Notes: generated from the sequence alone by a model not told the origin. Positions 1 to 64,000 are shown, counted from the first letter of the stretch. The stretch is DNA of 64,000 nt from Acidobacteriota bacterium (GCA_019347945.1 JAHWKK010000003.1:157059-221058), one strand, 5' to 3'. Translations and numbers: made by a program.

Positions 1-1206
1 AGCCCTCGAGCCGTCGAGACTCCGGTGAGCATCCGGAGGATCTTCCACACGGTGCGGGCGATCGCTGGGGAGGAGGATGAGCTGAGCCTGCTGGGGAACG
101 CCGGCGAGATCGTCGTCGGCGAGGCGATGCAGCCGTACCTCGCCTACGGATGGCAGCCTCAGGTGATGGCGACGTGGGACGATCATCAGGCGATCTTTGC
201 GGGCGTGCTCGAAGCGTACGACCTCCAGGCGGATCCTGCGCAGTCGAACGACCTCGGTTCACAGGCCGAGATCCCGCGGCCGGTTCGCGCGGCGCTCACC
301 TCCTATCCGATTCCGTCGATCTCCGGCGGCCGCGACAACGTCGAGCTCTCCGACGAGGAGCGGCGGCAGCTCGCGAGCCTCGGATACGTCACGGGTGGTC
401 CGGCTCCGGCAATCCGGGAGGATGCCCCGAGACCGGTGGAAATGGCGGATCTGTTCGACGAGCTCGACCGCGCGTCCGGCGCGTTCGCAGCGCAGCGATG
501 GGAGGAAGCGATCCCGATTCTCCGGGAGATCCTCGCGCTGGACGAGTCGAATCTGATGGCGGCGCTGCGGCTCGCTGCGGCGTACTCCGCGACGGGCGAC
601 GACGAGAAGGCGATGGAAGCGTTTCGCCGTGCGCGGGAGATTGCTCCCGACTCCCCGGACGTCGATCACTACGAGGGGTTGCATCATGCGAGACAGAGAG
701 ACTGGGAACGTGCCGTTCCGCTGCTGGAGGAGTCGCTCCGCAACGAGCCGGGCAGGCTGGCTGCGATCGAGGCGCTCGCGAGGCAGAGGGCTTCCGAGGG
801 GCGGTTCCGCGAGGCGCTCGATCTGTGGGAGCGGGCCGATGCGATCGAGCCGCTGAGCGCGGATCAGTCGCGAATGGCGGGAGCGGCGGCGATGAGGCTC
901 GGCGACACGCCGCTCGCTCTGAAGTATCTGGAGCGCGCGCGATCGATCCTGGGCGCGCGATTCGAGAACGATCTCGAGCTCGGTGTTCTCTATCTCGAGA
1001 CTAGGCGATTTCGAGAAGCGAGAGCGGCCCTCGACAGGGCGGTTCAAAGAGACCCTGAGAACCCGATGGCGCTGTTCAAGCGGGCGCAGCTCAGCGTTCT
1101 GCTGGGGGAGCCGGAGGCATCGCAGTGGATCGCAAAGGCGAGACGTGCGGCGGATGCGGTCACCGCTCCGCTCATCGACAAAGAGCGTCTTTTCGAGGGC
1201 TACTGA
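1..1206 (+). CDS. Sulfatase/phosphodiesterase-family protein with C-terminal TPR repeats (5' partial)
   Basis: Only the 3' part is in the window: the frame is open to base 1 and the GTG at 25 is internal. The first ~120 visible residues read as the end of an alkaline-phosphatase-superfamily sulfatase domain (TPVSIRRIFHTV, then the linker SDEERRQLASLGYV that often follows such domains). From about residue 140 to the end the protein is a run of TPR-like 34-residue helix pairs (for example WEEAIPILREILALDESN and FREALDLWERADAIEP). Sulfatase-TPR fusions are common in Acidobacteriota; substrate and location cannot be told without the N-terminus. Its stop codon overlaps the stop of the convergent acyl-CoA dehydrogenase gene by 7 bases, leaving no room for a terminator between them. 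Confidence 0.75.
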   Translation, partial: SPRAVETPVSIRRIFHTVRAIAGEEDELSLLGNAGEIVVGEAMQPYLAYGWQPQVMATWDDHQAIFAGVLEAYDLQADPAQSNDLGSQAEIPRPVRAALTSYPIPSISGGRDNVELSDEERRQLASLGYVTGGPAPAIREDAPRPVEMADLFDELDRASGAFAAQRWEEAIPILREILALDESNLMAALRLAAAYSATGDDEKAMEAFRRAREIAPDSPDVDHYEGLHHARQRDWERAVPLLEESLRNEPGRLAAIEALARQRASEGRFREALDLWERADAIEPLSADQSRMAGAAAMRLGDTPLALKYLERARSILGARFENDLELGVLYLETRRFREARAALDRAVQRDPENPMALFKRAQLSVLLGEPEASQWIAKARRAADAVTAPLIDKERLFEGY

Positions 1207-3092
1207 GCCATCTCGGCGATCGCCTCTTCGACTTTTTCGGGCGTCGAATGGACGAACTCGACCATACGTCCTTCGAACCACTCGTAATCACCTTCGAGGA
1301 ACGACTTCACCAGCTTGTATTCCTTCTTGTCGTGATTCGAGAAGAGCTGGTCGAACGTCTGGTCAATCCGTACGCGTGCCTGATTGCAGAATGCCTCGGC
1401 CAGGTCGATCGCGTTGTGTCGCCCCTTGTTCTTCGAGAGATGAGTCGCGTAGGTGACTGTGGCGCTCATCGCGAAGAGGTCGACGCCGATGTCGACGATC
1501 CTGAAGAGAATGCGCTGTTTCTTCTCGAGCTTCTGCTGGTAGCGCGACATCGCGTGAAAGATGCCTCTCGCGAGACGCCGCGAAGTCTTCTCGACCCACT
1601 TCATCTGGCCGCTCAGTGAGCCCAGCTGATCGTAGTCGCCCTGGCGTTTGGGGACGAAGAGTTTCGGGTACCAGGTGGCGTAGTGAGCACCCGCCTTGGC
1701 CGCGCCCTTTGCGAGCTCTCCGAAGCTCGGGTCCTTCTGCATCATGAACTGCGCGTACTCCATGTGTGGGTCGACCGCTTCGCGCGCGATGAACAGATGC
1801 TGGATCTCGCTGGTCCCCTCGAAGATCCGGTTGATCCGCGAGTCGCGAAGCATGCGCTCGACCGGCCATGGCTTTTCGCCGCGATCGTGGAGCGACTTTT
1901 CGGTCTCGTAGCCGCGGCCGCCCCGGATCTGAACGAGATCATCGATGAGACCCCAGGTGACCTCGGTGTTGAAGAGTTTCGCCATCGCCGCTTCGATCCG
2001 GAGATCGACGTCGCCGCGATCCGCCAGCCCGGAGGTCAGCCAGACGATCGATTCGGCGGCGAAGGTGTTCGCGGTCATATGTGCAATCTTGTCGGCGATC
2101 GCTTCGTGGTAGCCGATCGGCATCCCCCACTGAACTCGCTCGTTCGCCCAGTCTCGCGTGATCTGGAGCGCACGCCGCGCTCCGGCGGCGCAACCCGCGG
2201 GTATCGTCAGCCTGCCGGTGTTGAGCGTGATGAGCGCGAGCTTGAGGCCCTGCCCTTCGTTCCAGAGGAGGTTCTCGTTCGGAACGTAGACGTCATTGAA
2301 GTTCATCAGCACATTGCCGATGCCGCGAAGTCCCATGAACTGGGATCGATGAGCGATCTCGAATCCCTTCGAGTCCGTTTCGACGATGAACGCGGAGATC
2401 TGTTTCCGCTCCTTCCCCTTGATGACCTTCGAGGGGGTTTGTGCCATCACGACGATCAGCTCGGCTTTGAGACCGTTGGTGCACCACAGCTTCTGGCCGT
2501 TGATGACCCAGCCCTTACCGTCCGGTGATGGCGTTGCGGTCGTGGTCATCCGGGCGGGATCGGAGCCGACACCGACTTCGGTCAGGGCGAATGCGGAGAT
2601 CGCTCCCTTCGCCAGTCGAGGAAGGTACTTCTGCTTCTGCTCCTCGGTTCCGAACAGTGTGAGCGGCTGGGGAACGCCGATCGACTGGTGCGCCGAGAGC
2701 CAGGCGACGGTGGACGCGCAATGCGTGGCGACCAGAGCGATCGCACGGTTGTAGTTGGTGATGCTCAGGCCGAGGCCGCCGTACTTCTTCGGAATTTTCA
2801 TCCCGAATGCTCCGAGCGCGCGGAGTCCCTCGAAGATCTCCTCGGGATACTCGCCGGTCCTGTCGATCTCTCCCGCGTCGACGTTCTCAATCAGAAAGGC
2901 TTCGAGCTTCGCGAGGAACTCTTCGGCCTCCTTTTCATCCTCTTCACTCTGAGCGGGGAAGGGATGGATGAGGCTGAGGTCGACTTCACCGACGAAGAGT
3001 CCGGCGGCGAAGGAGGGCTTTTCCCACTCCGTCTCGCGGCTCGACTCGGCGACGTCCATGGCTTGCTGGATGGCTTCTTCGTTGTGACTCAT
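1200..3092 (-). CDS. Acyl-CoA dehydrogenase family protein (FadE-like)
   Basis: Flavoprotein that introduces the first double bond in fatty acyl-CoA beta-oxidation. The 630 residues hold an N-terminal helical domain, the middle beta-domain motif ALTEVGVGSDPARM, the FAD/substrate C-domain with RIFEGTSEIQ, and a ~170-residue extra C-terminal helical region as in VLCAD-type enzymes. The likely catalytic glutamate is in GGRGYETE near residue 390. ATG start with GGAG 7 bases upstream. A perfect inverted repeat of FadR type lies 55-72 bases upstream, so fatty-acid-responsive repression is likely. No other beta-oxidation gene is adjacent; chain-length preference is unknown. Confidence 0.9.
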   Translation of the reverse strand: MSHNEEAIQQAMDVAESSRETEWEKPSFAAGLFVGEVDLSLIHPFPAQSEEDEKEAEEFLAKLEAFLIENVDAGEIDRTGEYPEEIFEGLRALGAFGMKIPKKYGGLGLSITNYNRAIALVATHCASTVAWLSAHQSIGVPQPLTLFGTEEQKQKYLPRLAKGAISAFALTEVGVGSDPARMTTTATPSPDGKGWVINGQKLWCTNGLKAELIVVMAQTPSKVIKGKERKQISAFIVETDSKGFEIAHRSQFMGLRGIGNVLMNFNDVYVPNENLLWNEGQGLKLALITLNTGRLTIPAGCAAGARRALQITRDWANERVQWGMPIGYHEAIADKIAHMTANTFAAESIVWLTSGLADRGDVDLRIEAAMAKLFNTEVTWGLIDDLVQIRGGRGYETEKSLHDRGEKPWPVERMLRDSRINRIFEGTSEIQHLFIAREAVDPHMEYAQFMMQKDPSFGELAKGAAKAGAHYATWYPKLFVPKRQGDYDQLGSLSGQMKWVEKTSRRLARGIFHAMSRYQQKLEKKQRILFRIVDIGVDLFAMSATVTYATHLSKNKGRHNAIDLAEAFCNQARVRIDQTFDQLFSNHDKKEYKLVKSFLEGDYEWFEGRMVEFVHSTPEKVEEAIAEMAQ

Positions 3093-3146
3093 TTCGGGCT
3101 CCGGCTTCGGTGTTCGGCATTGTCCTTCAGATGGCTCGACCTATCC

Positions 3147-3164
3147 TGAATGAATGCTCATTCA
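3147..3164. promoter_or_regulatory. FadR-type (TetR-family) operator palindrome
   Basis: TGAATGA-ATGC-TCATTCA is a perfect 7+7 inverted repeat. It matches the known operator form of TetR-family FadR regulators of fatty acid degradation in Firmicutes and Thermus (TGAATGA-N4-TCATTCA). It sits between the divergent acyl-CoA dehydrogenase and folE genes, 55 bases upstream of the former, which is its natural target. The regulator gene is not in this window. Confidence 0.75.
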
Positions 3165-3222
3165 GTGTCAATGATTTCCTCTTCTCAGGGGTTTAGATGC
3201 AAGAAATGCCCCGCCGTGAGGA

Positions 3223-3228
3223 TATACT
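3223..3228 (+). promoter_or_regulatory. Candidate -10 element of folE (near-leaderless mRNA)
   Basis: TATACT lies 9 bases before the folE ATG, so transcription would begin about 3 bases upstream of the start codon. The nearest Shine-Dalgarno-like GAGG is too far upstream (16 bases) to act. No good -35 hexamer is visible. Confidence 0.4.
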
Positions 3229-3237
3229 CGGCGCGCC

Positions 3238-3933
3238 ATGGCGGAGGAGCGAAAGAAGGGGAGGCCGGCCACTCAGAACGGCCTGAAAGCAACCCAGTTC
3301 GAGGCCATCGTCAATGACAGGGGGCTTCTGATCGGCCCTCGTCCGACGGTCGACACGGACAAGCTGGAGGGCCTCCTTCGGAAGGTCCTCGAGGAGCTCC
3401 ATGTCGATCTCGAAGACGAAAATGTGGTCGGGACGCCGCGCCGGTGGGCGCATTCGCTCGTCTCGATGACGAGCGGTTACGACTTTAAGGACACGACCCG
3501 GCTGGTGACGCTGTTCCGTCAGGCGTGTCACACCGCGGACGACAAATGCCAGAACCTCGTCGTCCTCGGGGGGACGTACAAGACCCTCTGCGCGCATCAC
3601 ATCCTCCCGTTCTTCGGCCATTTCATCGTCGGATACATTCCGGAGGCGCACATCATCGGAGCCTCGAAGATTCCGCGGATCGTCGAGGTTCACATGCGGA
3701 AACTTCAGAGCCAGGAGCATCTCGCGCATCAGATCGCGGACACGATCGAGCAGATTCTGGAGCCGCGCGGGCTCGCGGTGTGGATGGGAGGAACGCATCT
3801 CTGCATGGTGATGCGGGGCGTGGAGCAGGAGTCCTCGTTCATGGAGACCAACGTGCTGCGGGGCGAGCTGCTCGAGGACGAGCGAACGCGGCAGGAGTTC
3901 ATGTCGATCGTGAGCCGGCGCGGTCAGCGCTGA
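3238..3933 (+). CDS. folE: GTP cyclohydrolase I, type IA, divergent
   Basis: Converts GTP to 7,8-dihydroneopterin triphosphate, first step of folate (and other pterin) synthesis; homodecameric zinc enzyme. The zinc ligands are visible: Cys in LCAHH, its second His, and Cys in THLCMVMRGV. GTP-site residues are kept in ASKIPRIVEV and QSQEHL. 231 residues, normal length with a basic N-terminal extension. Odd points: the near-universal C-E-H-H motif reads C-A-H-H, and the usual T-rich segment after RGV is replaced by SSFMETNVLRG, so the protein is a divergent member. There is no Shine-Dalgarno sequence; a -10-like TATACT directly upstream suggests a leaderless transcript. Confidence 0.88.
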   Translation: MAEERKKGRPATQNGLKATQFEAIVNDRGLLIGPRPTVDTDKLEGLLRKVLEELHVDLEDENVVGTPRRWAHSLVSMTSGYDFKDTTRLVTLFRQACHTADDKCQNLVVLGGTYKTLCAHHILPFFGHFIVGYIPEAHIIGASKIPRIVEVHMRKLQSQEHLAHQIADTIEQILEPRGLAVWMGGTHLCMVMRGVEQESSFMETNVLRGELLEDERTRQEFMSIVSRRGQR

Positions 3934-3947
3934 GCGGAAGCGGACTG

Positions 3948-4271
3948 ATGAGTCACGCCGAGGCCGTGAAGGGCTACTTCGAGGCGTTTGCCGAGCGGGA
4001 CTGGGAGCGGTTCTCGCGCAAGCTCTCGCCTCGATTCTCCTTCACGAGCCAGTATGACGACGCGATCGGGCTGGAAGAATTCAGGCGACGCTGCTGGGAC
4101 GCCGTCGAGAGCGTGAGCCGGTTCGAGATCGTCGCGATACTCGAGCGTGCTGACGACGTGATGGTCCGTTACAAGGGCCGCGTCAACGGCCAGGAAGTCC
4201 AGAACGTCGAGCACTTCGTATTCGAAGGTGAAACGCTGCGAAGCGTGACGGTCTTTTTCGGCCGGCCGTGA
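3948..4271 (+). CDS. SnoaL-like / NTF2-fold small protein
   Basis: A 107-residue alpha+beta protein beginning with the helix pattern typical of the SnoaL/NTF2 cone fold (AVKGYFEAFAERDWERFSRKLSP), followed by F-S-F-T and strand-rich C-terminal segments (VMVRYKGRVNG, VEHFVFEG, RSVTVFFG). Members are either small enzymes or ligand-binding domains; no catalytic residues can be assigned. ATG chosen at 3948, 14 bases after the folE stop, so it may be co-transcribed with folE. Function unknown. Confidence 0.7.
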   Translation: MSHAEAVKGYFEAFAERDWERFSRKLSPRFSFTSQYDDAIGLEEFRRRCWDAVESVSRFEIVAILERADDVMVRYKGRVNGQEVQNVEHFVFEGETLRSVTVFFGRP

Positions 4272-4292
4272 GTCGCATCGCGTTCCTGCCGT

Positions 4293-4826
4293 TCAGATGA
4301 TCGACGTCGCCCGCTGCATCAGAAGGTCCGTCTGAACGTCTCTTCCCATGACGAACTCTTGGGATCCGCAATAGCTGAAACCCTTCGACTCGTAGAAGCG
4401 TCGTGCGGGATGGTTGTGCTCCCATACGCCGAGCCAGATGACGTCGTGACCGCCGGTTCTTGCGATGTCGAGACACTCGGAAATCAGGATCGAGCCGATT
4501 CCGCTGCGCTTCAGCTCGGGATTCACGTAAAGCCGCTGAAGCTCGATCGGCGAGACTCCCGTCACACCGGGCTCGCGATGGCCGACCCGAAGCTTCGCGT
4601 ATCCGAGGATCTCTCCGGCGGCCGTGGACGCTATTCTGAATATGGAGGATTCGTCCTCGAGCTCGGCGGCGAACGCTGCCTCGGTGTAGGTCTCGACGAT
4701 GTAGGCATCGAGATCCTGGTCGTCGCAGGTTCCGCGAAACGTCGTTTCAAACGAGCGGAGAGCCATTGCGACGAGCGCGGGGATCTCGCCTTCGAACGGC
4801 TCGCGGGTGACCAGGTCCCGAGTCAC
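4293..4826 (-). CDS. GNAT-family N-acetyltransferase
   Basis: Acetyl-CoA-dependent acyltransferase of the GNAT fold, 177 residues. Motif A is clear in LQRLYVNPELKRSGIGSIL (the R-x-x-G-x-G/A pyrophosphate loop near residues 100-112), and motif B in NHPARRFYESKGF. The substrate cannot be predicted. GTG start, overlapping the stop of the upstream ion-channel gene by 4 bases (GTGA), which implies translational coupling. Confidence 0.85.
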   Translation of the reverse strand: MTRDLVTREPFEGEIPALVAMALRSFETTFRGTCDDQDLDAYIVETYTEAAFAAELEDESSIFRIASTAAGEILGYAKLRVGHREPGVTGVSPIELQRLYVNPELKRSGIGSILISECLDIARTGGHDVIWLGVWEHNHPARRFYESKGFSYCGSQEFVMGRDVQTDLLMQRATSII

Positions 4827-5647
4827 GCCCGATCGGTTCGATTCGCGAGCTCACTCCGGAGCGCCCGAACCTCTTCCTTCAGCTCGAGAATGAGAACGAC
4901 CGACGCGGCGTCGCCCTCCTCCTCGTCGCGTCCGACGAAGAACGAGGCGAGCATCGCCGTCACGTAGCCGAACATCGCGACCCCGTATGACGTGAGCAAA
5001 ACCGCCAGAATCCGCCCCTCGGGGGTTGCCGGCCAGGAACTGCTTCCCAGCGTCATCAGAATCATGATCGTCCACCAGAGCGAGTCGGCATATGTGGCGA
5101 AGCCGGCCGCAGAGGGACCGCTTCGCTCGAACGTGTGCATCCCGAGAGCTCCCAGAACGCTGACGATGATCGTCAGCGCGATGACGTAGCCGAAGTTGCG
5201 CTTCTGCATCGTTCGCCGGAGCGATCGCATTCCACGGTTGAACGAGCCGACGAGACGGAGAAGCTGCAGGCTGCGCGCGGAGCGGGCGAGGCCGAGAACC
5301 CGGAGGGCACGCGCGGCGCGGAGAATCCGGAGAGCTGGAAGTGCGAGCGCGAGTAGCGTCAGCCAGTTCTTCACGACGAACTTTTTCTTTTTTGGCGCGA
5401 TGAAGAATTTCACCAGAAAATCGACGATGAAGATGACCCAGATAATGTTCGAGATCATGTCCAGCGCGGGGTTTGCACCGGCGGTCAGCTCGACGACCAG
5501 GATGACGAGCCAGATGAAGCCGAGAATGACCATCGGCAGCTCGAGCAGATCCTCGATCTGAGTAAGCAGCTGTCTTCGCTCGGTTCCGAGCGACCGTTCG
5601 ATTTCGGTCTCTTCGTTGGTCTCACTCGGGGTCGTTTGGGTGTCCAT
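4823..5647 (-). CDS. Six-TM voltage-sensor-type ion channel with atypical pore filter
   Basis: 274-residue inner-membrane protein of the ion transport (PF00520-type) family. Segments S1-S4 precede an S4-like helix with arginine at nearly every third position (ALRILRAARALRVLGLARSA). A pore loop and last membrane helix follow, ending in an acidic/coiled cytoplasmic tail (ELKEEVRALRSELAN). The pore loop near residue 200 reads TLGSSSWPATPEGR rather than the potassium signature T-V-G-Y-G-D, so ion selectivity is uncertain. The start is decided by a perfect AGGAGG (5655-5660, minus strand) 7 bases upstream of the ATG; the longer open frame upstream is not used. Coupled to the GNAT gene; divergent from glgE. 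Confidence 0.82.
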   Translation of the reverse strand: MDTQTTPSETNEETEIERSLGTERRQLLTQIEDLLELPMVILGFIWLVILVVELTAGANPALDMISNIIWVIFIVDFLVKFFIAPKKKKFVVKNWLTLLALALPALRILRAARALRVLGLARSARSLQLLRLVGSFNRGMRSLRRTMQKRNFGYVIALTIIVSVLGALGMHTFERSGPSAAGFATYADSLWWTIMILMTLGSSSWPATPEGRILAVLLTSYGVAMFGYVTAMLASFFVGRDEEEGDAASVVLILELKEEVRALRSELANRTDRA

Positions 5648-5725
5648 CGATGTGCCTCCTGCGTTGCGGGATGATAGTTTCGACTGGCTCGTGACATGCT
5701 TCGCGAAACGCCGAAAGGAGTGATC

Positions 5726-7732
5726 TTGGCAGAGTATCCCGACGAAGGTCGAAAACGAGTGGTCATCGCGGCGGTCGAACCGACCGTCGATGGAGGAAGA
5801 TTCGCAGTCAAACGGGTCGTCGGAGACCGGGTGGAAGTCACGGCCGACATCTTTGCAGACGGCCACGAAAGCGTTGGTGCCCGGCTGCTGTGGCGAAAGA
5901 GTGGCGAGAAGGAGTGGAGCTCGGCACCGATGGCTCATCGGGACAACGATCGGTGGGCGGGTGAGCTCGCGGTCGACGCGATCGGCCGCTGGGAGTTCAC
6001 GGTCGAAGCGTGGATCGATCGGTATCTCGGCTGGTCGAGAGACATGGAAAAACGGATCGCCGCGGGCCAGGATCTGGCCGTCCAGTACCTCGTTGCTGCC
6101 GAGCTGATCGATCGCGTGATCGACCTCAGGAAGCTTCCGAAGGCCGACGCGGCGGCACTGAAGGAGTGGGCGGCGACCTTTCGCGACGAAACGATTCCCG
6201 ACGCCGACAAGACGGACAGGCTCGTCTCCGGCGATCTCGACGAACTGATGGAGCGCCATCCGGATGACCGGCATGCCTACCGGCTCGAGCCGGGCTATCC
6301 GATCTGGGTGGATCGTGAGCTCGCGGGCTTTTCAGCGTGGTACGAGATGTTTCCTCGCTCGACGGGGAAGCGGGGGGAGCACGGTACGTTTCGGACAGCC
6401 GCCGAGCGTTTTTCCTACGTGCGTGAGCTCGGTTTCGACATCGTCTATCTTCCTCCGATTCATCCGATCGGCGTCTCCTTCAGAAAGGGGAAGAACAATA
6501 CGCTCGAGCCGGGGAAGGAAGACGTCGGGAGCCCCTGGGCGATCGGCGGCCGGGAGGGGGGCCACACGGCGATTCATCCCGAGCTCGGCACCCTGGAAGA
6601 TTTCCGGTGGTTCGTGAAGGAAGCGCGAAAGTATGACCTCGAGGTGGCCCTCGACATCGCGTTTCAGGCTTCCCCCGATCATCCGTGGGTCACCGAGCAC
6701 CCGGAGTGGTTTCGGAAGCTGCCTGACGGATCGATCCAGTACGCGGAGAATCCTCCGAAGAAGTACCAGGACATCTATCCGATCGATTTCGACTCGGAGG
6801 ACTGGCGGGGACTCTGGGATGCGCTGAGAGACGTCATGCTCTTCTGGGCTGGCGAGAAGGTCCGGGTCTTCCGCGTCGACAATCCGCACACCAAGGCGCT
6901 CGGTTTCTGGGAGTGGGCGATCGCGGAGATCCGTGACGAATATCCGGACGTGATCTTTCTTTCCGAAGCATTCACCCGGCCGAAGGTGATGTATCACCTC
7001 GCGAAGGTGGGATTCACGCAGTCGTACACCTACTTCACCTGGCGGAACTCGAAGCCCGAGATGGAGGAGTATCTTCGCGAGCTCACGTCGGTCCCTGTGG
7101 TCGATTTCTTCAGGCCTAATTTCTGGCCCAATACGCCCGACATCCTCCATGCCGATCTCCAGACAGGAGGGAGGGGGATGTTCATGACGAGGTTGATGCT
7201 CGCTTCGCTCCTCTCGTCGAACTACGGAATCTATGGTCCGGCATTCGAGCTGCTCGAGCACCTTCCGGTTCGCGAAGGAAGCGAGGAGTACCTCGACTCG
7301 GAGAAATATCAGATCCGGCGATGGGACCTCGACCGGGAAGAGTCGCTGCGGTGGCTGATCGCGAGAATCAATCGGATCAGGCGGGCGAATGCGGCGCTTC
7401 AATCGAATCGTTCTCTCCGGTTCCATCGATTCTCGAATGACCAGATCACCTGTTTCAGCAAACGGACGAAAGATTTCGCGAACGTGATCCTCTGTTTCGT
7501 CAGCTTCGATCCGCGGCACGTGCAGGCGGGATCGACACGGCTCGATATGGCCGAGCTCGGGCTCGACCCGGGAGAACGCTTCACCGTGCACGATCTGGTC
7601 ACCGGGGCTCGCTACGATTGGCATGGTCTCGAGAACTATGTTGAACTGAATCCGCACGTGATGCCGGGACACATTTTCGAAGTGCAGAGACGGAAACCGA
7701 GCGACGCAGCAGGAGCAGGCGATGGTGGGTGA
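5726..7732 (+). CDS. glgE: Alpha-1,4-glucan:maltose-1-phosphate maltosyltransferase
   Basis: GH13_3 enzyme that extends alpha-1,4-glucans with maltose-1-phosphate, the polymerising step of the trehalose-to-glycogen (GlgE) pathway in the cytoplasm. The start of the protein (RKRVVIAAVEPTVDGGRFAVKR) is typical of GlgE. The catalytic nucleophile Asp is in VFRVDNPHTK near residue 385, and the acid/base Glu in FLSEAFTRP. A TTG start at 5726 is chosen because AAAGGAG lies 5 bases upstream; an in-frame ATG at 5696 without a ribosome-binding site is the alternative. It overlaps the next gene (treS-mak, which makes its substrate) by 11 bases, so the two are coupled. Confidence 0.93.
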   Translation: MAEYPDEGRKRVVIAAVEPTVDGGRFAVKRVVGDRVEVTADIFADGHESVGARLLWRKSGEKEWSSAPMAHRDNDRWAGELAVDAIGRWEFTVEAWIDRYLGWSRDMEKRIAAGQDLAVQYLVAAELIDRVIDLRKLPKADAAALKEWAATFRDETIPDADKTDRLVSGDLDELMERHPDDRHAYRLEPGYPIWVDRELAGFSAWYEMFPRSTGKRGEHGTFRTAAERFSYVRELGFDIVYLPPIHPIGVSFRKGKNNTLEPGKEDVGSPWAIGGREGGHTAIHPELGTLEDFRWFVKEARKYDLEVALDIAFQASPDHPWVTEHPEWFRKLPDGSIQYAENPPKKYQDIYPIDFDSEDWRGLWDALRDVMLFWAGEKVRVFRVDNPHTKALGFWEWAIAEIRDEYPDVIFLSEAFTRPKVMYHLAKVGFTQSYTYFTWRNSKPEMEEYLRELTSVPVVDFFRPNFWPNTPDILHADLQTGGRGMFMTRLMLASLLSSNYGIYGPAFELLEHLPVREGSEEYLDSEKYQIRRWDLDREESLRWLIARINRIRRANAALQSNRSLRFHRFSNDQITCFSKRTKDFANVILCFVSFDPRHVQAGSTRLDMAELGLDPGERFTVHDLVTGARYDWHGLENYVELNPHVMPGHIFEVQRRKPSDAAGAGDGG

Positions 7733-10700
7733 GCAGGATCCCTTCTGGTACAAGGACGTCGTCATCTACCAGACGCACGTGCGCGCGTTTCACGACAGCA
7801 ACGCTGATGGGATCGGTGACTTCGAGGGGCTGACGGAAAAGCTTCCGTATCTTCACGATCTCGGCATCACCGCCATCTGGCTGCTGCCGTTCTACCCATC
7901 ACCGTTGCGCGACGACGGATACGACATCGCCGACTACACGGCGGTGAATCCCGCCTACGGAGATCTGGAGGACGTGAAGAGGTTCATCCGGAAGGCGCAC
8001 GCGCTCGGGATCAAGGTGATCACCGAGCTGGTGATCAACCACACGTCCGATCAGCATCCCTGGTTTCAGAAGTCCCGCCGGGCTCCCCGGGGGAGCAAGT
8101 GGCGCAACTTCTACGTCTGGAGCGACGATCCCACCGAGTACTCCGACACGCGAATCATCTTCAAGGACTTCGAAACGTCGAACTGGACGTGGGACCCGGT
8201 GGCGAAGCAGTACTACTGGCATCGGTTCTACCATCATCAGCCCGACCTCAACTTCGAGAATCCGGAGGTTCATCGGGCAGTGGAGCAGGCGCTCGATTTC
8301 TGGATGAAGCTCGGAGTCGACGGGTTGAGACTCGACGCGATCCCTTACCTCTACGAGAGGGAAGGAACCAACTGCGAGAACCTACCCGAGACGCACGAGT
8401 ATCTGAAGACTCTGCGAGCGCATGTCGACTCGAAGTTCGAGAACCGGATGCTTCTGGCCGAGGCGAATCAATGGCCGGAGGACACCAAGCCGTACTTCGG
8501 CGACGGCGACGAATGTCACATGGCGTTTCACTTTCCGGTGATGCCGCGTCTCTACATGGCGGTCGCGATGGAGGACCGCTTTCCGCTCGTCGACATCATG
8601 CATCAGACCCCGCCGATCCCCGAGAACTGCCAGTGGGCAGTTTTCCTCAGGAATCACGACGAGCTGACCCTCGAGATGGTGACCGACGAGGACCGGGACT
8701 TCATGTGGCGGATGTATGCGAAGAATCCGAGAGCGAGAATCAACCTCGGGATTCGGCGCCGGCTCGCACCCCTGCTCGGGAACCACCGCCGTCGCATCGA
8801 ACTGCTCAACGGGCTGCTCTTCTCGCTGCCGGGTACGCCGATCATCTATTACGGCGACGAGATCGGAATGGGGGACAACATCTATCTGGGGGACCGGAAC
8901 GGAGTCCGGACCCCGATGCAGTGGAGCAACGACCGGAACGCGGGGTTCTCCCGCGCGAATCCGCAACAGCTCTACTTCCCGGTGATCATCGACCCGGAGT
9001 ATCACTACGAGTCCGTCAATGTGGAGGCCCAGCGGGAGAATCCGAACTCGCTGTGGTGGTGGATGAAGCGGATGATCGCGCTTCGCAAGCAGTATCAGGC
9101 GTTCGGGCGCGGATCGATCGAGTTTCTGAATCCCGACAACCCGAAGGTGCTCGCTTTTCTCAGAGCATACGAGGACGATGTCATCCTCGTGATCGCGAAC
9201 CTCTCGCAGCACGTTCAGTGGTCGGAGCTCGACCTCAGCCGATTCTCCGGCCGGGTTCCGATCGAGATGGTCGGACAGACGGAGTTTCCGAAGATCGACG
9301 GGCAGAACTTCCGGGTTACGCTCGGACCTCACGAGCTGTTCTGGATTTCTCTGGAAAAGGATGAGGAGATTGCCGAAACGTTCGAGCCTCCGGTCTTCGA
9401 GGTCGGCACGCTCGAAGCGCTTCTGACGGGCCGCGCCAGGCGGGCGTTTCAGAAGACGCTGCTCGGCTGGCTGCAGGAGCGTCGATGGTTCGGAGGGAAG
9501 TCGCGGAAAGCTCGTGAAGTCGAGATTCGCGACTGGATTCCGATCGGAAAACACGGTGTCATTGCGATCGCGCGGATCGACTACATCGACGGTTCTCCCG
9601 AGTTCTACCAGCTTCCGCTGATCGTCCGGCGTGAGGGAACGGTCGATAGTCGGGCGATGCCGATTGCGAGGCTCGGCGCGGACAGAGTCGTCATCGACGG
9701 CCTCTGGGATCCCGACTTCTGCCGCGCCCTTCTCGGGCCGGTCGTGGGGCGAAAGAAATTCAAGGGGGAAGACGGTCTCATCGAGGGTTCGCTCGTTAGC
9801 CCGGAGTCGAAGGCCCCGCTCAAGGCAGTGTTCCGGAACGTTTCGATCATGGGAGGCGAGCAGAGCAACACCTCGATCGTCTTCGACGAGAAGGTGATTT
9901 TGAAGATGTTTCGCAGGCTGGAACCGGGAACGAGTACCGATCTCGAGACGCAACGATTCCTCGCGTCGGAGACTGACTTCACCCACATGGCTCCGCCGCT
10001 CGGCTGGCTCGACTACGTGCAGGAGAATCAGGAGCCGTCGACGCTCGGGATGGTGCAGAAGTTCGCACCCAACGGAGGCGACGCATGGGCGCTGTCACAG
10101 CGTTCGCTCGAAGGCTTTTACGAGAGAGTCCGGAGCGGTGAGACCAGGGTGAACCGTACGATTCGGCCGGAAACCAGCGGCCTCGTGGCGGCCGCGCGAA
10201 AGCCGCGCCGGGAGGGAGCCGAGAATCTCCTCGGTGAGTTCACCATGGTCGCCGAGCTTCTCGGAACCAGGACCGCCGAGATGCATCTCGCTCTCGCCTC
10301 GGGTGGCGAAGGCTCGCCTTTCGCGCAGGAGCCTTTTTCTTCCCACCATCAGCAGTCCGTTTATCAGGAGCTGAGAAGGCAGGTGATCAGCGTGACCGAG
10401 CTGATGAAGAAGCGGGGAGATTCGCTGCCGCAATCGATCCGTGGCTCTGCACGGAAAATCGCCAGCTCGCGCCCGGTCCTCGAGCGTGTGGCAAAGGCGG
10501 TTGCCGACGGGCCGATCCGGACTCGCAGGATCAGAACCCATGGTGATTTTCACCTCGGCCAGGTCCTCTACTCCGGGAACGATTTCGTGATCATCGATTT
10601 CGAGGGGGAGCCGAGCCGGGCGCTGAGCGCGAGAAAACTCCGCCGCTCGCCGCTGCGAGATGTGGCTGGGATGCTCCGTTCACTCCATTACGCTCCCTTC

Positions 10701-11030
10701 GCCGCGCTCCGCAATCTCTGGGGAGAGACCGGGGGACCGGAGAGCGATGAGGCCGAAAAGCTGGAGGAGGCGGCCGAAGCGTGGGCCTGGTGGGCGCAGG
10801 TGCGATTCCTCAGGAGCTATCTCGAGCGGATGAAGGATTCGAATCTGATCCCTTCGACGGACGAGCAGATCCAGGTGCTGCTCGATGCCTTCATGATGGA
10901 GAAGGCGTTATATGAGGTCGTCTACGAGTTGAACAACAGGCCCGACTGGATCGAGGTGCCCGTCAAGGGGCTGGAAGGATTGATCAGGAGGACTTCGGCG
11001 GAGGGGTTGAGCCCGGCCGGTTCGGGATGA
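7722..11030 (+). CDS. treS: Trehalose synthase / maltokinase fusion (TreS-Mak)
   Basis: Bifunctional 1102-residue protein. Residues ~1-550 are a GH13 trehalose synthase (FWYKDVVIYQTHVRAF start; nucleophile Asp in DGLRLDAIPYL near 205; acid/base Glu in LLAEANQWPED near 247) that isomerises trehalose and maltose. Residues ~575-1095 are a maltokinase that phosphorylates maltose to maltose-1-phosphate, with the kinase signature HGDFHLGQVL and IIDFEGEPSRAL near 940. The product feeds GlgE, encoded just upstream with an 11-base overlap. The branching enzyme GlgB is not in this window. TreS-Mak fusions are known in several phyla; the fusion puts two consecutive pathway steps on one chain. Confidence 0.95.
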   Translation: MVGEQDPFWYKDVVIYQTHVRAFHDSNADGIGDFEGLTEKLPYLHDLGITAIWLLPFYPSPLRDDGYDIADYTAVNPAYGDLEDVKRFIRKAHALGIKVITELVINHTSDQHPWFQKSRRAPRGSKWRNFYVWSDDPTEYSDTRIIFKDFETSNWTWDPVAKQYYWHRFYHHQPDLNFENPEVHRAVEQALDFWMKLGVDGLRLDAIPYLYEREGTNCENLPETHEYLKTLRAHVDSKFENRMLLAEANQWPEDTKPYFGDGDECHMAFHFPVMPRLYMAVAMEDRFPLVDIMHQTPPIPENCQWAVFLRNHDELTLEMVTDEDRDFMWRMYAKNPRARINLGIRRRLAPLLGNHRRRIELLNGLLFSLPGTPIIYYGDEIGMGDNIYLGDRNGVRTPMQWSNDRNAGFSRANPQQLYFPVIIDPEYHYESVNVEAQRENPNSLWWWMKRMIALRKQYQAFGRGSIEFLNPDNPKVLAFLRAYEDDVILVIANLSQHVQWSELDLSRFSGRVPIEMVGQTEFPKIDGQNFRVTLGPHELFWISLEKDEEIAETFEPPVFEVGTLEALLTGRARRAFQKTLLGWLQERRWFGGKSRKAREVEIRDWIPIGKHGVIAIARIDYIDGSPEFYQLPLIVRREGTVDSRAMPIARLGADRVVIDGLWDPDFCRALLGPVVGRKKFKGEDGLIEGSLVSPESKAPLKAVFRNVSIMGGEQSNTSIVFDEKVILKMFRRLEPGTSTDLETQRFLASETDFTHMAPPLGWLDYVQENQEPSTLGMVQKFAPNGGDAWALSQRSLEGFYERVRSGETRVNRTIRPETSGLVAAARKPRREGAENLLGEFTMVAELLGTRTAEMHLALASGGEGSPFAQEPFSSHHQQSVYQELRRQVISVTELMKKRGDSLPQSIRGSARKIASSRPVLERVAKAVADGPIRTRRIRTHGDFHLGQVLYSGNDFVIIDFEGEPSRALSARKLRRSPLRDVAGMLRSLHYAPFAALRNLWGETGGPESDEAEKLEEAAEAWAWWAQVRFLRSYLERMKDSNLIPSTDEQIQVLLDAFMMEKALYEVVYELNNRPDWIEVPVKGLEGLIRRTSAEGLSPAGSG

Positions 11031-11057
11031 ACCGTGCCGGGGTGAAGCAGGGGCGAA

Positions 11058-11249
11058 TCAGGGGAGATCGTCCGAGTAGTGGTCGACGGGACCCTTGAGC
11101 GGTTTCATCTCTTCGACTTCATCGAGAGAGAGTCCCAGATCCTCGCCGCCGTCGCGATCTTCCTGCCGACGCGCCTCTTTGGCCTGCTTGCGCTCACGCT
11201 TCGCCTGCTCGCGCTGGCGTTTGATGACGGATGGTCTTGCTTTGGCCAT
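11058..11249 (-). CDS. Small basic coiled-coil protein, conserved unknown
   Basis: 63 residues, beginning MAKARPSVIKRQREQAK and continuing as a single Arg/Lys/Gln-rich helix. The tail is acidic and ends in HYSDDLP. A strong GGGAGG ribosome-binding site lies upstream of the ATG. Similar short proteins are widespread in Acidobacteriota and deltaproteobacterial lineages; no function is known to me. The basic helix would suit RNA or ribosome binding, but that is only inference. It stands alone downstream of the csp terminator. Confidence 0.65.
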   Translation of the reverse strand: MAKARPSVIKRQREQAKRERKQAKEARRQEDRDGGEDLGLSLDEVEEMKPLKGPVDHYSDDLP

Positions 11250-11286
11250 TGGCCCTCCCTGTTCATTCTGAGCTCAGGCAAAAGAA

Positions 11287-11316
11287 GGGGCAGGATTGCT
11301 CCTGCCCCGGTTTTTT
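11287..11316. terminator. Rho-independent terminator between csp and the small basic protein gene
   Basis: Nine-base-pair stem GGGGCAGGA / TCCTGCCCC with a 4-base loop (TTGC). It is followed on the plus strand by GG and six T, and on the minus strand by a T-rich TTCTTTT. Lies 19 bases downstream of the csp stop on the minus strand. Confidence 0.8.
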
Positions 11317-11334
11317 GAAATTGTCGTTCGAGGT

Positions 11335-11538
11335 TCAGACAGTCTCGACGTTCGACGCCTGAAGGCCCTTCGGACCCTGCGTTACGTCGAACTCGACAGC
11401 CGCGCCCTCGGCCAGCGAACGGAAACCGTTGCCCTGAATCGCCGAGTAATGGACGAATACGTCTTCGCCGCTTTCACTCGTGATGAAGCCGAAACCCTTG
11501 GCGTCGTTGAACCACTTGACAGTACCAGATGTTCTCAT
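11335..11538 (-). CDS. cspA: Cold-shock domain protein (CspA family)
   Basis: 67-residue single OB-fold RNA chaperone. RNP1 is KGFGFI, RNP2 is VFVHYSAI, and the sequence [15 protein letters not shown] is canonical. It binds single-stranded RNA and melts secondary structure. A good AAGGAG ribosome-binding site precedes the ATG, but it is buried in a perfect 9-bp hairpin in the leader (11542-11574), which suggests control of translation by RNA folding. Monocistronic, ended by the strong terminator downstream. Confidence 0.95.
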
Positions 11539-11541
11539 CTT

Positions 11542-11574
11542 TGAATCTCCTTTCCGTGTTGCCTTGGAGATTCA
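11542..11574 (-). promoter_or_regulatory. csp 5' leader hairpin hiding the ribosome-binding site
   Basis: In the mRNA sense, TGAATCTCC pairs perfectly with GGAGATTCA, separated by 15 bases. The 3' arm contains the GGAG of the csp Shine-Dalgarno sequence, and the ATG follows 3 bases later. Such a stem would block initiation until melted or refolded; it resembles the thermosensing leaders of cold-shock genes in other bacteria. The regulatory role is inferred. Confidence 0.6.
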
Positions 11575-11822
11575 ACGAAACGTCTACTCTCTGCATGGCA
11601 AACCACTGATGTCCGATTAAACACCGGATAACACAATTCTATTCGCGAAGTGGCATTTCGTCGAGTCTTACCGGGAAAACGAGGGCTTTCCGGGTCACGC
11701 CCGGTCTCCGGGACAGCCATTTTCGTCGCCTTTCCTCCGGAGACGTACTCAGATGGTTCCGAAGTGAAACATTCAACATTTCTCGGTTGTTGGGAAAGAG
11801 CGGACCCCTATTGGAGGTTTCT

Positions 11823-12785
11823 GTGAAGAATCTCAAGTTGGTCGTTGTCTCCCTGTTGATATTGCCCGCCGCGGTCGCCCCCGCACCGCTCGCCTACGGA
11901 GAGGAGAAGACGCCGGGCCTCGAGGTCGTCAAAAGGCTCTCGCCGCCTGAAGTATCCCGCCATCTCGCCGAGCTCTCCGCCTTTCTCGATGCGAAGCGAG
12001 GCGAGTTGAGACCGAACGCCGTGCTCGACGACCGCTGGAGCTGGATCTTCGCGATTCCACTCGCCGGAAACACTCCGGGAAGCCGGGGGACCTACTTCCG
12101 ATCGGACGTCACGTTCTCCAACCAGAACTTCGAACGATCGCAGTTCTTCCGCGTGTTCTTCTTTCCTCAGGGGATGGACAACACCGCTGCACAGGGCTTT
12201 CTGCTCGATCTCAGGGGAGGCGAGATCTTCACGGCTCGAGACTTCATAGGAGACTTCCTCGGGATCACCGGAATCGGCACGCTTCTCGTCCATGGTGTCG
12301 ATGAAAACGGGAATATCGATCAGCTCGCCGCTCTCGATGGTTACTCGCGAGTCTGGACTCCCCAGCGCGACGATCCGACCGCCACGGCCTCGGCGCAGTT
12401 CAACGCGGTCGACGTCAATCTTCTCGCGAATTTGCCAGGAGCGGTCGCGATCGGTCTTCGCAACGACCCTGAGTTCAGAACGAACGTTGGAATCGTGAAC
12501 CTCAGCTCGAGATCCGAGACGTGGGACGTGACGGTCATCGGCGAAGGAGGTGCTTTCACGCTGCTGGAGATCACGGTCCCGCCGCAATCGGTCAAGCACG
12601 TTGGCGTTGGGGACATCGATCTCGGAAATACCTTCGTCGAGTTCCAGGTCCGGGGAGACCCAACCGGACTCCAATGGCTCGCGTACGGGACGACGAACGA
12701 CAACATCTCCGGCGATGGCTGGGTTTCGCTCGCTACGCCGCAGCGCGAAGCCCCCGGTGGTACTCGTGGAGACAGACCGTATTAG
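11823..12785 (+). CDS. Secreted protein of unknown function, copy A
   Basis: 320 residues with a clear signal peptide (KNLKLVVVSLLILPAAVAPAPLAYG). Then come an amphipathic helix (EVSRHLAELSAFLDAKRGEL) and a beta-rich domain with the motifs AGNTPGSRGTYFRSDVTF, FRTNVGIVNLSS, W-D-V-T-V and, near the end, WLAYGTTNDNISGD. Proteins of this style are frequent in Acidobacteriota and look like surface or periplasmic beta-sandwiches; I know no function. GTG start chosen because TTGGAGGT lies 5 bases upstream and it opens directly into the signal peptide. About four in five residues match copy B (13497-14435). Confidence 0.75.
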   Translation: MKNLKLVVVSLLILPAAVAPAPLAYGEEKTPGLEVVKRLSPPEVSRHLAELSAFLDAKRGELRPNAVLDDRWSWIFAIPLAGNTPGSRGTYFRSDVTFSNQNFERSQFFRVFFFPQGMDNTAAQGFLLDLRGGEIFTARDFIGDFLGITGIGTLLVHGVDENGNIDQLAALDGYSRVWTPQRDDPTATASAQFNAVDVNLLANLPGAVAIGLRNDPEFRTNVGIVNLSSRSETWDVTVIGEGGAFTLLEITVPPQSVKHVGVGDIDLGNTFVEFQVRGDPTGLQWLAYGTTNDNISGDGWVSLATPQREAPGGTRGDRPY

Positions 12786-12890
12786 GCCGGTCGCTGAGGG
12801 TGGTGGCAACGAAAATCACTAACCTCATCGCTTCCTGCCAGGGTTGCCCCTCGGGAAGCGTCCGGGATTCCACTCCCGCCCCGCCTGGCT

Positions 12891-13308
12891 CCTATGCCCG
12901 CGGGTGCATCCGGTCGTAGATCTGCTGGAGACGTGCGCGGGAGACGTGCGTGTAGATCTGGGTCGTCGATATGTCGCTGTGTCCGAGCATCACTGGACCG
13001 AGCGGAGGTCGGCGCCGTGCTCGAGCAGGTGGGTAGCGAACGAATGCCGCAGTACGTGAGGGGAGATATTCGATCGGATCCCCGCCTCGCGGGCGTGTTT
13101 CCGGATCTTCATCCAGATCGACTGCCGGCTGAATCGCCGGCCGCGATTCGACAGGAACAGCGTCGGATCACGCTCTTTTTCGAGCTCCGGCCGGCCATTC
13201 TCGATGCAGCGGACGATGCCATCGCGAGCGCGGTCGCCGAGCGGGACGATTCGTTCCTTCCGTCCCTTTCCCGATCGTGCGTAGAAAGCCGGCGTCGAGC
13301 TCCAGGTC
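12891..13308 (-). pseudogene. Relic of the xerD 3' end (frameshifted)
   Basis: About 418 bases nearly identical (~90 %) to the last 418 bases of the intact xerD at 14492-14909, including the stop codon position. A +1 insertion near 13261 (the GKGRKER motif) and a -1 deletion near 12991 (just after RSVQ) break the frame, and the N-terminal half is missing. The catalytic H-x-x-R (HVLRHSF) can still be read, but the tyrosine lies beyond the second frameshift. At 13308/13309 it joins a fragment of another gene. Confidence 0.85.
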
Positions 13309-13371
13309 ATGGTTCCCGGCGTCGCGTTCGACCACGCCGAAGGCAACTCCGACGCGCACCTTCTGAGCTCG
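13309..13371 (+). pseudogene. 63-base scrap of the yjbQ-like gene
   Basis: These bases match 18850-18912 inside the YjbQ-like gene with about 4 mismatches in 63 (encoding VAFDHAEGNSDAHLLSS in both). It is inserted exactly where the xerD relic stops matching xerD, and the leader of secreted-protein copy B begins just after. It is too short to have a function of its own; it marks a recombination or repair junction. Confidence 0.8.
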
Positions 13372-13496
13372 CCGCGGGCCATTCGACATTTTTGTTGCCT
13401 TTCCGCCGGAGACGTAATAAAACCTCGGATGGTTCCGAAGTCAAAATTCAACGTTTCTCGGTCGCCGGGGGGCGGATCCCCCGCTTGGAGGTTTCC

Positions 13497-14435
13497 TTGA
13501 AGAAGCTCATGCTGGTCGTTGTCTCCCTGTTGATATTGCCCGCCACCCTCGCCCCCGCCCAACTCGCCTACGGAGAGGAGAAGACGCCGGGCCTCGAGAT
13601 CGTCAAGAGGCTCTCGCCGTCTGAAGTATCCCGCCATCTCGCCGAGCTCTCCGCCGTTCTCGAGGCGAAGAGAGGTGAGTTGAGACCGAACGTCGTGACC
13701 GAGGACCAATGGAACTGGATCTTCTCGATTCCACTTGCCGGAAACAATCCGGGGAGCCGAGGAACCTACTTCCGATCAGACGTCACGTTCTCGAACCAGC
13801 ACTTCGATCGAAAGCAGCGCTTCGTCGTGTTCTTCTTTCCTCAGGGAATGGACAACACCGCTGCCGAGGGTATCGTGCTCGGGCTCGATGAAGGTGAGAT
13901 CGTCACGGTTCGAGACTTCATAGGTTTCCTCGGAATCACCGGGCTCGGGTCGCTTTTCGTCCATGGAGTCGATCAAAACGGGAATGTCGACCAGCTCGCC
14001 GCTCTCGATGCTTACTCGCGAGTCTGGACTCCCCAGCCCGACAATGCGACCGGCGCCACGGCCTCGGCGCAGTTCAACGCGGTCGACATCGGCCTCCTCC
14101 AGGGCCTGGATAGAGCAGTCGCGATCGGTCTTCGCAACGACCCTGAGTTCCGAACGAACGTTGGAATCGTGAACCTCAGCTCCAGGTCCGAGACCTGGGA
14201 CGTAACGGTCATCGGCGAAGGAGGTAATTTCACGGTGCTGGAGATCGCGGTCCCGCCGCAATCGGTCAGACATGTTGGGGTTGGGGGCATCGATCTGGGA
14301 AATCTCTACGTCGAGTTCCAAGTCCAGGGAGACCCGACCGGACTCAACTGGCTCGCGTACGGGACGACGAACGACAACATCTCCGGCGATGGCTGGGTGT
14401 CGCTCGCCACGCCGCAGCGCGAAGACGCTCCCTGA
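13497..14435 (+). CDS. Secreted protein of unknown function, copy B
   Basis: 312 residues, paralogue of the gene at 11823-12785, with the same signal peptide (KKLMLVVVSLLILPATLAPAQLAYG), helix (EVSRHLAELSAVLEAKRGEL), beta-rich body (FRTNVGIVNLSS) and C-terminal motif WLAYGTTNDNISGD. The TTG start at 13497 is chosen from GGAGG 5 bases upstream and by analogy with copy A; a much longer open frame upstream runs through the xerD relic and is not coding. Differences between the copies are mostly conservative, so both are probably under selection. Function unknown. Confidence 0.75.
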   Translation: MKKLMLVVVSLLILPATLAPAQLAYGEEKTPGLEIVKRLSPSEVSRHLAELSAVLEAKRGELRPNVVTEDQWNWIFSIPLAGNNPGSRGTYFRSDVTFSNQHFDRKQRFVVFFFPQGMDNTAAEGIVLGLDEGEIVTVRDFIGFLGITGLGSLFVHGVDQNGNVDQLAALDAYSRVWTPQPDNATGATASAQFNAVDIGLLQGLDRAVAIGLRNDPEFRTNVGIVNLSSRSETWDVTVIGEGGNFTVLEIAVPPQSVRHVGVGGIDLGNLYVEFQVQGDPTGLNWLAYGTTNDNISGDGWVSLATPQREDAP

Positions 14436-14451
14436 CCTGACCGCAGCGCGC

Positions 14452-14476
14452 GGGGCGAGAGCCCGTCTCTCGCCCC
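14452..14476. terminator. Hairpin between convergent copy B gene and xerD
   Basis: Perfect 10-bp stem GGGGCGAGAG / CTCTCGCCCC with a 5-base loop, in the 57 bases between two convergent stop codons. There is no T-run on either side, so termination efficiency is uncertain. Confidence 0.5.
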
Positions 14477-14492
14477 GTCTCGCCTGTGGGAC

Positions 14493-15428
14493 CTATGCCC
14501 GGGGGTGCATCCGATCGTAGATCTGTTGAAGCCGCGCTCGCGACACGTGCGTGTAGATCTGGGTCGTCGAGATGTCGCTGTGGCCGAGCATCATCTGGAC
14601 CGAGCGGAGGTCGGCGCCGTGCTCGAGCAGGTGGGTAGCAAACGAATGCCGCAGTACGTGAGGGGAGATATTCGATCGGATCCCCGCCTCGCGGGCGTAT
14701 TTGCGGATCTTCATCCAGATCGACTGCCGGGTGAATCCACGGCCGCGATTCGACAGGAACAGCGCCGGACTCCCCTCTTTTTCGAGCTCCGGCCGCCCGT
14801 TCTCGATGTAGCGGACGATGGCATCGCGAGCGCGGTCGCCGAACGGGACGATCCGTTCCTTCCGCCCTTTCCCGATCGTCCGGAGAAAGCCGGCATCGAG
14901 CTCCAGGTCGTTCGTCTCGAGCTCGATGATCTCGCTCACCCGCAATCCCGTTGCGTAAAGGAGCTCGAGAATCGCCCGGTCGCGGAGGCCCGCCGCGGTG
15001 TCCTCCGGGGGAGCATCGAGAAGCCTGTCGATCTCTTCCATCTGCAGAGATTTCGGCAGCGTCGACCAGAGTTTCGGGCTCTCGACGTTCTCGCTCGGGT
15101 CGGCCTCGAGGTGTCCTTCGGCGACGAGAAACCGGTAGAGACCGCGGATCGCCGCGAGGGCGCGTGCAGCGGAGCGTGCCGAAAGACCGTCCGCACGAAG
15201 CCGCTGAAGGTAACGGACCAGCGTGAGGCGGTCGGCTTTCTCGAGCGGAATCCCTTCCTCTCGCAGATGATGTCCCAGGTGGCGCAGGTCTCTCCTGTAC
15301 GACGAGATCGAAGCATCGGCGAGGCCCTTTTCGACCGTCAGATAGTCGACAAAGAGTGGTAACCACGTCGTGAAGAACGGGGTGTCCTCCGCGGCCTCGG
15401 GATCGATTGCGCGCGGAGATCGCTTCAT
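14493..15428 (-). CDS. xerD: Tyrosine recombinase XerD
   Basis: 311-residue site-specific recombinase that resolves chromosome dimers at dif with XerC. It has the N-terminal SAM-like core-binding domain (residues ~20-105). The catalytic domain shows all active residues: Arg in ATGLRVSE, Lys in GKGRKER, H-x-x-R in HVLRHSF, His in LGHSDI and Tyr in IYTHVS. The C-terminal HPRA is characteristic of XerD. Its start overlaps the stop of lipA by 4 bases, so it is translated as part of a lipA-xerD operon. Nothing suggests that it belongs to a mobile element, apart from the duplicated 3' fragment next door. Confidence 0.93.
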   Translation of the reverse strand: MKRSPRAIDPEAAEDTPFFTTWLPLFVDYLTVEKGLADASISSYRRDLRHLGHHLREEGIPLEKADRLTLVRYLQRLRADGLSARSAARALAAIRGLYRFLVAEGHLEADPSENVESPKLWSTLPKSLQMEEIDRLLDAPPEDTAAGLRDRAILELLYATGLRVSEIIELETNDLELDAGFLRTIGKGRKERIVPFGDRARDAIVRYIENGRPELEKEGSPALFLSNRGRGFTRQSIWMKIRKYAREAGIRSNISPHVLRHSFATHLLEHGADLRSVQMMLGHSDISTTQIYTHVSRARLQQIYDRMHPRA

Positions 15429-16300
15429 GCCAATGCCGCGCTCTGATGGGCGACGGCGTCCGCCATGTAGGAGGAGCGGACGAATGGTCCAGCGAACACC
15501 ATTCTGAAGCCCATCGCTTCGCCCTCCGCCCGGAGGGAGTCGAACGCGTCCGGATGGACGTACTCGACGACGGGAAGTTTCTGAAGATTGGGCTGCAGAT
15601 ACTGTCCGATCGTGAGAATCTCACAGCCGGCCTCGAGAAGCTGGCGCATGACGCCAACGACTTCTTCTCGCGTTTCACCGAGGCCGAGCATCAGCCCCGA
15701 TTTGGTGATCACGGAGGGGTCGGATTCCTTGGCACGACGGAGGACCGCGAGGGAGCGTTCGAGACGGGCGCCGCGGCGGACTTCACGATAGAGCCGAGGG
15801 ACGGTCTCGACGTTGTGGTTGTAGTAGTCGGGTCGAGCTTCCACGACGGTATCGACGGACTCGAGACGCCCTCGGAAGTCGGGAGTCAGGACCTCGACCG
15901 CCGCCCCCGGGAGGGCTTCCCGGATCGCGCGGATGGTCGCGGCGAAGTGGGCTGCTCCGCCGTCGGGGAGGTCGTCTCGAGTCACCGAGGTGACGACGAC
16001 GTGAGCCAGGCCCATCCGGCTCGCTGCTTCGGCGACCTGCCGCGGCTCTTCAGGAGACGGAGGGGCGTACGGGCGTCCGGTCGTCGCATTGCAGAAGCCG
16101 CATGCTCGGGTGCAGACGTCTCCGAGGATCATGAAGGTGGCCGTGCCGCGCGAGAAGCATTCCGAGCGGTTCGGACACGCGAGCTCTTCGCAGACCGTGA
16201 CGAGAGATTTCGAGCGGAAGAGAGTTTTGAGCTCGTGCAGCTCCCGGAGATTCAGTTTTTTCTCCCGAATCCACTCCGGAAGGCGTTGTCGGTCGGGCAT
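15425..16300 (-). CDS. lipA: Lipoyl synthase
   Basis: Radical-SAM enzyme that inserts two sulfurs into octanoyl groups on E2/GcvH proteins. The auxiliary cluster motif C-x4-C-x5-C is CEELACPNRSEC, and the radical-SAM C-x3-C-x2-C is CTRACGFC. The terminal R-S-S-Y segment that coordinates the auxiliary cluster is present (VRSSYMAD). 291 residues, typical length. There is no Shine-Dalgarno sequence; a TACAAT -10 element ends 7 bases before the ATG, suggesting a leaderless message. First gene of a two-gene operon with xerD. Confidence 0.95.
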   Translation of the reverse strand: MPDRQRLPEWIREKKLNLRELHELKTLFRSKSLVTVCEELACPNRSECFSRGTATFMILGDVCTRACGFCNATTGRPYAPPSPEEPRQVAEAASRMGLAHVVVTSVTRDDLPDGGAAHFAATIRAIREALPGAAVEVLTPDFRGRLESVDTVVEARPDYYNHNVETVPRLYREVRRGARLERSLAVLRRAKESDPSVITKSGLMLGLGETREEVVGVMRQLLEAGCEILTIGQYLQPNLQKLPVVEYVHPDAFDSLRAEGEAMGFRMVFAGPFVRSSYMADAVAHQSAALA

Positions 16301-16307
16301 GATGAAT

Positions 16308-16313
16308 ATTGTA
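16308..16313 (-). promoter_or_regulatory. Candidate -10 element of lipA (leaderless)
   Basis: TACAAT (minus strand) ends 7 bases upstream of the lipA ATG, which would place the transcription start at or one base before the start codon. Confidence 0.45.
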
Positions 16314-16367
16314 GAAGATCGGACCCGTGCCGGGAGCGGCGGGCGATCCGAGACATGCAGTGAAACG

Positions 16368-16390
16368 GGGGGGACCGTTGTGGTCCCCCC
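16368..16390 (-). terminator. Rho-independent terminator of hppA
   Basis: Nine-bp stem GGGGGGACC / GGTCCCCCC with a 5-base loop, 20 bases after the hppA stop on the minus strand, followed in that sense by CGTTTC. The T-run is short. Confidence 0.6.
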
Positions 16391-16409
16391 GTCCTTCCAA
16401 CTGGTCAGG

Positions 16410-18482
16410 TCAGATTAGAAGCGGTGCGATGACGAGCGCGACGACCGACATCAGCTTGATCAGGATGTTGAGGCTCGGTCCGGCGGTGTCCTTGAACGGG
16501 TCTCCGACCGTGTCGCCGACGACGGCGGCCTTGTGGGCGTCGGAACCCTTGCCACCGAAGTTGCCCGCCTCAATGTGTTTCTTCGCGTTGTCCCAGGCGC
16601 CGCCGGCGTTGGCCATGAAGATCGCCATCATGACGCCCGAAGTCGTTACCCCTGCGAGGAGACCACCGAGGGCCGTGACGTCGTAAAACCCGACGACCAC
16701 GGGAACGATGACGGCGAGCAGACCGGGAGCAACCATCTCTTTCAGAGCGGCTGTAGTGGAAATGTCTACGCACTTCGCGTGGTCGGCGACTGCGGTTCCT
16801 TCCATCAGTCCGGGGATGTCGCGGAACTGCCGTCGAACCTCCTCGATCATCTGGAAGGCGGCGCGACCGACAGCCTGCATCGCCATCGAGGAGAAGAGGA
16901 ACGGAAGCATGGCTCCGAGAAAGAGCCCGCCCATGACTCTGGGATTGGAGAGGTCGATCGTGGTGAGGCCGACCGTCGTTTTGAACGCAGCGAAAAGAGC
17001 GAGAGCGGTGAGGGCAGCGGATCCGATCGCGAAGCCCTTTCCGATCGCGGCCGTGGTGTTTCCGACCGCGTCGAGCTTGTCGGTCCGGCCGCGAACCTCG
17101 GCGCCGAGATGGCTCATTTCTGCGATTCCCCCGGCGTTGTCCGCGATCGGCCCGTAGGCGTCGACGGCGAGCTGAATGCCGGTGGTCGACAGCATGCCGA
17201 GCGCCGCGATGGCGATGCCGTAGAGTCCGGCCTGCTGATAGGCGATCACGATTGCTGTGACGAGCACGATCACGGGAAATGCCGTCGACTTCATTCCGAG
17301 CGCCAGACCGCTGATGATGTTGGTGGCGACGCCGGTCTGGCTGTCCCTGGCGATTCCTCGCGCGGGTCCGCGCGATTCCGAGGTGTAGTACTCGGTGATC
17401 AGCCCGATGAGAACACCGGCAACGAGCCCTGCGATCGTGGCAAAAATGATCCCCATCGCACCGAACTCGACACCGTCGAGGATATAGGTGCCTTCGAGCA
17501 TCCATTGAGTGACGATCCAGGTGACGGCGAGCATGACCGCCGCCGAAAAGAAAGTGCCGGTGTGGAGCGCGGTAGCGGGGTTGCCCCCTTCCTTTGTCCG
17601 AACGAGAAACGTTCCGGCGAGGGAAACGATGATGCCTGCGCCGGCCAGAACGAGAGGAAGAAGGACGAGCATCGGTGTGAAGGTTTCGCCGCTCGATTTC
17701 ATCGCGTTCATTCCGAGCACGAGTGAGCCGACGATCGCGCCGACGTAGGATTCAAAGAGATCCGCTCCCATGCCGGCGACGTCTCCGACGTTGTCGCCGA
17801 CGTTGTCTGCGATGACCGCGGGATTGCGGGGGTCGTCCTCGGGGATGCCGGCTTCGACCTTCCCGACGAGATCGGCACCGACGTCCGCTGCCTTGGTGTA
17901 GATGCCGCCGCCGACGCGCGCGAAGAGTGCGATCGAGCTCGCCCCGAACGAAAAGCCGGAGAGCACGGTGACGACCTGGCGAAGGCCTTCCTGCGTCCCG
18001 CCGTCGAACATGCCGCTGTAAATCAGGAAGAGGATCGAGAGGCCGAGAACGCCGAGCCCGACGACCGAGAAGCCCATGACGGCGCCTCCTGCAAACGCGA
18101 CCTTGAGCGCCGGGTTCAGGCCGGTCCGCGCCGCGGCTGCGGTCCGGACGTTCGCGGAGGTCGCCACTCGCATTCCGAACAGGCCCGCGAGACCGGAGCA
18201 GATCGCTCCGACCGCCACCGAAACTCCGATGAGCCAGGAGCTTTGCGGGTTGGTGGCATTCGCGAAAGCGAGAAGCGCAGCCACGACGACGACGAAGATC
18301 GCAAGGATCCGGTACTCGCGTCCCAGAAAGGCCATCGCGCCGTCACGGATGTAGCCGGAGATTTTGACCATCTCGTCGGTCCCCGCCTCCTGCTTGTTGA
18401 TCCAGGAGCTCCGCAGCCAGGCGAACGCCAGCGCCGCGAGTCCCGCGAGTGGTACGAGGTAGAGCAGAGTTTGAGTATCCAC
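16410..18482 (-). CDS. hppA: Membrane-bound ion-pumping pyrophosphatase, K+-dependent type
   Basis: Integral inner-membrane pump (690 residues, ~16 TM helices) that couples hydrolysis of pyrophosphate to H+ and/or Na+ transport. The active-site loop [11 protein letters not shown] and the acidic motif [10 protein letters not shown] are intact, as is the second Asp cluster near the C-terminus. The segment [10 protein letters not shown] (near residue 475) has Ala where K+-independent enzymes have Lys, so K+ dependence is predicted. K+-dependent members include both H+ and Na+ pumps. GTG at 18482 ([11 protein letters not shown]) is preferred to an ATG 54 bases upstream because GAGAGGA precedes it and the extra residues are not membrane-like. 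Confidence 0.94.
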
Positions 18483-18645
18483 GTCTGAAAAATCCTCTCT
18501 TCCGGGTGTTGGGTGCTCATGAGGAGCAGGACGCATCCTCGGGATTCGACCGTCCGGTGAATCTTATGGAAGGAATGGCTCTGGTTTCAATTCCACTCCT
18601 TTCAAATCGGCCCTGAACACCCGGAGGCTGTGCTAACTTCCCCGA

Positions 18646-19041
18646 ATGTTCTCGACCGAGATCGACGTTCGCACGGGCTCCGATCGGGAGGTCGTATTCG
18701 TCACTGACCAGGTCGTGGAAGCGGTTCGGGCGTCGGCGGTGCGGGACGGGATCTGTCTGGTGACGACGCCGCATACGAGCTGCGCGGTCACGCTGAACGA
18801 GAATGCCGACCCTGCCGTTCCGCGCGACCTGATGCGGGCGTGGATGGCAATGGTTCCCGACGTCGCGTTCGACCACGCGGAGGGCAACTCCGACGCGCAT
18901 CTTCTGAGCTCGCTGATCGGAACGGCCGTGACGCTTCCGATCGTCGAAGGTGAGCTTCAACTGGGCCGCTGGCAAGGGGTCTGGCTGATCGAGCTCGACG
19001 GACCTCGAACGCGCCGGATCCGGGTCAGCTGCCTCGGTTGA
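18646..19041 (+). CDS. YjbQ/UPF0047 family protein (secondary thiamine-phosphate synthase-like)
   Basis: 131 residues, compact beta-barrel family with the signatures TTPHTSCAVTLNENAD, FDHAEGNSDAHLLSSLIG and WQGVWLIELDGPR. Family members show weak thiamine-phosphate synthase activity, but the true role is unclear. No close Shine-Dalgarno (GGAGG is 18 bases away); TGC-TAACTT, an extended -10-like element, ends 6 bases before the ATG, suggesting a leaderless transcript. Part of this gene (18850-18912) is duplicated at 13309-13371. Confidence 0.85.
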   Translation: MFSTEIDVRTGSDREVVFVTDQVVEAVRASAVRDGICLVTTPHTSCAVTLNENADPAVPRDLMRAWMAMVPDVAFDHAEGNSDAHLLSSLIGTAVTLPIVEGELQLGRWQGVWLIELDGPRTRRIRVSCLG

Positions 19042-19056
19042 GCCTGGGGCCGGGAT

Positions 19057-19593
19057 TCAGGGCGTCGGAAGACGGTTGATGACCCCGCACGCGATTCTGG
19101 CTCCGGCGTTTCCCGAGGGCTGCGAAGTGAGATCGTCGGGGTCGGCATGGAGGACGACCGCGCGGTTGGCGACCGAGTTCGTTCCCTCATGGGCCGAGAG
19201 AACATGCGAACGGACCGTGGTGCTGACGCGGCCGTTGCGGTTCGCGGTCACGTTCCCGAGATCTCCTGCATGCTTCTGCCCATCCGTTGGAGCGCCATGT
19301 GGCATGCCGTGAGGGGAGAAGTGATCGCCGGCGGATGAGCCGTCTGCGGCGCTGCAATTCCCATTTTCGTGAATGTGAAAACCGTGAACTCCCGGCGGAA
19401 CGTTCGAAAGACTGATCTCGATGTCGACGCTGCCGTTGGGCCACTCGAGAAATGTCACGACGCCTTGTGCCGTCGAACCGCTGCGACCCTCAAGGGTGGC
19501 GACGGCCTTTGCGGTCGGCTGCCGGGACGACATACAGGCCACGAGAGTTGAAACCACGAATAATGCGAAGGTGAACGTCACCAGTTTTTTCAT
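19057..19593 (-). CDS. sodC: Cu/Zn superoxide dismutase lipoprotein
   Basis: 178 residues. N-terminal lipoprotein signal (KKLVTFTFALFVVSTLVAC; lipobox L-V-A-C) predicts membrane anchoring outside the cytoplasm. Copper ligands are seen in GFHIHENG, the bridging/zinc histidines and Asp in GDHFSPHG and KHAGDLGN, and the last copper His in VVLHADPDD. The disulfide cysteines are in HENGNC and IACGVI. It dismutates extracytoplasmic superoxide. The ATG at 19593 has GGAGG 7 bases upstream; a longer frame without a site is rejected. Confidence 0.93.
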   Translation of the reverse strand: MKKLVTFTFALFVVSTLVACMSSRQPTAKAVATLEGRSGSTAQGVVTFLEWPNGSVDIEISLSNVPPGVHGFHIHENGNCSAADGSSAGDHFSPHGMPHGAPTDGQKHAGDLGNVTANRNGRVSTTVRSHVLSAHEGTNSVANRAVVLHADPDDLTSQPSGNAGARIACGVINRLPTP

Positions 19594-19648
19594 CGGGAAC
19601 CTCCAGCGCGAGTAAAGCTGCAACCGTCGGGCCGGATGGCTGGGACCT

Positions 19649-21217
19649 TCAGCTGAGTCCGAGCTCGGAGACGAGCTGATCGATGGTCATGACCTCTTCT
19701 GCTCCGTCCTGCCGGCGCAGCTTCGCGTGATACCAGCCGTCCATCGCCACCGGTGTATAGAGCTTTCCGCCGATGTGCAGCTTCTTTCCGGAAGTGAGTG
19801 CAAGGAACACCTGCTCGTAGATGCTGCGGCTGAGCTTCGTATCCGGATAAAAGCGCTCCCGATACTTCACCTTCGCCTTCCGCCCCGCGACCGCGCGAGC
19901 TGGCGGCCGCCGTGCGGTTTTTGCTGCTTTTTTGGTCGGACGCTGGTGTGTACGAGGCGGTGGCGGGGCCGGCGGCGCGGCGTCATCATCCGGGGCCTTC
20001 GGGTCGGGCGCCGCAGCCGCCGCGGCAGCTCGTCGCGGTCGCCGGGGCGCGTCGCCGGTCTCTGCCTTCCTGGCGGCTTCGGTCTCGTTCTCGATTCCGT
20101 GGCGGACGTCGAGAGCCTTCGAAACGATCCATTCAGTCTTGTCGGTCGCGGAACCGCGGGCGGCGACGCGGCCGGGAAAGCGACTCATCGCGAGAATGCG
20201 TTCGCTGAGAAGCAGACCCCACCGGCAGAGAACGCCGACGTGATCGTAGGCGAGAGGGCGATCGGTGAGCTCGAGAAGCGAGCGGCTCTTTCGCTCGAGC
20301 ACGGCGAACAGCAGGCGCGAACTGAACGGATCCGAATGCCGGAGAATCGATTTTCTGAAGTAGCGCGCCGTCTCCAGACCGATGCGGCGAAGCGAGCGCT
20401 TCTTTCCGTCGGTACAAACCCAGACGCGTTCGTCGACGTCGGTCGTGAACGGGCTCCGCGGGTAATGGAAATCTTTCGTCAGCCACCCCTTTCGAGTCGT
20501 GTGTTTTCCGGGGGTGACGTTCGCGATCAGCGGGATGGGGAGCTCTTCGAGGACATCGAGCTCGTACGAGCTCCAGGTCATGATCTCGCGAACGATGCCG
20601 ATGATGGCTGCAGCGGTGGCGATCATCATGACCGGATCCGGGGTGAAATCGAGCGTGATCTCGATCCGGCCTCCGCGAGGCCGTACTCCGACTCCCGTCG
20701 ACCTGCGGTTTGCTCCGAGCATCATCAGGATCGGGGGGAAGATGTAAGCGAGCAGCAGGGAGAGTTTCCTTTCGTTGCGCGAGCTCGACTGCTGTGATCG
20801 GGGGATCTCGAAGGAGACGTTGTAGTGGGAGCTGTATCCCCTCAGTCTCACCTCGTGCCCGGTCCTCTTTTCCCACTCGGTGAGTTGATCGCGGACGAAG
20901 GCGATCTGCTCCCACAGGCTGCGGACCATTCGCGCCGTACATTTCGGCGCGACTTCGATCAGAGGAGTGACGACTTCGATGACGCCACGATCGAAATAGA
21001 CGGCGCCACCGGTCGGAAGCTGAAGCGAGCGTCCTTCGCGCGGAAGAAGCGGAATCGTGATGAAGTCGGTCGGAGCTTTCCAGAACTTTTCCGGAACGAC
21101 CTCGGATCCGTCGACCCAGACATTGAACTCCGATTCCATCCCGACGGCGGGCATGAGGAGTTTTCCTCCGCGTCGGCGGGGGCGGCGGGCTCGCTTGGGA
21201 AGGGGGGTGCGGGACAT
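19649..21217 (-). CDS. Glutamine-synthetase-fold carboxylate-amine ligase, PafA/Dop-like (predicted amidoligase)
   Basis: 522 residues. Motifs match the Pup ligase/deamidase (PafA/Dop) layout: GMESEF near residue 30 (compare G-I-E-T-E-F, the Mg-ATP glutamates), LPTGGAVYFDRGVIEVVTP near 70-85 (compare Y-x-D-x-G-x-x-E-x-x-T), and YSSHYNVSF near 130 (compare Y-G-x-H-E-N-Y). A GCS2-like RPRGGRIEIT strand follows near 180. Such folds join a carboxylate to an amine with ATP. An Ala/Pro/Arg-rich linker (~380-440) leads to a ~70-residue C-terminal domain (HIGGKLYTPV, WYHAKLRR). The ATG at 21217 has GGGAG just upstream. No Pup or proteasome gene is nearby. Last gene of an operon with M15 peptidase and beta-lactamase-fold genes. 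Fold assignment is by eye; substrate unknown. Confidence 0.65.
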   Translation of the reverse strand: MSRTPLPKRARRPRRRGGKLLMPAVGMESEFNVWVDGSEVVPEKFWKAPTDFITIPLLPREGRSLQLPTGGAVYFDRGVIEVVTPLIEVAPKCTARMVRSLWEQIAFVRDQLTEWEKRTGHEVRLRGYSSHYNVSFEIPRSQQSSSRNERKLSLLLAYIFPPILMMLGANRRSTGVGVRPRGGRIEITLDFTPDPVMMIATAAAIIGIVREIMTWSSYELDVLEELPIPLIANVTPGKHTTRKGWLTKDFHYPRSPFTTDVDERVWVCTDGKKRSLRRIGLETARYFRKSILRHSDPFSSRLLFAVLERKSRSLLELTDRPLAYDHVGVLCRWGLLLSERILAMSRFPGRVAARGSATDKTEWIVSKALDVRHGIENETEAARKAETGDAPRRPRRAAAAAAAPDPKAPDDDAAPPAPPPPRTHQRPTKKAAKTARRPPARAVAGRKAKVKYRERFYPDTKLSRSIYEQVFLALTSGKKLHIGGKLYTPVAMDGWYHAKLRRQDGAEEVMTIDQLVSELGLS

Positions 21218-21261
21218 GACTCCCACTGGATAAAGCAATAGGTCTGCCCGGCGGCGGCGGC

Positions 21262-21963
21262 TCAGTTCGGCTCGCCGGTTTGCAGCTGATCGCGCCTTCG
21301 GTCGGAGTGGACCCGGCGCTCGAGAGCGTCGGGAAGAATGACGACTTCCCGGGGATCCTCCTCCAGCTCCGGGGGATCGAGCAGGGCATAGCCGATGTCG
21401 AGATGGAGATGATCGTCCGCGTGTCCCGGTTCGCTTCCCCAGGGGCTGATCCGGAGGGATGCGTCGACTTCGCGGACAACCGAGGCAAACTTTTCGTGAG
21501 GCTCCTCACCGTCGATGAGCGTCGATCCGATCCGATAGATGTCGGCGCCGCATGCCCATCGGTGGGGATCGCCCCGGTGCCCCCTCTGGTGGAGCGGGGA
21601 ACGATAGCCTCCGTTGACCGAAATATTGAGCGTCGAGCCGACGGCGTTGCGAACGTTCTGAAGAGTCAGGGCGAGGAACCGGACGGCTGTCGGGATGTAA
21701 CGGGGGAACGAACGGAGGGGTTCAGCTTCCTTCAGGTCGACTCGAAGAAATTCGCCGATCGCAAAGTGAGTCGTCAGGTAGGTGTTCCATGCGGCCTTCT
21801 TCGAAGGAACGCGAAGGAAAAATCTCGGGAGTCGCCTCAGCTTTCCCTCGAAATCACGAACGAATGCGCCGGGTGAGAGGCACGATCGAAGCGGTTCCTC
21901 CAGCGTGAATCCGTCGACAACCGTCACTTCCTCGCTCTCAGGCGTCGCTTCTGTTTCGGTCAC
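21262..21963 (-). CDS. M15-type zinc peptidase (DD-/LD-carboxypeptidase-like), no signal peptide
   Basis: 233 residues. The metallopeptidase core is visible: ISVNGGYRSPLHQ, then HRWACGADIY (H-x6-D, near 136) and ADDHLHLDIGY (catalytic Asp/Glu position and third zinc His, near 186). This is the VanY/M15 arrangement normally used to trim D-Ala or peptidoglycan stems. No signal peptide or membrane segment is seen. GTG start at 21963 with GGGGGAG 7 bases upstream; it begins 26 bases inside the end of the upstream beta-lactamase-fold gene, so the two are translationally coupled. The amidoligase follows after 44 bases. Confidence 0.7.
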   Translation of the reverse strand: MTETEATPESEEVTVVDGFTLEEPLRSCLSPGAFVRDFEGKLRRLPRFFLRVPSKKAAWNTYLTTHFAIGEFLRVDLKEAEPLRSFPRYIPTAVRFLALTLQNVRNAVGSTLNISVNGGYRSPLHQRGHRGDPHRWACGADIYRIGSTLIDGEEPHEKFASVVREVDASLRISPWGSEPGHADDHLHLDIGYALLDPPELEEDPREVVILPDALERRVHSDRRRDQLQTGEPN

Positions 21964-22828
21964 TCGCCATCTCCCCCAGGAATGAATGGATTCCCGCCGT
22001 GATCTCCGCGACCGCCCCGGATGGCTTCCTGCCCGGAGGGAACTGGGTGAGCACGGCGAGTACGTAAGGCTTCCTCTCCTCGAAAAAGACGATCCCGGCG
22101 TCGTGATGAACTGTCGAGATGTTTCCCGTCTTGTGCGCAACTCTCGCCTGCTCGGGAAGGCCTGCCGGGATGCCGCTCCGGTACTTCTGGTCGTGGAGAA
22201 TCTCGAGCATCGCCTCGCTCGCTTCCTCGCTGAAGGCTCGTTTTTCGGTGATTGCCCGCAACAGGCTGACGAGTCCGTTGGCGCTTGTCTCGTTGTTGAG
22301 TCCGGCTTCGAAGGCGACCTCGTCCTGAACCCCGCGCAGCACCCTGATTCCGTCGACACCCAGCTCGTCGAGGGCCTTTGCGATCGCCGGGATTCCGACC
22401 AGTTGAACGAGGAGGTTGGTCGCGAGATTCGACGATGTCGTGATCATGTGGTGCATCAGTTCCCGAATCGGCAGCGCTGTCCCGATTCGGTCCGCGATGC
22501 TGTCCGACTTCGGGTTGACGCTGAGCCGGAAGACCGAGCCGTCGACGATGCTCTCGAACCGGTTCCGGACGTGGAGCGTGTCGTCGATCCCGAAGGTGCC
22601 CCGGGCGGCCTGCCGGAAAACGGCTGCCATGACGGCGATCTTCATCGTCGATGCGGCATGGAATGGAGCATCGCCGTTATAGGCCCACTGCACGGTGGTT
22701 TCGTAGTCGTAGTACGAGATTGCGAGATCGCTCAGCTCGTGCGCGTTCTTCAACTCGATAATCCGGGAGTACAGCGACGTTTCGACGCTTTCCCGGGTCG
22801 CATTCTCGGCGAGTGGCGCCTGGCTCAT
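21938..22828 (-). CDS. Class A beta-lactamase-fold serine hydrolase, apparently cytoplasmic
   Basis: 296 residues with the full class A set: S-x-x-K in ASTMKIA (near 61), S-S-N in TTSSNLATN (the SDN position, near 132), omega-loop E-x-x-L-N in EAGLN (near 176) and K-T-G in HKTGNIS (near 233). Members hydrolyse beta-lactams or act as DD-peptidases/esterases. Unlike secreted beta-lactamases, this one starts at MSQAPLAENATRES with no signal peptide, and no upstream in-frame start would add one. It overlaps the M15 peptidase gene by 26 bases and lies 43 bases behind tupC, so it may share the transporter promoter. Role with its operon partners unknown. Confidence 0.85.
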   Translation of the reverse strand: MSQAPLAENATRESVETSLYSRIIELKNAHELSDLAISYYDYETTVQWAYNGDAPFHAASTMKIAVMAAVFRQAARGTFGIDDTLHVRNRFESIVDGSVFRLSVNPKSDSIADRIGTALPIRELMHHMITTSSNLATNLLVQLVGIPAIAKALDELGVDGIRVLRGVQDEVAFEAGLNNETSANGLVSLLRAITEKRAFSEEASEAMLEILHDQKYRSGIPAGLPEQARVAHKTGNISTVHHDAGIVFFEERKPYVLAVLTQFPPGRKPSGAVAEITAGIHSFLGEMASDRNRSDA

Positions 22829-22871
22829 CGGTTAGAAAGGGTATCAACGGAAGTGCCAGTTGCGGACACCC

Positions 22872-23456
22872 TCAAATGGAATCCCGCCCGCCGCGCATCG
22901 AGATCTCGCTGAAAGGAACGTGTGAAAGGACCGGAACGTCGTGCGTCGCGATGACGATGAGTGGCCGCTTCAGGCGGACTGATTCTTCCATCACTCGGGT
23001 CCACGCCATCATCCCTTCTTCGTCGAGTGCCGCGGTGGTCTCGTCGACGAGCAGCACTTCGGGATCGGCAGCCATGGCTCGCGCCAGTGCCACTCGTGCG
23101 CGCTGACCCGAGGAGAGTGTGCCTACGTCGCGATCCAACAGTTCCATCGCTTCGAGTCGTCTGAGCGCATCGTCTGCCGGTGCTGTTCCGGACCCGGCCA
23201 GGCCGAGATTGAACGCCACCGATCCGCGAAAGAGAAAAGGATTCGAATGTACGAAGACTCGCCTTCCGAACTCGGGAGAGATCACGCCTTCCAGAGGAGG
23301 CTGCAGCGTTGCGAGAGATCTCAGAAACGTCGTCTTGCCTGAACCGTTGCTGCCGGTCACCACGAGAACCCGATCCGCTTCGACCCGTCCGGCGGGAACG
23401 CGGGCGATCGTCGCATCGTAGCCGAGCGCGAGCCCGGTCCATCTGATTCCGATCAC
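22872..23456 (-). CDS. tupC: Tungstate-type ABC transporter ATP-binding protein
   Basis: 194-residue ABC ATPase, short for the family. Walker A is GSNGSGKTT, Q-loop region FVHSNPFLFRG, signature LSSGQ, Walker B VLLVDE and H-loop IATHDVP. The short length and the pairing with a TupB-like permease and TupA-like binding protein suggest tungstate (or molybdate) uptake. The GTG start overlaps the permease stop by 4 bases (GTGA). The longer open frame upstream is not coding. Confidence 0.85.
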   Translation of the reverse strand: MIGIRWTGLALGYDATIARVPAGRVEADRVLVVTGSNGSGKTTFLRSLATLQPPLEGVISPEFGRRVFVHSNPFLFRGSVAFNLGLAGSGTAPADDALRRLEAMELLDRDVGTLSSGQRARVALARAMAADPEVLLVDETTAALDEEGMMAWTRVMEESVRLKRPLIVIATHDVPVLSHVPFSEISMRGGRDSI

Positions 23457-24139
23457 GACCTTCCCCCCATCCGAACCACGCCGTTGACCAGGAGTGCGAT
23501 CGCAATGAGAACGAGCCCCAGCGCGATCGCTCTCGCGTCGTCTCCTCTGTTGTGTTCCAGCGCGATCACCGTCGTCAGTACGCGGGTCTCTCCCCTGATG
23601 TTGCCGCCCAGAATGATTGCCGCCCCGACTTCCGTGAACACTCGGGCGAATGCGATCATCGCAGCCGAGCGGAGCTCCGAAGCGGACTCCCGTACCAGCA
23701 GCCAGCCGGTCCGGACCTTTCCGATTCCGAGGGTGCGTGCCGTCTCTCGGGCTTCCGGCGGGAGCGACTTCAGCGCGGTGAGAAGAAACGCCGCGATGAT
23801 CGGCGTCGCCAGAATCGCCTGGCCGGCCACCATCGCCGCGCGGGTGTATAGAAGATCCATCCACCCGAGCGGACCGGAGGAAGAGAGCAGGAGATAGAGA
23901 AAGAGCCCGATTCCGACGGTGGGGAGCGCGGTGAGCGTATGGACCAGCCACGAGGCGATTCTCGACGTGATACCTCGTGCCGAAGAGAGAACCACCGCGA
24001 CGGGAATCGCCAGGATGAGCGCGATCAGAAGCGCCGCGAGCGACACCGAAACCGAGGTCAGCGTCACTGTCACGAGCTCGCGGTCCCAGGCCGCCAGGAG
24101 TCGAAGCGCCTCGCCGAACGATTCGAGAAGGGGGCTCAT
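23453..24139 (-). CDS. tupB: Tungstate-type ABC transporter permease
   Basis: 228 residues with about five or six membrane helices and the EAA-loop region (ARETARTLGIGKVRTGWLLVRE). FTEVGAAIILGGNIRG is the conserved core motif of TupB/WtpB permeases. Forms the inner-membrane channel. Starts inside the stop of the binding-protein gene (ATGA overlap) and ends overlapping the ATPase, giving a tight tupA-tupB-tupC order. Confidence 0.88.
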   Translation of the reverse strand: MSPLLESFGEALRLLAAWDRELVTVTLTSVSVSLAALLIALILAIPVAVVLSSARGITSRIASWLVHTLTALPTVGIGLFLYLLLSSSGPLGWMDLLYTRAAMVAGQAILATPIIAAFLLTALKSLPPEARETARTLGIGKVRTGWLLVRESASELRSAAMIAFARVFTEVGAAIILGGNIRGETRVLTTVIALEHNRGDDARAIALGLVLIAIALLVNGVVRMGGRS

Positions 24140-25038
24140 CGGGGGAGATCGTCCGGTCGGGAGTCGGGCCGCCCTTCGGGCCAGGCCCGGAACGGTTTCT
24201 CGCCCTCGATGGAGAAGTCTTCGATCACTTTACGTCCGGAACCTCTGGTGATCCATTCCCCGAAACGGATCGCCTCTGCGCTGCGGGGCCTGCCCCGCCG
24301 GATCGTCAACGCGTAGCAGTTGAGCATCGCGTTTTCGGAGGGATCGCTGAAGAGAGGCTCGAGCCTCAGTGTGTTTTCGAGCTTCAGGAACGTTGCTCGA
24401 TCAGTCAGCAGATAGCCGGAGCGCTCCGACGCGATGCGGAGAGTTCCCGCCATTCCCTGTCCGGTCTCGACGAGGAGGGAAGGCTCAGGCGCGACCCCCG
24501 CGGCTGCCCAGAGGCTCGACTCCCTTACGTGGGTCCCCGAATCGTCGGCCCGCGAAATGAAGGGGGAACCGGATCTCGCAATCCGAATCATGGCGTCGAG
24601 AGGTGACTCCGCGGCCTCGACCCTCGCAGGATCCTGCTCCGGCCCGGCGATCAGAAAATCGGTGCACATGAACTTCCGGTACCAGGGATCGGGCAGCTCC
24701 CGAAGGAGTTTGGATTCCCCGTTCGGCTCGTGAGTGATTGCAGCGTCCGCATCGCCGGCGCGAAGGATGTCGAACGCCCGTCCGCTCCCGGCGCTGAGAG
24801 TCTCGAGTCGTTCTCCGGATTCATTTTCCCAGGCGATCGTGAGGGCCTCGGCGAGGCCGGAGTTGTCGAAAGACGTCGAGGCGACGAGTCGAAGGGGGGT
24901 GCCGGAAGATTCCTTCGCGCAGCCGGCTATCACGAGCGACAGAACGGCTGCCGCGAAGATGAGCTTGTGCGGATCCGCGAAGAATTTCCAGGCCTCGTCG
25001 ATGCTTGCGGGTATCGTTTGTGATCGGACCGGTTTCAT
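24136..25038 (-). CDS. tupA: Tungstate-type substrate-binding lipoprotein with chimeric N-terminus
   Basis: 300 residues. The body has the TupA/PBP oxyanion-binding pattern: STSFDNSGLAEAL, AGSGRAFDILRAGDADAAITHEP, SRADDSGTH and LTDRATFL. The lipobox is LSLVIAGC. Odd: the ~27 residues before the hydrophobic core (QTIPASIDEAWKFFADPHKL) are not signal-like and closely resemble the start of SRPBCC/START-domain proteins. The ATG at 25038 is the only usable start in frame, with no good Shine-Dalgarno. It looks like a fusion of the first codons of an SRPBCC gene to a tupA signal peptide. Tungstate versus molybdate cannot be settled by eye. Confidence 0.8.
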   Translation of the reverse strand: MKPVRSQTIPASIDEAWKFFADPHKLIFAAAVLSLVIAGCAKESSGTPLRLVASTSFDNSGLAEALTIAWENESGERLETLSAGSGRAFDILRAGDADAAITHEPNGESKLLRELPDPWYRKFMCTDFLIAGPEQDPARVEAAESPLDAMIRIARSGSPFISRADDSGTHVRESSLWAAAGVAPEPSLLVETGQGMAGTLRIASERSGYLLTDRATFLKLENTLRLEPLFSDPSENAMLNCYALTIRRGRPRSAEAIRFGEWITRGSGRKVIEDFSIEGEKPFRAWPEGRPDSRPDDLPR

Positions 25039-25098
25039 GGAGATGGCAGAGTGCGAAGCTGCACGGCCAGCATGAAAGAATATCCGCAGGAGTCACGC

Positions 25099-26415
25099 AT
25101 GACGAAACACGATTTGTACAAAGAGCATCTCAGAGTCGTATCCGATCGTTTTGATCGCGCGCTCGAATCGGCCGGCTACGACGGAGTGGTGATCTTCTCG
25201 GGAAGTCAGCACATGATCTTCCTCGATGACATGCCCTATCCGTTCAAGTCGAATCCCCACTTCAAGACGTGGGTCCCACTGACGGGAGAGCCGGATTCCT
25301 ACGTCGTCTACGAGCCTGGAAGCAAGCCACGGGTTCTTTTTCATCAGCCGGTCGATTTCTGGCACAAGCCGCCGTCGACGCCGGCCGCGGACTGGGTGAC
25401 GGAGGTCGATCTCGAGGTCACGAAAACAACTGAAGAAGCCGCCGGAAAGTTGCCGAAGGATGGGAAATGGGCGTGGCTCGGGGAGCCGGCCAACGGAACC
25501 TCGAAGCGATTCGACGTGAATCCGGAAGATCTCATTTCGTTTCTCGATTACGAGCGCGCCTGGAAGACCGAGTACGAGATCGACTGCATGCGAAGGGCAA
25601 ACGATCGCGCCGCGCGCGGGCACATCGCCGCGCGACGAGCCTTCGAGGACGGTGCCTCCGAATGGGAAATCCATCTCGAGTACCTCCGGGCGACCGAACA
25701 GAACGAAGCGGGTCTTCCGTACGGAAACATCATCGCGCTCAACGAGAATGCGGCCGTCCTTCACTATCAGCATCAGGAGCGCGAGCGGCCGGGGGACAAC
25801 CGGCGGTCTTTCCTGATCGATGCCGGAGCGAGCTGGAACGGCTACGCCAGCGACATCACGCGAACCTGGTCCGCGGGTGATGCGGAGTTCCAGTTCCTGA
25901 TCGACTCGATGAATCAGGCACAGAAATCACTGGTCGGCGAAGTCAGGCCGGGAGTCGATTACAAGGAGCTTCACATGTCGGCTCACCGACGGGTAGGCCA
26001 GATCCTGAGAGATCACGAGCTCGTCGACATGTCGATCGAGGAAATGGTCGATGAGGGCGTGACGGGCAAATTCTTTCCACATGGCGTCGGTCATTACATC
26101 GGCCTCCAGGTTCACGACGTCGGGGGATTCAAGGCGAACCGCAACGGCAAGGAGATTCCGAAGCCGGAAGGGCATCCGTTTCTCCGGTTGACGAGAGTTC
26201 TCGAGCCGACCCACGTCCTGACCATCGAGCCGGGGCTCTATTTCATCGATTCACTTCTCGACGAGCTCCGCGTTGGACCTCACGGCAAAGGGGTCGACTG
26301 GAGAGGCATCGACCGTCTGCGGCCGTTCGGTGGCGTTCGGATCGAGGATGATGTCGTCGTTCGCGAGCGGGAGTGCGAGAACCTCACCCGGGACGCCTTC
26401 GCACGGATCGCCTGA
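25099..26415 (+). CDS. pepQ: Xaa-Pro dipeptidase (prolidase), M24B
   Basis: 438 residues, like PepQ (~443). It cleaves dipeptides ending in proline in the cytoplasm, using two metal ions. Metal ligands are visible: the two Asp in LIDAGASWNGYASDITRTW, His in HGVGHYIGLQVHD, Glu in TIEPGLYFI and Glu in GGVRIEDDVVV. The ATG at 25099 has CAGGAG 7 bases upstream and is preferred to an upstream ATG at 25051. Divergent from tupA. With proline dehydrogenase at 28.4 kb it would allow proline from peptides to be catabolised. Confidence 0.93.
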   Translation: MTKHDLYKEHLRVVSDRFDRALESAGYDGVVIFSGSQHMIFLDDMPYPFKSNPHFKTWVPLTGEPDSYVVYEPGSKPRVLFHQPVDFWHKPPSTPAADWVTEVDLEVTKTTEEAAGKLPKDGKWAWLGEPANGTSKRFDVNPEDLISFLDYERAWKTEYEIDCMRRANDRAARGHIAARRAFEDGASEWEIHLEYLRATEQNEAGLPYGNIIALNENAAVLHYQHQERERPGDNRRSFLIDAGASWNGYASDITRTWSAGDAEFQFLIDSMNQAQKSLVGEVRPGVDYKELHMSAHRRVGQILRDHELVDMSIEEMVDEGVTGKFFPHGVGHYIGLQVHDVGGFKANRNGKEIPKPEGHPFLRLTRVLEPTHVLTIEPGLYFIDSLLDELRVGPHGKGVDWRGIDRLRPFGGVRIEDDVVVRERECENLTRDAFARIA

Positions 26416-26431
26416 AGAGGGCACCGGAGCC

Positions 26432-27958
26432 TCATTCGACGATGAACCACGCCGTCGCGAGCTTCGGATCCGAGCTCGACCAGGAACTGAAGTTTCGGGC
26501 GCGATCGCTGAGCCGCAGCGAATGTAGTGTCCACCGTCCCGCTGCAGAGAAGCGTGGAATGACCACCTCCGCTCGCCATTCGTCGCTCTCGCCGACTCTT
26601 TTGAGAGACGCCTGAATTCTTTGTGGTTCGCTCTGGTCGATGTCCGGACTTTCGAGCAGAACGGTGGCGCTGAGCACGCCGGTCTCGGCATCGGCTGCAA
26701 AGGCGCTGACGACGATCGACGAGCTCTCGCGGTTCGACACGACATTCGGGGCAATCGAAACGGAGATCAGCTCCGGCGGAGTCGAGTCGCAGGTCCCCTG
26801 AAATGAAACGTAGAGCCGGGTTCCCTCCAGCGGGGGGTCACCTTTGAAAATGGACGAGCGATTGCCTGTATTGTCCTCGGCGGAGACTCGCGAGACGCTC
26901 CAGTCGCCGCATTCGATCTCCGCGGGAAGCTGGATCTCGGAGGTCCAGCGTCCGCCCTCCCCGGTCGTGGCGTGGAAAGAGAGATGCGCCGCCCCGGAGG
27001 GGCTCTGGAGCACGCCGTTGACCCTTCGTACCCCGGATTCGTCGTCGACGACCGCCGCGCTGAGTCGAGCGGGGTTTCCCGCCTCGGCGGTGGGGGTCTC
27101 GAACCAGACCCGCTCGATCACAGGGGGTGTCGAATCGGATTCCTCGGAAACGATGTGCAATGAAGCCTCGGCAGGTACCGTCTCGGTCGTCCACGCAACC
27201 GAGGAGCGATTGTTGGCGGCGTCGACCATTCCGACCGATGCGATGATCCACCTTCCCGCCTCGACACGCTCCGGTATCGTGAGCGTCGACTGGAACAGGC
27301 CGTCGTCGATTCGCGTCATGGAAAACGAACGGTCGGCGTGCGACGAGGGGCTGACGATCCGGCCCCATATGCGGGCGACACCCGCCCGGTCATCCCGGAC
27401 CATCGCCGTGAGGAGCGTCGATCCGCCCGCCTCGACAGTCGAAGGCTGAAACCAGATCCTTTCGAGACTCGGCGGTGTCGTATCCGACTCTTCATCGCTC
27501 TCTTCCTGAGCCGATGATTTGTTTTCTGGTGAAGGAGTCGGTTCCATGGCGTCGTCGGTCGGACTCGGGGTCTCCGAGCCGCTCGCGAATTCCGGTCGAG
27601 ACGGCGGCGCACTCGCGCGACTCAGCGGTTCGCGCGCGCGTGTTTCCAGGCCTGCCTCCCGGGACTCCCGATTCATCTGCTGGGCGGGAGCTGGTGATGT
27701 CTCCGAACCGATCTCGTCGTCTGGCATCGATCGGATCAGCGAGATCGAAGAGACAATCTCTTCGGGAGCTTCCCTCTCGGCGGGCGGTGAATCGCTGTGC
27801 GACTCCTCGGCAGCGATGTCGGCCTGTCCCACTCCGGATGTTTCGGCCCTTTCGACTGAGCTGGCCGGAACATCCGTTCGTGTCATCCGTTCGAACGCGA
27901 TCCAGCTGCATGCGAGGAGGATCGTGATGATCGTTGTGACAACTCCCGCGCGACTCAC
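26432..27958 (-). CDS. Membrane-anchored protein with three Ig-like repeats
   Basis: 508 residues, GTG start. An N-terminal signal anchor (VVTTIITILLACSWIAF) is followed by a ~150-residue Ser/Glu/Pro-rich low-complexity stalk. Then come three ~110-residue repeats, each opening with D-(S/T)-T-P-P-x-(L/I)-(E/I)-x-(I/V) and containing a D-x-x-(S/A)-G-V turn: TPPSLERIWFQP, TPPVIERVWFET and TPPELISVSIAP. These look like beta-sandwich modules exposed in the periplasm or on the surface. No catalytic motif; function unknown. Its stop is 16 bases from the convergent prolidase stop. Confidence 0.75.
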   Translation of the reverse strand: MSRAGVVTTIITILLACSWIAFERMTRTDVPASSVERAETSGVGQADIAAEESHSDSPPAEREAPEEIVSSISLIRSMPDDEIGSETSPAPAQQMNRESREAGLETRAREPLSRASAPPSRPEFASGSETPSPTDDAMEPTPSPENKSSAQEESDEESDTTPPSLERIWFQPSTVEAGGSTLLTAMVRDDRAGVARIWGRIVSPSSHADRSFSMTRIDDGLFQSTLTIPERVEAGRWIIASVGMVDAANNRSSVAWTTETVPAEASLHIVSEESDSTPPVIERVWFETPTAEAGNPARLSAAVVDDESGVRRVNGVLQSPSGAAHLSFHATTGEGGRWTSEIQLPAEIECGDWSVSRVSAEDNTGNRSSIFKGDPPLEGTRLYVSFQGTCDSTPPELISVSIAPNVVSNRESSSIVVSAFAADAETGVLSATVLLESPDIDQSEPQRIQASLKRVGESDEWRAEVVIPRFSAAGRWTLHSLRLSDRARNFSSWSSSDPKLATAWFIVE

Positions 27959-28030
27959 CGCAACAGTGTATGCCTCTGTCGATCTGGCTCGCGATGTGAA
28001 ATGGAAACTCTTTCAGCGTGGAGGTAGAAG

Positions 28031-28324
28031 ATGATGGCTGAGTTGATCCAGCAGTACAAGGCGCGATTGAGGTCGGACGACGGTGCCGAGTATACGGTTC
28101 AGGCGTGGGGGGAGCGGGAGGAAGGGACGACTTGGATTGGCTGGCTGGAGTTTCATCCCCTCGATGACTTGCGCGACATTCTTCAGACGGATCGTGAGAC
28201 GATACAGCCTGGGCGAAGGGAGCTCGGGTATTGGGCCTCAGGTCTCGAAGACGTCTACCTTCAGGGAGCCTTCGAACGATCACATTCCATTTCGTCCTCC
28301 AGGCCTTCCAAAGCATCTGTCTGA
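28031..28324 (+). CDS. Conserved small protein of unknown function
   Basis: 97 residues: YTVQAWGEREEGTTWIGWLEFHPLDD, then a Thr-Asp-Arg-Glu-Thr segment (TDRETIQPGRRELGYWASGLEDVYLQGAFER). The W-x-G-W-L-E-F and TDRET..P....L.YWA.GLE.VYL.GAF pattern recurs in unrelated bacteria as far as I recall, always as a free-standing small protein; no function is known to me. The start ATGATG has GGAGGT 7 bases upstream. Divergent from the Ig-repeat gene. The last ~10 residues (SSSRPSKASV) look non-conserved. Confidence 0.65.
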   Translation: MMAELIQQYKARLRSDDGAEYTVQAWGEREEGTTWIGWLEFHPLDDLRDILQTDRETIQPGRRELGYWASGLEDVYLQGAFERSHSISSSRPSKASV

Positions 28325-28402
28325 GACGGCGTGTATATCCGCCATCCTCGCCTTTTGTCGTGTACAACACCGCCCCGCCAATCTATGATCCGCCTCTGAG
28401 TG

Positions 28403-29320
28403 ATGCTCAGAACCATTTTCATCAAATTGTCGGAAAGCGGGACTCTGCGAAAACTCGCGGAAGACTCCGCGTTCGGTAACCGTCTCTCCAGCCGCTTCGT
28501 CGCGGGAACCACGGTCGAGCAGGCGATCGCCGCTGCGGCCGAGCTCAACCAGGCGGGAATCAGCTTTTCACTCGACTACCTCGGTGAGAATGTCAGCAGC
28601 GAAGAGGAGGCCAGGCAGAACGAGGTCTTCTATCGGGGCTTGCTCGAGGAGATCCACGCGAAGGGTCTCGACGGTAACGCGAGTATGAAGCTGACCCAGA
28701 TGGGCCTCGACTCGAGCACCGAGCTTGCGACCGAGATCACCGCGAATCTCGTCAGTCGGGCTGCCGCGCTCGGGACATTTCTGCGCGTCGACATGGAGGG
28801 AAGCGACTACACGCAGCGCACGCTCGACATCGTCCGGGAAGTGCATGGCCGCGAGGGGAACGCGGGTCACGTGGGCGCCGTGATCCAGAGTTACCTCTAT
28901 CGGAGCGAAGCCGATGTGCGCGATCTCTGCGCGCGCGGCATCAGAATTCGCCTCTGCAAAGGCGCCTACAAGGAGCCGGCGGAGATCGCCTGGCAGGACA
29001 AGGCGGACGTCGACGCCAGCTTCGTGCGCCTGATGAAGATCATGCTGGAGAGCGGCATCTACCACGGCATCGCGACGCACGACGAGAAGATGATCGATGC
29101 GACCATCTCCTGGGCGACCGAGCGAAGCATCGACTCCTCCGCCTTCGAGTTCCAGATGCTGTACGGCATTCGCCGCGATCTTCAGGAAAAGCTCGTGCGC
29201 GATGGGTGGAATATGCGCGTCTATGTCCCCTTCGGCGACGAGTGGTATCCCTACTTCATGCGGAGGCTGGCCGAGAGGCCGGCGAACGTCATCTTCGTTC
29301 TGAAGAATCTGTTCCGCTGA
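28403..29320 (+). CDS. Proline dehydrogenase (monofunctional)
   Basis: About 305 residues, (beta/alpha)8 FAD enzyme oxidising proline to pyrroline-5-carboxylate and feeding electrons to quinone. Conserved motifs: SLDYLGENV near the start, FLRVDMEGSDYTQRTLDI, VIQSYLYRSEAD, IRLCKGAYKEP, GIATHDEKMI, FEFQMLYGIRRDLQ and VYVPFGDEWYPYFMRRLAERPAN (the R-x-x-E-R-P substrate clamp). The start is ATG 28403 or the GTG just before it (28400). TATGAT lies 10 bases upstream of that GTG and no Shine-Dalgarno is seen. The partner P5C dehydrogenase is not in this window. Confidence 0.92.
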   Translation: MLRTIFIKLSESGTLRKLAEDSAFGNRLSSRFVAGTTVEQAIAAAAELNQAGISFSLDYLGENVSSEEEARQNEVFYRGLLEEIHAKGLDGNASMKLTQMGLDSSTELATEITANLVSRAAALGTFLRVDMEGSDYTQRTLDIVREVHGREGNAGHVGAVIQSYLYRSEADVRDLCARGIRIRLCKGAYKEPAEIAWQDKADVDASFVRLMKIMLESGIYHGIATHDEKMIDATISWATERSIDSSAFEFQMLYGIRRDLQEKLVRDGWNMRVYVPFGDEWYPYFMRRLAERPANVIFVLKNLFR

Positions 29321-29494
29321 AGTTGGAGGTTGGAGTTGGAAGTTGGGGAAGCTCGGACCTCGCACCGCTGATGGACGGCAGATCAGCTCGAGATTCCAAG
29401 AGTGGTTGGTGGCTGCGGCGCGACCCTGGTTCTGGCGAGGCGGCAGGCGATACCGAATTGTTGCCCCGGGATCAGTTTCGCCCTTTCTCCCGGC
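29321..29494. other. Non-coding stretch with AGTTGGA-type simple repeat
   Basis: Begins with a degenerate hexamer-like run (AGTTGGAGGTTGGAGTTGG and on to 29346) directly after the proline dehydrogenase stop. The rest up to the lipoprotein promoter shows nothing I recognise. Confidence 0.4.
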
Positions 29495-29524
29495 TTGGAA
29501 GTCTCGGATCGATTCTGCTAGAGT
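29495..29524 (+). promoter_or_regulatory. Candidate promoter of the small lipoprotein gene
   Basis: TTGGAA and TGC-TAGAGT (extended -10) are separated by 18 bases. The predicted start point lies ~15 bases before the Shine-Dalgarno of the gene at 29547. Confidence 0.5.
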
Positions 29525-29546
29525 CCCCTCCGGAGGATCCCAACCT

Positions 29547-29819
29547 ATGACAAAAAAACTTTTGGCAGTACTCGCAATTCTTGGACTCACCCTCTTCGCG
29601 GTCGCCTGCGACGTCGAGCAGACCGGCGAGGATACCTACGAAGTCGAGGCTCCCAGCGATGAAGCCGAAGCCGCTGCAGCTGAAGCCGAGCGGGAGATGC
29701 GTGAGGCCGGTGAGAACATTGAAGAAGGCGCTCGTGACGCGACGCGCGAAACCGGGGAAGCGATCGAAGAAGCCGGCGAGGAGATGCAGGAGCACTCGCA
29801 GCCGGGCGATCAGGACTGA
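29547..29819 (+). CDS. Small acidic alpha-helical lipoprotein
   Basis: 90 residues. Lipoprotein signal KKLLAVLAILGLTLFAVAC, then an Ala/Glu-rich helix with heptad-like spacing (EAEAAAAEAEREMREAGENIEE, EAIEEAGEEMQEH). This is an Lpp- or entericidin-like design: anchored, highly acidic, probably periplasmic. GGAGGA ribosome-binding site 9 bases upstream. Monocistronic, with its own promoter and a strong terminator, suggesting high expression. No specific function can be given. Confidence 0.75.
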   Translation: MTKKLLAVLAILGLTLFAVACDVEQTGEDTYEVEAPSDEAEAAAAEAEREMREAGENIEEGARDATRETGEAIEEAGEEMQEHSQPGDQD

Positions 29820-29841
29820 CCAGCAATTCGAATGACCTTCG

Positions 29842-29872
29842 GGCCCCTGCGACCGCAGGGGCCTTTTTTTTT
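29842..29872 (+). terminator. Strong rho-independent terminator of the small lipoprotein gene
   Basis: Ten-bp perfect stem GGCCCCTGCG / CGCAGGGGCC (2 unpaired bases between arms) followed by nine T, 22 bases after the stop codon. Confidence 0.92.
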
Positions 29873-29889
29873 GCGATCTGTCGGAATCG

Positions 29890-30241
29890 GCCTGCTGTGA
29901 AGCATTCAGCCCGGACAGCTTCGCCAATCGCCTGAACGAATACTTCGAGTCGAAAAGGAGATCCTCGATTGGGTCGAGGAAGAAGATTCCGTTACGGCAG
30001 TCATTCGTGAGATCAACGACTACTACCGACTCCTCGAGCGCGGACCGATGACGAACGAGGTGACCTGGTTTTTCGATGACGCCGGCGAAGTCGAGGGAAT
30101 GCTGCGCGGAGACATCATCCGGAAGAGCTCGACGTCCTGATGCCCGACGGCGAGATCGATCCGACCGCGGATCACCCGGAACGATTCAGAACACTCCTCA
30201 CCGAATGGCGCAATGCCGCGGGACTCCCGCCGATCGAATGA
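29890..30241 (+). pseudogene. Decayed gene, possibly SnoaL-like
   Basis: Protein-like sequence is readable but broken. One frame gives RVEKEILDWVEEEDSVTAV, then NDYYRLLERGPMTNEV and TWFFDDAGEVEGMLRG, with no start codon before it. It ends at a TGA (30139-30141), while another frame takes over with HPEELDVLMPDGEIDPTA and ERFRTLLTEWRNAAGLPPIE to a stop at 30241. The order and style fit a single ancestral protein with a frameshift and lost 5' end. Only the 33-codon ATG frame 30140-30241 is formally open. The parent family is not certain. Confidence 0.5.
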
Positions 30242-30425
30242 CTGACCCTCCGGCCCGGCTGCGGCGCGTCTGCCGGGAGTAGCTGGCCCGGGATCCAGTC
30301 GGCTCGTCGAGGTTCCTGTGATCGCCCTACAATAGGTCACGCCGATGGTTGCAGGAACCGGTGACGCGGGTCGCGCAGGAGACGCGGCACAGCAAGCGAC
30401 CTGGGCTTCAGGGAGAACAGCAGAC

Positions 30426-32381
30426 TTGAACAAAGACAACCCGAGGGCGGCATCTTTCCGGAAAGTCGATGGGACGTGGACGGTCGAGGATTCTGCCGAA
30501 ACGTACCTGGTCGATCGGTGGTCCAGCGGTTACTTCTCGATCAACCAGCGCGGCGAGGTCGTCGCCCATCCTTCCGGCGATCCGGCCAAGTCGATTCCGC
30601 TCATCGAGGTGGTGGAAGAGGCGAAAGGAGAGAAGCTGCGGACGCCGCTTCTGATCCGGTTTCAGGACATCCTGAGGGACCGGGTCCAGAAGTTGAACCG
30701 GGCGTTCGTCGGCGCGATCGAGGAACAGGGTTATGCCGCTCCGTACCGGGGGGTCTTTCCGATCAAGGTCAACCAGCTACGTGAGGTGGTCGAGGAGATC
30801 GTCGACGCCGGCAAGCCGTATCACTTCGGACTGGAAGCGGGCTCGAAGCCGGAGCTCTTCGCAGCGCTGGCGGTCCACGATGATCCCGAAAGCCTGATCG
30901 TCTGCAACGGCTACAAGGACCGGACGTTCATCAGGATCGCATTGATGGGGACGAGGCTCGGAAAGAAGGTCATTCTCGTCGCCGAGAAGCTTTCGGAAGT
31001 ACGGGCGATCGCGGAGATCGCGGCGGAGATGGGCATCGTCCCGTGGATCGGAATCAGGGTCCGGCTGCAGGCGAAGGGTTCCGGCATCTGGGCGACCTCC
31101 GCGGGCGAAGGGGCGAAGTTCGGATTGTCGGTCGCCGAGATCCTGAGCGCGGCCCGGATTCTTGCGGATGCGGGGCTCGCGGACTCGCTGAAGCTTCTCC
31201 ACTTCCACATCGGCTCGCAGGTTCCCGACATCCTGACGATCAAACGTGCGGCGAGGGAAGCGTCCCGGGTTTACGCCAAGATGCATCGGGCCGGTTACAA
31301 ACTCGAGTATCTCGACGTCGGGGGAGGCCTCGCGGTCGATTACGACGGCTCGAGGACGACTTTTCACTCGTCGATGAATTACTCGCTGGAGGAGTATGCC
31401 GCGGACATCGTCTTCAACGTCAAGGACATCTGCGACGAAGAGGGAGTGCCGCATCCGACGCTCGTCTCCGAGTCGGGTCGCGCGGTCGTCGCGCACCATT
31501 CGGTACTCGTCGTCGAGGCATTCGGCTCGATCGACCGGGTTCCGGACGGACGGTTGCAGATCGACTCCGATCACAAGCTGGTCCATCAGCTTCGGGAGAT
31601 CGAGGAAGAGATGAGCTCCCGAGGATTGAACGAGACCTGGCACGACGTGCAGCAGGCCCGGGAGGAGGCGCAGAAGCTGTTCGAGGTCGGTCTTCTCGAC
31701 CTGGAGGATCGAGCGGCCATCGAAGCAGCGATCTGGAAGCTCGTCCGGACGATCGAGCGAGCCGCGGAGATCGGATCGGAAGGAGAGGACGACGTTCCCG
31801 AGTATCTGCAGGATCTGCGTGCGGAGCTGTCGTATCAGCATCTCTGCAACTTTTCGGTATTTCAGTCCCTGCTCGATCATTGGGCGCTCGGGCAGCTCTT
31901 TCCGATCATGCCTCTCCATCGGCTCACCGAGCAGCCCGAGATGCGCGGCACACTCGCCGACATCACGTGTGATTCGGACGGCAGGATCGCGAAGTTCATC
32001 GACATCGCCGATGTGAGGGAAGAGCTCCCCCTTCATCCCGTGGGGGACGGACCCTACTACCTCGGTATCTTTCTGACGGGCGCCTATCAGGACATCATGG
32101 GGGACATCCACAACCTTTTCGGGAGAGTCAACGAGCTTCACGTTTTTCTCGACGACGAGGAGGAAGGGGGGTGGTACGTCGAGGAGACGATTCCCGGAAA
32201 CCGGATCGCGGAGGTGCTTCAGCTGACCCAGTACGATCTGGCGTTTCTGCAGCGGACGATCAAGAAGCTGGTCGACGCCGCGATCAAACGGGGCGATCTG
32301 AAGCCGAAGGAAGGGATGCGGCTGCTCGGTGAATACGAAAACGGCCTGACGGACCAGACCTATCTGACACTGCCGGATTGA
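30426..32381 (+). CDS. speA: Biosynthetic arginine decarboxylase
   Basis: PLP fold-III decarboxylase making agmatine for polyamine synthesis. Schiff-base Lys is in VFPIKVNQLR (near 113); other motifs are GLEAGSKPEL, IVCNGYKDR, GEGAKFGLS, LHFHIGSQ, DVGGGLAVDY and SESGRAVVAHH. About 651 residues from the TTG at 30426, which has GGGAGA upstream; an ATG at 30345 in the same frame would add 27 low-complexity residues. TACAAT at ~30329 lies just before that ATG, so a near-leaderless longer form is possible. No agmatinase or agmatine deiminase gene is adjacent. Confidence 0.93.
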   Translation: MNKDNPRAASFRKVDGTWTVEDSAETYLVDRWSSGYFSINQRGEVVAHPSGDPAKSIPLIEVVEEAKGEKLRTPLLIRFQDILRDRVQKLNRAFVGAIEEQGYAAPYRGVFPIKVNQLREVVEEIVDAGKPYHFGLEAGSKPELFAALAVHDDPESLIVCNGYKDRTFIRIALMGTRLGKKVILVAEKLSEVRAIAEIAAEMGIVPWIGIRVRLQAKGSGIWATSAGEGAKFGLSVAEILSAARILADAGLADSLKLLHFHIGSQVPDILTIKRAAREASRVYAKMHRAGYKLEYLDVGGGLAVDYDGSRTTFHSSMNYSLEEYAADIVFNVKDICDEEGVPHPTLVSESGRAVVAHHSVLVVEAFGSIDRVPDGRLQIDSDHKLVHQLREIEEEMSSRGLNETWHDVQQAREEAQKLFEVGLLDLEDRAAIEAAIWKLVRTIERAAEIGSEGEDDVPEYLQDLRAELSYQHLCNFSVFQSLLDHWALGQLFPIMPLHRLTEQPEMRGTLADITCDSDGRIAKFIDIADVREELPLHPVGDGPYYLGIFLTGAYQDIMGDIHNLFGRVNELHVFLDDEEEGGWYVEETIPGNRIAEVLQLTQYDLAFLQRTIKKLVDAAIKRGDLKPKEGMRLLGEYENGLTDQTYLTLPD

Positions 32382-32426
32382 GCCGTGGCACCCTGATTGC
32401 TGCCGGTTGGGGTCGGAGGTGACCCT

Positions 32427-32612
32427 TTGCGCTGGTTCAACATTTCACTCGTAGGATGGATCATCCTGATCATCGCGATCGCGGTGGCCGCTCACCTGAT
32501 GGGCGCTCCGCCCGTCTGGATCGGGGTCGGCGCGCTCGCCCTGATCGGAATCGCCGTCATCATGTCGGTCAACAAGTCCGAGAAGTCCGGCCCCTCGCCC
32601 CCTCGAGTCTAA
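32427..32612 (+). CDS. Small two-helix membrane protein
   Basis: 61 residues with two hydrophobic helices (VGWIILIIAIAVAAHLMG and WIGVGALALIGIAVIMSV) and a short polar tail. The TTG start is decided by GGAGGTGA, a near-perfect anti-16S match, about 5 bases upstream. Widespread small DUF-type inner-membrane proteins look like this; function unknown. It follows speA by 45 bases and ends at a bidirectional terminator. Confidence 0.6.
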   Translation: MRWFNISLVGWIILIIAIAVAAHLMGAPPVWIGVGALALIGIAVIMSVNKSEKSGPSPPRV

Positions 32613-32620
32613 AAGGAAGA

Positions 32621-32654
32621 AGGCCGGAGCCGCGTGGCGGCCCCGGCCTCTTTT
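32621..32654. terminator. Bidirectional terminator between the small membrane protein gene and atpE
   Basis: Long interrupted stem (AGGCCGG..CCGC / GCGG..CCGGCCT) followed by TCTTTT on the plus strand and preceded by an A-rich run that serves the minus strand. Lies between convergent stop codons. Confidence 0.75.
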
Positions 32655-32674
32655 CGAGCTTCGGTGAACCCTGA

Positions 32675-32977
32675 TCAGAAAACCAGAATGAAGGCGATGA
32701 CCAGCGCGTAGATCACGAGCGACTCGATCAGCGCGAGACCGATGATCATCGCGAGACGGATCGCGCCGGCTGCACCGGGATTTCGCGCGATTCCCTGGCA
32801 CGCTGCCGAGATCGCTTTTCCCTGCCCGAGCGCACCACCATGCGCGGCGACTCCGAGCACGATTGCTGCGGCGATCGGCCGCCAGTCCGTCCCCACCGCA
32901 TCGGGATCCTGGGCGAACAGTGGGACGGAAATCATTGAGATCACGAAGATCAGACCCATTACCTTGAGACTCTTCAC
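32675..32977 (-). CDS. atpE: F0F1 ATP synthase subunit c with N-terminal signal peptide
   Basis: 100 residues. A cleavable-looking signal (SLKVMGLIFVISMISVPLFAQ) precedes the two-helix c-subunit hairpin. The ion-carrying Glu is in LIESLVIYAL; the polar loop is ARNPGAAG. The first helix carries GQG and the second E-S plus Y, which together resemble the Q/E-S/Y set of Na+-binding c rings, though some H+ enzymes share part of it. The GTG start with AAGGAGGAG upstream is preferred to an upstream ATG. Order atpZ-atpI-atpB-atpE; F1 genes must be elsewhere. Confidence 0.92.
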   Translation of the reverse strand: MKSLKVMGLIFVISMISVPLFAQDPDAVGTDWRPIAAAIVLGVAAHGGALGQGKAISAACQGIARNPGAAGAIRLAMIIGLALIESLVIYALVIAFILVF

Positions 32978-33055
32978 AGCGACTCCTCCTTGATTCATTC
33001 TAATGTGCGGATTGGTGTTCGTTTCTAATTTGCAGTCGAAAACGCGAAATTCAGA

Positions 33056-33751
33056 TCAGTGTTCTTCGTGAGCAATGGCTCCCCCGATGTAGACCATCGT
33101 CAGCATGACGAAGATGAACGTCTGCAGGATCGAGCCGAAGACGCCGAGCCCCATCATCGGCCAGGGAATCAGGAAGGGAATCGTCATGAAGATTCCGGTT
33201 GCCGTGTGCTCTCCGAAGATATTGCCGAACAATCGCATGCCCAGCGACAGGATCCGTGCGAAGTTTCCGATGATCTCGATCGGGAACATCAATGGTGCCA
33301 GCCACCAGACCGGACCGGCGAAATGCTTGAGATAGTTCAGAATCCCCTGGTCCCGGATGCCGATCCAGTTGAAGTAGATGAAGGCGAGCAGAGCGAGAGC
33401 GAACGTCGTGTTGAGATTCGCGGTCGGCGGCTGCAGGAAGAAGAAGATCCCTATGATATTCGAGATGAAAATGAAAACCGTGAAGGCGGCCGTGATCGGA
33501 AGAAATCGCTTCGCGGCCCCGTGGCCGATGATGTCCTCGAGAAGGTTCTTGAGCCCTCCGATGAGGACTTCGAGGATCTGCTGAAAGGTGCCGGGGTTCT
33601 CCTTCGAAAGGCGGCGGCTCATCAGAGGAAAGGTGATGGCGCAGATCAGAAAAACGAGCAGGGCCATCAGGACGTGATCGGGGATGTAGAGGCCGAACGG
33701 CTCGAGGAGCGCGTTGACGGGGCCGTAGAGTATTGAGGTGTGATGTTCCAT
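33056..33751 (-). CDS. atpB: F0F1 ATP synthase subunit a
   Basis: 231-residue membrane stator subunit forming the ion half-channels. The essential Arg is in LSLGMRLFGNIFGEH. Other family features: FPLMSRRLS after the first helix, FIFISNIIGI, and the C-terminal helix FIFVMLTMVYIGGAIAHEEH. About five or six TM helices. ATG start at 33751; 78 bases upstream of the atpE start region. Confidence 0.94.
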   Translation of the reverse strand: MEHHTSILYGPVNALLEPFGLYIPDHVLMALLVFLICAITFPLMSRRLSKENPGTFQQILEVLIGGLKNLLEDIIGHGAAKRFLPITAAFTVFIFISNIIGIFFFLQPPTANLNTTFALALLAFIYFNWIGIRDQGILNYLKHFAGPVWWLAPLMFPIEIIGNFARILSLGMRLFGNIFGEHTATGIFMTIPFLIPWPMMGLGVFGSILQTFIFVMLTMVYIGGAIAHEEH

Positions 33752-33795
33752 TGTCTGTTACCGAACCGCGCTACCAAACCGAAACAAATCGCATT

Positions 33796-34191
33796 CTAAT
33801 CCCCTCGGAGCGAGATCCCGATCGCGCGGGCAGCCTCGCCGAGAATCCCCACGACGATGACCGAAAATCCGAGCGCGACACCGACCGGCTCGAATCGGGC
33901 TACGGCGATGGTGGCAAAGACGGAAACGGTCATCAGAATCATCCGAAAAGCCACTCTTCCCCCGACGCTGGCGGGGCTGATGTCGGAGGATGACCGCAGA
34001 GTGTCCTGAACGATCTCCTGCAGCCAGACGAAGTTCATCACAACGAGGATTGCGCTGCAAGCGATGGCGCCGGCGAAGCGCCAGCCCGCGAAAACGACAG
34101 CCCCGGCGATCATCACGAGTGAGCTCACCGCGGCGGTCGTCATGATCCGTCTCACGGTAGCGCGGTACTCGGAATCGATCGGATCAGACAT
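33796..34191 (-). CDS. atpI: ATP synthase subunit I (AtpI-like)
   Basis: 131 residues with four hydrophobic helices, beginning with a short polar tail (SDPIDSEYRATVRRIM) followed by AAVSSLVMIAGAVVFAG and ending in LGEAARAIGISLRGD. The size, hydrophobic pattern and position directly before atpB match AtpI, which aids c-ring assembly and possibly ion homeostasis. It overlaps atpZ by 8 bases. Confidence 0.75.
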   Translation of the reverse strand: MSDPIDSEYRATVRRIMTTAAVSSLVMIAGAVVFAGWRFAGAIACSAILVVMNFVWLQEIVQDTLRSSSDISPASVGGRVAFRMILMTVSVFATIAVARFEPVGVALGFSVIVVGILGEAARAIGISLRGD

Positions 34192-34450
34192 CGGTCTTTG
34201 GGTCGTCGGGGGGATCGGTGAAGCCGCCTCCCTTTCCCACCATCCGGAAGAGGTTTAGAAACGCGGCGATCACTCCGAAGCCGGTGAAGATCGCCGTCAG
34301 CCAGGGGGAGGTGCCGAAAACGCGGTCCATCGCCCAGCCCCATCCGAACCCGAGTGCGATGGCGATCGGGAACATGAAAGCGAGAGCGGTCAGTTCGAGG
34401 CCCGCCCGATAGTCGTCCCCTTTTTTCTTCCTGCTCGAATGATTGTCCAC
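34184..34450 (-). CDS. atpZ: AtpZ/AtpI family F0 accessory protein
   Basis: 88 residues, two membrane helices with the family motif GWGWAMDRVFGTSPWLTAIFTGFGVIAAFLNLFRM split across them; the G-x-x-x-D and F-G-x-x-A-G/A-F-x-N pattern is typical of AtpZ. Works with AtpI in F0 assembly or Mg/Ca uptake in studied species. GTG start with GAGGACG upstream. First gene of the F0 cluster. Confidence 0.78.
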   Translation of the reverse strand: MDNHSSRKKKGDDYRAGLELTALAFMFPIAIALGFGWGWAMDRVFGTSPWLTAIFTGFGVIAAFLNLFRMVGKGGGFTDPPDDPKTDV

Positions 34451-34642
34451 AGCGTCCTCGAAAGATGTCGCCTTTCACCGGGAAAGGTCGGCTGGCATCA
34501 CCCGGCCGAAACTCTCACATGGTCACGTTTACTCCTGATTCTGTGGGATTTAGCGTCTGGAAGTCCCTGTGCTCGTGCCGTGGCATACGCCTTGCCCCTA
34601 CAAATAACGTCGCCAAACAGAGGCGTCAGGAGGAATAGACAG

Positions 34643-35302
34643 ATGAAACGACTTACACATTGGAGCCTGAGCATTCTCACCGTCATCATCATGGTGCTCG
34701 CGGCAGCCTGCGTCAGCAGCGACGATCCCAACAAGAGAGCCAAGAAGGGCGCAGCGATCGGCGCCGTGACCGGAGCCGCAGCCGGAGCCGTGATCGGAAA
34801 TCAGTCAGATAACCCGAAGACCGGTGCTGTGGTCGGTGCGGCCGTCGGAGCCGGAGTCGGAGCTGCGATCGGTCACATGATGGACAAACAGCAGCAGGAG
34901 CTCGAGCGGATCGAGGGCGTCGAAGTCACCCGAACTGCCGAAGACGAGATCAACGTGGTCATGGAGAACGACATCCTGTTCGACTTCGACTCGGCGGCAC
35001 TTCGGGCCGATAGTCGTCAGTCGCTCAGAGACATGGCGAGCGTTTTCGTCGAGTATCCCGACACGCGTATCGACATCAGCGGCCATACCGATTCGGTCGG
35101 GTCGGCCTCTTACAACCAGAATCTCTCCGAGGAGCGGGCGCGGGCAGTGACGCGCTACCTGACTTCCCAGGGAGTTTCGCCGACGCGAATCACCGCCCGA
35201 GGGTATGGCGAATCGCTGCCGACCTCGTCCAACGAAACGGCAGCCGGCCGCCAGCTCAACAGAAGGGTCGAGATCCAGATCACGGCCATTCCTCAGGGCT
35301 GA
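34643..35302 (+). CDS. OmpA-family lipoprotein with glycine-zipper domain
   Basis: 219 residues. Lipobox LAAAC after SLSILTVIIMVLAAAC. Next is a glycine-zipper segment (KGAAIGAVTGAAAGAVIGNQ and VVGAAVGAGVGAAIGHMMD). The C-terminal OmpA-like peptidoglycan-binding domain has NDILFDFDSAALR, DISGHTDSVGSASYNQNLSEER, RITARGYGES and AAGRQLNRRVEI. It should tether the outer membrane to peptidoglycan. AGGAGG ribosome-binding site, and a terminator with a UUCG tetraloop behind it: a monocistronic, probably highly expressed gene. Confidence 0.9.
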   Translation: MKRLTHWSLSILTVIIMVLAAACVSSDDPNKRAKKGAAIGAVTGAAAGAVIGNQSDNPKTGAVVGAAVGAGVGAAIGHMMDKQQQELERIEGVEVTRTAEDEINVVMENDILFDFDSAALRADSRQSLRDMASVFVEYPDTRIDISGHTDSVGSASYNQNLSEERARAVTRYLTSQGVSPTRITARGYGESLPTSSNETAAGRQLNRRVEIQITAIPQG

Positions 35303-35327
35303 ACCAGGAGCAGCAGCCGATGTTGGG

Positions 35328-35355
35328 AAAAGCGGGACTTCGGTCCCGCTTTTTT
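35328..35355 (+). terminator. Rho-independent terminator with C(UUCG)G tetraloop
   Basis: Eleven-bp perfect stem AAAAGCGGGAC / GTCCCGCTTTT closed by TTCG and running into T residues, 25 bases downstream of the OmpA-like gene. Confidence 0.92.
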
Positions 35356-35439
35356 CATGTCGGAAAAGCCCACCCCCGATCTCTGGTAGACTGAGTTGCT
35401 CTCGCCGAGCGCCGACTGATACGAGGGAGGAATCGCCGC

Positions 35440-36147
35440 TTGATTACGGGCTACAACACCGATATCAAGCATAACGACAAGGTCTTTCACGTCCAGACAG
35501 AGGATAAGGGAAACAACAATCCCGTCATCGAATCGCTCATTTACGTGGGTGGCGAAATTCTGGCGTCGACAAAGACCTCGTATGCTGAGCGCCTGGCGGC
35601 CGGTGCTGACGAAAAGATCATCGGCGAGCTGATGGAGCTTCAGCACAAGAAGATGATCGCTGCCATCAAGCGCGGTCGTTTCGACAAGAAGCTCGTGGGC
35701 GAAGTGATCATGCCCGCCAAGACGGTCGCACAACCCATTCCCGAGCAGGACGAAGCCGAGGAAAAAGACCTGCTCGAAGACAGCGGCAGTCGCAGTCTCG
35801 ATCAGGTGATCCTCGATTACCTGGCGTCCGAAGCGGAAAGTGAGCATCTCGAGCTGAGCCTCGTCAACACCGTCGATTTCATCGCGGGCATGCCATTCGA
35901 GCTCCGCGTGACGGCATGCCGGAGCCTCTCACAGAAGCCGATCGCCGGTGCAATGATCGAGGTGAAGATGATCTCGACGGTGGAGCCTCCACGCGTTCTC
36001 TTTCGGGGCGCGACCGATGAGAACGGCACGACCGTGATCAGGGCGACGATTCCACCGTTGGCCGAGGGCACTGCGGCCGTGATCGTTTCCGCCCAGAGCG
36101 AGCTCGGCAACGATGAGCTCAAGCAACTGGTCAAACGCAAGCGCTGA
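35440..36147 (+). CDS. Conserved protein of unknown function with beta-sandwich C-terminus
   Basis: 235 residues, TTG start decided by GGAGGA 9 bases upstream. N-terminal ~80 residues (ITGYNTDIKHNDKVFHVQTEDKG, VIESLIYVGGEILASTKTSY, MELQHKKMIAAIKRGRFD) form a distinctive module. An acidic linker follows, then a C-terminal Ig/carboxypeptidase-regulatory-like domain (AGMPFELRVTACRSLSQKPIAGAMI, RGATDENGTTVIRATIP). The module Y-N-T-D-I-x-H-N-x-x-x-F-H-V-Q-T-E-D is, as far as I recall, recurrent in Acidobacteriota and related phyla without known function. No signal peptide, so cytoplasmic. Confidence 0.7.
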   Translation: MITGYNTDIKHNDKVFHVQTEDKGNNNPVIESLIYVGGEILASTKTSYAERLAAGADEKIIGELMELQHKKMIAAIKRGRFDKKLVGEVIMPAKTVAQPIPEQDEAEEKDLLEDSGSRSLDQVILDYLASEAESEHLELSLVNTVDFIAGMPFELRVTACRSLSQKPIAGAMIEVKMISTVEPPRVLFRGATDENGTTVIRATIPPLAEGTAAVIVSAQSELGNDELKQLVKRKR

Positions 36148-36156
36148 ATGAACACC

Positions 36157-36390
36157 GGAGCCGGGAATCAGGAGCCAGGAATCAGGAGCCAGGAATCAGG
36201 AACCAGGAATCAGGAACCAGGAATCAGGAACCAGGAGTCAGGACGGGTCCCGTCTTTGATGTTGCTGGGCTCGCTGGCGGCGATCGTAGAAAGAAGAGGC
36301 GAGAGTTGGTGGCTCGCTTCGCTCGCGCTGATTGATGAAATGCGCTTCGCCCTCTCTCCTGACTCCTGATTCCCGGCTCCTGGTTCCTGA
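36157..36390. repeat. Inverted-repeat element with 14-bp tandem units
   Basis: Five contiguous units AATCAGGARCCAGG occupy 36166-36235, followed by a partial unit. Inverted copies lie at 36358-36390. A 17-bp segment (GGAGCCGGGAATCAGGA) at 36157-36173 is repeated exactly in reverse at 36364-36380. Between them is ~110 bases of ordinary sequence. This could be a REP/MITE-like element or a large hairpin; units touch without spacers, so it is not CRISPR. Open frames through it are artefacts of the repeat. Confidence 0.8.
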
Positions 36391-36419
36391 CGCGACAGCG
36401 ACATGAAGCGAAATCGACG

Positions 36420-37118
36420 ATGAGAAACGCCATCACAGCCGCGCATGTGCTGGTCTTCTTGGTGGCCGTTTGCACCGGAGGCTCGACGCCTTCCGACGCG
36501 CTCCGGTACCTCGCGATCGGTGACTCCTACACGATTGGTGAGGGGGTCTCGCGCGAGGAAACGTTTCCCGAGCAGCTGGCCGTTCTCCTTCGGGCGAGGG
36601 GAGAATCTGTGGGCGATCCGGTCGTCATCGCCGGCACGGGATGGACCACGCCCGTGATCCGGCAGAAGGTCCTCGATGCCTCACCCCGGGGCCCGTTCGA
36701 TCTCGTGACCGTACTCGCCGGGGTGAACGACCAGTTCCGCGGAGGATCGCCACAGACCTACCGGAACGAATTCGAAGCGCTCGTCGGAGAGGCGATCGAG
36801 CTGGCCGGCGGGAGACACGCTGCCGTGGTCATCGTCTCGATCCCCGACTGGAGCGTATCGCCGGCCGGGCAGCGGATGAATCGGCCGAACGTGGCAGCGG
36901 AGATCGATCGCTTCAACGAGGTCAACCGTGCAGTTGCCGAGGACTTTGGAACGCGCTATGTCGACGTGACCGCGTTCTCACGCGAGGCGACCGATCCCTC
37001 GATGTTTGCATCGGACGGTCTGCATCCGTCGGCGATGCAGTACGGCGAGTGGGCGCGCGCGATTCTTCCTGTGGCGCGACAGGCTCTCAGTGAAGCTCAG
37101 TCGTCGAGCTCTCGATAG
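36420..37118 (+). CDS. SGNH/GDSL-type hydrolase, exported
   Basis: 232 residues. Signal peptide or lipoprotein-like N-terminus (AITAAHVLVFLVAVCTGG), then SGNH blocks: I, YLAIGDSYTIGEG (nucleophile Ser); III, LAGVNDQFRG (Asn); V, SDGLHPSAMQY (Asp and His). It should be an esterase, lipase or deacetylase acting outside the cytoplasm; substrate unknown. Its last 22 bases overlap the convergent flavin-reductase gene. Confidence 0.85.
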   Translation: MRNAITAAHVLVFLVAVCTGGSTPSDALRYLAIGDSYTIGEGVSREETFPEQLAVLLRARGESVGDPVVIAGTGWTTPVIRQKVLDASPRGPFDLVTVLAGVNDQFRGGSPQTYRNEFEALVGEAIELAGGRHAAVVIVSIPDWSVSPAGQRMNRPNVAAEIDRFNEVNRAVAEDFGTRYVDVTAFSREATDPSMFASDGLHPSAMQYGEWARAILPVARQALSEAQSSSSR

Positions 37119-37573
37119 GTGCTCTTGAAATAGAGGAGCGGCGCCCCGTCGGAGACCGAGAGGGACTCGACGCGACCGACGAAGATCGTGTGATCCCCTC
37201 CTTCGAAATTCGAATGGATCGTGCATTCGAGGTTCGCCAGCGTTCCCTCGATCACTGGCACCCCCCCGGTTCCAGCCCGCCACTCGACTCCCTCGAATCG
37301 ATCCTCGAGCGGGCTGGCGAACCGGCTCGACACATCGAGCTGCTCGGACGAGAGGATATTCACTACGAATCGGGACGCGCGCGACAACGCCTGATGTGAC
37401 CGGATACCCTTCTCGATACAGATCAGTACCAGGGGAGGCTCGAGCGACAGGGAGCAGAACGCGCTGACCGTGAGGCCATGAGGAAGTCCATCGGCATCGA
37501 GGGTCGTCACGACGGTGACACCGCTGGCAAAGCGGCTCAGGCCCTCGCGAAACTCGACGGGTGTCACGGCCAT
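37097..37573 (-). CDS. Flavin reductase-like FMN-binding protein
   Basis: 158 residues of the split-barrel flavin reductase family (RutF/HpaC-like). The signature is FASGVTVVTTLDADGLPHGLTVSAFCSLSLEPPLVLICIEKG, followed by FVVNILSSEQ, LECTIHSNFEGGDHTIFVGRV and YFKSTYREL. Such enzymes reduce free flavin with NAD(P)H for a partner monooxygenase; no monooxygenase gene is adjacent. Convergent 22-base overlap with the GDSL gene. Confidence 0.87.
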   Translation of the reverse strand: MAVTPVEFREGLSRFASGVTVVTTLDADGLPHGLTVSAFCSLSLEPPLVLICIEKGIRSHQALSRASRFVVNILSSEQLDVSSRFASPLEDRFEGVEWRAGTGGVPVIEGTLANLECTIHSNFEGGDHTIFVGRVESLSVSDGAPLLYFKSTYRELDD

Positions 37574-37585
37574 TTCGAACCGTAA

Positions 37586-39958
37586 CTATAACCGGGCGGT
37601 CGCCGCATTGACGGCACGGGTGATGCGTGCCTGCCGGGGGTTGATTGCGAGAGAGCGATTCCAGTAGTCGAGTGCACGAGCCGGGTCGTCCCTGCGGGCG
37701 TATACGTTGCCGAGATTGTTGAGGACCTCGATGGAAGTGGGTCTGAGCGCCAGCGCCTCCTCGAGAACGGGCACCGCTTCGGTGAGCCGGTCGGCTTCGG
37801 CGAGGGCCGAGCCGAGGTTTGCAGCGATCCGATAGGAGCCGGGAAAGCGCTCTCGCGCTTCGGACAGAATATTGATCGCGCGGGTCGGCATGTTCCGATC
37901 ACCGGAACGGAACCATGCCGCGAGATCGATCACGAGTTGCTCGGGGTCGTCGACGAGATTCTCGTCGATGATCTTTTCAACGAGGTTTTCGGCCGCGGTG
38001 ATCCGGTTGTTGGCGAGGGAGGCATTCAGGAGGTTCAGATACGCGGTCGGATCGTTCTCGATGACGGAGGTCGCGTCATCGAAATAATCGATCGCTTCGG
38101 CAAGATCTCCGGCTCGAGCTCTTTTGACTCCTTCGTTATTCAGCCAGGCGTATCGCCCCCAGGTCTCGGGTCTTTCCGTCGCGGCCTCGCTCCGTCGAGC
38201 CGTCTGAGTGGAGGGATCCGACTGGAGATGTCCGGCAGATCGCTGATGTCGCATTTCGAGGCCTCGTGCGAGCTCCCCGGATGCGCGCGGCGCTTCGAGA
38301 TCGATCAGATCGCTGTACGAAACGACCTGGACTGCTTCGATAGGTTCCACGTCAGTGAACATCGAGTCGAGTGCGCGACCGTCCATCTCCGTCGACTTCG
38401 GAAGCCCGAGAAGGGAGAGGATCGTCGGTGTGACGTCGAGAATGCTCGCCTGGATTCGGGCCCGCGAAGGTCGGACTGCGTTACCGAATGCGATGAGGAC
38501 GCCGGCGTCGCGATGATCGACGAGGGTGTTTCGTTCCTCGGGTGCGAGTCGGGGTCGATCATCACCCCACATGAAACCGTGGGCCGAGACGATCAGGAGA
38601 GTGGAGTCTTCCGGCAGGGCCCGGAGCCATTCGCCGAGAAGCCTGTCGAGCTCGACGTAGAAGTTGATGAGAACGGGCCAGTATCGACGGTACATGTCGC
38701 GATCGACGCCGGATCGCTGCGGGGGAGAGTAGGGACCGAAGACGTGATGAACCACGTCGGCCCCGGGAAAACCGACCGCGAGCAGCATCGGCTCGTCGTT
38801 CTCCACCAGCCGGAGGGCCACTCTGTGGCTGGTCCAGGTCCGGGCGAGAACTTCGCGCAGCAGGACGGTCGGACTGCCCCCCTGCAGGTCGTTGCCGACC
38901 TCTGCGAAACGGCCGAGCTGATCGGGTCCGACCGTCTCGATGGGAACCCGGCTGTCCGCGACGACTGCCGCGACTTCAGCCGGCCACGTCTCGAGCGTCA
39001 TACCCTCATCGGGTTGAACGACGACGAGGTTGTCCATCCGGACGGGGGGCCACGCAGCCCACCAGTCGACCACATCCGAGGGGCGGTTGAAGCCGGCCGC
39101 GATCTCCCAGAAAGCCGGAGCATGGCGGCGTGTCGCCGGCGCGGCGGCGGTTTCCGCGCCTCCGACGATTCCGGTCCGGGCCGGAGCGAGACCGGTCGAA
39201 AGAGATGTCCAGACGAGCGATGAGGCTGTGGGCTGAATCGACTGCAGGCGGGCCGAGGCTCCGTTCTCGATGACCGACTCCATATTCGGCATCCGCCCGA
39301 CGTCGATCAGGGCGTCGAGCAGTTCCCAGTCGAGACCGTCGATGCCGATCACGGCGACCCGACCGACCGGTCCCCGGGCCTGCCTTCGAATCTGCTGGCG
39401 TTTGTGCTCGAGCAAGGCTCCCTTGTCGATGGTGATTCGGCCGATCTCGAAAGCCTTGACGTCGATCCCGTTCCGTTCCAGGTGCGCGATGGCTGTAGCC
39501 GTCAGAGCCGAGCGCCTCTCAGCGAACCGCGCTCCCGGAGAGGCGAGCTCCTCCACCGATACCTGTGTCGTCACCGCCCGGAGCGCCTCGGCGACCCTCC
39601 GATCGAACCAGGAACGCCAGCCGTCCACCACGATCCGTCGCGAATCCGGCAGCTGCGCGCCCGTGACGAGGAACCGCACGCGGTATCCCACTCGGATCGG
39701 CACGTTCTCCCGCGTCAACGCCGAAGCCACGCCGTCCGCCTGGGCGGCGCCGTCGCGGCTTGCAAATGCGTTTCTCCGGAAGATGTGCGGAGGGAGGAAC
39801 GCGATGCCTCCTCGAGCGATCCGAATCTCACCCGATGTCCGGTCGATCCCGAAAATGAGAGTCCCTGGCGAGGGAAGGTAGAGACTGATCGCCAGGTAGA
39901 AAAGCCCGATAATTCCGAAAGCGATCAGCAACAGCTGGAGGCGGCGAAAAGTCAGCAT
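37586..39958 (-). CDS. SPFH-like / alkaline-phosphatase-superfamily / TPR fusion protein
   Basis: 790 residues in three parts. Residues ~1-190: membrane anchor (LLLIAFGIIGLFYLAISLYL) and a band-7/SPFH-like domain (LTRENVPIRVGYRVRF, then RRVAEALRAVTTQVSVEEL and LERNGIDVKAFEIGRI). Residues ~195-560: type I phosphodiesterase core, with metal Asp in VIGIDGLDW, nucleophile region PTASSLVWTSLSTGLAP and Asp/His metal ligands around VGFPGADVVHHVFG. Residues ~590-790: TPR repeats. The phosphodiesterase-TPR pairing is known; the SPFH-like N-terminus is unusual. Probably extracytoplasmic. ATG at 39958 is chosen; a longer upstream frame lies antisense to pntAA. Confidence 0.75.
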   Translation of the reverse strand: MLTFRRLQLLLIAFGIIGLFYLAISLYLPSPGTLIFGIDRTSGEIRIARGGIAFLPPHIFRRNAFASRDGAAQADGVASALTRENVPIRVGYRVRFLVTGAQLPDSRRIVVDGWRSWFDRRVAEALRAVTTQVSVEELASPGARFAERRSALTATAIAHLERNGIDVKAFEIGRITIDKGALLEHKRQQIRRQARGPVGRVAVIGIDGLDWELLDALIDVGRMPNMESVIENGASARLQSIQPTASSLVWTSLSTGLAPARTGIVGGAETAAAPATRRHAPAFWEIAAGFNRPSDVVDWWAAWPPVRMDNLVVVQPDEGMTLETWPAEVAAVVADSRVPIETVGPDQLGRFAEVGNDLQGGSPTVLLREVLARTWTSHRVALRLVENDEPMLLAVGFPGADVVHHVFGPYSPPQRSGVDRDMYRRYWPVLINFYVELDRLLGEWLRALPEDSTLLIVSAHGFMWGDDRPRLAPEERNTLVDHRDAGVLIAFGNAVRPSRARIQASILDVTPTILSLLGLPKSTEMDGRALDSMFTDVEPIEAVQVVSYSDLIDLEAPRASGELARGLEMRHQRSAGHLQSDPSTQTARRSEAATERPETWGRYAWLNNEGVKRARAGDLAEAIDYFDDATSVIENDPTAYLNLLNASLANNRITAAENLVEKIIDENLVDDPEQLVIDLAAWFRSGDRNMPTRAINILSEARERFPGSYRIAANLGSALAEADRLTEAVPVLEEALALRPTSIEVLNNLGNVYARRDDPARALDYWNRSLAINPRQARITRAVNAATARL

Positions 39959-39997
39959 CGGCAGACGACCTGTTGCATCCGAGCTGCCAGCTGCAAT

Positions 39998-40003
39998 TAG
40001 AAT
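39998..40003 (+). promoter_or_regulatory. Candidate -10 element of pntAA (near-leaderless)
   Basis: TAGAAT ends 9 bases before the pntAA ATG; there is no Shine-Dalgarno between. Lies in the 54-base divergent gap to the SPFH-fusion gene. Confidence 0.4.
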
Positions 40004-40012
40004 GCACCGAAC

Positions 40013-41149
40013 ATGACACTCATATTCGTTCCCAAAGAGGCCGGAGACCAGGAGACGCGAGTCGCTGGTACTCCCGAGACGGTCAAAAAATACGTCGCCG
40101 AAGGTTTTTCCGTATCGGTCGAATCGGGCGCTGGCGAGAAGTCGAACTTCAGCGACGAGGTCTATCAGGGTGCCGGCGCCACCATCGGGACGACGGCCGA
40201 CTGGGAGAGGAGCGACCTGGTTCTCACCGTGACCGGGCCATCGGAGCAGAACGCGGCGCGGATGAAGCAGGGCGCGATTCTGATCGGCCTCCTCACGCCG
40301 CATCGCCGTTCCGATCTGGTCAGGAAGCTGCGAGATGGTCGCGTCTCGTCGCTCGCGATGGAGCTCGTTCCTCGAATCTCCAGGGCGCAGTCGATGGATG
40401 CTCTCTCGTCGCAGGCTTCGATCGGCGGCTACAAAGCGGTTCTGCTCGCGGCATCCCGGCTCGGCAAGTACTTTCCGCTGCTGATGACCGCGGCCGGGAC
40501 CATCAAGCCTGCGAGAGTGGTCGTGATGGGAGCGGGCGTCGCCGGTCTGCAGGCGATCGCGACTGCCAAGCGTCTCGGCTCGATCGTCGAGGTCTCCGAC
40601 ATCCGGCCCGCCGTCAAGGAACAGGTCGAGTCGCTCGGCGGAAAGTTCATCGAGCTTCCGATGGAGGAGAGCGGAGAGGGTGCGGGCGGCTACGCGAAGG
40701 AAATGGGAGAAGACTTCCTCCGGAAACAGCGGGAGATCGTCGCTCGCCACGTGTCGGCGGCCGACGTCGTCATCACGACCGCGCAGATACCCGGGCGCAA
40801 GGCGCCGACGCTGGTCACCGAGGAGATGGTGAAGGCGATGAGAAAAGGGGCTGTGATCGTCGATCTGGCGGTCGATTCCGGGGGCAACTGCGAGATCAGC
40901 GAGCCCGAAAGGGAGATCGAGCGGCACGGTGTCCACATCCTCGGTTACTCGAATCTCCCCGCGACCGTGCCGGAGGACGCGAGCACGCTTTACTCGCGCA
41001 ATGTCTATTCACTGCTTGGTCTGGTCAAAACCAAAGAGGGAGGGCTGACCCTGAACCTCGAGGACGAAGTCATCGATTCAACTCTGCTCACTCACGACGG
41101 AGTCGTCCGTCATGCTCCGACGGCTGCGCTTCTGGAGGGTCAACGCTGA
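40013..41149 (+). CDS. pntAA: NAD(P) transhydrogenase subunit alpha part 1 (NAD-binding)
   Basis: 378 residues, soluble domain I of proton-translocating transhydrogenase, which drives NADH to NADPH with the proton gradient. AlaDH/PNT N-domain motifs: PKEAGDQETRVAGTPETVKKY, ELVPRISRAQSMDALSSQA and GGYKAVLLAA. NAD site: VVMGAGVAGLQAIATAKRLGSIVEVSDIRP. The last base of its TGA is the first base of the next gene's ATG. The split into three genes is usual outside enterics. Confidence 0.94.
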   Translation: MTLIFVPKEAGDQETRVAGTPETVKKYVAEGFSVSVESGAGEKSNFSDEVYQGAGATIGTTADWERSDLVLTVTGPSEQNAARMKQGAILIGLLTPHRRSDLVRKLRDGRVSSLAMELVPRISRAQSMDALSSQASIGGYKAVLLAASRLGKYFPLLMTAAGTIKPARVVVMGAGVAGLQAIATAKRLGSIVEVSDIRPAVKEQVESLGGKFIELPMEESGEGAGGYAKEMGEDFLRKQREIVARHVSAADVVITTAQIPGRKAPTLVTEEMVKAMRKGAVIVDLAVDSGGNCEISEPEREIERHGVHILGYSNLPATVPEDASTLYSRNVYSLLGLVKTKEGGLTLNLEDEVIDSTLLTHDGVVRHAPTAALLEGQR

Positions 41150-41430
41150 TGGACTCGATTCTCATCGGTATTTATCTTTTCGTTCTTGCGATGTTCGTCG
41201 GCTTCGAAGTGATCACGAAGATTCCGCCGACGCTGCATACGCCTCTGATGTCGGGTGCGAACGCGATTTCCGGGATTACGGTTGTCGGAGCGCTCATTGC
41301 GTCGCAGGGAGGTTATTTCACGACGAGCCGGCTTCTCGGCTGTCTCGCGATCATTGTCGCGACGGTGAACGTGGTCGGCGGCTTCCTGGTGACTGACCGA
41401 ATGCTTCGAATGTTCGGGAAGCGGAAATAG
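41149..41430 (+). CDS. pntAB: NAD(P) transhydrogenase subunit alpha part 2 (membrane)
   Basis: 93 residues with three TM helices (ILIGIYLFVLAMFVGFEVI, SGITVVGALIAS and LLGCLAIIVATVNVVGGFLVTD). The motif KIPPTLHTPLMSGANAISG is characteristic. Part of the proton channel domain II together with the N-terminal part of PntB. Start overlaps the pntAA stop by one base. Confidence 0.94.
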   Translation: MDSILIGIYLFVLAMFVGFEVITKIPPTLHTPLMSGANAISGITVVGALIASQGGYFTTSRLLGCLAIIVATVNVVGGFLVTDRMLRMFGKRK

Positions 41431-41442
41431 GGCGGGGCGCAG

Positions 41443-42867
41443 ATGGACGGACTCGTATCGTTTCTTTACCTGCTGGCGACCGCTCTCTTCATCTTCGGTC
41501 TGAAGAACCTGACGAAGGTGCGCACGGCGCGGCGCGGCAACGGCTTCGCCTCGCTCGCGATGCTGCTCGCGGTCGTTGCGACACTGCTCGATATCGGGAT
41601 TGTCGACTATCGCTGGATCGTGATCGGCCTGGTGATCGGATCGGTCATCGGTGTAGTGGCGGCGACTCGGGTGAAGATGACCTCGATGCCGGAAATGGTC
41701 GCCCTTCTGAACGGTTGTGGCGGCGCCGCGTCGGCACTGGTTGCTCTCTCTGCCATCTGGCTCTACGTGATCGAGCCCCTCGCCATCGGTACGATCTCCG
41801 GAATCATGGGCGGTGTTTCCGCAACCACCGTCGCATTGTCGATTTTCATCGGCTCGCTGACACTGAGCGGGAGCGTGGTGGCATTCATGAAGCTTGCGGG
41901 GTCGATGCGTGGCGATCCGATTCTGATTCCGGCCAGGCACGCCGCGAACGCCGCGCTCCTGGTGCTCTGCATCGTCGCCGGTATCTGGCTGATCCAGTGG
42001 ACGTCGGCGGCAGGGATGATCGGCTCTCTCGCAGTTCTGCTGACGCTTGCTGCTGCACTTCTCGGTGTCCTTCTGGTGATTCCGATCGGTGGGGCCGACA
42101 TGCCGGTCGTGATCTCGCTGCTCAATTCGTACTCCGGACTGGCGGCTGCTGCCACCGGATTCGTCATCGCCAATGAAATGCTCATCATCGCGGGTGCACT
42201 GGTCGGCGCGAGTGGCCTGATCCTGACCCAGATCATGTGCAAGGCGATGAACCGGTCACTCGCGAACGTCATCTTCGGGGGCTTCGGCGCAATTGCCGAC
42301 GAGGGGGGCGCGCCCGCCGACCAGGATTACGGACCGGTGCGCTCGGGAGGAGCCGAGGAAGCGGCGATACTGCTCGACGGCGCCGAAAAAGTGATGATCG
42401 TTCCCGGTTACGGCCTGGCCGTCGCGCAGGCGCAGCACACGACCCGCGAGCTCGCCGAGATGCTGGAGGCGCGAGGAGCGGAAGTCATCTACGCAATCCA
42501 TCCGGTCGCCGGCCGCATGCCGGGACATATGAACGTGCTCCTCGCCGAGGCCGACGTGCCGTATGAGCAGCTGGTGGAGATGGAGCGGGCCAACGGCGAG
42601 TTCATCGACACCGACGTCGTCCTGGTCCTCGGAGCGAATGACGTCGTCAACCCGGCTGCCGAGAAGGAGAAGGGGAGCCCGATCTACGGCATGCCGATCC
42701 TGCAGGTTTCTGCGGCTCGATCGGTCATCGTGGTCAAGCGCTCGCTGAGTCCCGGCTTCGCCGGCATCAAGAACGCACTCTTCGAAGATCCGAAGACAAT
42801 GATGGTATTCATGGACGCGAAGCAGGCGCTCCAGGAGATGATCTCCGAGCTGAAGCAGGCGTCCTGA
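41443..42867 (+). CDS. pntB: NAD(P) transhydrogenase subunit beta
   Basis: 474 residues. About nine TM helices (residues ~1-270) include the MVALLNGCGGAASALVAL and LSGSVVAFMKLAG motifs. The C-terminal NADP-binding domain III has VMIVPGYGLAVAQAQH, AIHPVAGRMPGHMNVLLAEA, VVLVLGANDVVNPAA and GYAGI-type closing loop PGFAGIKN. Ends the pnt operon, followed after 14 bases by a hydrolase gene. Confidence 0.95.
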   Translation: MDGLVSFLYLLATALFIFGLKNLTKVRTARRGNGFASLAMLLAVVATLLDIGIVDYRWIVIGLVIGSVIGVVAATRVKMTSMPEMVALLNGCGGAASALVALSAIWLYVIEPLAIGTISGIMGGVSATTVALSIFIGSLTLSGSVVAFMKLAGSMRGDPILIPARHAANAALLVLCIVAGIWLIQWTSAAGMIGSLAVLLTLAAALLGVLLVIPIGGADMPVVISLLNSYSGLAAAATGFVIANEMLIIAGALVGASGLILTQIMCKAMNRSLANVIFGGFGAIADEGGAPADQDYGPVRSGGAEEAAILLDGAEKVMIVPGYGLAVAQAQHTTRELAEMLEARGAEVIYAIHPVAGRMPGHMNVLLAEADVPYEQLVEMERANGEFIDTDVVLVLGANDVVNPAAEKEKGSPIYGMPILQVSAARSVIVVKRSLSPGFAGIKNALFEDPKTMMVFMDAKQALQEMISELKQAS

Positions 42868-42881
42868 GAGGAGGAAGCCTC

Positions 42882-43574
42882 ATGGGCGAGACGATCAGCT
42901 TCAAGTCGAACGGGCACGATTGCCGGGGGAACCTCTCCGTTCCCGCGGATGGCTCCGGCCCCGCGGTCGTGGTCATTCAGGAGTGGTGGGGGCTGGTCGA
43001 CCACATCGAGGACGTCGTGGATCAGTTCGCCGCCTCCGGGTTTCTCGCGTTCGCTCCCGACCTCTACCACGGGAAGAAGGCGAAGTCGCCGGACGATGCG
43101 AAAAAGCTGATGATGGAGCTCGAGATCGACTCCGCGGTCGAGGAGATCTCCGGCGCTGGCGAATATCTGCTGTCGAGGCGGGAGTGCACGTCGTCGAATT
43201 ACGGTGTGGTCGGATTCTGCATGGGCGGTGGTCTCGCGCAGATGGTTGCCACGCGCGACCGTCGGGTCGGAGCGGCGGCGAGCTTCTACGGCGTCCTGCA
43301 GAAAGCGAAGCCCGACTGGGACGCCCTCGAAGCGCCGATTCTTCTGATCTACGGCGAGACGGATCTTTCGGCCCGCGCGAGCGAAGGGATCGAGCTCCAG
43401 AAGAAACTGCGGGCGGCGGGGAAGAACGTCGACGTCGCCATCTACCCCAACGCTGGCCATGCGTTCTTCAACGATTCGCGTCCGGAGGTCTACGTCGAGG
43501 ACGCAGCCCAGGATGCGTTCGAGCGCGTCATCGCGCTGTTTCGCGAGCACCTCCCCGGCGCCGAAGTCGGTTGA
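42882..43574 (+). CDS. Dienelactone hydrolase family protein
   Basis: 230-residue alpha/beta hydrolase. Catalytic triad visible as Cys in VVGFCMGGG, Asp in YGETDLSA and His in NAGHAFFN; the DLH-specific Glu is in VIQEWWGL. It has the common features of carboxymethylenebutenolidase homologues, most of which have unknown natural substrates. GAGGAGG ribosome-binding site 7 bases upstream, 14 bases after pntB, so it may ride on the pnt transcript. Confidence 0.9.
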   Translation: MGETISFKSNGHDCRGNLSVPADGSGPAVVVIQEWWGLVDHIEDVVDQFAASGFLAFAPDLYHGKKAKSPDDAKKLMMELEIDSAVEEISGAGEYLLSRRECTSSNYGVVGFCMGGGLAQMVATRDRRVGAAASFYGVLQKAKPDWDALEAPILLIYGETDLSARASEGIELQKKLRAAGKNVDVAIYPNAGHAFFNDSRPEVYVEDAAQDAFERVIALFREHLPGAEVG

Positions 43575-43610
43575 CGGAGTGAAGAAGCGGCGAGCCGTTC
43601 CCAACGCAAG

Positions 43611-43812
43611 CCCCGGAGGGGCGAAAGAGAGTAGCCGGGGGTGGAGCGGCGCCAGCCGCGGAACCCCCGGATGTGAGGCATATTGAAATCGAACCCCGGA
43701 GGGGTGACAGATCCCTGTTTCTGCGTATTTCTGTCGCCCCTGCCGGGGCTCGAAAACATCTTTCGGCCCGAACCGGGGGTTCCGCGGCTGACGCCGCTTC
43801 ACCCCCGGCTAC
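43611..43812. repeat. G/C-rich nested inverted-repeat element
   Basis: Outer arms of 40 bases at 43631-43670 and 43773-43812 are reverse complements with ~3 mismatches (both contain TAGCCGGGGGTG and GCCGCGGAACCCCCGG). An inner pair, CCCCGGAGGGGTGACAG near 43694 and CTGTCGCCCCTGCCGGGG near 43731, nests inside. The CCCCGGAGGGG block also occurs at 43611. Such elements recur in intergenic regions of several environmental phyla and have no coding capacity. Fills the 308 bases between the hydrolase and recA stops. Confidence 0.85.
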
Positions 43813-43882
43813 TTTATGCCGCGCCTCCGGCGCTGGATCATGGCCCGTGAGCCGGCAGCGACCCACGAGCGCTGCGATCGGA

Positions 43883-44944
43883 TTACTTGCTCGATGCTTC
43901 CTTCTCCGGGGCCTCGTCGCCGCCCTCGATCACCTTCAGGCCGGGCCCGCCGATCCCGAGGCTCTCGCGGATCTTCTTCTCGAGCTCGGATGAGAGATCG
44001 GGGTTCTCGCGAATGAAGATCTTCGAGTTCTCCCGACCCTGACCGAGGCGGACATCGCCGTACGAGAACCAGGAGCCGGACTTCTGGACGAGCTTCTGTT
44101 CGAGCCCGAGGTCGATCAGCTCCCCTTCCTTCGAGCTTCCTTCGCCGTAGTTGATGTCGAACTCCGCCTGCCGGAAGGGAGCGGCGCACTTGTTTTTGAC
44201 GACCTTGACCTTGACTCGCGATCCGGTGATCGTGTCGCCTTCCTTGATCGAAGAGATCCGGCGGATGTCGAGCCGCACCGACGAGTAGAACTTCAGCGCG
44301 CGGCCGCCGGTGGTCGTCTCGGGACTGCCGAACATGACGCCGATCTTCTCCCTGATCTGGTTGATGAAGATGAGGACGGTGCGCGATTTCGCTACGATCG
44401 CCGTCAGTTTGCGAAGCGCCTGCGACATCAGTCTCGCCTGAAGGCCGACGTGACTGTCGCCCATCTCGCCTTCGAGCTCGGCCCGCGGAACCAGCGCGGC
44501 GACCGAATCGATGACGATGACGTCGATCGCTCCGGATCGCACGAGCATTTCCGCAATCTCGAGCGCCTGCTCTCCGCTGTCGGGTTGCGAGACGAGAAGA
44601 TTGTCGACGTCGACTCCGAGTTTGGCGGCGTATTCGGCGTCGAGCGCGTGCTCCGCATCGATGAAGGCGGCGAGTCCGCCACCTTTCTGCGCCTCGGCGA
44701 CGACCTGCAGCGACAGCGTCGTCTTTCCGGATGACTCCGGCCCGTAAATCTCGACGATTCGACCGCGCGGAACACCGCCGATCCCGAGGGCGGCGTCCAC
44801 CCCGATCGATCCGGTCGAGATCGAGCTGATCGAAAGCGTCTCCTGCTGTCCCAGACGCATGATCGCTCCCTTGCCGAACTGCCGCTCGATCTGAGAGAGT
44901 GCGCCCTCGACGGCTTTGAGTTTTTCGCTTTGTGAAGATGCCAT
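43883..44944 (-). CDS. recA: Recombinase RecA
   Basis: 353 residues. Strand-exchange ATPase of homologous recombination and SOS coprotease. Walker [10 protein letters not shown], Walker [12 protein letters not shown]2 region [26 protein letters not shown], and acidic C-terminal tail. ATG at 44944 with AGGAG 9 bases upstream is preferred to an ATG 87 bases earlier. Divergent from tag, another DNA-repair gene; the shared 205-base region holds no LexA box I recognise. Confidence 0.97.
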
Positions 44945-45088
44945 TGAAATTCTCCTGTAAGGTTCTGTATCGAAAGTTTGCGTCAACGGATCGAGTCGTG
45001 AGAGCTGACTCGGGCTGTGCGTGTGACGCACGGCGGATCGAACCGATCCGAGTTTAGAGAGGGCGATCCGAAAGCGTCAAGAAACTGG

Positions 45089-45102
45089 CCAATATGCATT
45101 GG
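45089..45102. promoter_or_regulatory. Palindrome in the recA-tag divergent region
   Basis: CCAAT-ATGC-ATTGG, 5-bp arms around a 4-base centre, 48 bases upstream of tag and 145 upstream of recA. It could be an operator; nothing links it to a known regulator. Confidence 0.25.
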
Positions 45103-45137
45103 TTATGGTAACAAATTCTACGATCGTTAGAGTCCGT

Positions 45138-45143
45138 TATGAT
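45138..45143 (+). promoter_or_regulatory. Candidate -10 element of tag (leaderless)
   Basis: TATGAT ends 6 bases before the chosen ATG, placing the predicted transcription start on the A of the start codon; no Shine-Dalgarno sequence is present. Confidence 0.45.
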
Positions 45144-45149
45144 CATCAA

Positions 45150-45721
45150 ATGTCGAAAATGAAGCGTTGCGCCTGGCCTCTGAAGGGAGATGACGCGTAT
45201 CTCCGCTACCACGACGAAGAGTGGGGGGTGCCGCTGCGCGACGATCCCGGACAGTTCGAGTTCCTCACGCTCGAGAGTGCGCAGGCAGGCCTGAGCTGGG
45301 CGACGGTTCTCCGGAAGCGGGAAGGCTATCGAAAGAACTTCGCCGGTTTCGACCCCGAGAAGGTCGCGCGCTTCACCGACAACCGCATCGAAAAGATTCT
45401 TCTCGACCCGGCCATCATCCGGAATCGTGCGAAGGTTCGGGCAGCCGTGTCGAACGCGGCGCGGTTTCTCGAGATCGCCGAGGAATTCGGTACGTTCTCC
45501 GACTACATCTGGAGCTTCGTCGATGGAAAACCGAGGGTGAACCGGTGGAAACGCGACGCGGACGTTCCGGCCACATCGCCCGAGTCCGATGCACTGAGCG
45601 CCGATCTCAAACAGCGCGGGTTCAAATTCGTCGGCAGCACGGTGATGTATGCGCACATGCAGGCGACCGGTCTCGTGAACGATCACATCGTGAGCTGCTT
45701 CCGGCATCGCGAGGTGCAGTC

Positions 45722-45725
<4 letters not shown>
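45150..45725 (+). CDS. tag: DNA-3-methyladenine glycosylase I
   Basis: 191 residues. Excises 3-methyladenine from DNA. The zinc-snap ligands are Cys in RCAWPL, His in [12 protein letters not shown], and His/Cys in [10 protein letters not shown]; the catalytic Glu is in [18 protein letters not shown] at 45150 is preferred; a more upstream ATG (45099) would add unconserved residues. The stop overlaps the next gene's start (ATGA). Confidence 0.94.
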
Positions 45726-47725
<2,000 letters not shown>

Positions 47726-47728
47726 AGA

Positions 47729-48400
47729 TCAGCTGCTGATCTTGAGCGCCCGTTCGTAGTCGCCCTTGACGTTGCGCACGTAATTGACGGTCTCGCTGTA
47801 TGGCGGGATGCCTCGATATCGCTCGACCGCCCCTGGGCCGGCGTTGTAGGCCGCGAGGGTCAGCTCGAGGTCGCCGCCGAATGACTCGAGAAGCATCCGG
47901 AGATACCGGACGCCCCCGTCAATATTCTGCTCGACGTCGAAGATGTCCTCGACTCCGAGAAACTTCGCTGTGGCCGGCATCAACTGCATGATTCCGCACG
48001 CGCCCGCCGTGGAGACGGTGTCCGGTTTGAAGGAAGATTCACGGAAGGCGACGGCGGTCACGAGGCGAGGGTCGACGCCATGTTCTCTCGATGCGTCGCG
48101 GATGGCTTTCGCGATGTCCGCGGGCGCCTTGGTCTGAACTTCGGCGTTCCCGTTGTAGACGACGGTGCCGTAGCTGCGGAACCGGATCGAGCGGGAGGCG
48201 GCGATTCTGGTGAGCTGGCGCTCGATGTGACCGTCGACCTCGTACGCCCTGACGCTCTCCTTATCGTTGGTGAGGACGACACGCCCGTTGGATCGAAGGC
48301 CCGCACCTTTTGCCTCTGAAGCCGTGAAGATACGCTGCCCCTCGGCGGACCCTGCTGCGAGGGTCGCGATGGCGAGCGTGGTCAGGAACAGTGGGCGCAT
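47729..48400 (-). CDS. Lytic transglycosylase (SLT family), secreted
   Basis: 223 residues with signal peptide (LFLTTLAIATLAAGSAEG). C-terminal lysozyme-like domain: catalytic Glu in AVAFRESSFKP, then GACGIMQLMPATAKFLGV, NIDGGVRYLRMLL and LAAYNAGPGAVERYRGIPPY. It cleaves peptidoglycan between MurNAc and GlcNAc in the periplasm. The ~70-residue N-terminal part (NGRVVLTNDKESVRAYEVDGH) resembles a small DUF4124-like strand region. Stops 3 bases from the convergent DUF255 gene. Confidence 0.9.
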   Translation of the reverse strand: MRPLFLTTLAIATLAAGSAEGQRIFTASEAKGAGLRSNGRVVLTNDKESVRAYEVDGHIERQLTRIAASRSIRFRSYGTVVYNGNAEVQTKAPADIAKAIRDASREHGVDPRLVTAVAFRESSFKPDTVSTAGACGIMQLMPATAKFLGVEDIFDVEQNIDGGVRYLRMLLESFGGDLELTLAAYNAGPGAVERYRGIPPYSETVNYVRNVKGDYERALKISS

Positions 48401-48480
48401 GGTGACTCGGTCTCCGGATTGAATATGATGGCAGCTCGATCGACACTCGGCAAGTCGAAAATATTCTCGAGGAGGGCTGG

Positions 48481-50154
48481 ATGCTCCGGAAAACTACTCT
48501 CATCGCAGCACTTGTGGCGCTGGCCGCTGCCTGCGTCACTCCGGGCTCCGACGTGAGACAGGTGGACGAAATCAACCAGACGGAGAGCTACGACCTCCTC
48601 GTGAAGAACGCAACGATCGTTCAGGGCGCCGCCCTGCCCGTGATCCGGAACGGCTTTCTCGGGGTCCGTGATGGGCGCGTGGCCTTCGTGGGGAGCTCGG
48701 AGGTCAGCGGGGAATCGACGCTCGACGCGGGCGGAAACGTCGTGCTTCCCGGCCTGATCGACGCGCATGCGCACATCGCGGGTCTCGGAGCGGCTCTCGA
48801 TTCGGTCGATCTCGTAGGAACGGAGTCGTGGGAGGAAGTGATCGACCGGCTTCGGGCGGAAGCCGACCGCAGGCCGGATGGTGAATGGATCACCGGTCGG
48901 GGCTGGGATCAGAACGACTGGCCGGTCCAGGAGTTTCCGAATGCACGCGAGCTCGACGAGGCAATTCCCGATCATCCGGTCGTGATCACCCGCGTCGACG
49001 GCCATGCGCTGGTTGCAAATGCGGAGGCGCGACGGCTCGCCGGTGTGACCGAGCTCACGCAATCTCCCGACGGAGGAATGATTCTTCGGGACGCCGAGGG
49101 GAGGCAGACCGGCGTGTTCGTGGACAACGCGATGGGTCTGGTCCGGGGAGCGATTCCGGAGGCCTCGAGAGAAGTGAGGAAGAGACGTCTGCAGGAGGCA
49201 GCACTCGAGATTGCCCGGCATGGGATCACCGGAATGCACGATGCGGGAACCGACGGCGAGACGATCGAGCTGCTGCGGGAGCTCGACCGGGAGTCGAACC
49301 TCGCCATCCGCGTCTACGTCATGCTCACCGACAGCGAGCCGCTCCTCGAGACGTGGTTCTCGAAGGGACCACTGATCGACGACGGGCGGGTCACCGTCAG
49401 ATCGGTCAAGCTCTATGCCGATGGGGCGCTCGGAAGCCGGGGGGCCGCTCTTCTGGAGCCGTACTCGGACGCGGATCACACCGGGTTGCTGACCACCTCG
49501 CGCGACCACATGGAAGAGGTGGCGAGACGAGCGAAGGCTGCGGGATTTCAGGTCGGCGCGCATGCGATCGGCGACGCGGGCGTGCGAACGGTGATCGAAG
49601 CGTTCGATCGCGCCGGAGTCGAGCCGCGTGACCGCTTCAGGATCGAGCATCTCCAGGTGATGGCGCTCGAGGACATCGGGCGGATTGCGGATCTCGGTCT
49701 GATCGCGTCGATGCAGCCGACGCACGCAACTTCCGACATGCCGTGGGCGGAGGCGCGAGTCGGTCCGGAGAGAATCGAAGGGGCGTATGCGTGGCGGAAG
49801 GTTCTCGATCGTGGCATTCCCCTCGCGCTCGGCTCCGACTTCCCGGTCGAGGAGGTGAGTCCGTTTCTGGGGCTGTACGCCGCGATCACGAGGCAGGATC
49901 TGGAGGGGCACCCGCCGGGTGGCTGGTATCCGGAGGAGAGACTGACGAGGCGGGAGGCGCTCGAAGGGTTTACCGAGGGCGCGGCCTTCGCGGCGTTCCA
50001 GGAAGACGAGCTCGGTACGCTCGAGCCGGGGAAACTGGCGGATTTCATCATCGTCGACCGCAACCCTCTCGAGGTCGATCCGGGCGAAGTTCCGGCGACT
50101 CGGGTTCTTTACACCGTGGTCGGCGGACGGGTCGAGGTCGTGGGCGGGAAGTGA
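48481..50154 (+). CDS. Amidohydrolase (YtcJ-like), predicted lipoprotein
   Basis: 557 residues. Lipoprotein signal ALVALAAACVT, then the amidohydrolase 3 fold with metal-binding H-x-H in LPGLIDAHAHIAG, ADGALGSRGAAL, GFQVGAHAIGDAGV, FRIEHLQ and ALGSDFPVE. The C-terminal composite beta domain is LADFIIVDRNPLEV. YtcJ-type proteins hydrolyse amides of unknown identity; here an extracytoplasmic location is likely. GGAGGG ribosome-binding site upstream. Confidence 0.9.
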   Translation: MLRKTTLIAALVALAAACVTPGSDVRQVDEINQTESYDLLVKNATIVQGAALPVIRNGFLGVRDGRVAFVGSSEVSGESTLDAGGNVVLPGLIDAHAHIAGLGAALDSVDLVGTESWEEVIDRLRAEADRRPDGEWITGRGWDQNDWPVQEFPNARELDEAIPDHPVVITRVDGHALVANAEARRLAGVTELTQSPDGGMILRDAEGRQTGVFVDNAMGLVRGAIPEASREVRKRRLQEAALEIARHGITGMHDAGTDGETIELLRELDRESNLAIRVYVMLTDSEPLLETWFSKGPLIDDGRVTVRSVKLYADGALGSRGAALLEPYSDADHTGLLTTSRDHMEEVARRAKAAGFQVGAHAIGDAGVRTVIEAFDRAGVEPRDRFRIEHLQVMALEDIGRIADLGLIASMQPTHATSDMPWAEARVGPERIEGAYAWRKVLDRGIPLALGSDFPVEEVSPFLGLYAAITRQDLEGHPPGGWYPEERLTRREALEGFTEGAAFAAFQEDELGTLEPGKLADFIIVDRNPLEVDPGEVPATRVLYTVVGGRVEVVGGK

Positions 50155-50357
50155 ACTTTCGCGTGAGACCTGGTCGATGGACGGCGCTCAGTTTCCGTCC
50201 ACGCCTCCGCGACTTGTTTCACGTTCTTCGAGAACGTGCCGAATTCGCTCAGCTGGAACGGCGGGCGGCCGATCGAACGTACCGCGTGACCCGGATGAGT
50301 TGACGATCAGGCGGGTCGACGGGTGGTGCGGGGGCATTGCGAAAACCTTCTCCTTTT
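50155..50357. other. Non-coding, with a perfect short hairpin
   Basis: Holds an 8-bp hairpin CACGTTCT-TCG-AGAACGTG at 50220-50238, without a T-run, 65 bases after the amidohydrolase stop. Nothing else recognised. Confidence 0.4.
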
Positions 50358-50570
50358 TCAGGCGACATCCGGGACGGACTCGAACAACAGTCGTCGAATA
50401 TCGGTCTCCGGCGCCCGCTTGGACAAATACAGCATTTCGATCCCCACGACACGGTCCTGTTCGTCGTAATCCACGACGATGCCGGGCGAGACTTCCTCAG
50501 AACGGGCCGATGGTGCTTCACTCAACGTCAGGTAAAGCGCGTCGGCCTGCTGGTCCACTTTCAACTTCAT
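50358..50570 (-). CDS. DUF2283 family protein
   Basis: 70 residues: MKLKVDQQADALYLTLS..., EVSPGIVVDYDEQDRVVGIEMLYLSKR. The pattern D-x-x-A-D-A-L-Y-x-x-L and G-(I/V)-x-V-D-Y-D-x-x-x-x-V-V-G-I-E-(M/I)-L defines DUF2283. Commonly encoded directly behind a DUF4258 gene, as here (ATGA overlap), in arrangements proposed to be toxin-antitoxin-like modules; DUF2283 would be the antitoxin. GGAGGAC ribosome-binding site. Confidence 0.82.
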   Translation of the reverse strand: MKLKVDQQADALYLTLSEAPSARSEEVSPGIVVDYDEQDRVVGIEMLYLSKRAPETDIRRLLFESVPDVA

Positions 50571-50815
50571 GGGAGTGTCCTCCTTCGATCAAAGAATATC
50601 GTCACGATGTGTGGCGGTGTTCTCTTCCCGTTCACGACAACGCGCAATACACGGTTTCCAAACTCCGGAATGCGTGTCAGGCGATGCTCCAGGTCTGAAT
50701 CCACCGGATCGGTTTCGGTCGTCTCCGGTGCGCTGAATGCCTGTTCCACCCAGGCGATCTGGATTTGGCGCTTCTCCAACGCGTCCCGGGCATGTTCCGT
50801 CAAAACGTAGTCCAC
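50567..50815 (-). CDS. DUF4258 family protein
   Basis: 82 residues: YVLTEHARDALEKRQIQIAWVEQAF, then a variable loop, RVLRVVVNGKRTPPHIVTIFFDRR. The H-A-x-x-x-(M/L)-x-x-R-x-I start and V-x-T-x-(F/Y)-x-D-R-R end are typical of DUF4258, a RelE/BrnT-like small fold. First gene of a two-gene unit with DUF2283. GTG start with GGAG upstream. Confidence 0.8.
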   Translation of the reverse strand: MDYVLTEHARDALEKRQIQIAWVEQAFSAPETTETDPVDSDLEHRLTRIPEFGNRVLRVVVNGKRTPPHIVTIFFDRRRTLP

Positions 50816-51164
50816 GTGCCGGTCACTCCAGCTTCGATATTTTCATGCCCCGACCATGGTTCTTCCGTCGTGCGATCTCGTCGCTTTCATCAGCCTGCTT
50901 CATCGTTAGTCTCGACGGCCGAAGATCGATTCTACGTCACATGGAGCGTAGCTCATCCGGCTGCAAATCCCGAGTCCAGAAGTAAACCACAAAGCGAAGA
51001 TCTGAACCGTCGGCGTCCGGTTGACCCTGGCAACCCCCTCATCCCGTATCCACGCTCCGTGGGTACGAAGTTTGGGCAACAGCCCGGTGATTTCGCCGGA
51101 GGTGCCATAGCTGATGCGCTGCCGGCAGGGTTTCTCGATTAAACTCGATGGTCTGGAGGACGCC
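50816..51164. other. Intergenic region without recognisable gene
   Basis: No convincing reading frame, repeat or RNA structure seen. It must hold the divergent promoters of the DUF4258 pair and the DinB lipoprotein gene. Confidence 0.4.
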
Positions 51165-51806
51165 ATGAAAATCCGGTCCCTGTTTCTGATTCTGCTCCTG
51201 TCGTGCGTCGCGCTGATCGGCTGCCGCAGTTCGAGCTCCACGATGGACGCTTCAACCAGTTCAACGTTCAGTCCGCGCGAGCGGGCCGAGCTCGACGCTT
51301 ACCTCGATCAGACCCGCGACATGTTTCTCAGGTCGGTCCAGGGGCTGACGGAAGAGCAGATTCATTGGAAGCCGTCTTCCGAGCGTTGGTCGATTGCGCA
51401 GGTTGCCGAGCACATTGCGGCGTCGGAGTCGATGATACGAGGTGCCATCGAAGGAGCGCTGGCGGCACCCGCATCGGCCGACATGCTCGTCGATGCGCAG
51501 AAAGAGACGATGATTCGGCAGATGGTGACGGACCGTTCGCAAACGTTCAATGCGCCCGAGCCACTTCAGCCGACCAATCGATACGGCAACTTCAGCGACA
51601 CGATCGACGTTTTCAGAACCGAGCGGATGAAGACCGAGAGGCTGGCCCACGACGGCGGGAACCTGCGGCTCTACGCGGCCGAACATCCCGCCGGTGGCCC
51701 CGTCGATGCGGTCGGCTGGTTCTACTTTCTTTCGGGTCACACCGAACGGCACACGAAACAGATCGAAGAGCTGAAAGCGAGGCCCGACTTTCCGCGCGGC
51801 AGCTAG
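51165..51806 (+). CDS. DinB-family lipoprotein
   Basis: 213 residues. Lipoprotein signal (SLFLILLLSCVALIGC), Ser/Thr-rich linker, then a DinB four-helix bundle: RDMFLRSVQGLTEEQIHWKP, RWSIAQVAEHIAASE with the first metal His, and FLSGHTERHTKQIEEL with the other two. DinB-fold proteins bind a metal and often act as thiol transferases; an extracytoplasmic lipoprotein version is less usual but recurs in this lineage. GGAGG ribosome-binding site. Confidence 0.85.
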   Translation: MKIRSLFLILLLSCVALIGCRSSSSTMDASTSSTFSPRERAELDAYLDQTRDMFLRSVQGLTEEQIHWKPSSERWSIAQVAEHIAASESMIRGAIEGALAAPASADMLVDAQKETMIRQMVTDRSQTFNAPEPLQPTNRYGNFSDTIDVFRTERMKTERLAHDGGNLRLYAAEHPAGGPVDAVGWFYFLSGHTERHTKQIEELKARPDFPRGS

Positions 51807-51899
51807 TGAGAGCTTAGAGGCGAAAGGCGCGACGAGGCCGGCGAACTACCGGGCCTCGAAGCGTCCCTTCGAATCAGGGAACAGGTGTGGCGTGTGAGC

Positions 51900-52676
51900 T
51901 CATCGTGGGGTCAGAACTGTGACGAATTGATTGTCGTTGGAGGTGGTGCTCACGAAGGCCCAGAGACCGACGCTCTCCTCCCCACTGATTTCGACTCTCA
52001 GCTGGTCCCATCCCTCCAGCTCCTGCAGAGCCGGGAGTGATATCTGGGCATAACCTGGGGTGTGGAACGGGTCGAGCGGAACAGGCGTCAACGTTACCGG
52101 GAAGTCAGTCAGAAGAACATCGGTGTCGTCATCGTTCAATTCGCGGTTGGGCAGGATTGCGTAGACCTTCACACGCGCCGATGTCGTCACCCCTCGTTCG
52201 AAGGTGTAGATCCTCAGCATCGATCGAAAGCCGTCACCGTTCCTGATGTCGGTGATTCCGAAGGGTTCGTGGAAAACATCGTCCTCATACACCACCGGGA
52301 TTGATGTTCCCCATGTTTCCTTCTCACGGGAGAGGTCTCTCACGCGGAGGTTGATGTCGATGTTTTCGATGGCGTCGCAACCGAGGACCGTCAGATACTC
52401 ATCATGGAAGCTGGGAATCGCGGTGCTGCCGGGCTCGACGGTAGCAGTTGGACACGGCGGAAGCCCGCAATCCCTGAAGATCCCGCCGACGAAGACCGGC
52501 TCCTCTCCGCGATTCGAAATCGTCAGGTAGGTTTGCCAGATCGAGCCGAAAGCTCCTGGTACCCCATCGGCGATGACAGGTACGAGAATTCGCTGCTCGC
52601 ACGGAGCGTCCTGTGCGCCGGCCGTAACAGCCAGCGAAAAGATTACTGCGATGATTGTCAACCGTTGTTGCTTCAT
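51900..52676 (-). CDS. Secreted beta-rich protein of unknown function
   Basis: 258 residues with signal peptide (LTIIAVIFSLAVTAGAQ). The body reads as an immunoglobulin-like or jelly-roll secreted domain: GSIWQTYLTISNRGEEPVFVGG, FRSMLRIYTFE, SARVKVYAI, and a closing LWAFVSTTSNDNQFVTVLTP. The closing W-A-x-x-(S/T)-x-T-N-D-N motif resembles the end of the duplicated secreted proteins at 11.8-14.4 kb (WLAYGTTNDN), so all three may share a fold. Four cysteines near residues 25-90 could pair. Function unknown. Confidence 0.72.
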   Translation of the reverse strand: MKQQRLTIIAVIFSLAVTAGAQDAPCEQRILVPVIADGVPGAFGSIWQTYLTISNRGEEPVFVGGIFRDCGLPPCPTATVEPGSTAIPSFHDEYLTVLGCDAIENIDINLRVRDLSREKETWGTSIPVVYEDDVFHEPFGITDIRNGDGFRSMLRIYTFERGVTTSARVKVYAILPNRELNDDDTDVLLTDFPVTLTPVPLDPFHTPGYAQISLPALQELEGWDQLRVEISGEESVGLWAFVSTTSNDNQFVTVLTPR

Positions 52677-52907
52677 TTCATCCTCTCAGTCGTTGAGTTG
52701 ATCCCCGCCGCGATATGCGCGAGAATCCCGAACCTCCCAATACAGAGGCGTAGCAGGGGCCTGCGGTGCGTCGAGTACGCCTCCGATACATCTACCGATT
52801 TTGGGAACATGGTGACGAGAAAGAAGCGGGGCGACGTAGAATTCCGGCCACCGGCCACCGAAAACCGGCAACCGAAACAGGTACCATCTGCCGGGTGTGA
52901 GGCGGGC

Positions 52908-55349
52908 ATGAGAAAGATCTCCCATTATCGGATCCTCGACAAGCTGGGCGCCGGAGGAATGGGCGAGGTCTATCTCGCTGAAGATCTTTCGCTCGGACGA
53001 AAGGTGGCGATCAAGGTCCTTCCGGAACAGTTCACGCAGGATCGTTCCCGCCTCGAGAGGTTCGAGCGGGAGGCGCGTGCGGTCTCCGCGCTCAATCACC
53101 CGAACGTCCTGACCATCTTCGAGATCGGCGAATACGAGGGAGAGCACTTTCTCGCGGTCGAGTACATCGACGGAGAAACGCTGCGGGAGCGGATTCGTCG
53201 AGGTCCGATGACCGTCGGTGAGGTGATCGAGGTCGCGAGCGGGATCGCCGCCGCTCTCGCCGAAGCGCATACGGCCGGCGTGATCCACCGGGACATCAAG
53301 CCGGAAAACGTCATGATCCGGCGCGATGGGCTGGTCAAGGTGCTCGACTTCGGTCTCGCCAAGCGAGCGGAGAGCGTGGATCCGGGCGCGCCGACGGTCG
53401 TGCGGGCGACTGCCCCGGGGACGATCATGGGCACGGTCACGTACATGTCGCCCGAACAGGCGCGAGGACTCGAGGTCGACGCCAGAACCGACCTCTTCAG
53501 CCTCGGTGCGGTCCTCTACGAGATGCTCACCGGGCGGACACCGTTCGCGGGGAAGACCAATACGGACGTTCTCGCCGCCATCATCGGTTCCGAGCCACTG
53601 CCGATTTCACGTTTCGCCGGCGACGCACCACGTGAAGTTCACTGGATCACTCAAAAGGCGCTGCACAAGGAGCGGGACGAGCGGTACCAATCCGCGAAGG
53701 AGATGCTGGCGGATCTTCGTCGTGTGAAGCGGGACGTCGAGTCGGGCGTCCCGGCCGCCGGAGATCCCGCAGCGGCGTCCACGATCGCGTCGGACGACAG
53801 GGTGTCGGGCTCACCGACCGATCCCGCGACGACCGTCTCGAGCGCAGAGTACGTGATGTCAGGCATCCGGAAGCACAGAACCGCTTTCGCGATAGTCATC
53901 GTTGCCGTCGTTTCGGCGATTCTGATCGCAGGACTTTTCTCGCTCCGGTCGACGCCGATCGATTCCGTGGCGGTGCTTCCGTTCGAGTATGCGGAGGGGG
54001 ATCCGGACTCGGAGTATCTGGCGGACGGTCTGACCGAGAGTCTGATCAACAGCCTATCGGAGATCGACGGACTGAGGGTCGTGCCGAGAAGTCTGGTCTT
54101 CGCGTACAAGGGATCGCCCCAATCGATCGAGGAGATCGCCTCGGATCTCGGGGCGCGGGCGGTGGTGACCGGTCGCATTCTGAAAAACGGCGAGCGGGTT
54201 GACGTTCAGGTCGATCTGGTCGACGTCGAATCGAGCGCGCAGCTATGGGGTGACCGGTTTGCCGGCAATGAATCAGACGTGATGGAGGTGCACCGTCGGA
54301 TCACGCAGGCGATCTCGGGACGAATCCGCCCCGCGATGGACGAGTCGGAGCGAAGCCGCGTCGAGAAGGCCTACGCCGGCGATCCGGAGGCATACGACCT
54401 TTATCTCAGAGGACTGTATCTCTGGAATCAACGCACTCCCGACGACATCATGCGATCGATCGATCTGTATCGGGAGGCGCTCGATCGCGATCCGACATTT
54501 GCGGAGGCCTGGGCGGCGCTCTCGAATGCCTACACGATTCTGCCGACCTACAGGCTGATGAGCCCCAACGAAGCCTTTCCGAAGTCGAAGGAAGCGGCCC
54601 GGCGCGCTCTCGAGCTCGATCCGGACCTCGCACCACCCTACGCGGCGCTCGCAGCGGCGCTTTTCGAGCATGACTACAATCCGGCCGAGGCGGAAAGGCA
54701 CTATCGCCGGGCGATCGAGCTCGATCCCGACTATCCTGCCGCGCGCTACTGGTACTCGGAGTTTCTGGTGGCGATGGGGAGGCCACGCGAAGCCCTCGAC
54801 CAGGCGTTGGCCGCTCGGAAGGCAGATCCGCTCTCGATCGCGGCGGCTCAGACCGTTGTCGGAGCCTACATCGCACTGGGTGATTTCGAGAAGGCATGGG
54901 ACGCGATTCGCGTATCGGAGCAGATCGATCCCGACTTCCCCAATCTTTATCTGATGCGCGGCATCGTTCTGTTCAATCAGGGCCGCGAGGAGGAAGCCGC
55001 AGATCAAATGGAAGAGTTCGCCGCCGCGACTGGTGATCTCCCAGCGGCGGTCTGGGCACATCAACTTCGAGGCGAACGAGCCGAGGCGCTGCGGCTCGCG
55101 CGCGAGCTCGAGCAGCGGGCACTGGCCGGGGACTCTCCGGCGTACGGCGTTGCCATGAGCTTCGCCGCCCTCGGAATGTACGAGGATGCGATGAATTGGC
55201 TCGAGCGAGCATACGCGAACCGTGAAACCTGGCACCTCATGTTCATTGGACGCGACACGCTGTTTGCGCCGATGTATGACGATCCGCGCTTTCAGGAGCT
55301 GATTCGGAAGCTGAGGCTGCCGCCGCCGACTATCTGGTCCACCGAGTAA
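52908..55349 (+). CDS. Membrane Ser/Thr protein kinase with TolB-like and TPR domains
   Basis: 813 residues. Hanks-type kinase at 1-270: GAGGMGEVY, VAIKVL, HRDIKPENVM (near 127), DFGLAK and SPEQARGLEVDARTD. A membrane helix follows (TAFAIVIVAVVSAILIAGLF, near 330), then a TolB/adenylate-cyclase-associated domain (VAVLPFEYAEGDPDSEYLADGLTE split over the segment, ARAVVTGRI) and ~6 TPR repeats to the end. This layout is typical of Acidobacteriota signalling kinases, with the C-terminus outside the cytoplasm. ATG chosen at MRKISHYRILDKLG; no strong ribosome-binding site. Confidence 0.92.
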   Translation: MRKISHYRILDKLGAGGMGEVYLAEDLSLGRKVAIKVLPEQFTQDRSRLERFEREARAVSALNHPNVLTIFEIGEYEGEHFLAVEYIDGETLRERIRRGPMTVGEVIEVASGIAAALAEAHTAGVIHRDIKPENVMIRRDGLVKVLDFGLAKRAESVDPGAPTVVRATAPGTIMGTVTYMSPEQARGLEVDARTDLFSLGAVLYEMLTGRTPFAGKTNTDVLAAIIGSEPLPISRFAGDAPREVHWITQKALHKERDERYQSAKEMLADLRRVKRDVESGVPAAGDPAAASTIASDDRVSGSPTDPATTVSSAEYVMSGIRKHRTAFAIVIVAVVSAILIAGLFSLRSTPIDSVAVLPFEYAEGDPDSEYLADGLTESLINSLSEIDGLRVVPRSLVFAYKGSPQSIEEIASDLGARAVVTGRILKNGERVDVQVDLVDVESSAQLWGDRFAGNESDVMEVHRRITQAISGRIRPAMDESERSRVEKAYAGDPEAYDLYLRGLYLWNQRTPDDIMRSIDLYREALDRDPTFAEAWAALSNAYTILPTYRLMSPNEAFPKSKEAARRALELDPDLAPPYAALAAALFEHDYNPAEAERHYRRAIELDPDYPAARYWYSEFLVAMGRPREALDQALAARKADPLSIAAAQTVVGAYIALGDFEKAWDAIRVSEQIDPDFPNLYLMRGIVLFNQGREEEAADQMEEFAAATGDLPAAVWAHQLRGERAEALRLARELEQRALAGDSPAYGVAMSFAALGMYEDAMNWLERAYANRETWHLMFIGRDTLFAPMYDDPRFQELIRKLRLPPPTIWSTE

Positions 55350-55352
55350 ACG

Positions 55353-55379
55353 AAAAAGGCCGCGCTCGAGAGCGCGGCC
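55353..55379 (-). terminator. Rho-independent terminator of ahcY
   Basis: Perfect 9-bp stem GGCCGCGCT / AGCGCGGCC with a 4-base loop. On the minus strand it is followed by five T. It lies 26 bases after the ahcY stop and just beyond the convergent kinase stop. Confidence 0.82.
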
Positions 55380-55404
55380 CGGACTGGAGTTGCGATTCCG
55401 AAGG

Positions 55405-56910
<1,506 letters not shown>

Positions 56911-57023
56911 TCAGGGGCTCCTCTTGATGCCGGCCAGCATATCCTCCGGCGGGCGATGGTCCCAACCATCAACATTGGCTCCGGCATCGTATTCCGGGTC
57001 CGCGCCCGCGCCGGACCCTTACA

Positions 57024-58433
57024 ATGACCCCGTTGAAAAACGCCCCCGTCACCAGCGGATCGAACCCGCTCTCGCGTCTCGGTCGGAGGATTGCCGATCT
57101 GAGTGAGAAGTACTTTCCCGATGCCTTCGTCTTCGCGCTCGCGGTCGTCGTCATCGTGTTCGTCGGCGGGCTCTTCGCGAGGGAGTCGCCGGGAACGCTC
57201 ACGAGAGCGTTTGGGGACGGATTCTGGCAGCTGATTCCCTTCACGATGCAGATGGTGCTGATCATCGTCGGAGGCTTCGTCGTCGCCAGCTCGAAGCCGT
57301 GCGCCCGCCTGATCGCCAGGATTGCCGAGGTGCCTGGGACTCCTCGTGGCGCCGTCGGCTTCACGGCTTTCTTCGCGATGACGACCTCGATGATCTCGTG
57401 GGGCTTTTCGCTGATCTTCACGGGATTGCTGGTGCGGTCGATCGTGCGCCGGATGCCGTCGGTCGACTATCGCGCGATCGGTGCCGCCGCATACCTCGGG
57501 CTCGGGAGCGTCTGGGCGCTCGGCCTTTCGAGCTCGTCGGCCCTGATGCAGGCGACTCCCGAAGCGATTCCCCCGGCTTTACTGTCGATCACCGGGGTGA
57601 TTCCGCTCAGCCAGACGATCTTTCTGTGGCAGAACCTCGTTCTCGCGGCCGTCCTGATCATCGCCTCGCTTCTGATCGCCTGGTACTCGTATCCGGCGGA
57701 GGGGGAGGCGAGAACCGCCGCTTCGCTCGGAGTTCATCCGGAAGAGGAAGCGCTGGACGAGCCGGAGGAAGCGAGGACCCCGGCCGACCGGCTCGAGACG
57801 AGCCCCGTTCTGATGCTCTTCGTCGTTCTGCTGCTCGTCATCTATCTCGCCCAGAAGTTCGTCGAAGAGGGAGCGGTCGCCGCGTTGAATCTGAACACGT
57901 TCAATCTGATCTTCATCAGTCTCGGGATGCTGCTGCACTGGCGCCCGCGCTCGTTTCTGAGGGCGGTCGCCCGTTCGGTTCCGGCCACCGCCGGAGTGAT
58001 CATCCAGTTCCCGTTCTACGCTGGCGTGTTCGGAATGATCGCGAACACGTCGCTCGAGACGAGGCTCTCCGAGTTTTTCGTCGGGATCGCGACGCCGGGC
58101 AGCTTCCCGATCGTCGTTGCGGTCTATTCGATGATTCTCGGCGTCTTCATTCCGTCGGGAGGCGGAAAGTGGATTCTCGAGGCTCCCTATCTGATGTCGG
58201 CTGCCAACGATCTCGAGGTGCACCTCGGATGGACGGTTCAGGTCTACAACGCAGCGGAGACACTGCCGAATCTGATGAACCCCTTCTGGATGCTGCCGCT
58301 GATGGGAATCCTCGGTGTGAAGGCGCGGGACCTCGCGGGGTATTCGATTCTCCAGCTGATCTTTCACATCCCGATCGTGCTGATTCTCTGCTGGCTGTTC
58401 GCTTTCACGCTCGGGTACATCCCGCCGATGTAG
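57024..58433 (+). CDS. atoE: Short-chain fatty acid transporter, AtoE family
   Basis: 469 residues, about 11-12 TM helices. Matches the AtoE/TIGR00366 pattern: FGDGFWQLIPFTMQM, TTSMISWGFSLIFTG, NTFNLIFISLGMLLH, FPFYAGVFGMI and IPSGGGKWILEAPYLM. Proposed to import short-chain fatty acids such as butyrate or acetoacetate; no acetoacetate CoA-transferase gene is adjacent. No Shine-Dalgarno before the ATG (TTACAATG), so the start could be leaderless or slightly downstream. Confidence 0.88.
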   Translation: MTPLKNAPVTSGSNPLSRLGRRIADLSEKYFPDAFVFALAVVVIVFVGGLFARESPGTLTRAFGDGFWQLIPFTMQMVLIIVGGFVVASSKPCARLIARIAEVPGTPRGAVGFTAFFAMTTSMISWGFSLIFTGLLVRSIVRRMPSVDYRAIGAAAYLGLGSVWALGLSSSSALMQATPEAIPPALLSITGVIPLSQTIFLWQNLVLAAVLIIASLLIAWYSYPAEGEARTAASLGVHPEEEALDEPEEARTPADRLETSPVLMLFVVLLLVIYLAQKFVEEGAVAALNLNTFNLIFISLGMLLHWRPRSFLRAVARSVPATAGVIIQFPFYAGVFGMIANTSLETRLSEFFVGIATPGSFPIVVAVYSMILGVFIPSGGGKWILEAPYLMSAANDLEVHLGWTVQVYNAAETLPNLMNPFWMLPLMGILGVKARDLAGYSILQLIFHIPIVLILCWLFAFTLGYIPPM

Positions 58434-58477
58434 AAAATCGAAGGTGATGGCCTGCGGAGTGGGCGCTGGCCCCCTGC

Positions 58478-61400
58478 TCAGATGCCGACGCGGGTCGTCT
58501 CGCCGTTGCGAATCGTGAAGGGGACCGATTCCGTTGCCGTTCCGGCGGAATCGAGAATCTCGAGCGTGTAGTCGCCGGGGGCGAGATGATCGAAGCGGTT
58601 CTCTCCCGGACGGATCGTGAATTGCGGAGGATATGCGAGCGCTACCTGTCTGCCGGCCGCATCGCGCATTCGAACGCTGACCGGCTCGGAGCGCGTCGAG
58701 GTCACGAGCAGATCGCCGCCGGTTCCGAGCGTGATCGTGACCGGCGGACCGGGAATCGAGACGGTTCGAGTCGCTCGTTCCAGGCCACGTGCAGTGACCC
58801 ATAGGGTGTACGAGCCAGGCGCGGCCTCGATCAGCAGTGTGCCGTCCTCGCGCAGAGGCGGCCTGGCGCGATGGACCTCACGTCCGCTACCGTCATAGAG
58901 GACGACCGAACCTGGAACGCTCTGACCGCTGGAGGCGTCGATGACGCGCAGGATGAGATCTCCTGCAGGAGCAAGTCGGAGGACGAGCTCCTGGGCGGCT
59001 TCGGTGCGAACGTCCGCGGTGGCCGTGGCCTGTCCGAAGCCGTCTTTTCGGGCGATGACGCTCCACTGACCGGCCGTAACGTCGTCGAATCGGAATCGTC
59101 CGTCGACGCCGGTGACCTTCCGCTGGCGCGACATCGGGGCGCTTCCCTCCGAAGCGATCTGAACGTCGGCATTTTCGACGGGTGCTCCGGCCGAGTCGAC
59201 GACGCGGCCTTCGATCGAGCCACCGCGAATGTCGATGTCGAAGGTCGCGTCGCGCGTGACCTCGTACGTCGTGTTGAACGCTCCCGAGCTCATGTCGAAG
59301 ACCGAGACGTCGTAGGTCCCTTCGACAAGCCCGCTCACCCGATATTTGCCGCCTGTCTCGATCGGCGAGTTGCCCTGGTTCCGTCCGGCGCGCCCCCGAA
59401 AGACGACGACGCCCGAGGTGAGCGGATTACCCCGGCGGGTGACGGTGCCCGATATCGTGAGACCTTCGACGAACCGGAGGTCGACAGACTGCTCGCCGCC
59501 ATTGACGACCTCGACGGTGACGGGCTCGGAGTATCGCTGGGCCATTCGATCGTTGACCTGTGCCATCACGGTAACTGAGCCGGTTGGGGCGCCTTCGAGC
59601 CGGAAGGTTCCATCCATCCGGAGCGGAGTCGTGTTCCCGATCGAGGAGTTTCGCGCCGAAATGGATGTCTTGCTGTAGAAGCTTTCATCGAGTCCGGAGA
59701 CGCGGCCGACAAGCGTACCGCCGGACTCCATGGTCAGGTCGATCGACTGGTCGCTTCGCATGTCGAGCTCGGCCGTGGCGGTCGCATGGTCTCGATGCAT
59801 TGCTCTCACCGTGTAGCGACCGGGGGCGAGCCCGTCGATCGAGAAATTGCCGGCCCCATCGGTCGTGATGTCGAACCGGGTGTTTGTCCGCTCGCTGCTC
59901 ACAGCGTGAACCTGGGCGCCGACGACCGGTCTGCCGTCACTCGTCCGGACTCTTCCGGTGAGCTCGAGTCCGGCTTCGAGTCGCGCGTCGACCGTCTCGC
60001 TCTGGTCCTCGATCTGCACGGTGCGTCGCGTGGGCTGAAGCCCGGTTCGGGTGAACGTGATCGTCCTCTCACCCCGCGGTACGTTGGTGAGCTCATATTC
60101 CCCGGAAGCATTCGTCGATGCGATCAAAGTCGAGAAGGGATTGAACGAGCCAGGCACGTCTGCCGACACGGAAACGTCCGAAAGAGCCATCCCGTCCGGC
60201 CCGGTGACTTTTCCGCTGATCGTCGCACCCTTTTCCAGTCGGATCTCGACCTGTTCCGAGATTTCGTTCTCCTCGATCTCGATTCCGTGAACGGTGCGGG
60301 AGATGAACCCGGGTGCCGAGACCGTCACCTTAGCGGTGCCGATTGGGACATCATCCAAAGTGAATCTTCCGTCCTCGGTGATGAAGGAATCGTTCTGTGC
60401 ACCCGACAGTCTCACCTGGATCTGCCCTCCCCCTGTTTCATCGCGGCCCGCCTGTGCCTGGAAGGATTTGACCGGGGCCCCATCCTCGTCGACGACCTTC
60501 CCCGCGAGCGTTCCTGTGGCAGGTAGCCGGATCGTCAGTTCATCGGACGGGAGAGTCACCGTCCGCATCTCCCTGATCGAACGCTCCGGATCGAGCGCGA
60601 CCAGCATCGTCTGGCCGTGCGGCAGATCCGGCACGGCGAAGGATCCGTCGGGCGCGGTTCGGACGTTGCCGGTATCGGCCCCGGGGACCAGCACCCTTAC
60701 GTCGGCCACACCCGCGCCTTCCTGCGTGACTACGCGGCCGCGCAGGGTGTGACCCGGGACGAGGCGGATCTCGAGCGGATCGACCCGCGGCACGATCTCG
60801 ATCGGGGTTTCCTGACCAGCGAATCCATCGGCTTTGAAGGACAGCTTCCAAAGTCCTTCTGCCAGCTGCATCGAGAACGCACCGTCGGCATCCGTGACCA
60901 GATTCGATTCGCGGGTAGCAACCCCGCCCGCGAAGCGGCGAATGGTTCTGACTCCTGCGATTCGATTATCGGCCGGAGCCGCTTCGATGACGACGCCGGC
61001 GACCGGAACACCCTCCTGATCGATCACGCGGCCTGTCACCTCGATGCCGAGCGGAATGGTGATCCGAAGATCGCGGCGGGTCTCTCCCGGATCGAGCGCC
61101 AGTATCGCGGGAGTCGCGGAGGGAAGTCCGAGTTTGCCGCCGGTGATCATCACCTTCGGCCCGGTCGAGACCGTGTTGATCACGAAACGGCCTTCCGGGT
61201 CGCTCCATCCGGAAGCCGGGCCTCCGGCCATGAGTCGCATCATCCGGCGCGGTCCGGCCTCTTCCCTGGCGGCGACCACGGAGGCGGCGGCAACTCCTCG
61301 TCCCGCCTGGTCGACCACCCACCCCTCCAGAACGGCAGCGCGACCGAGAACGATCGTCGAGACACTGTTCTCACCGCTCTCGAGAGAGGTCGAGTCGAAA

Positions 61401-62383
61401 ACGGATTCGTATGCCGGATGATGGACTCTGAACTGGTAGGAGCCCGGCGGAAGTGCTTCGAAGGTGACCTTCCCTTTGGAGTCGGAGATCCTGGTCGGGT
61501 CGGATGACGTGAGCCCCAGGCTGACGATCGCGCCGGCCACGGGCGCACCGCCAGGCCCGGAAGTGAGGGTCAGGCTCATCCTCCCCCCGGAGATCAGAGA
61601 GGGGGAGGCGGCGGTCTGACCGCGCCGGATCGAGCCGGTCAGGTTGCCGCTCGTGACCTGCAGCGTCTTCCAGTCCGCGGGAACGAGGGCGGTCCACGAT
61701 CCGTCGTCGGCGGTTTTCGCGAGTGATATGGGACCGTGCGCGATGACGGCGTCGGCAACCGGTGTCTCGCCGTCGCTCCTGACGATCCTGCCGGAGACTT
61801 CGACGAGCGACGGAACATTCACGACCGAGTCCTTCCGAAGCGTGGACGTCCAGATCTGTCCGGAGCGGATGAGGCTCAGCGAGGTACCCTGCCCGATCCA
61901 GGCCTCGGGGACTTCGATCGAGAGCTCGGCCGGGATGGTCCGGGTGATCTCGGCACCATTAGCCTCGATCACGCCCCGGGTGCCTTCGAGATCGGATCCG
62001 CGGAAACGGACGGTCACCGGATTGTCGACCGCGAGAGGAATGGCGCCCGCATCGCTTCCATTGAACGCGAACGTCGAACTGGGGACGTAACCCTCTTTTC
62101 GAACGACCATCGATACGGTCGGGACCTTCGAGTCGAGCTCGAGCGTGAAGCGACCTTTCCTGTCTGTCTCGACGGATGAGAGGGGCTCGCGCACCGTGCC
62201 CGCGATTAGTCGCTCGGCCCGATCGATGTTCGATTCCGGAGCATACGCGTGGACGGTGGCCGACGGAAGCGGAATTCCCTCGGTCGTCATCACCACTCCT
62301 CGAATTTCGGCCTTGACCGACGGCCCGATGACGAACAGGAAAAATGCTGCCGTCACCACTCTGGCGAGGTTAGAAGAGGTCAT
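58478..62383 (-). CDS. Giant secreted protein of carboxypeptidase-regulatory-like repeats
   Basis: 1301 residues: signal peptide (NLARVVTAAFFLFVIGPSVKA), then about 13 tandem beta-sandwich modules of ~80-100 residues. Each opens with a G-x-V-x-(D/S)-x-x-G-x-P-(V/L) strand (GKVVDEDGAPVK, GRVIDQEGVPVAG, GRVVDSAGAPVEN, GRVRTSDGRPVVG) and contains a D-G-x-F-x-(L/I/V) turn. This is the carboxypeptidase-D regulatory fold (PF13620-like), often in surface or fibre proteins. No catalytic domain, anchor or sorting signal is visible. ATG with GGGAG 6 bases upstream. Confidence 0.85.
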   Translation of the reverse strand: MTSSNLARVVTAAFFLFVIGPSVKAEIRGVVMTTEGIPLPSATVHAYAPESNIDRAERLIAGTVREPLSSVETDRKGRFTLELDSKVPTVSMVVRKEGYVPSSTFAFNGSDAGAIPLAVDNPVTVRFRGSDLEGTRGVIEANGAEITRTIPAELSIEVPEAWIGQGTSLSLIRSGQIWTSTLRKDSVVNVPSLVEVSGRIVRSDGETPVADAVIAHGPISLAKTADDGSWTALVPADWKTLQVTSGNLTGSIRRGQTAASPSLISGGRMSLTLTSGPGGAPVAGAIVSLGLTSSDPTRISDSKGKVTFEALPPGSYQFRVHHPAYESVFDSTSLESGENSVSTIVLGRAAVLEGWVVDQAGRGVAAASVVAAREEAGPRRMMRLMAGGPASGWSDPEGRFVINTVSTGPKVMITGGKLGLPSATPAILALDPGETRRDLRITIPLGIEVTGRVIDQEGVPVAGVVIEAAPADNRIAGVRTIRRFAGGVATRESNLVTDADGAFSMQLAEGLWKLSFKADGFAGQETPIEIVPRVDPLEIRLVPGHTLRGRVVTQEGAGVADVRVLVPGADTGNVRTAPDGSFAVPDLPHGQTMLVALDPERSIREMRTVTLPSDELTIRLPATGTLAGKVVDEDGAPVKSFQAQAGRDETGGGQIQVRLSGAQNDSFITEDGRFTLDDVPIGTAKVTVSAPGFISRTVHGIEIEENEISEQVEIRLEKGATISGKVTGPDGMALSDVSVSADVPGSFNPFSTLIASTNASGEYELTNVPRGERTITFTRTGLQPTRRTVQIEDQSETVDARLEAGLELTGRVRTSDGRPVVGAQVHAVSSERTNTRFDITTDGAGNFSIDGLAPGRYTVRAMHRDHATATAELDMRSDQSIDLTMESGGTLVGRVSGLDESFYSKTSISARNSSIGNTTPLRMDGTFRLEGAPTGSVTVMAQVNDRMAQRYSEPVTVEVVNGGEQSVDLRFVEGLTISGTVTRRGNPLTSGVVVFRGRAGRNQGNSPIETGGKYRVSGLVEGTYDVSVFDMSSGAFNTTYEVTRDATFDIDIRGGSIEGRVVDSAGAPVENADVQIASEGSAPMSRQRKVTGVDGRFRFDDVTAGQWSVIARKDGFGQATATADVRTEAAQELVLRLAPAGDLILRVIDASSGQSVPGSVVLYDGSGREVHRARPPLREDGTLLIEAAPGSYTLWVTARGLERATRTVSIPGPPVTITLGTGGDLLVTSTRSEPVSVRMRDAAGRQVALAYPPQFTIRPGENRFDHLAPGDYTLEILDSAGTATESVPFTIRNGETTRVGI

Positions 62384-62476
62384 ACAATCTCCCTGATCAT
62401 TGGACGAAGTCGCACCGTCGTCGTTTCGATCAATCCCATTCACAGGCAGGCAAAATGTTCCATCACCGGAGGTCGC

Positions 62477-63055
62477 ATGAAGAGAATTGCTTCGTTTTCG
62501 ATCAGTCTACTACCGCTCGGATGCGTTCTACTACTGCTCGGATGCGTTGCAACCGATGGAGCGGATGGAGGGAGTGATGCCGGGAGTGCCGAAGCGCGAG
62601 ACGACTCGAACGTCAGGGAGGAGCCAGCGATGAAAGTTCTCGCGACGGGCGTCTATGGAGCGCTCGCCACGGGCAACGTGGAGGAGACCGGGAGACGCGT
62701 CCCGTGGATCGAGGTCGCGACAGACCGGACCACTTTCAGACAAATGTGGGCGAGCCACATCGGGTTGGCGGATGTTCCCGAGATCGATTTCGAGTCGAGG
62801 ATTGCGGTTCTGTTGCTGCTTCCTCTCCAGCGAACGGGGGGTTACGCGATCGAGCCGCATGGAGCGCGCATCGTGGAAGGTGATGTTCTCGAGATCGACG
62901 CAACAGTGATCGAGCCAGCGGAGGACGCGATCACGACCCAGGCCTTGACGTCTCCCTTCGCGGTGATCGAAGTGGAGCGGCTTCCTTTTGAACGCGTCGA
63001 CTGGCTGGGTGAGGGGCGACTCGTCGCTCGAAGGGAGATCGATTGGACCGACTGA
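62477..63055 (+). CDS. PrcB-like lipoprotein with duplicated lipobox
   Basis: 192 residues. The signal peptide carries two successive lipobox-like sequences (LPLGC and LLLGC) made by a 21-bp tandem duplication in the DNA. After an acidic linker comes a PrcB C-terminal-like domain (WIEVATDRTTFRQMWASH, SRIAVLLLLPLQRTGGYAIEP, EDAITTQALTSPFAVIEVER). PrcB-type domains accompany extracellular proteases or bind partners in the envelope; no protease gene is adjacent. ACCGGAGGTC precedes the ATG. It overlaps the next gene by 13 bases. Confidence 0.78.
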   Translation: MKRIASFSISLLPLGCVLLLLGCVATDGADGGSDAGSAEARDDSNVREEPAMKVLATGVYGALATGNVEETGRRVPWIEVATDRTTFRQMWASHIGLADVPEIDFESRIAVLLLLPLQRTGGYAIEPHGARIVEGDVLEIDATVIEPAEDAITTQALTSPFAVIEVERLPFERVDWLGEGRLVARREIDWTD

Positions 63056-63573
63056 TCAAGCGCTTCGACAAGCTCGAGCGTGCCCGCGAGGAGACCGCGA
63101 GCTGGCTCGATTCACACGAAGATCTCTTTCGTGAGAAGCCGGACGCCCATACATGGTCGTTGGGGCAGGTGGTCGATCACGTGACGATAGCCGAAGCCGG
63201 GGCGCTCGAGTACGTCACGTACAAGATGACCGAGGTCGAGAAACTGCGCGCCGCCGGTTTTGGCGCGAGAGTCCGATCGACGATCCTGGCCGCTGCTCTC
63301 CGAAGCCCGATGCGATTCAAAGCGCCCGAAGTGGCGGCGACCCCGTCAAACGAGCTCGAGTGGTCGGAAGCGACGGAACGGTGGGAAAACCTTCGGAGTC
63401 GCTGGCGCAGTCTGCTGGAGACGTTTCCGGAGGAGCTGGCCGGAACGGCGATCTATCGTCATCCGGTCGCGGGACGGATGACGATCGAGCACGCGCTGAG
63501 TTTCATGCAGGAACATCTCGCTCACCATCGCCGGCAGCTCGAACGGATTCATGCACGTCTCCGCTCCCTGTAA
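63043..63573 (+). CDS. DinB-family protein
   Basis: 176 residues, four-helix DinB fold: WSLGQVVDHVTIAEAGALEYV (first metal His), MTIEHALSFMQEHLAHHRRQLERI (second and third metal His in H-x3-H). Cytoplasmic, no signal. TTG start with GGGAG 5 bases upstream, starting 13 bases inside the preceding lipoprotein gene, so coupled. Second DinB-fold protein of the window (see 51165-51806); function unknown. Confidence 0.85.
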   Translation: MDRLIKRFDKLERAREETASWLDSHEDLFREKPDAHTWSLGQVVDHVTIAEAGALEYVTYKMTEVEKLRAAGFGARVRSTILAAALRSPMRFKAPEVAATPSNELEWSEATERWENLRSRWRSLLETFPEELAGTAIYRHPVAGRMTIEHALSFMQEHLAHHRRQLERIHARLRSL

Positions 63574-63588
63574 TCGGCGGCTGCCGCG

Positions 63589-64000
63589 ATGACCGAGGTT
63601 CCTGGAGAAGAAGCCGGGAGAATTTCGTTCCGGGCCCGCTTCAGCTCGCCGTTTCTGGCGCTTCGTCACCGGGACTTTCGTCTCGTCTGGATCGGAGCGT
63701 TCATCTCGACCACGGGAACGTGGATGCAGACGATCGCGCAGGCCTGGGTCGTTCTTTCGATGACCGGCTCCGCGTTCTATCTCGGTCTCGACGCATTTCT
63801 GGCCACTCTGCCGATGATCCTTTTTTCTCTGGCCGGCGGCGTCGTGGCCGACCGGATCGATCGGAAGCGACTGCTGATGATCTCGCAGGTTCTGCAGATG
63901 AGCTTTGCGTTCATTCTGACGGCCCTGCTCGTAACCGACCAGGTTCAGGTGTGGCACATCCTCGTGCTCTCCTTCTGCACCGGGACGGTTCAGGCATTCG
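63589..64000 (+). CDS. MFS transporter (3' partial)
   Basis: The first 137 codons of a major facilitator superfamily exporter; the gene runs off the window. The N-terminus FLALRHRDFRLVWIGAFISTTGTWMQTIAQAWVVL and the loop GGVVADRIDRKRLLMISQ (MFS motif A, G-x-x-x-D-R-x-x-R-(K/R)) match the EntS/MFS_3-type family. ATG 15 bases after the DinB gene, probably the same operon. Substrate unknown. Confidence 0.88.
   Translation, partial: MTEVPGEEAGRISFRARFSSPFLALRHRDFRLVWIGAFISTTGTWMQTIAQAWVVLSMTGSAFYLGLDAFLATLPMILFSLAGGVVADRIDRKRLLMISQVLQMSFAFILTALLVTDQVQVWHILVLSFCTGTVQAF

Follow-up and report, generated by a model that had tools for sequence, protein, structure and literature searches.

A conserved BLA-M15-LIG gene trio combines a putative new family of PafA/Dop-like ligases with two apparently cytoplasmic hydrolases

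What could a ligase resembling PafA and Dop be doing in one operon with an M15 peptidase and a beta-lactamase-fold hydrolase? The classical targets of M15 and PBP/beta-lactamase-fold enzymes are D-centers, and a ligase beside them raises the question of a common substrate. Such a gene trio, here named BLA-M15-LIG, lies in the window analyzed in this study, a stretch of 64,000 nucleotides from a soil acidobacterium (GCA_019347945.1 JAHWKK010000003.1:157059-221058) whose nearest relatives among the compared genomes are Thermoanaerobaculia/subdivision 7. The original prediction, made from the sequence of this window, had described three minus-strand genes with a 26-base overlap between BLA and M15 and a 44-base gap between M15 and LIG, and the open reading frames and coordinates agree with this description (Table 1). 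An in-frame TTG at position 21238 provides an alternative start for LIG and yields a protein of 529 amino acids, to which all LIG residue numbers refer.

Table 1. Coordinates of the trio, the adjacent transporter-like genes and the parts of the LIG protein
Feature	Position	Strand	Description
BLA	21938-22828	minus	ORF of 296 aa, ATG start; PF13354
M15	21262-21963	minus	ORF of 233 aa, GTG start; Peptidase_M15_3-like via orthologues
LIG	19649-21217	minus	522 aa from ATG; GS-fold, PafA/Dop-like model
LIG catalytic core	residues ~30-340		AlphaFold2 model, pLDDT > 90
LIG disordered linker	residues 398-467		
LIG small C-terminal domain	residues 468-529		
TupABC-like ATPase gene	22872-about 23456	minus	NCBIfam TupC match below equivalog cut-off
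TupABC-like permease gene	23453-24139	minus	NCBIfam TupB match below equivalog cut-off
TupABC-like binding protein gene	24136-25038	minus	NCBIfam TupA match below equivalog cut-off

The LIG protein of the window has no credible match in Pfam or NCBIfam, and a Pfam scan of 25 diverse members gave none either, including none to PF03136 (PafA/Dop). With nothing obtained from family searches, a GS-like fold is assigned because of the AlphaFold and Foldseek results. Among known structures, PafA (4bjr, E 3.8e-8) was the best match to the LIG model, Dop (7oyh) reached E 7.7e-8, and the top nine matches, all with a probability of 1.00 and E values of 4e-8 to 5e-6, were PafA or Dop only. The next match was YbdK/GCS2 (1r8g, E 3e-5), and the remainder were without significance. 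TM-scores against PafA/Dop were low (0.30 to 0.44), indicating that the relationship is distant. The model thus gives the PafA/Dop-like GS fold that had been proposed for this protein, with the small C-terminal domain behind the GS-like core as a further likeness.

A comparison of sequence profiles pointed in the same direction. The LIG profile aligned with a PafA/Dop profile at P 2e-4 (controls 0.18 to 0.44), the latter being small and built from structure chains plus one further PafA sequence. The alignment pairs GMESEF with GIETEY, YFDRGVIEVVTP with YLDVGSHPEYAT and SSHYN with GCHEN, so that the motifs GxExE, YxDxG...E..TP and HxN, originally read as PafA/Dop-like, do occur in the PafA/Dop order. 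It also places the PafA catalytic Asp (Asn in the 4bjr chain, Asp in 4b0t) on the invariant D83 of LIG. A GCS2 profile, whose alignment was rough and contained some doubtful N termini, gave a nonsignificant P of 0.06 to 0.08 and was used solely as a contrast to the PafA/Dop result.

We then compared LIG with the motifs that define the GS-fold carboxylate-amine ligase superfamily (PMC2588565), of which it carries four of five, while the strand-6 motif is a variant. In the 25 members, the strand-1 motif (GhExE / Ex[EH]) is represented by an invariant G33-x-E35-x-E37, the strand-4 motif ([HDQ]x[NH]) by an invariant H138-x-N140 on strand 130-142, and the strand-5 Arg by the invariant R186 on strand 182-187; a further Arg in the loop before strand 5, R178, is Lys in some members. 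D83 and E88 are likewise invariant and lie on the predicted strands 79-83 and 86-90. On strand 6, an invariant E193-x-T195-x-D197 retains the acidic pair, but its ExTxD spacing and basic residue are unlike both Ex[RK]x2D of GS/GCS and [QH]x4D of PafA.

Despite these likenesses, LIG shares only 10 to 12% identity with PafA/Dop and is accompanied by two hydrolases instead of Pup and the proteasome. Across 61 genomes, LIG proteins included, no PF03136 match was detected, and none of 21 genomes, the window's among them, had a match to Pup (PF05639); Corynebacterium glutamicum served as a positive control in both searches. GCS2/YbdK (PF04107) shares the superfamily with LIG and provides its next-best structural match, but LIG has no PF04107 match and the window's genome encodes a separate, true GCS2. 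Judged from sequence and model, LIG is a new family, apparently built like PafA/Dop yet no member of PafA/Dop.

The BLA protein matches PF13354 (E 7.8e-53), and its nearest solved relatives in a PDB profile search were tll2115 (2j7v, E 5.7e-23) and other class A-like proteins. BLA is a class A beta-lactamase-fold serine hydrolase with intact SxxK, SxN and KTG motifs; S60xxK63, S132SN and K233TG are invariant in 21 members from four phyla. The residue corresponding to deacylating Glu166 is E174, a hand assignment based on omega-loop spacing. This position holds E, D, Q or A in these members; since it is not conserved, BLA is no canonical beta-lactamase.

No Pfam family was matched by the M15 protein of the window itself, while 21 of 24 orthologues matched Peptidase_M15_3 (PF08291; best E 8.8e-7). 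When five members were scored singly against PF08291, one (locus L112) exceeded the gathering cut-off, three scored below it and one had no match. H134, D184 and H187 are invariant in the orthologue alignment, many orthologues have Asn in place of the second metal ligand, D141, and a weak alignment with the D-Ala-D-Ala carboxypeptidase 1lbu spans the metal motif. The AlphaFold model has a pLDDT of 56 to 73 around the metal site, and a Foldseek search with it retrieved no M15 structure and no significant fold match; because of this weak model, the identification of M15 draws on its sequence. The metal and catalytic residues therein appear largely intact, although the predicted activity is not assured because D141 is often Asn and no significant fold match was obtained.

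No leader-like hydrophobic stretch was present in 21 BLA and 24 M15 members, alternative starts included. In a simple hydropathy measure, used here in place of a trained predictor, the maximum mean over ten residues was 2.15, with most values below 1.9, compared with 2.6 to 2.8 for exported controls. The window's BLA is not extendable upstream, as a single codon separates an in-frame stop from the ATG. The lack of signal peptides noted earlier was thereby confirmed for the hydrolases, and all three proteins look cytoplasmic.

To determine the spread of the trio, one genome per species was scanned for LIG (about 85,000 species), yielding 61 LIG loci. In 50 of these, distributed over four phyla, BLA, M15 and LIG follow one another in this order on a single strand; all 33 loci outside Acidobacteriota (Verrucomicrobiota, Gemmatimonadota and three from Ramlibacter) are among them. 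This recurrence of order and strand is far beyond chance, and the genes proved to be conserved as neighbors that co-occur across phyla. The 11 loci without a trio are all acidobacterial and nearly all carry a paralogue, LIG2, that forms a separate clade in the LIG tree; its neighbors are TonB-like genes and, in some loci, an M24 prolidase gene. Among 61 related genomes, LIG was found in 17 and an M15 orthologue in 15, each time beside LIG. Between pairs of members, divergence in one of the three proteins correlates with divergence in the others (r 0.81 to 0.88), as would be expected under co-inheritance, with species history as a contributor. In the LIG tree, the Ramlibacter sequences are nested with those of Gemmatimonadota, which suggests horizontal transfer of the set. 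A mobile element or defense system was considered and rejected, since LIG had no match among 72,556 plasmids and 50,697 phages and PADLOC gave no credible defense-system match.

We next examined the genomic neighborhood of the trio. In one acidobacterial family (f2), it ends an asd-lysC-dapB-dapA-dapD-aminotransferase operon on the same strand in 12 of 12 informative loci, with no intervening gene at the junction in eight, and is followed by genes for a lytic transglycosylase, an RlpA-like protein and an S51 peptidase. When all acidobacterial neighbors were compared with the surroundings of the non-acidobacterial trios, dapA/dapB was the commonest shared family, present at 5 of 33 loci compared with 2 for the runner-up. 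Four of these five loci belong to one Udaeobacter-like clade, and in the fifth, from Chthoniobacter, the distance is 8 kb; dapF likewise occurs near non-acidobacterial trios. No diaminopimelate (DAP) genes lie near the trio in Ramlibacter or Gemmatimonadota loci, and the window's genome carries its DAP operon on a different contig from which the trio is missing. Because the link is strong in f2 only and the two are apart in the window's genome, it is suggestive and not general. With regard to the trio as a possible DapE substitute, trio-bearing and trio-less genomes looked alike, with many M20 relatives of which none exceeded the dapE_proteo cut-off.

That the ligase and the hydrolases belong to one cytoplasmic system, as first proposed, is well supported because the GS fold, the cross-phylum co-occurrence and the lack of export signals all held. 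Regarding its function, we favor, at a probability of about 0.4, a self-contained make-and-break set for one small gamma-glutamyl/DAP-type peptide. In the proposed mechanism, LIG would use ATP to convert a carboxylate to an acyl phosphate and join it to an amine. Precedent in the superfamily points to a glutamyl gamma-carboxylate, and the reaction is modeled on PafA, whose amine is a lysine side chain. DAP is an analogue of lysine, and its meso form has a D-center. It is plausible that the amine donor or a neighboring residue is DAP or a different D-amino acid; this would account for both hydrolases belonging to families that act at D-centers. Within the cytoplasm, M15 and BLA would trim or open what LIG makes, or a precursor of it, and a single operon would both build and dismantle the peptide. 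We infer that the enzymes may make and break the same bond, that the substrate may have D-residues or isopeptide bonds, and that a cytoplasmic peptide with a gamma-glutamyl group and DAP or other D-residues is the one substrate class fitting the three chemistries and the context. The recurrent DAP-gene context, absent from the window's own genome, supports a D-center peptide. More tentatively, the trio may represent an undescribed cytoplasmic pathway of soil bacteria: a PafA-like ligase would assemble a gamma-glutamyl peptide on DAP or another D-center amino acid, and two repurposed hydrolases of cell-wall type, working intracellularly, would dismantle or mature it, giving a lysine/DAP-linked store, signal or protective metabolite.

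A rather unlikely competitor is the biosynthesis or storage of a small peptide metabolite unrelated to DAP, with LIG coupling two ordinary amino acids, or one amino acid to an amine, and the two hydrolases serving in processing or recycling. This would suit a self-contained three-gene set in four phyla, the horizontal transfer suggested by the Ramlibacter sequences, the majority of loci without DAP context and the fact that superfamily members besides PafA make metabolites (PMC2588565), but it leaves both the D-center families of the hydrolases and the recurrent DAP genes unexplained. Pup-like tagging, in which proteins would receive a peptide tag from LIG and BLA and M15 would remove or process it, is improbable even though the folds nearest to LIG are PafA and Dop, which together form a make-and-break tagging pair (PMC7947786). 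Pup was not detected in 21 genomes, nor PafA/Dop in 61, the substrates of the BLA and M15 families are small peptides and not protein isopeptides, and the compact trios (window, Udaeobacter type and Ramlibacter) have no room for a small tag ORF between the genes, which favors a small-molecule or peptide substrate and disfavors protein tagging.

LIG could instead be a Dop-like hydrolase and the trio a set of three hydrolases degrading one imported or turned-over peptide, given that Dop hydrolyzes amides with ADP and phosphate using the same fold (PMC7947786) and that Dop structures rank beside PafA in Foldseek. We regard this as distinctly improbable, as Dop is the known exception among the superfamily ligases and, among the LIG sequence features examined, none was Dop-like rather than PafA-like. 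The peptidoglycan-related neighbors in f2 and the D-center peptidase families would also fit a substitute for Mpl, by which recovered stem peptides are reattached to UDP-MurNAc. The window's genome, however, encodes a TIGR01081 Mpl-like protein above the curated cut-off, and relatives have strong TIGR01081 matches whether or not they carry LIG. Since Mpl-like proteins are present in all relatives examined, regardless of the trio, no substitution is needed; replacement of Mpl was rejected as very improbable, and the simplest recycling role is thereby removed. Going by family names alone, an ordinary secreted beta-lactamase and a carboxypeptidase might lie beside an unrelated ligase by chance, but this is scarcely credible with order and adjacency kept across four phyla, no signal peptide in any member and no conserved Glu166 equivalent in BLA. 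The conserved order and lacking signal peptides led us to discard ordinary secreted hydrolases, barring a non-classical export route.

The favored make-and-break set recalls two known pairings of ligases with peptidases. In VanA/VanX glycopeptide resistance, a ligase and a cytoplasmic M15 dipeptidase act on D-amino acid peptides. The pairing with a cytoplasmic M15 enzyme is shared, but VanA is an ATP-grasp enzyme, VanX belongs to another M15 subfamily, a BLA-fold partner is not known there and nothing at the trio points to D-Ala-D-Ala. The "new CAL" ligase family we take to be Pfam Amidoligase_2. As in the trio, its GS-fold ligases are encoded beside peptidases, in that case glutamine-amidotransferase-like thiol peptidases, without a Pup-like ORF (PMC2588565), and in Udaeobacter-type loci a gene for a C26 gamma-glutamyl hydrolase-like protein, i.e., a thiol hydrolase, flanks the trio divergently from BLA. 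In contrast, LIG has no match to PF12224, and its partners are M15 and BLA-fold hydrolases. Chthoniobacter flavus is named in an alignment legend of the same 2008 study (PMC2588565). The idea of pairing GS-fold ligases with peptidases is already known (PMC2588565), and what is new here is the BLA-M15-LIG combination, built around a new ligase family. The literature searched contained no account of the trio; the 2009 amidoligase survey by Iyer and colleagues lay outside this search and could mention a member.

GS-fold ligases gave rise to glutamine and glutathione synthesis and to Pup tagging. If our reading is correct, the trio would represent a third branch of the fold, PafA-like and with its own hydrolases in four phyla, and would speak to the role of this fold outside Pup. 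It might bring a new peptide metabolite to light or show that beta-lactamase-fold and M15 enzymes can be used inside the cell, and it is open to test in cultured Ramlibacter and Chthoniobacter. The trio genes also call for caution against annotation as antibiotic resistance.

Two further gene associations were noted. The TupABC-like genes (22872-25038) end 43 bases before BLA and may share a transcript with the trio, in the window's genome only; none of the trios in relatives had them as neighbors. An M24 prolidase near the trio was considered as a fourth member and rejected, since in the window it is grouped with proline dehydrogenase and probably serves proline catabolism. In a few f2 loci, an M24 prolidase gene adjoins the LIG paralogue.

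In an alignment of the window's metallopeptidase M15 with its orthologues, the second metal ligand, position 141, is Asp in some members and Asn in others. The exchange occurs even between closely related sequences, an unusual trait in the metal site of an M15 enzyme. A paralogue of the PafA/Dop-like ligase LIG, here named LIG2, is found in genomes of the acidobacterial family f2 (loci L047-L056), where it occurs without BLA or M15. The LIG2 sequences form a clade of their own, often adjoined by TonB-like genes and, in a few f2 loci, directly by an M24 Xaa-Pro dipeptidase with purH nearby.

The window gene for a Cu/Zn superoxide dismutase starts 25 bases downstream of LIG, and its position beside the trio is not conserved in relatives. 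On the other side, BLA lies 43 bases downstream of the end of the last TupABC-like gene, whose anion is uncertain, since the TupA/B/C scores fall below the equivalog cut-offs. The nearby Xaa-Pro dipeptidase and proline dehydrogenase are probably a proline catabolism pair. In L112 and other Udaeobacter-type loci, a C26 gene is located 15 bases from the divergent BLA. Elsewhere in the window, two neighbouring ORFs share near-identical signal-peptide starts (VVSLLILPA..APA.LAY), apparently reflecting tandem duplication of an exported protein.

Coordinates of features in the window and in loci of other genomes
Feature	Position	Strand	Remark
ORF	window 11823-12785	+	
ORF	window 13509-14435	+	
Cu/Zn superoxide dismutase	window 19057-19623	-	exported product
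M15	window 21262-21963	-	
TupABC-like ABC transporter	window 22872-25038	-	
Xaa-Pro dipeptidase	window 25099-26415	+	NF010133, above cut-off
Proline dehydrogenase	window 28403-29320	+	
LIG2 (example)	L048:9096-10514		
C26 class-I amidotransferase-like	L112:7780-8445	divergent from BLA	PuuD-like gamma-glutamyl hydrolase, below cut-off
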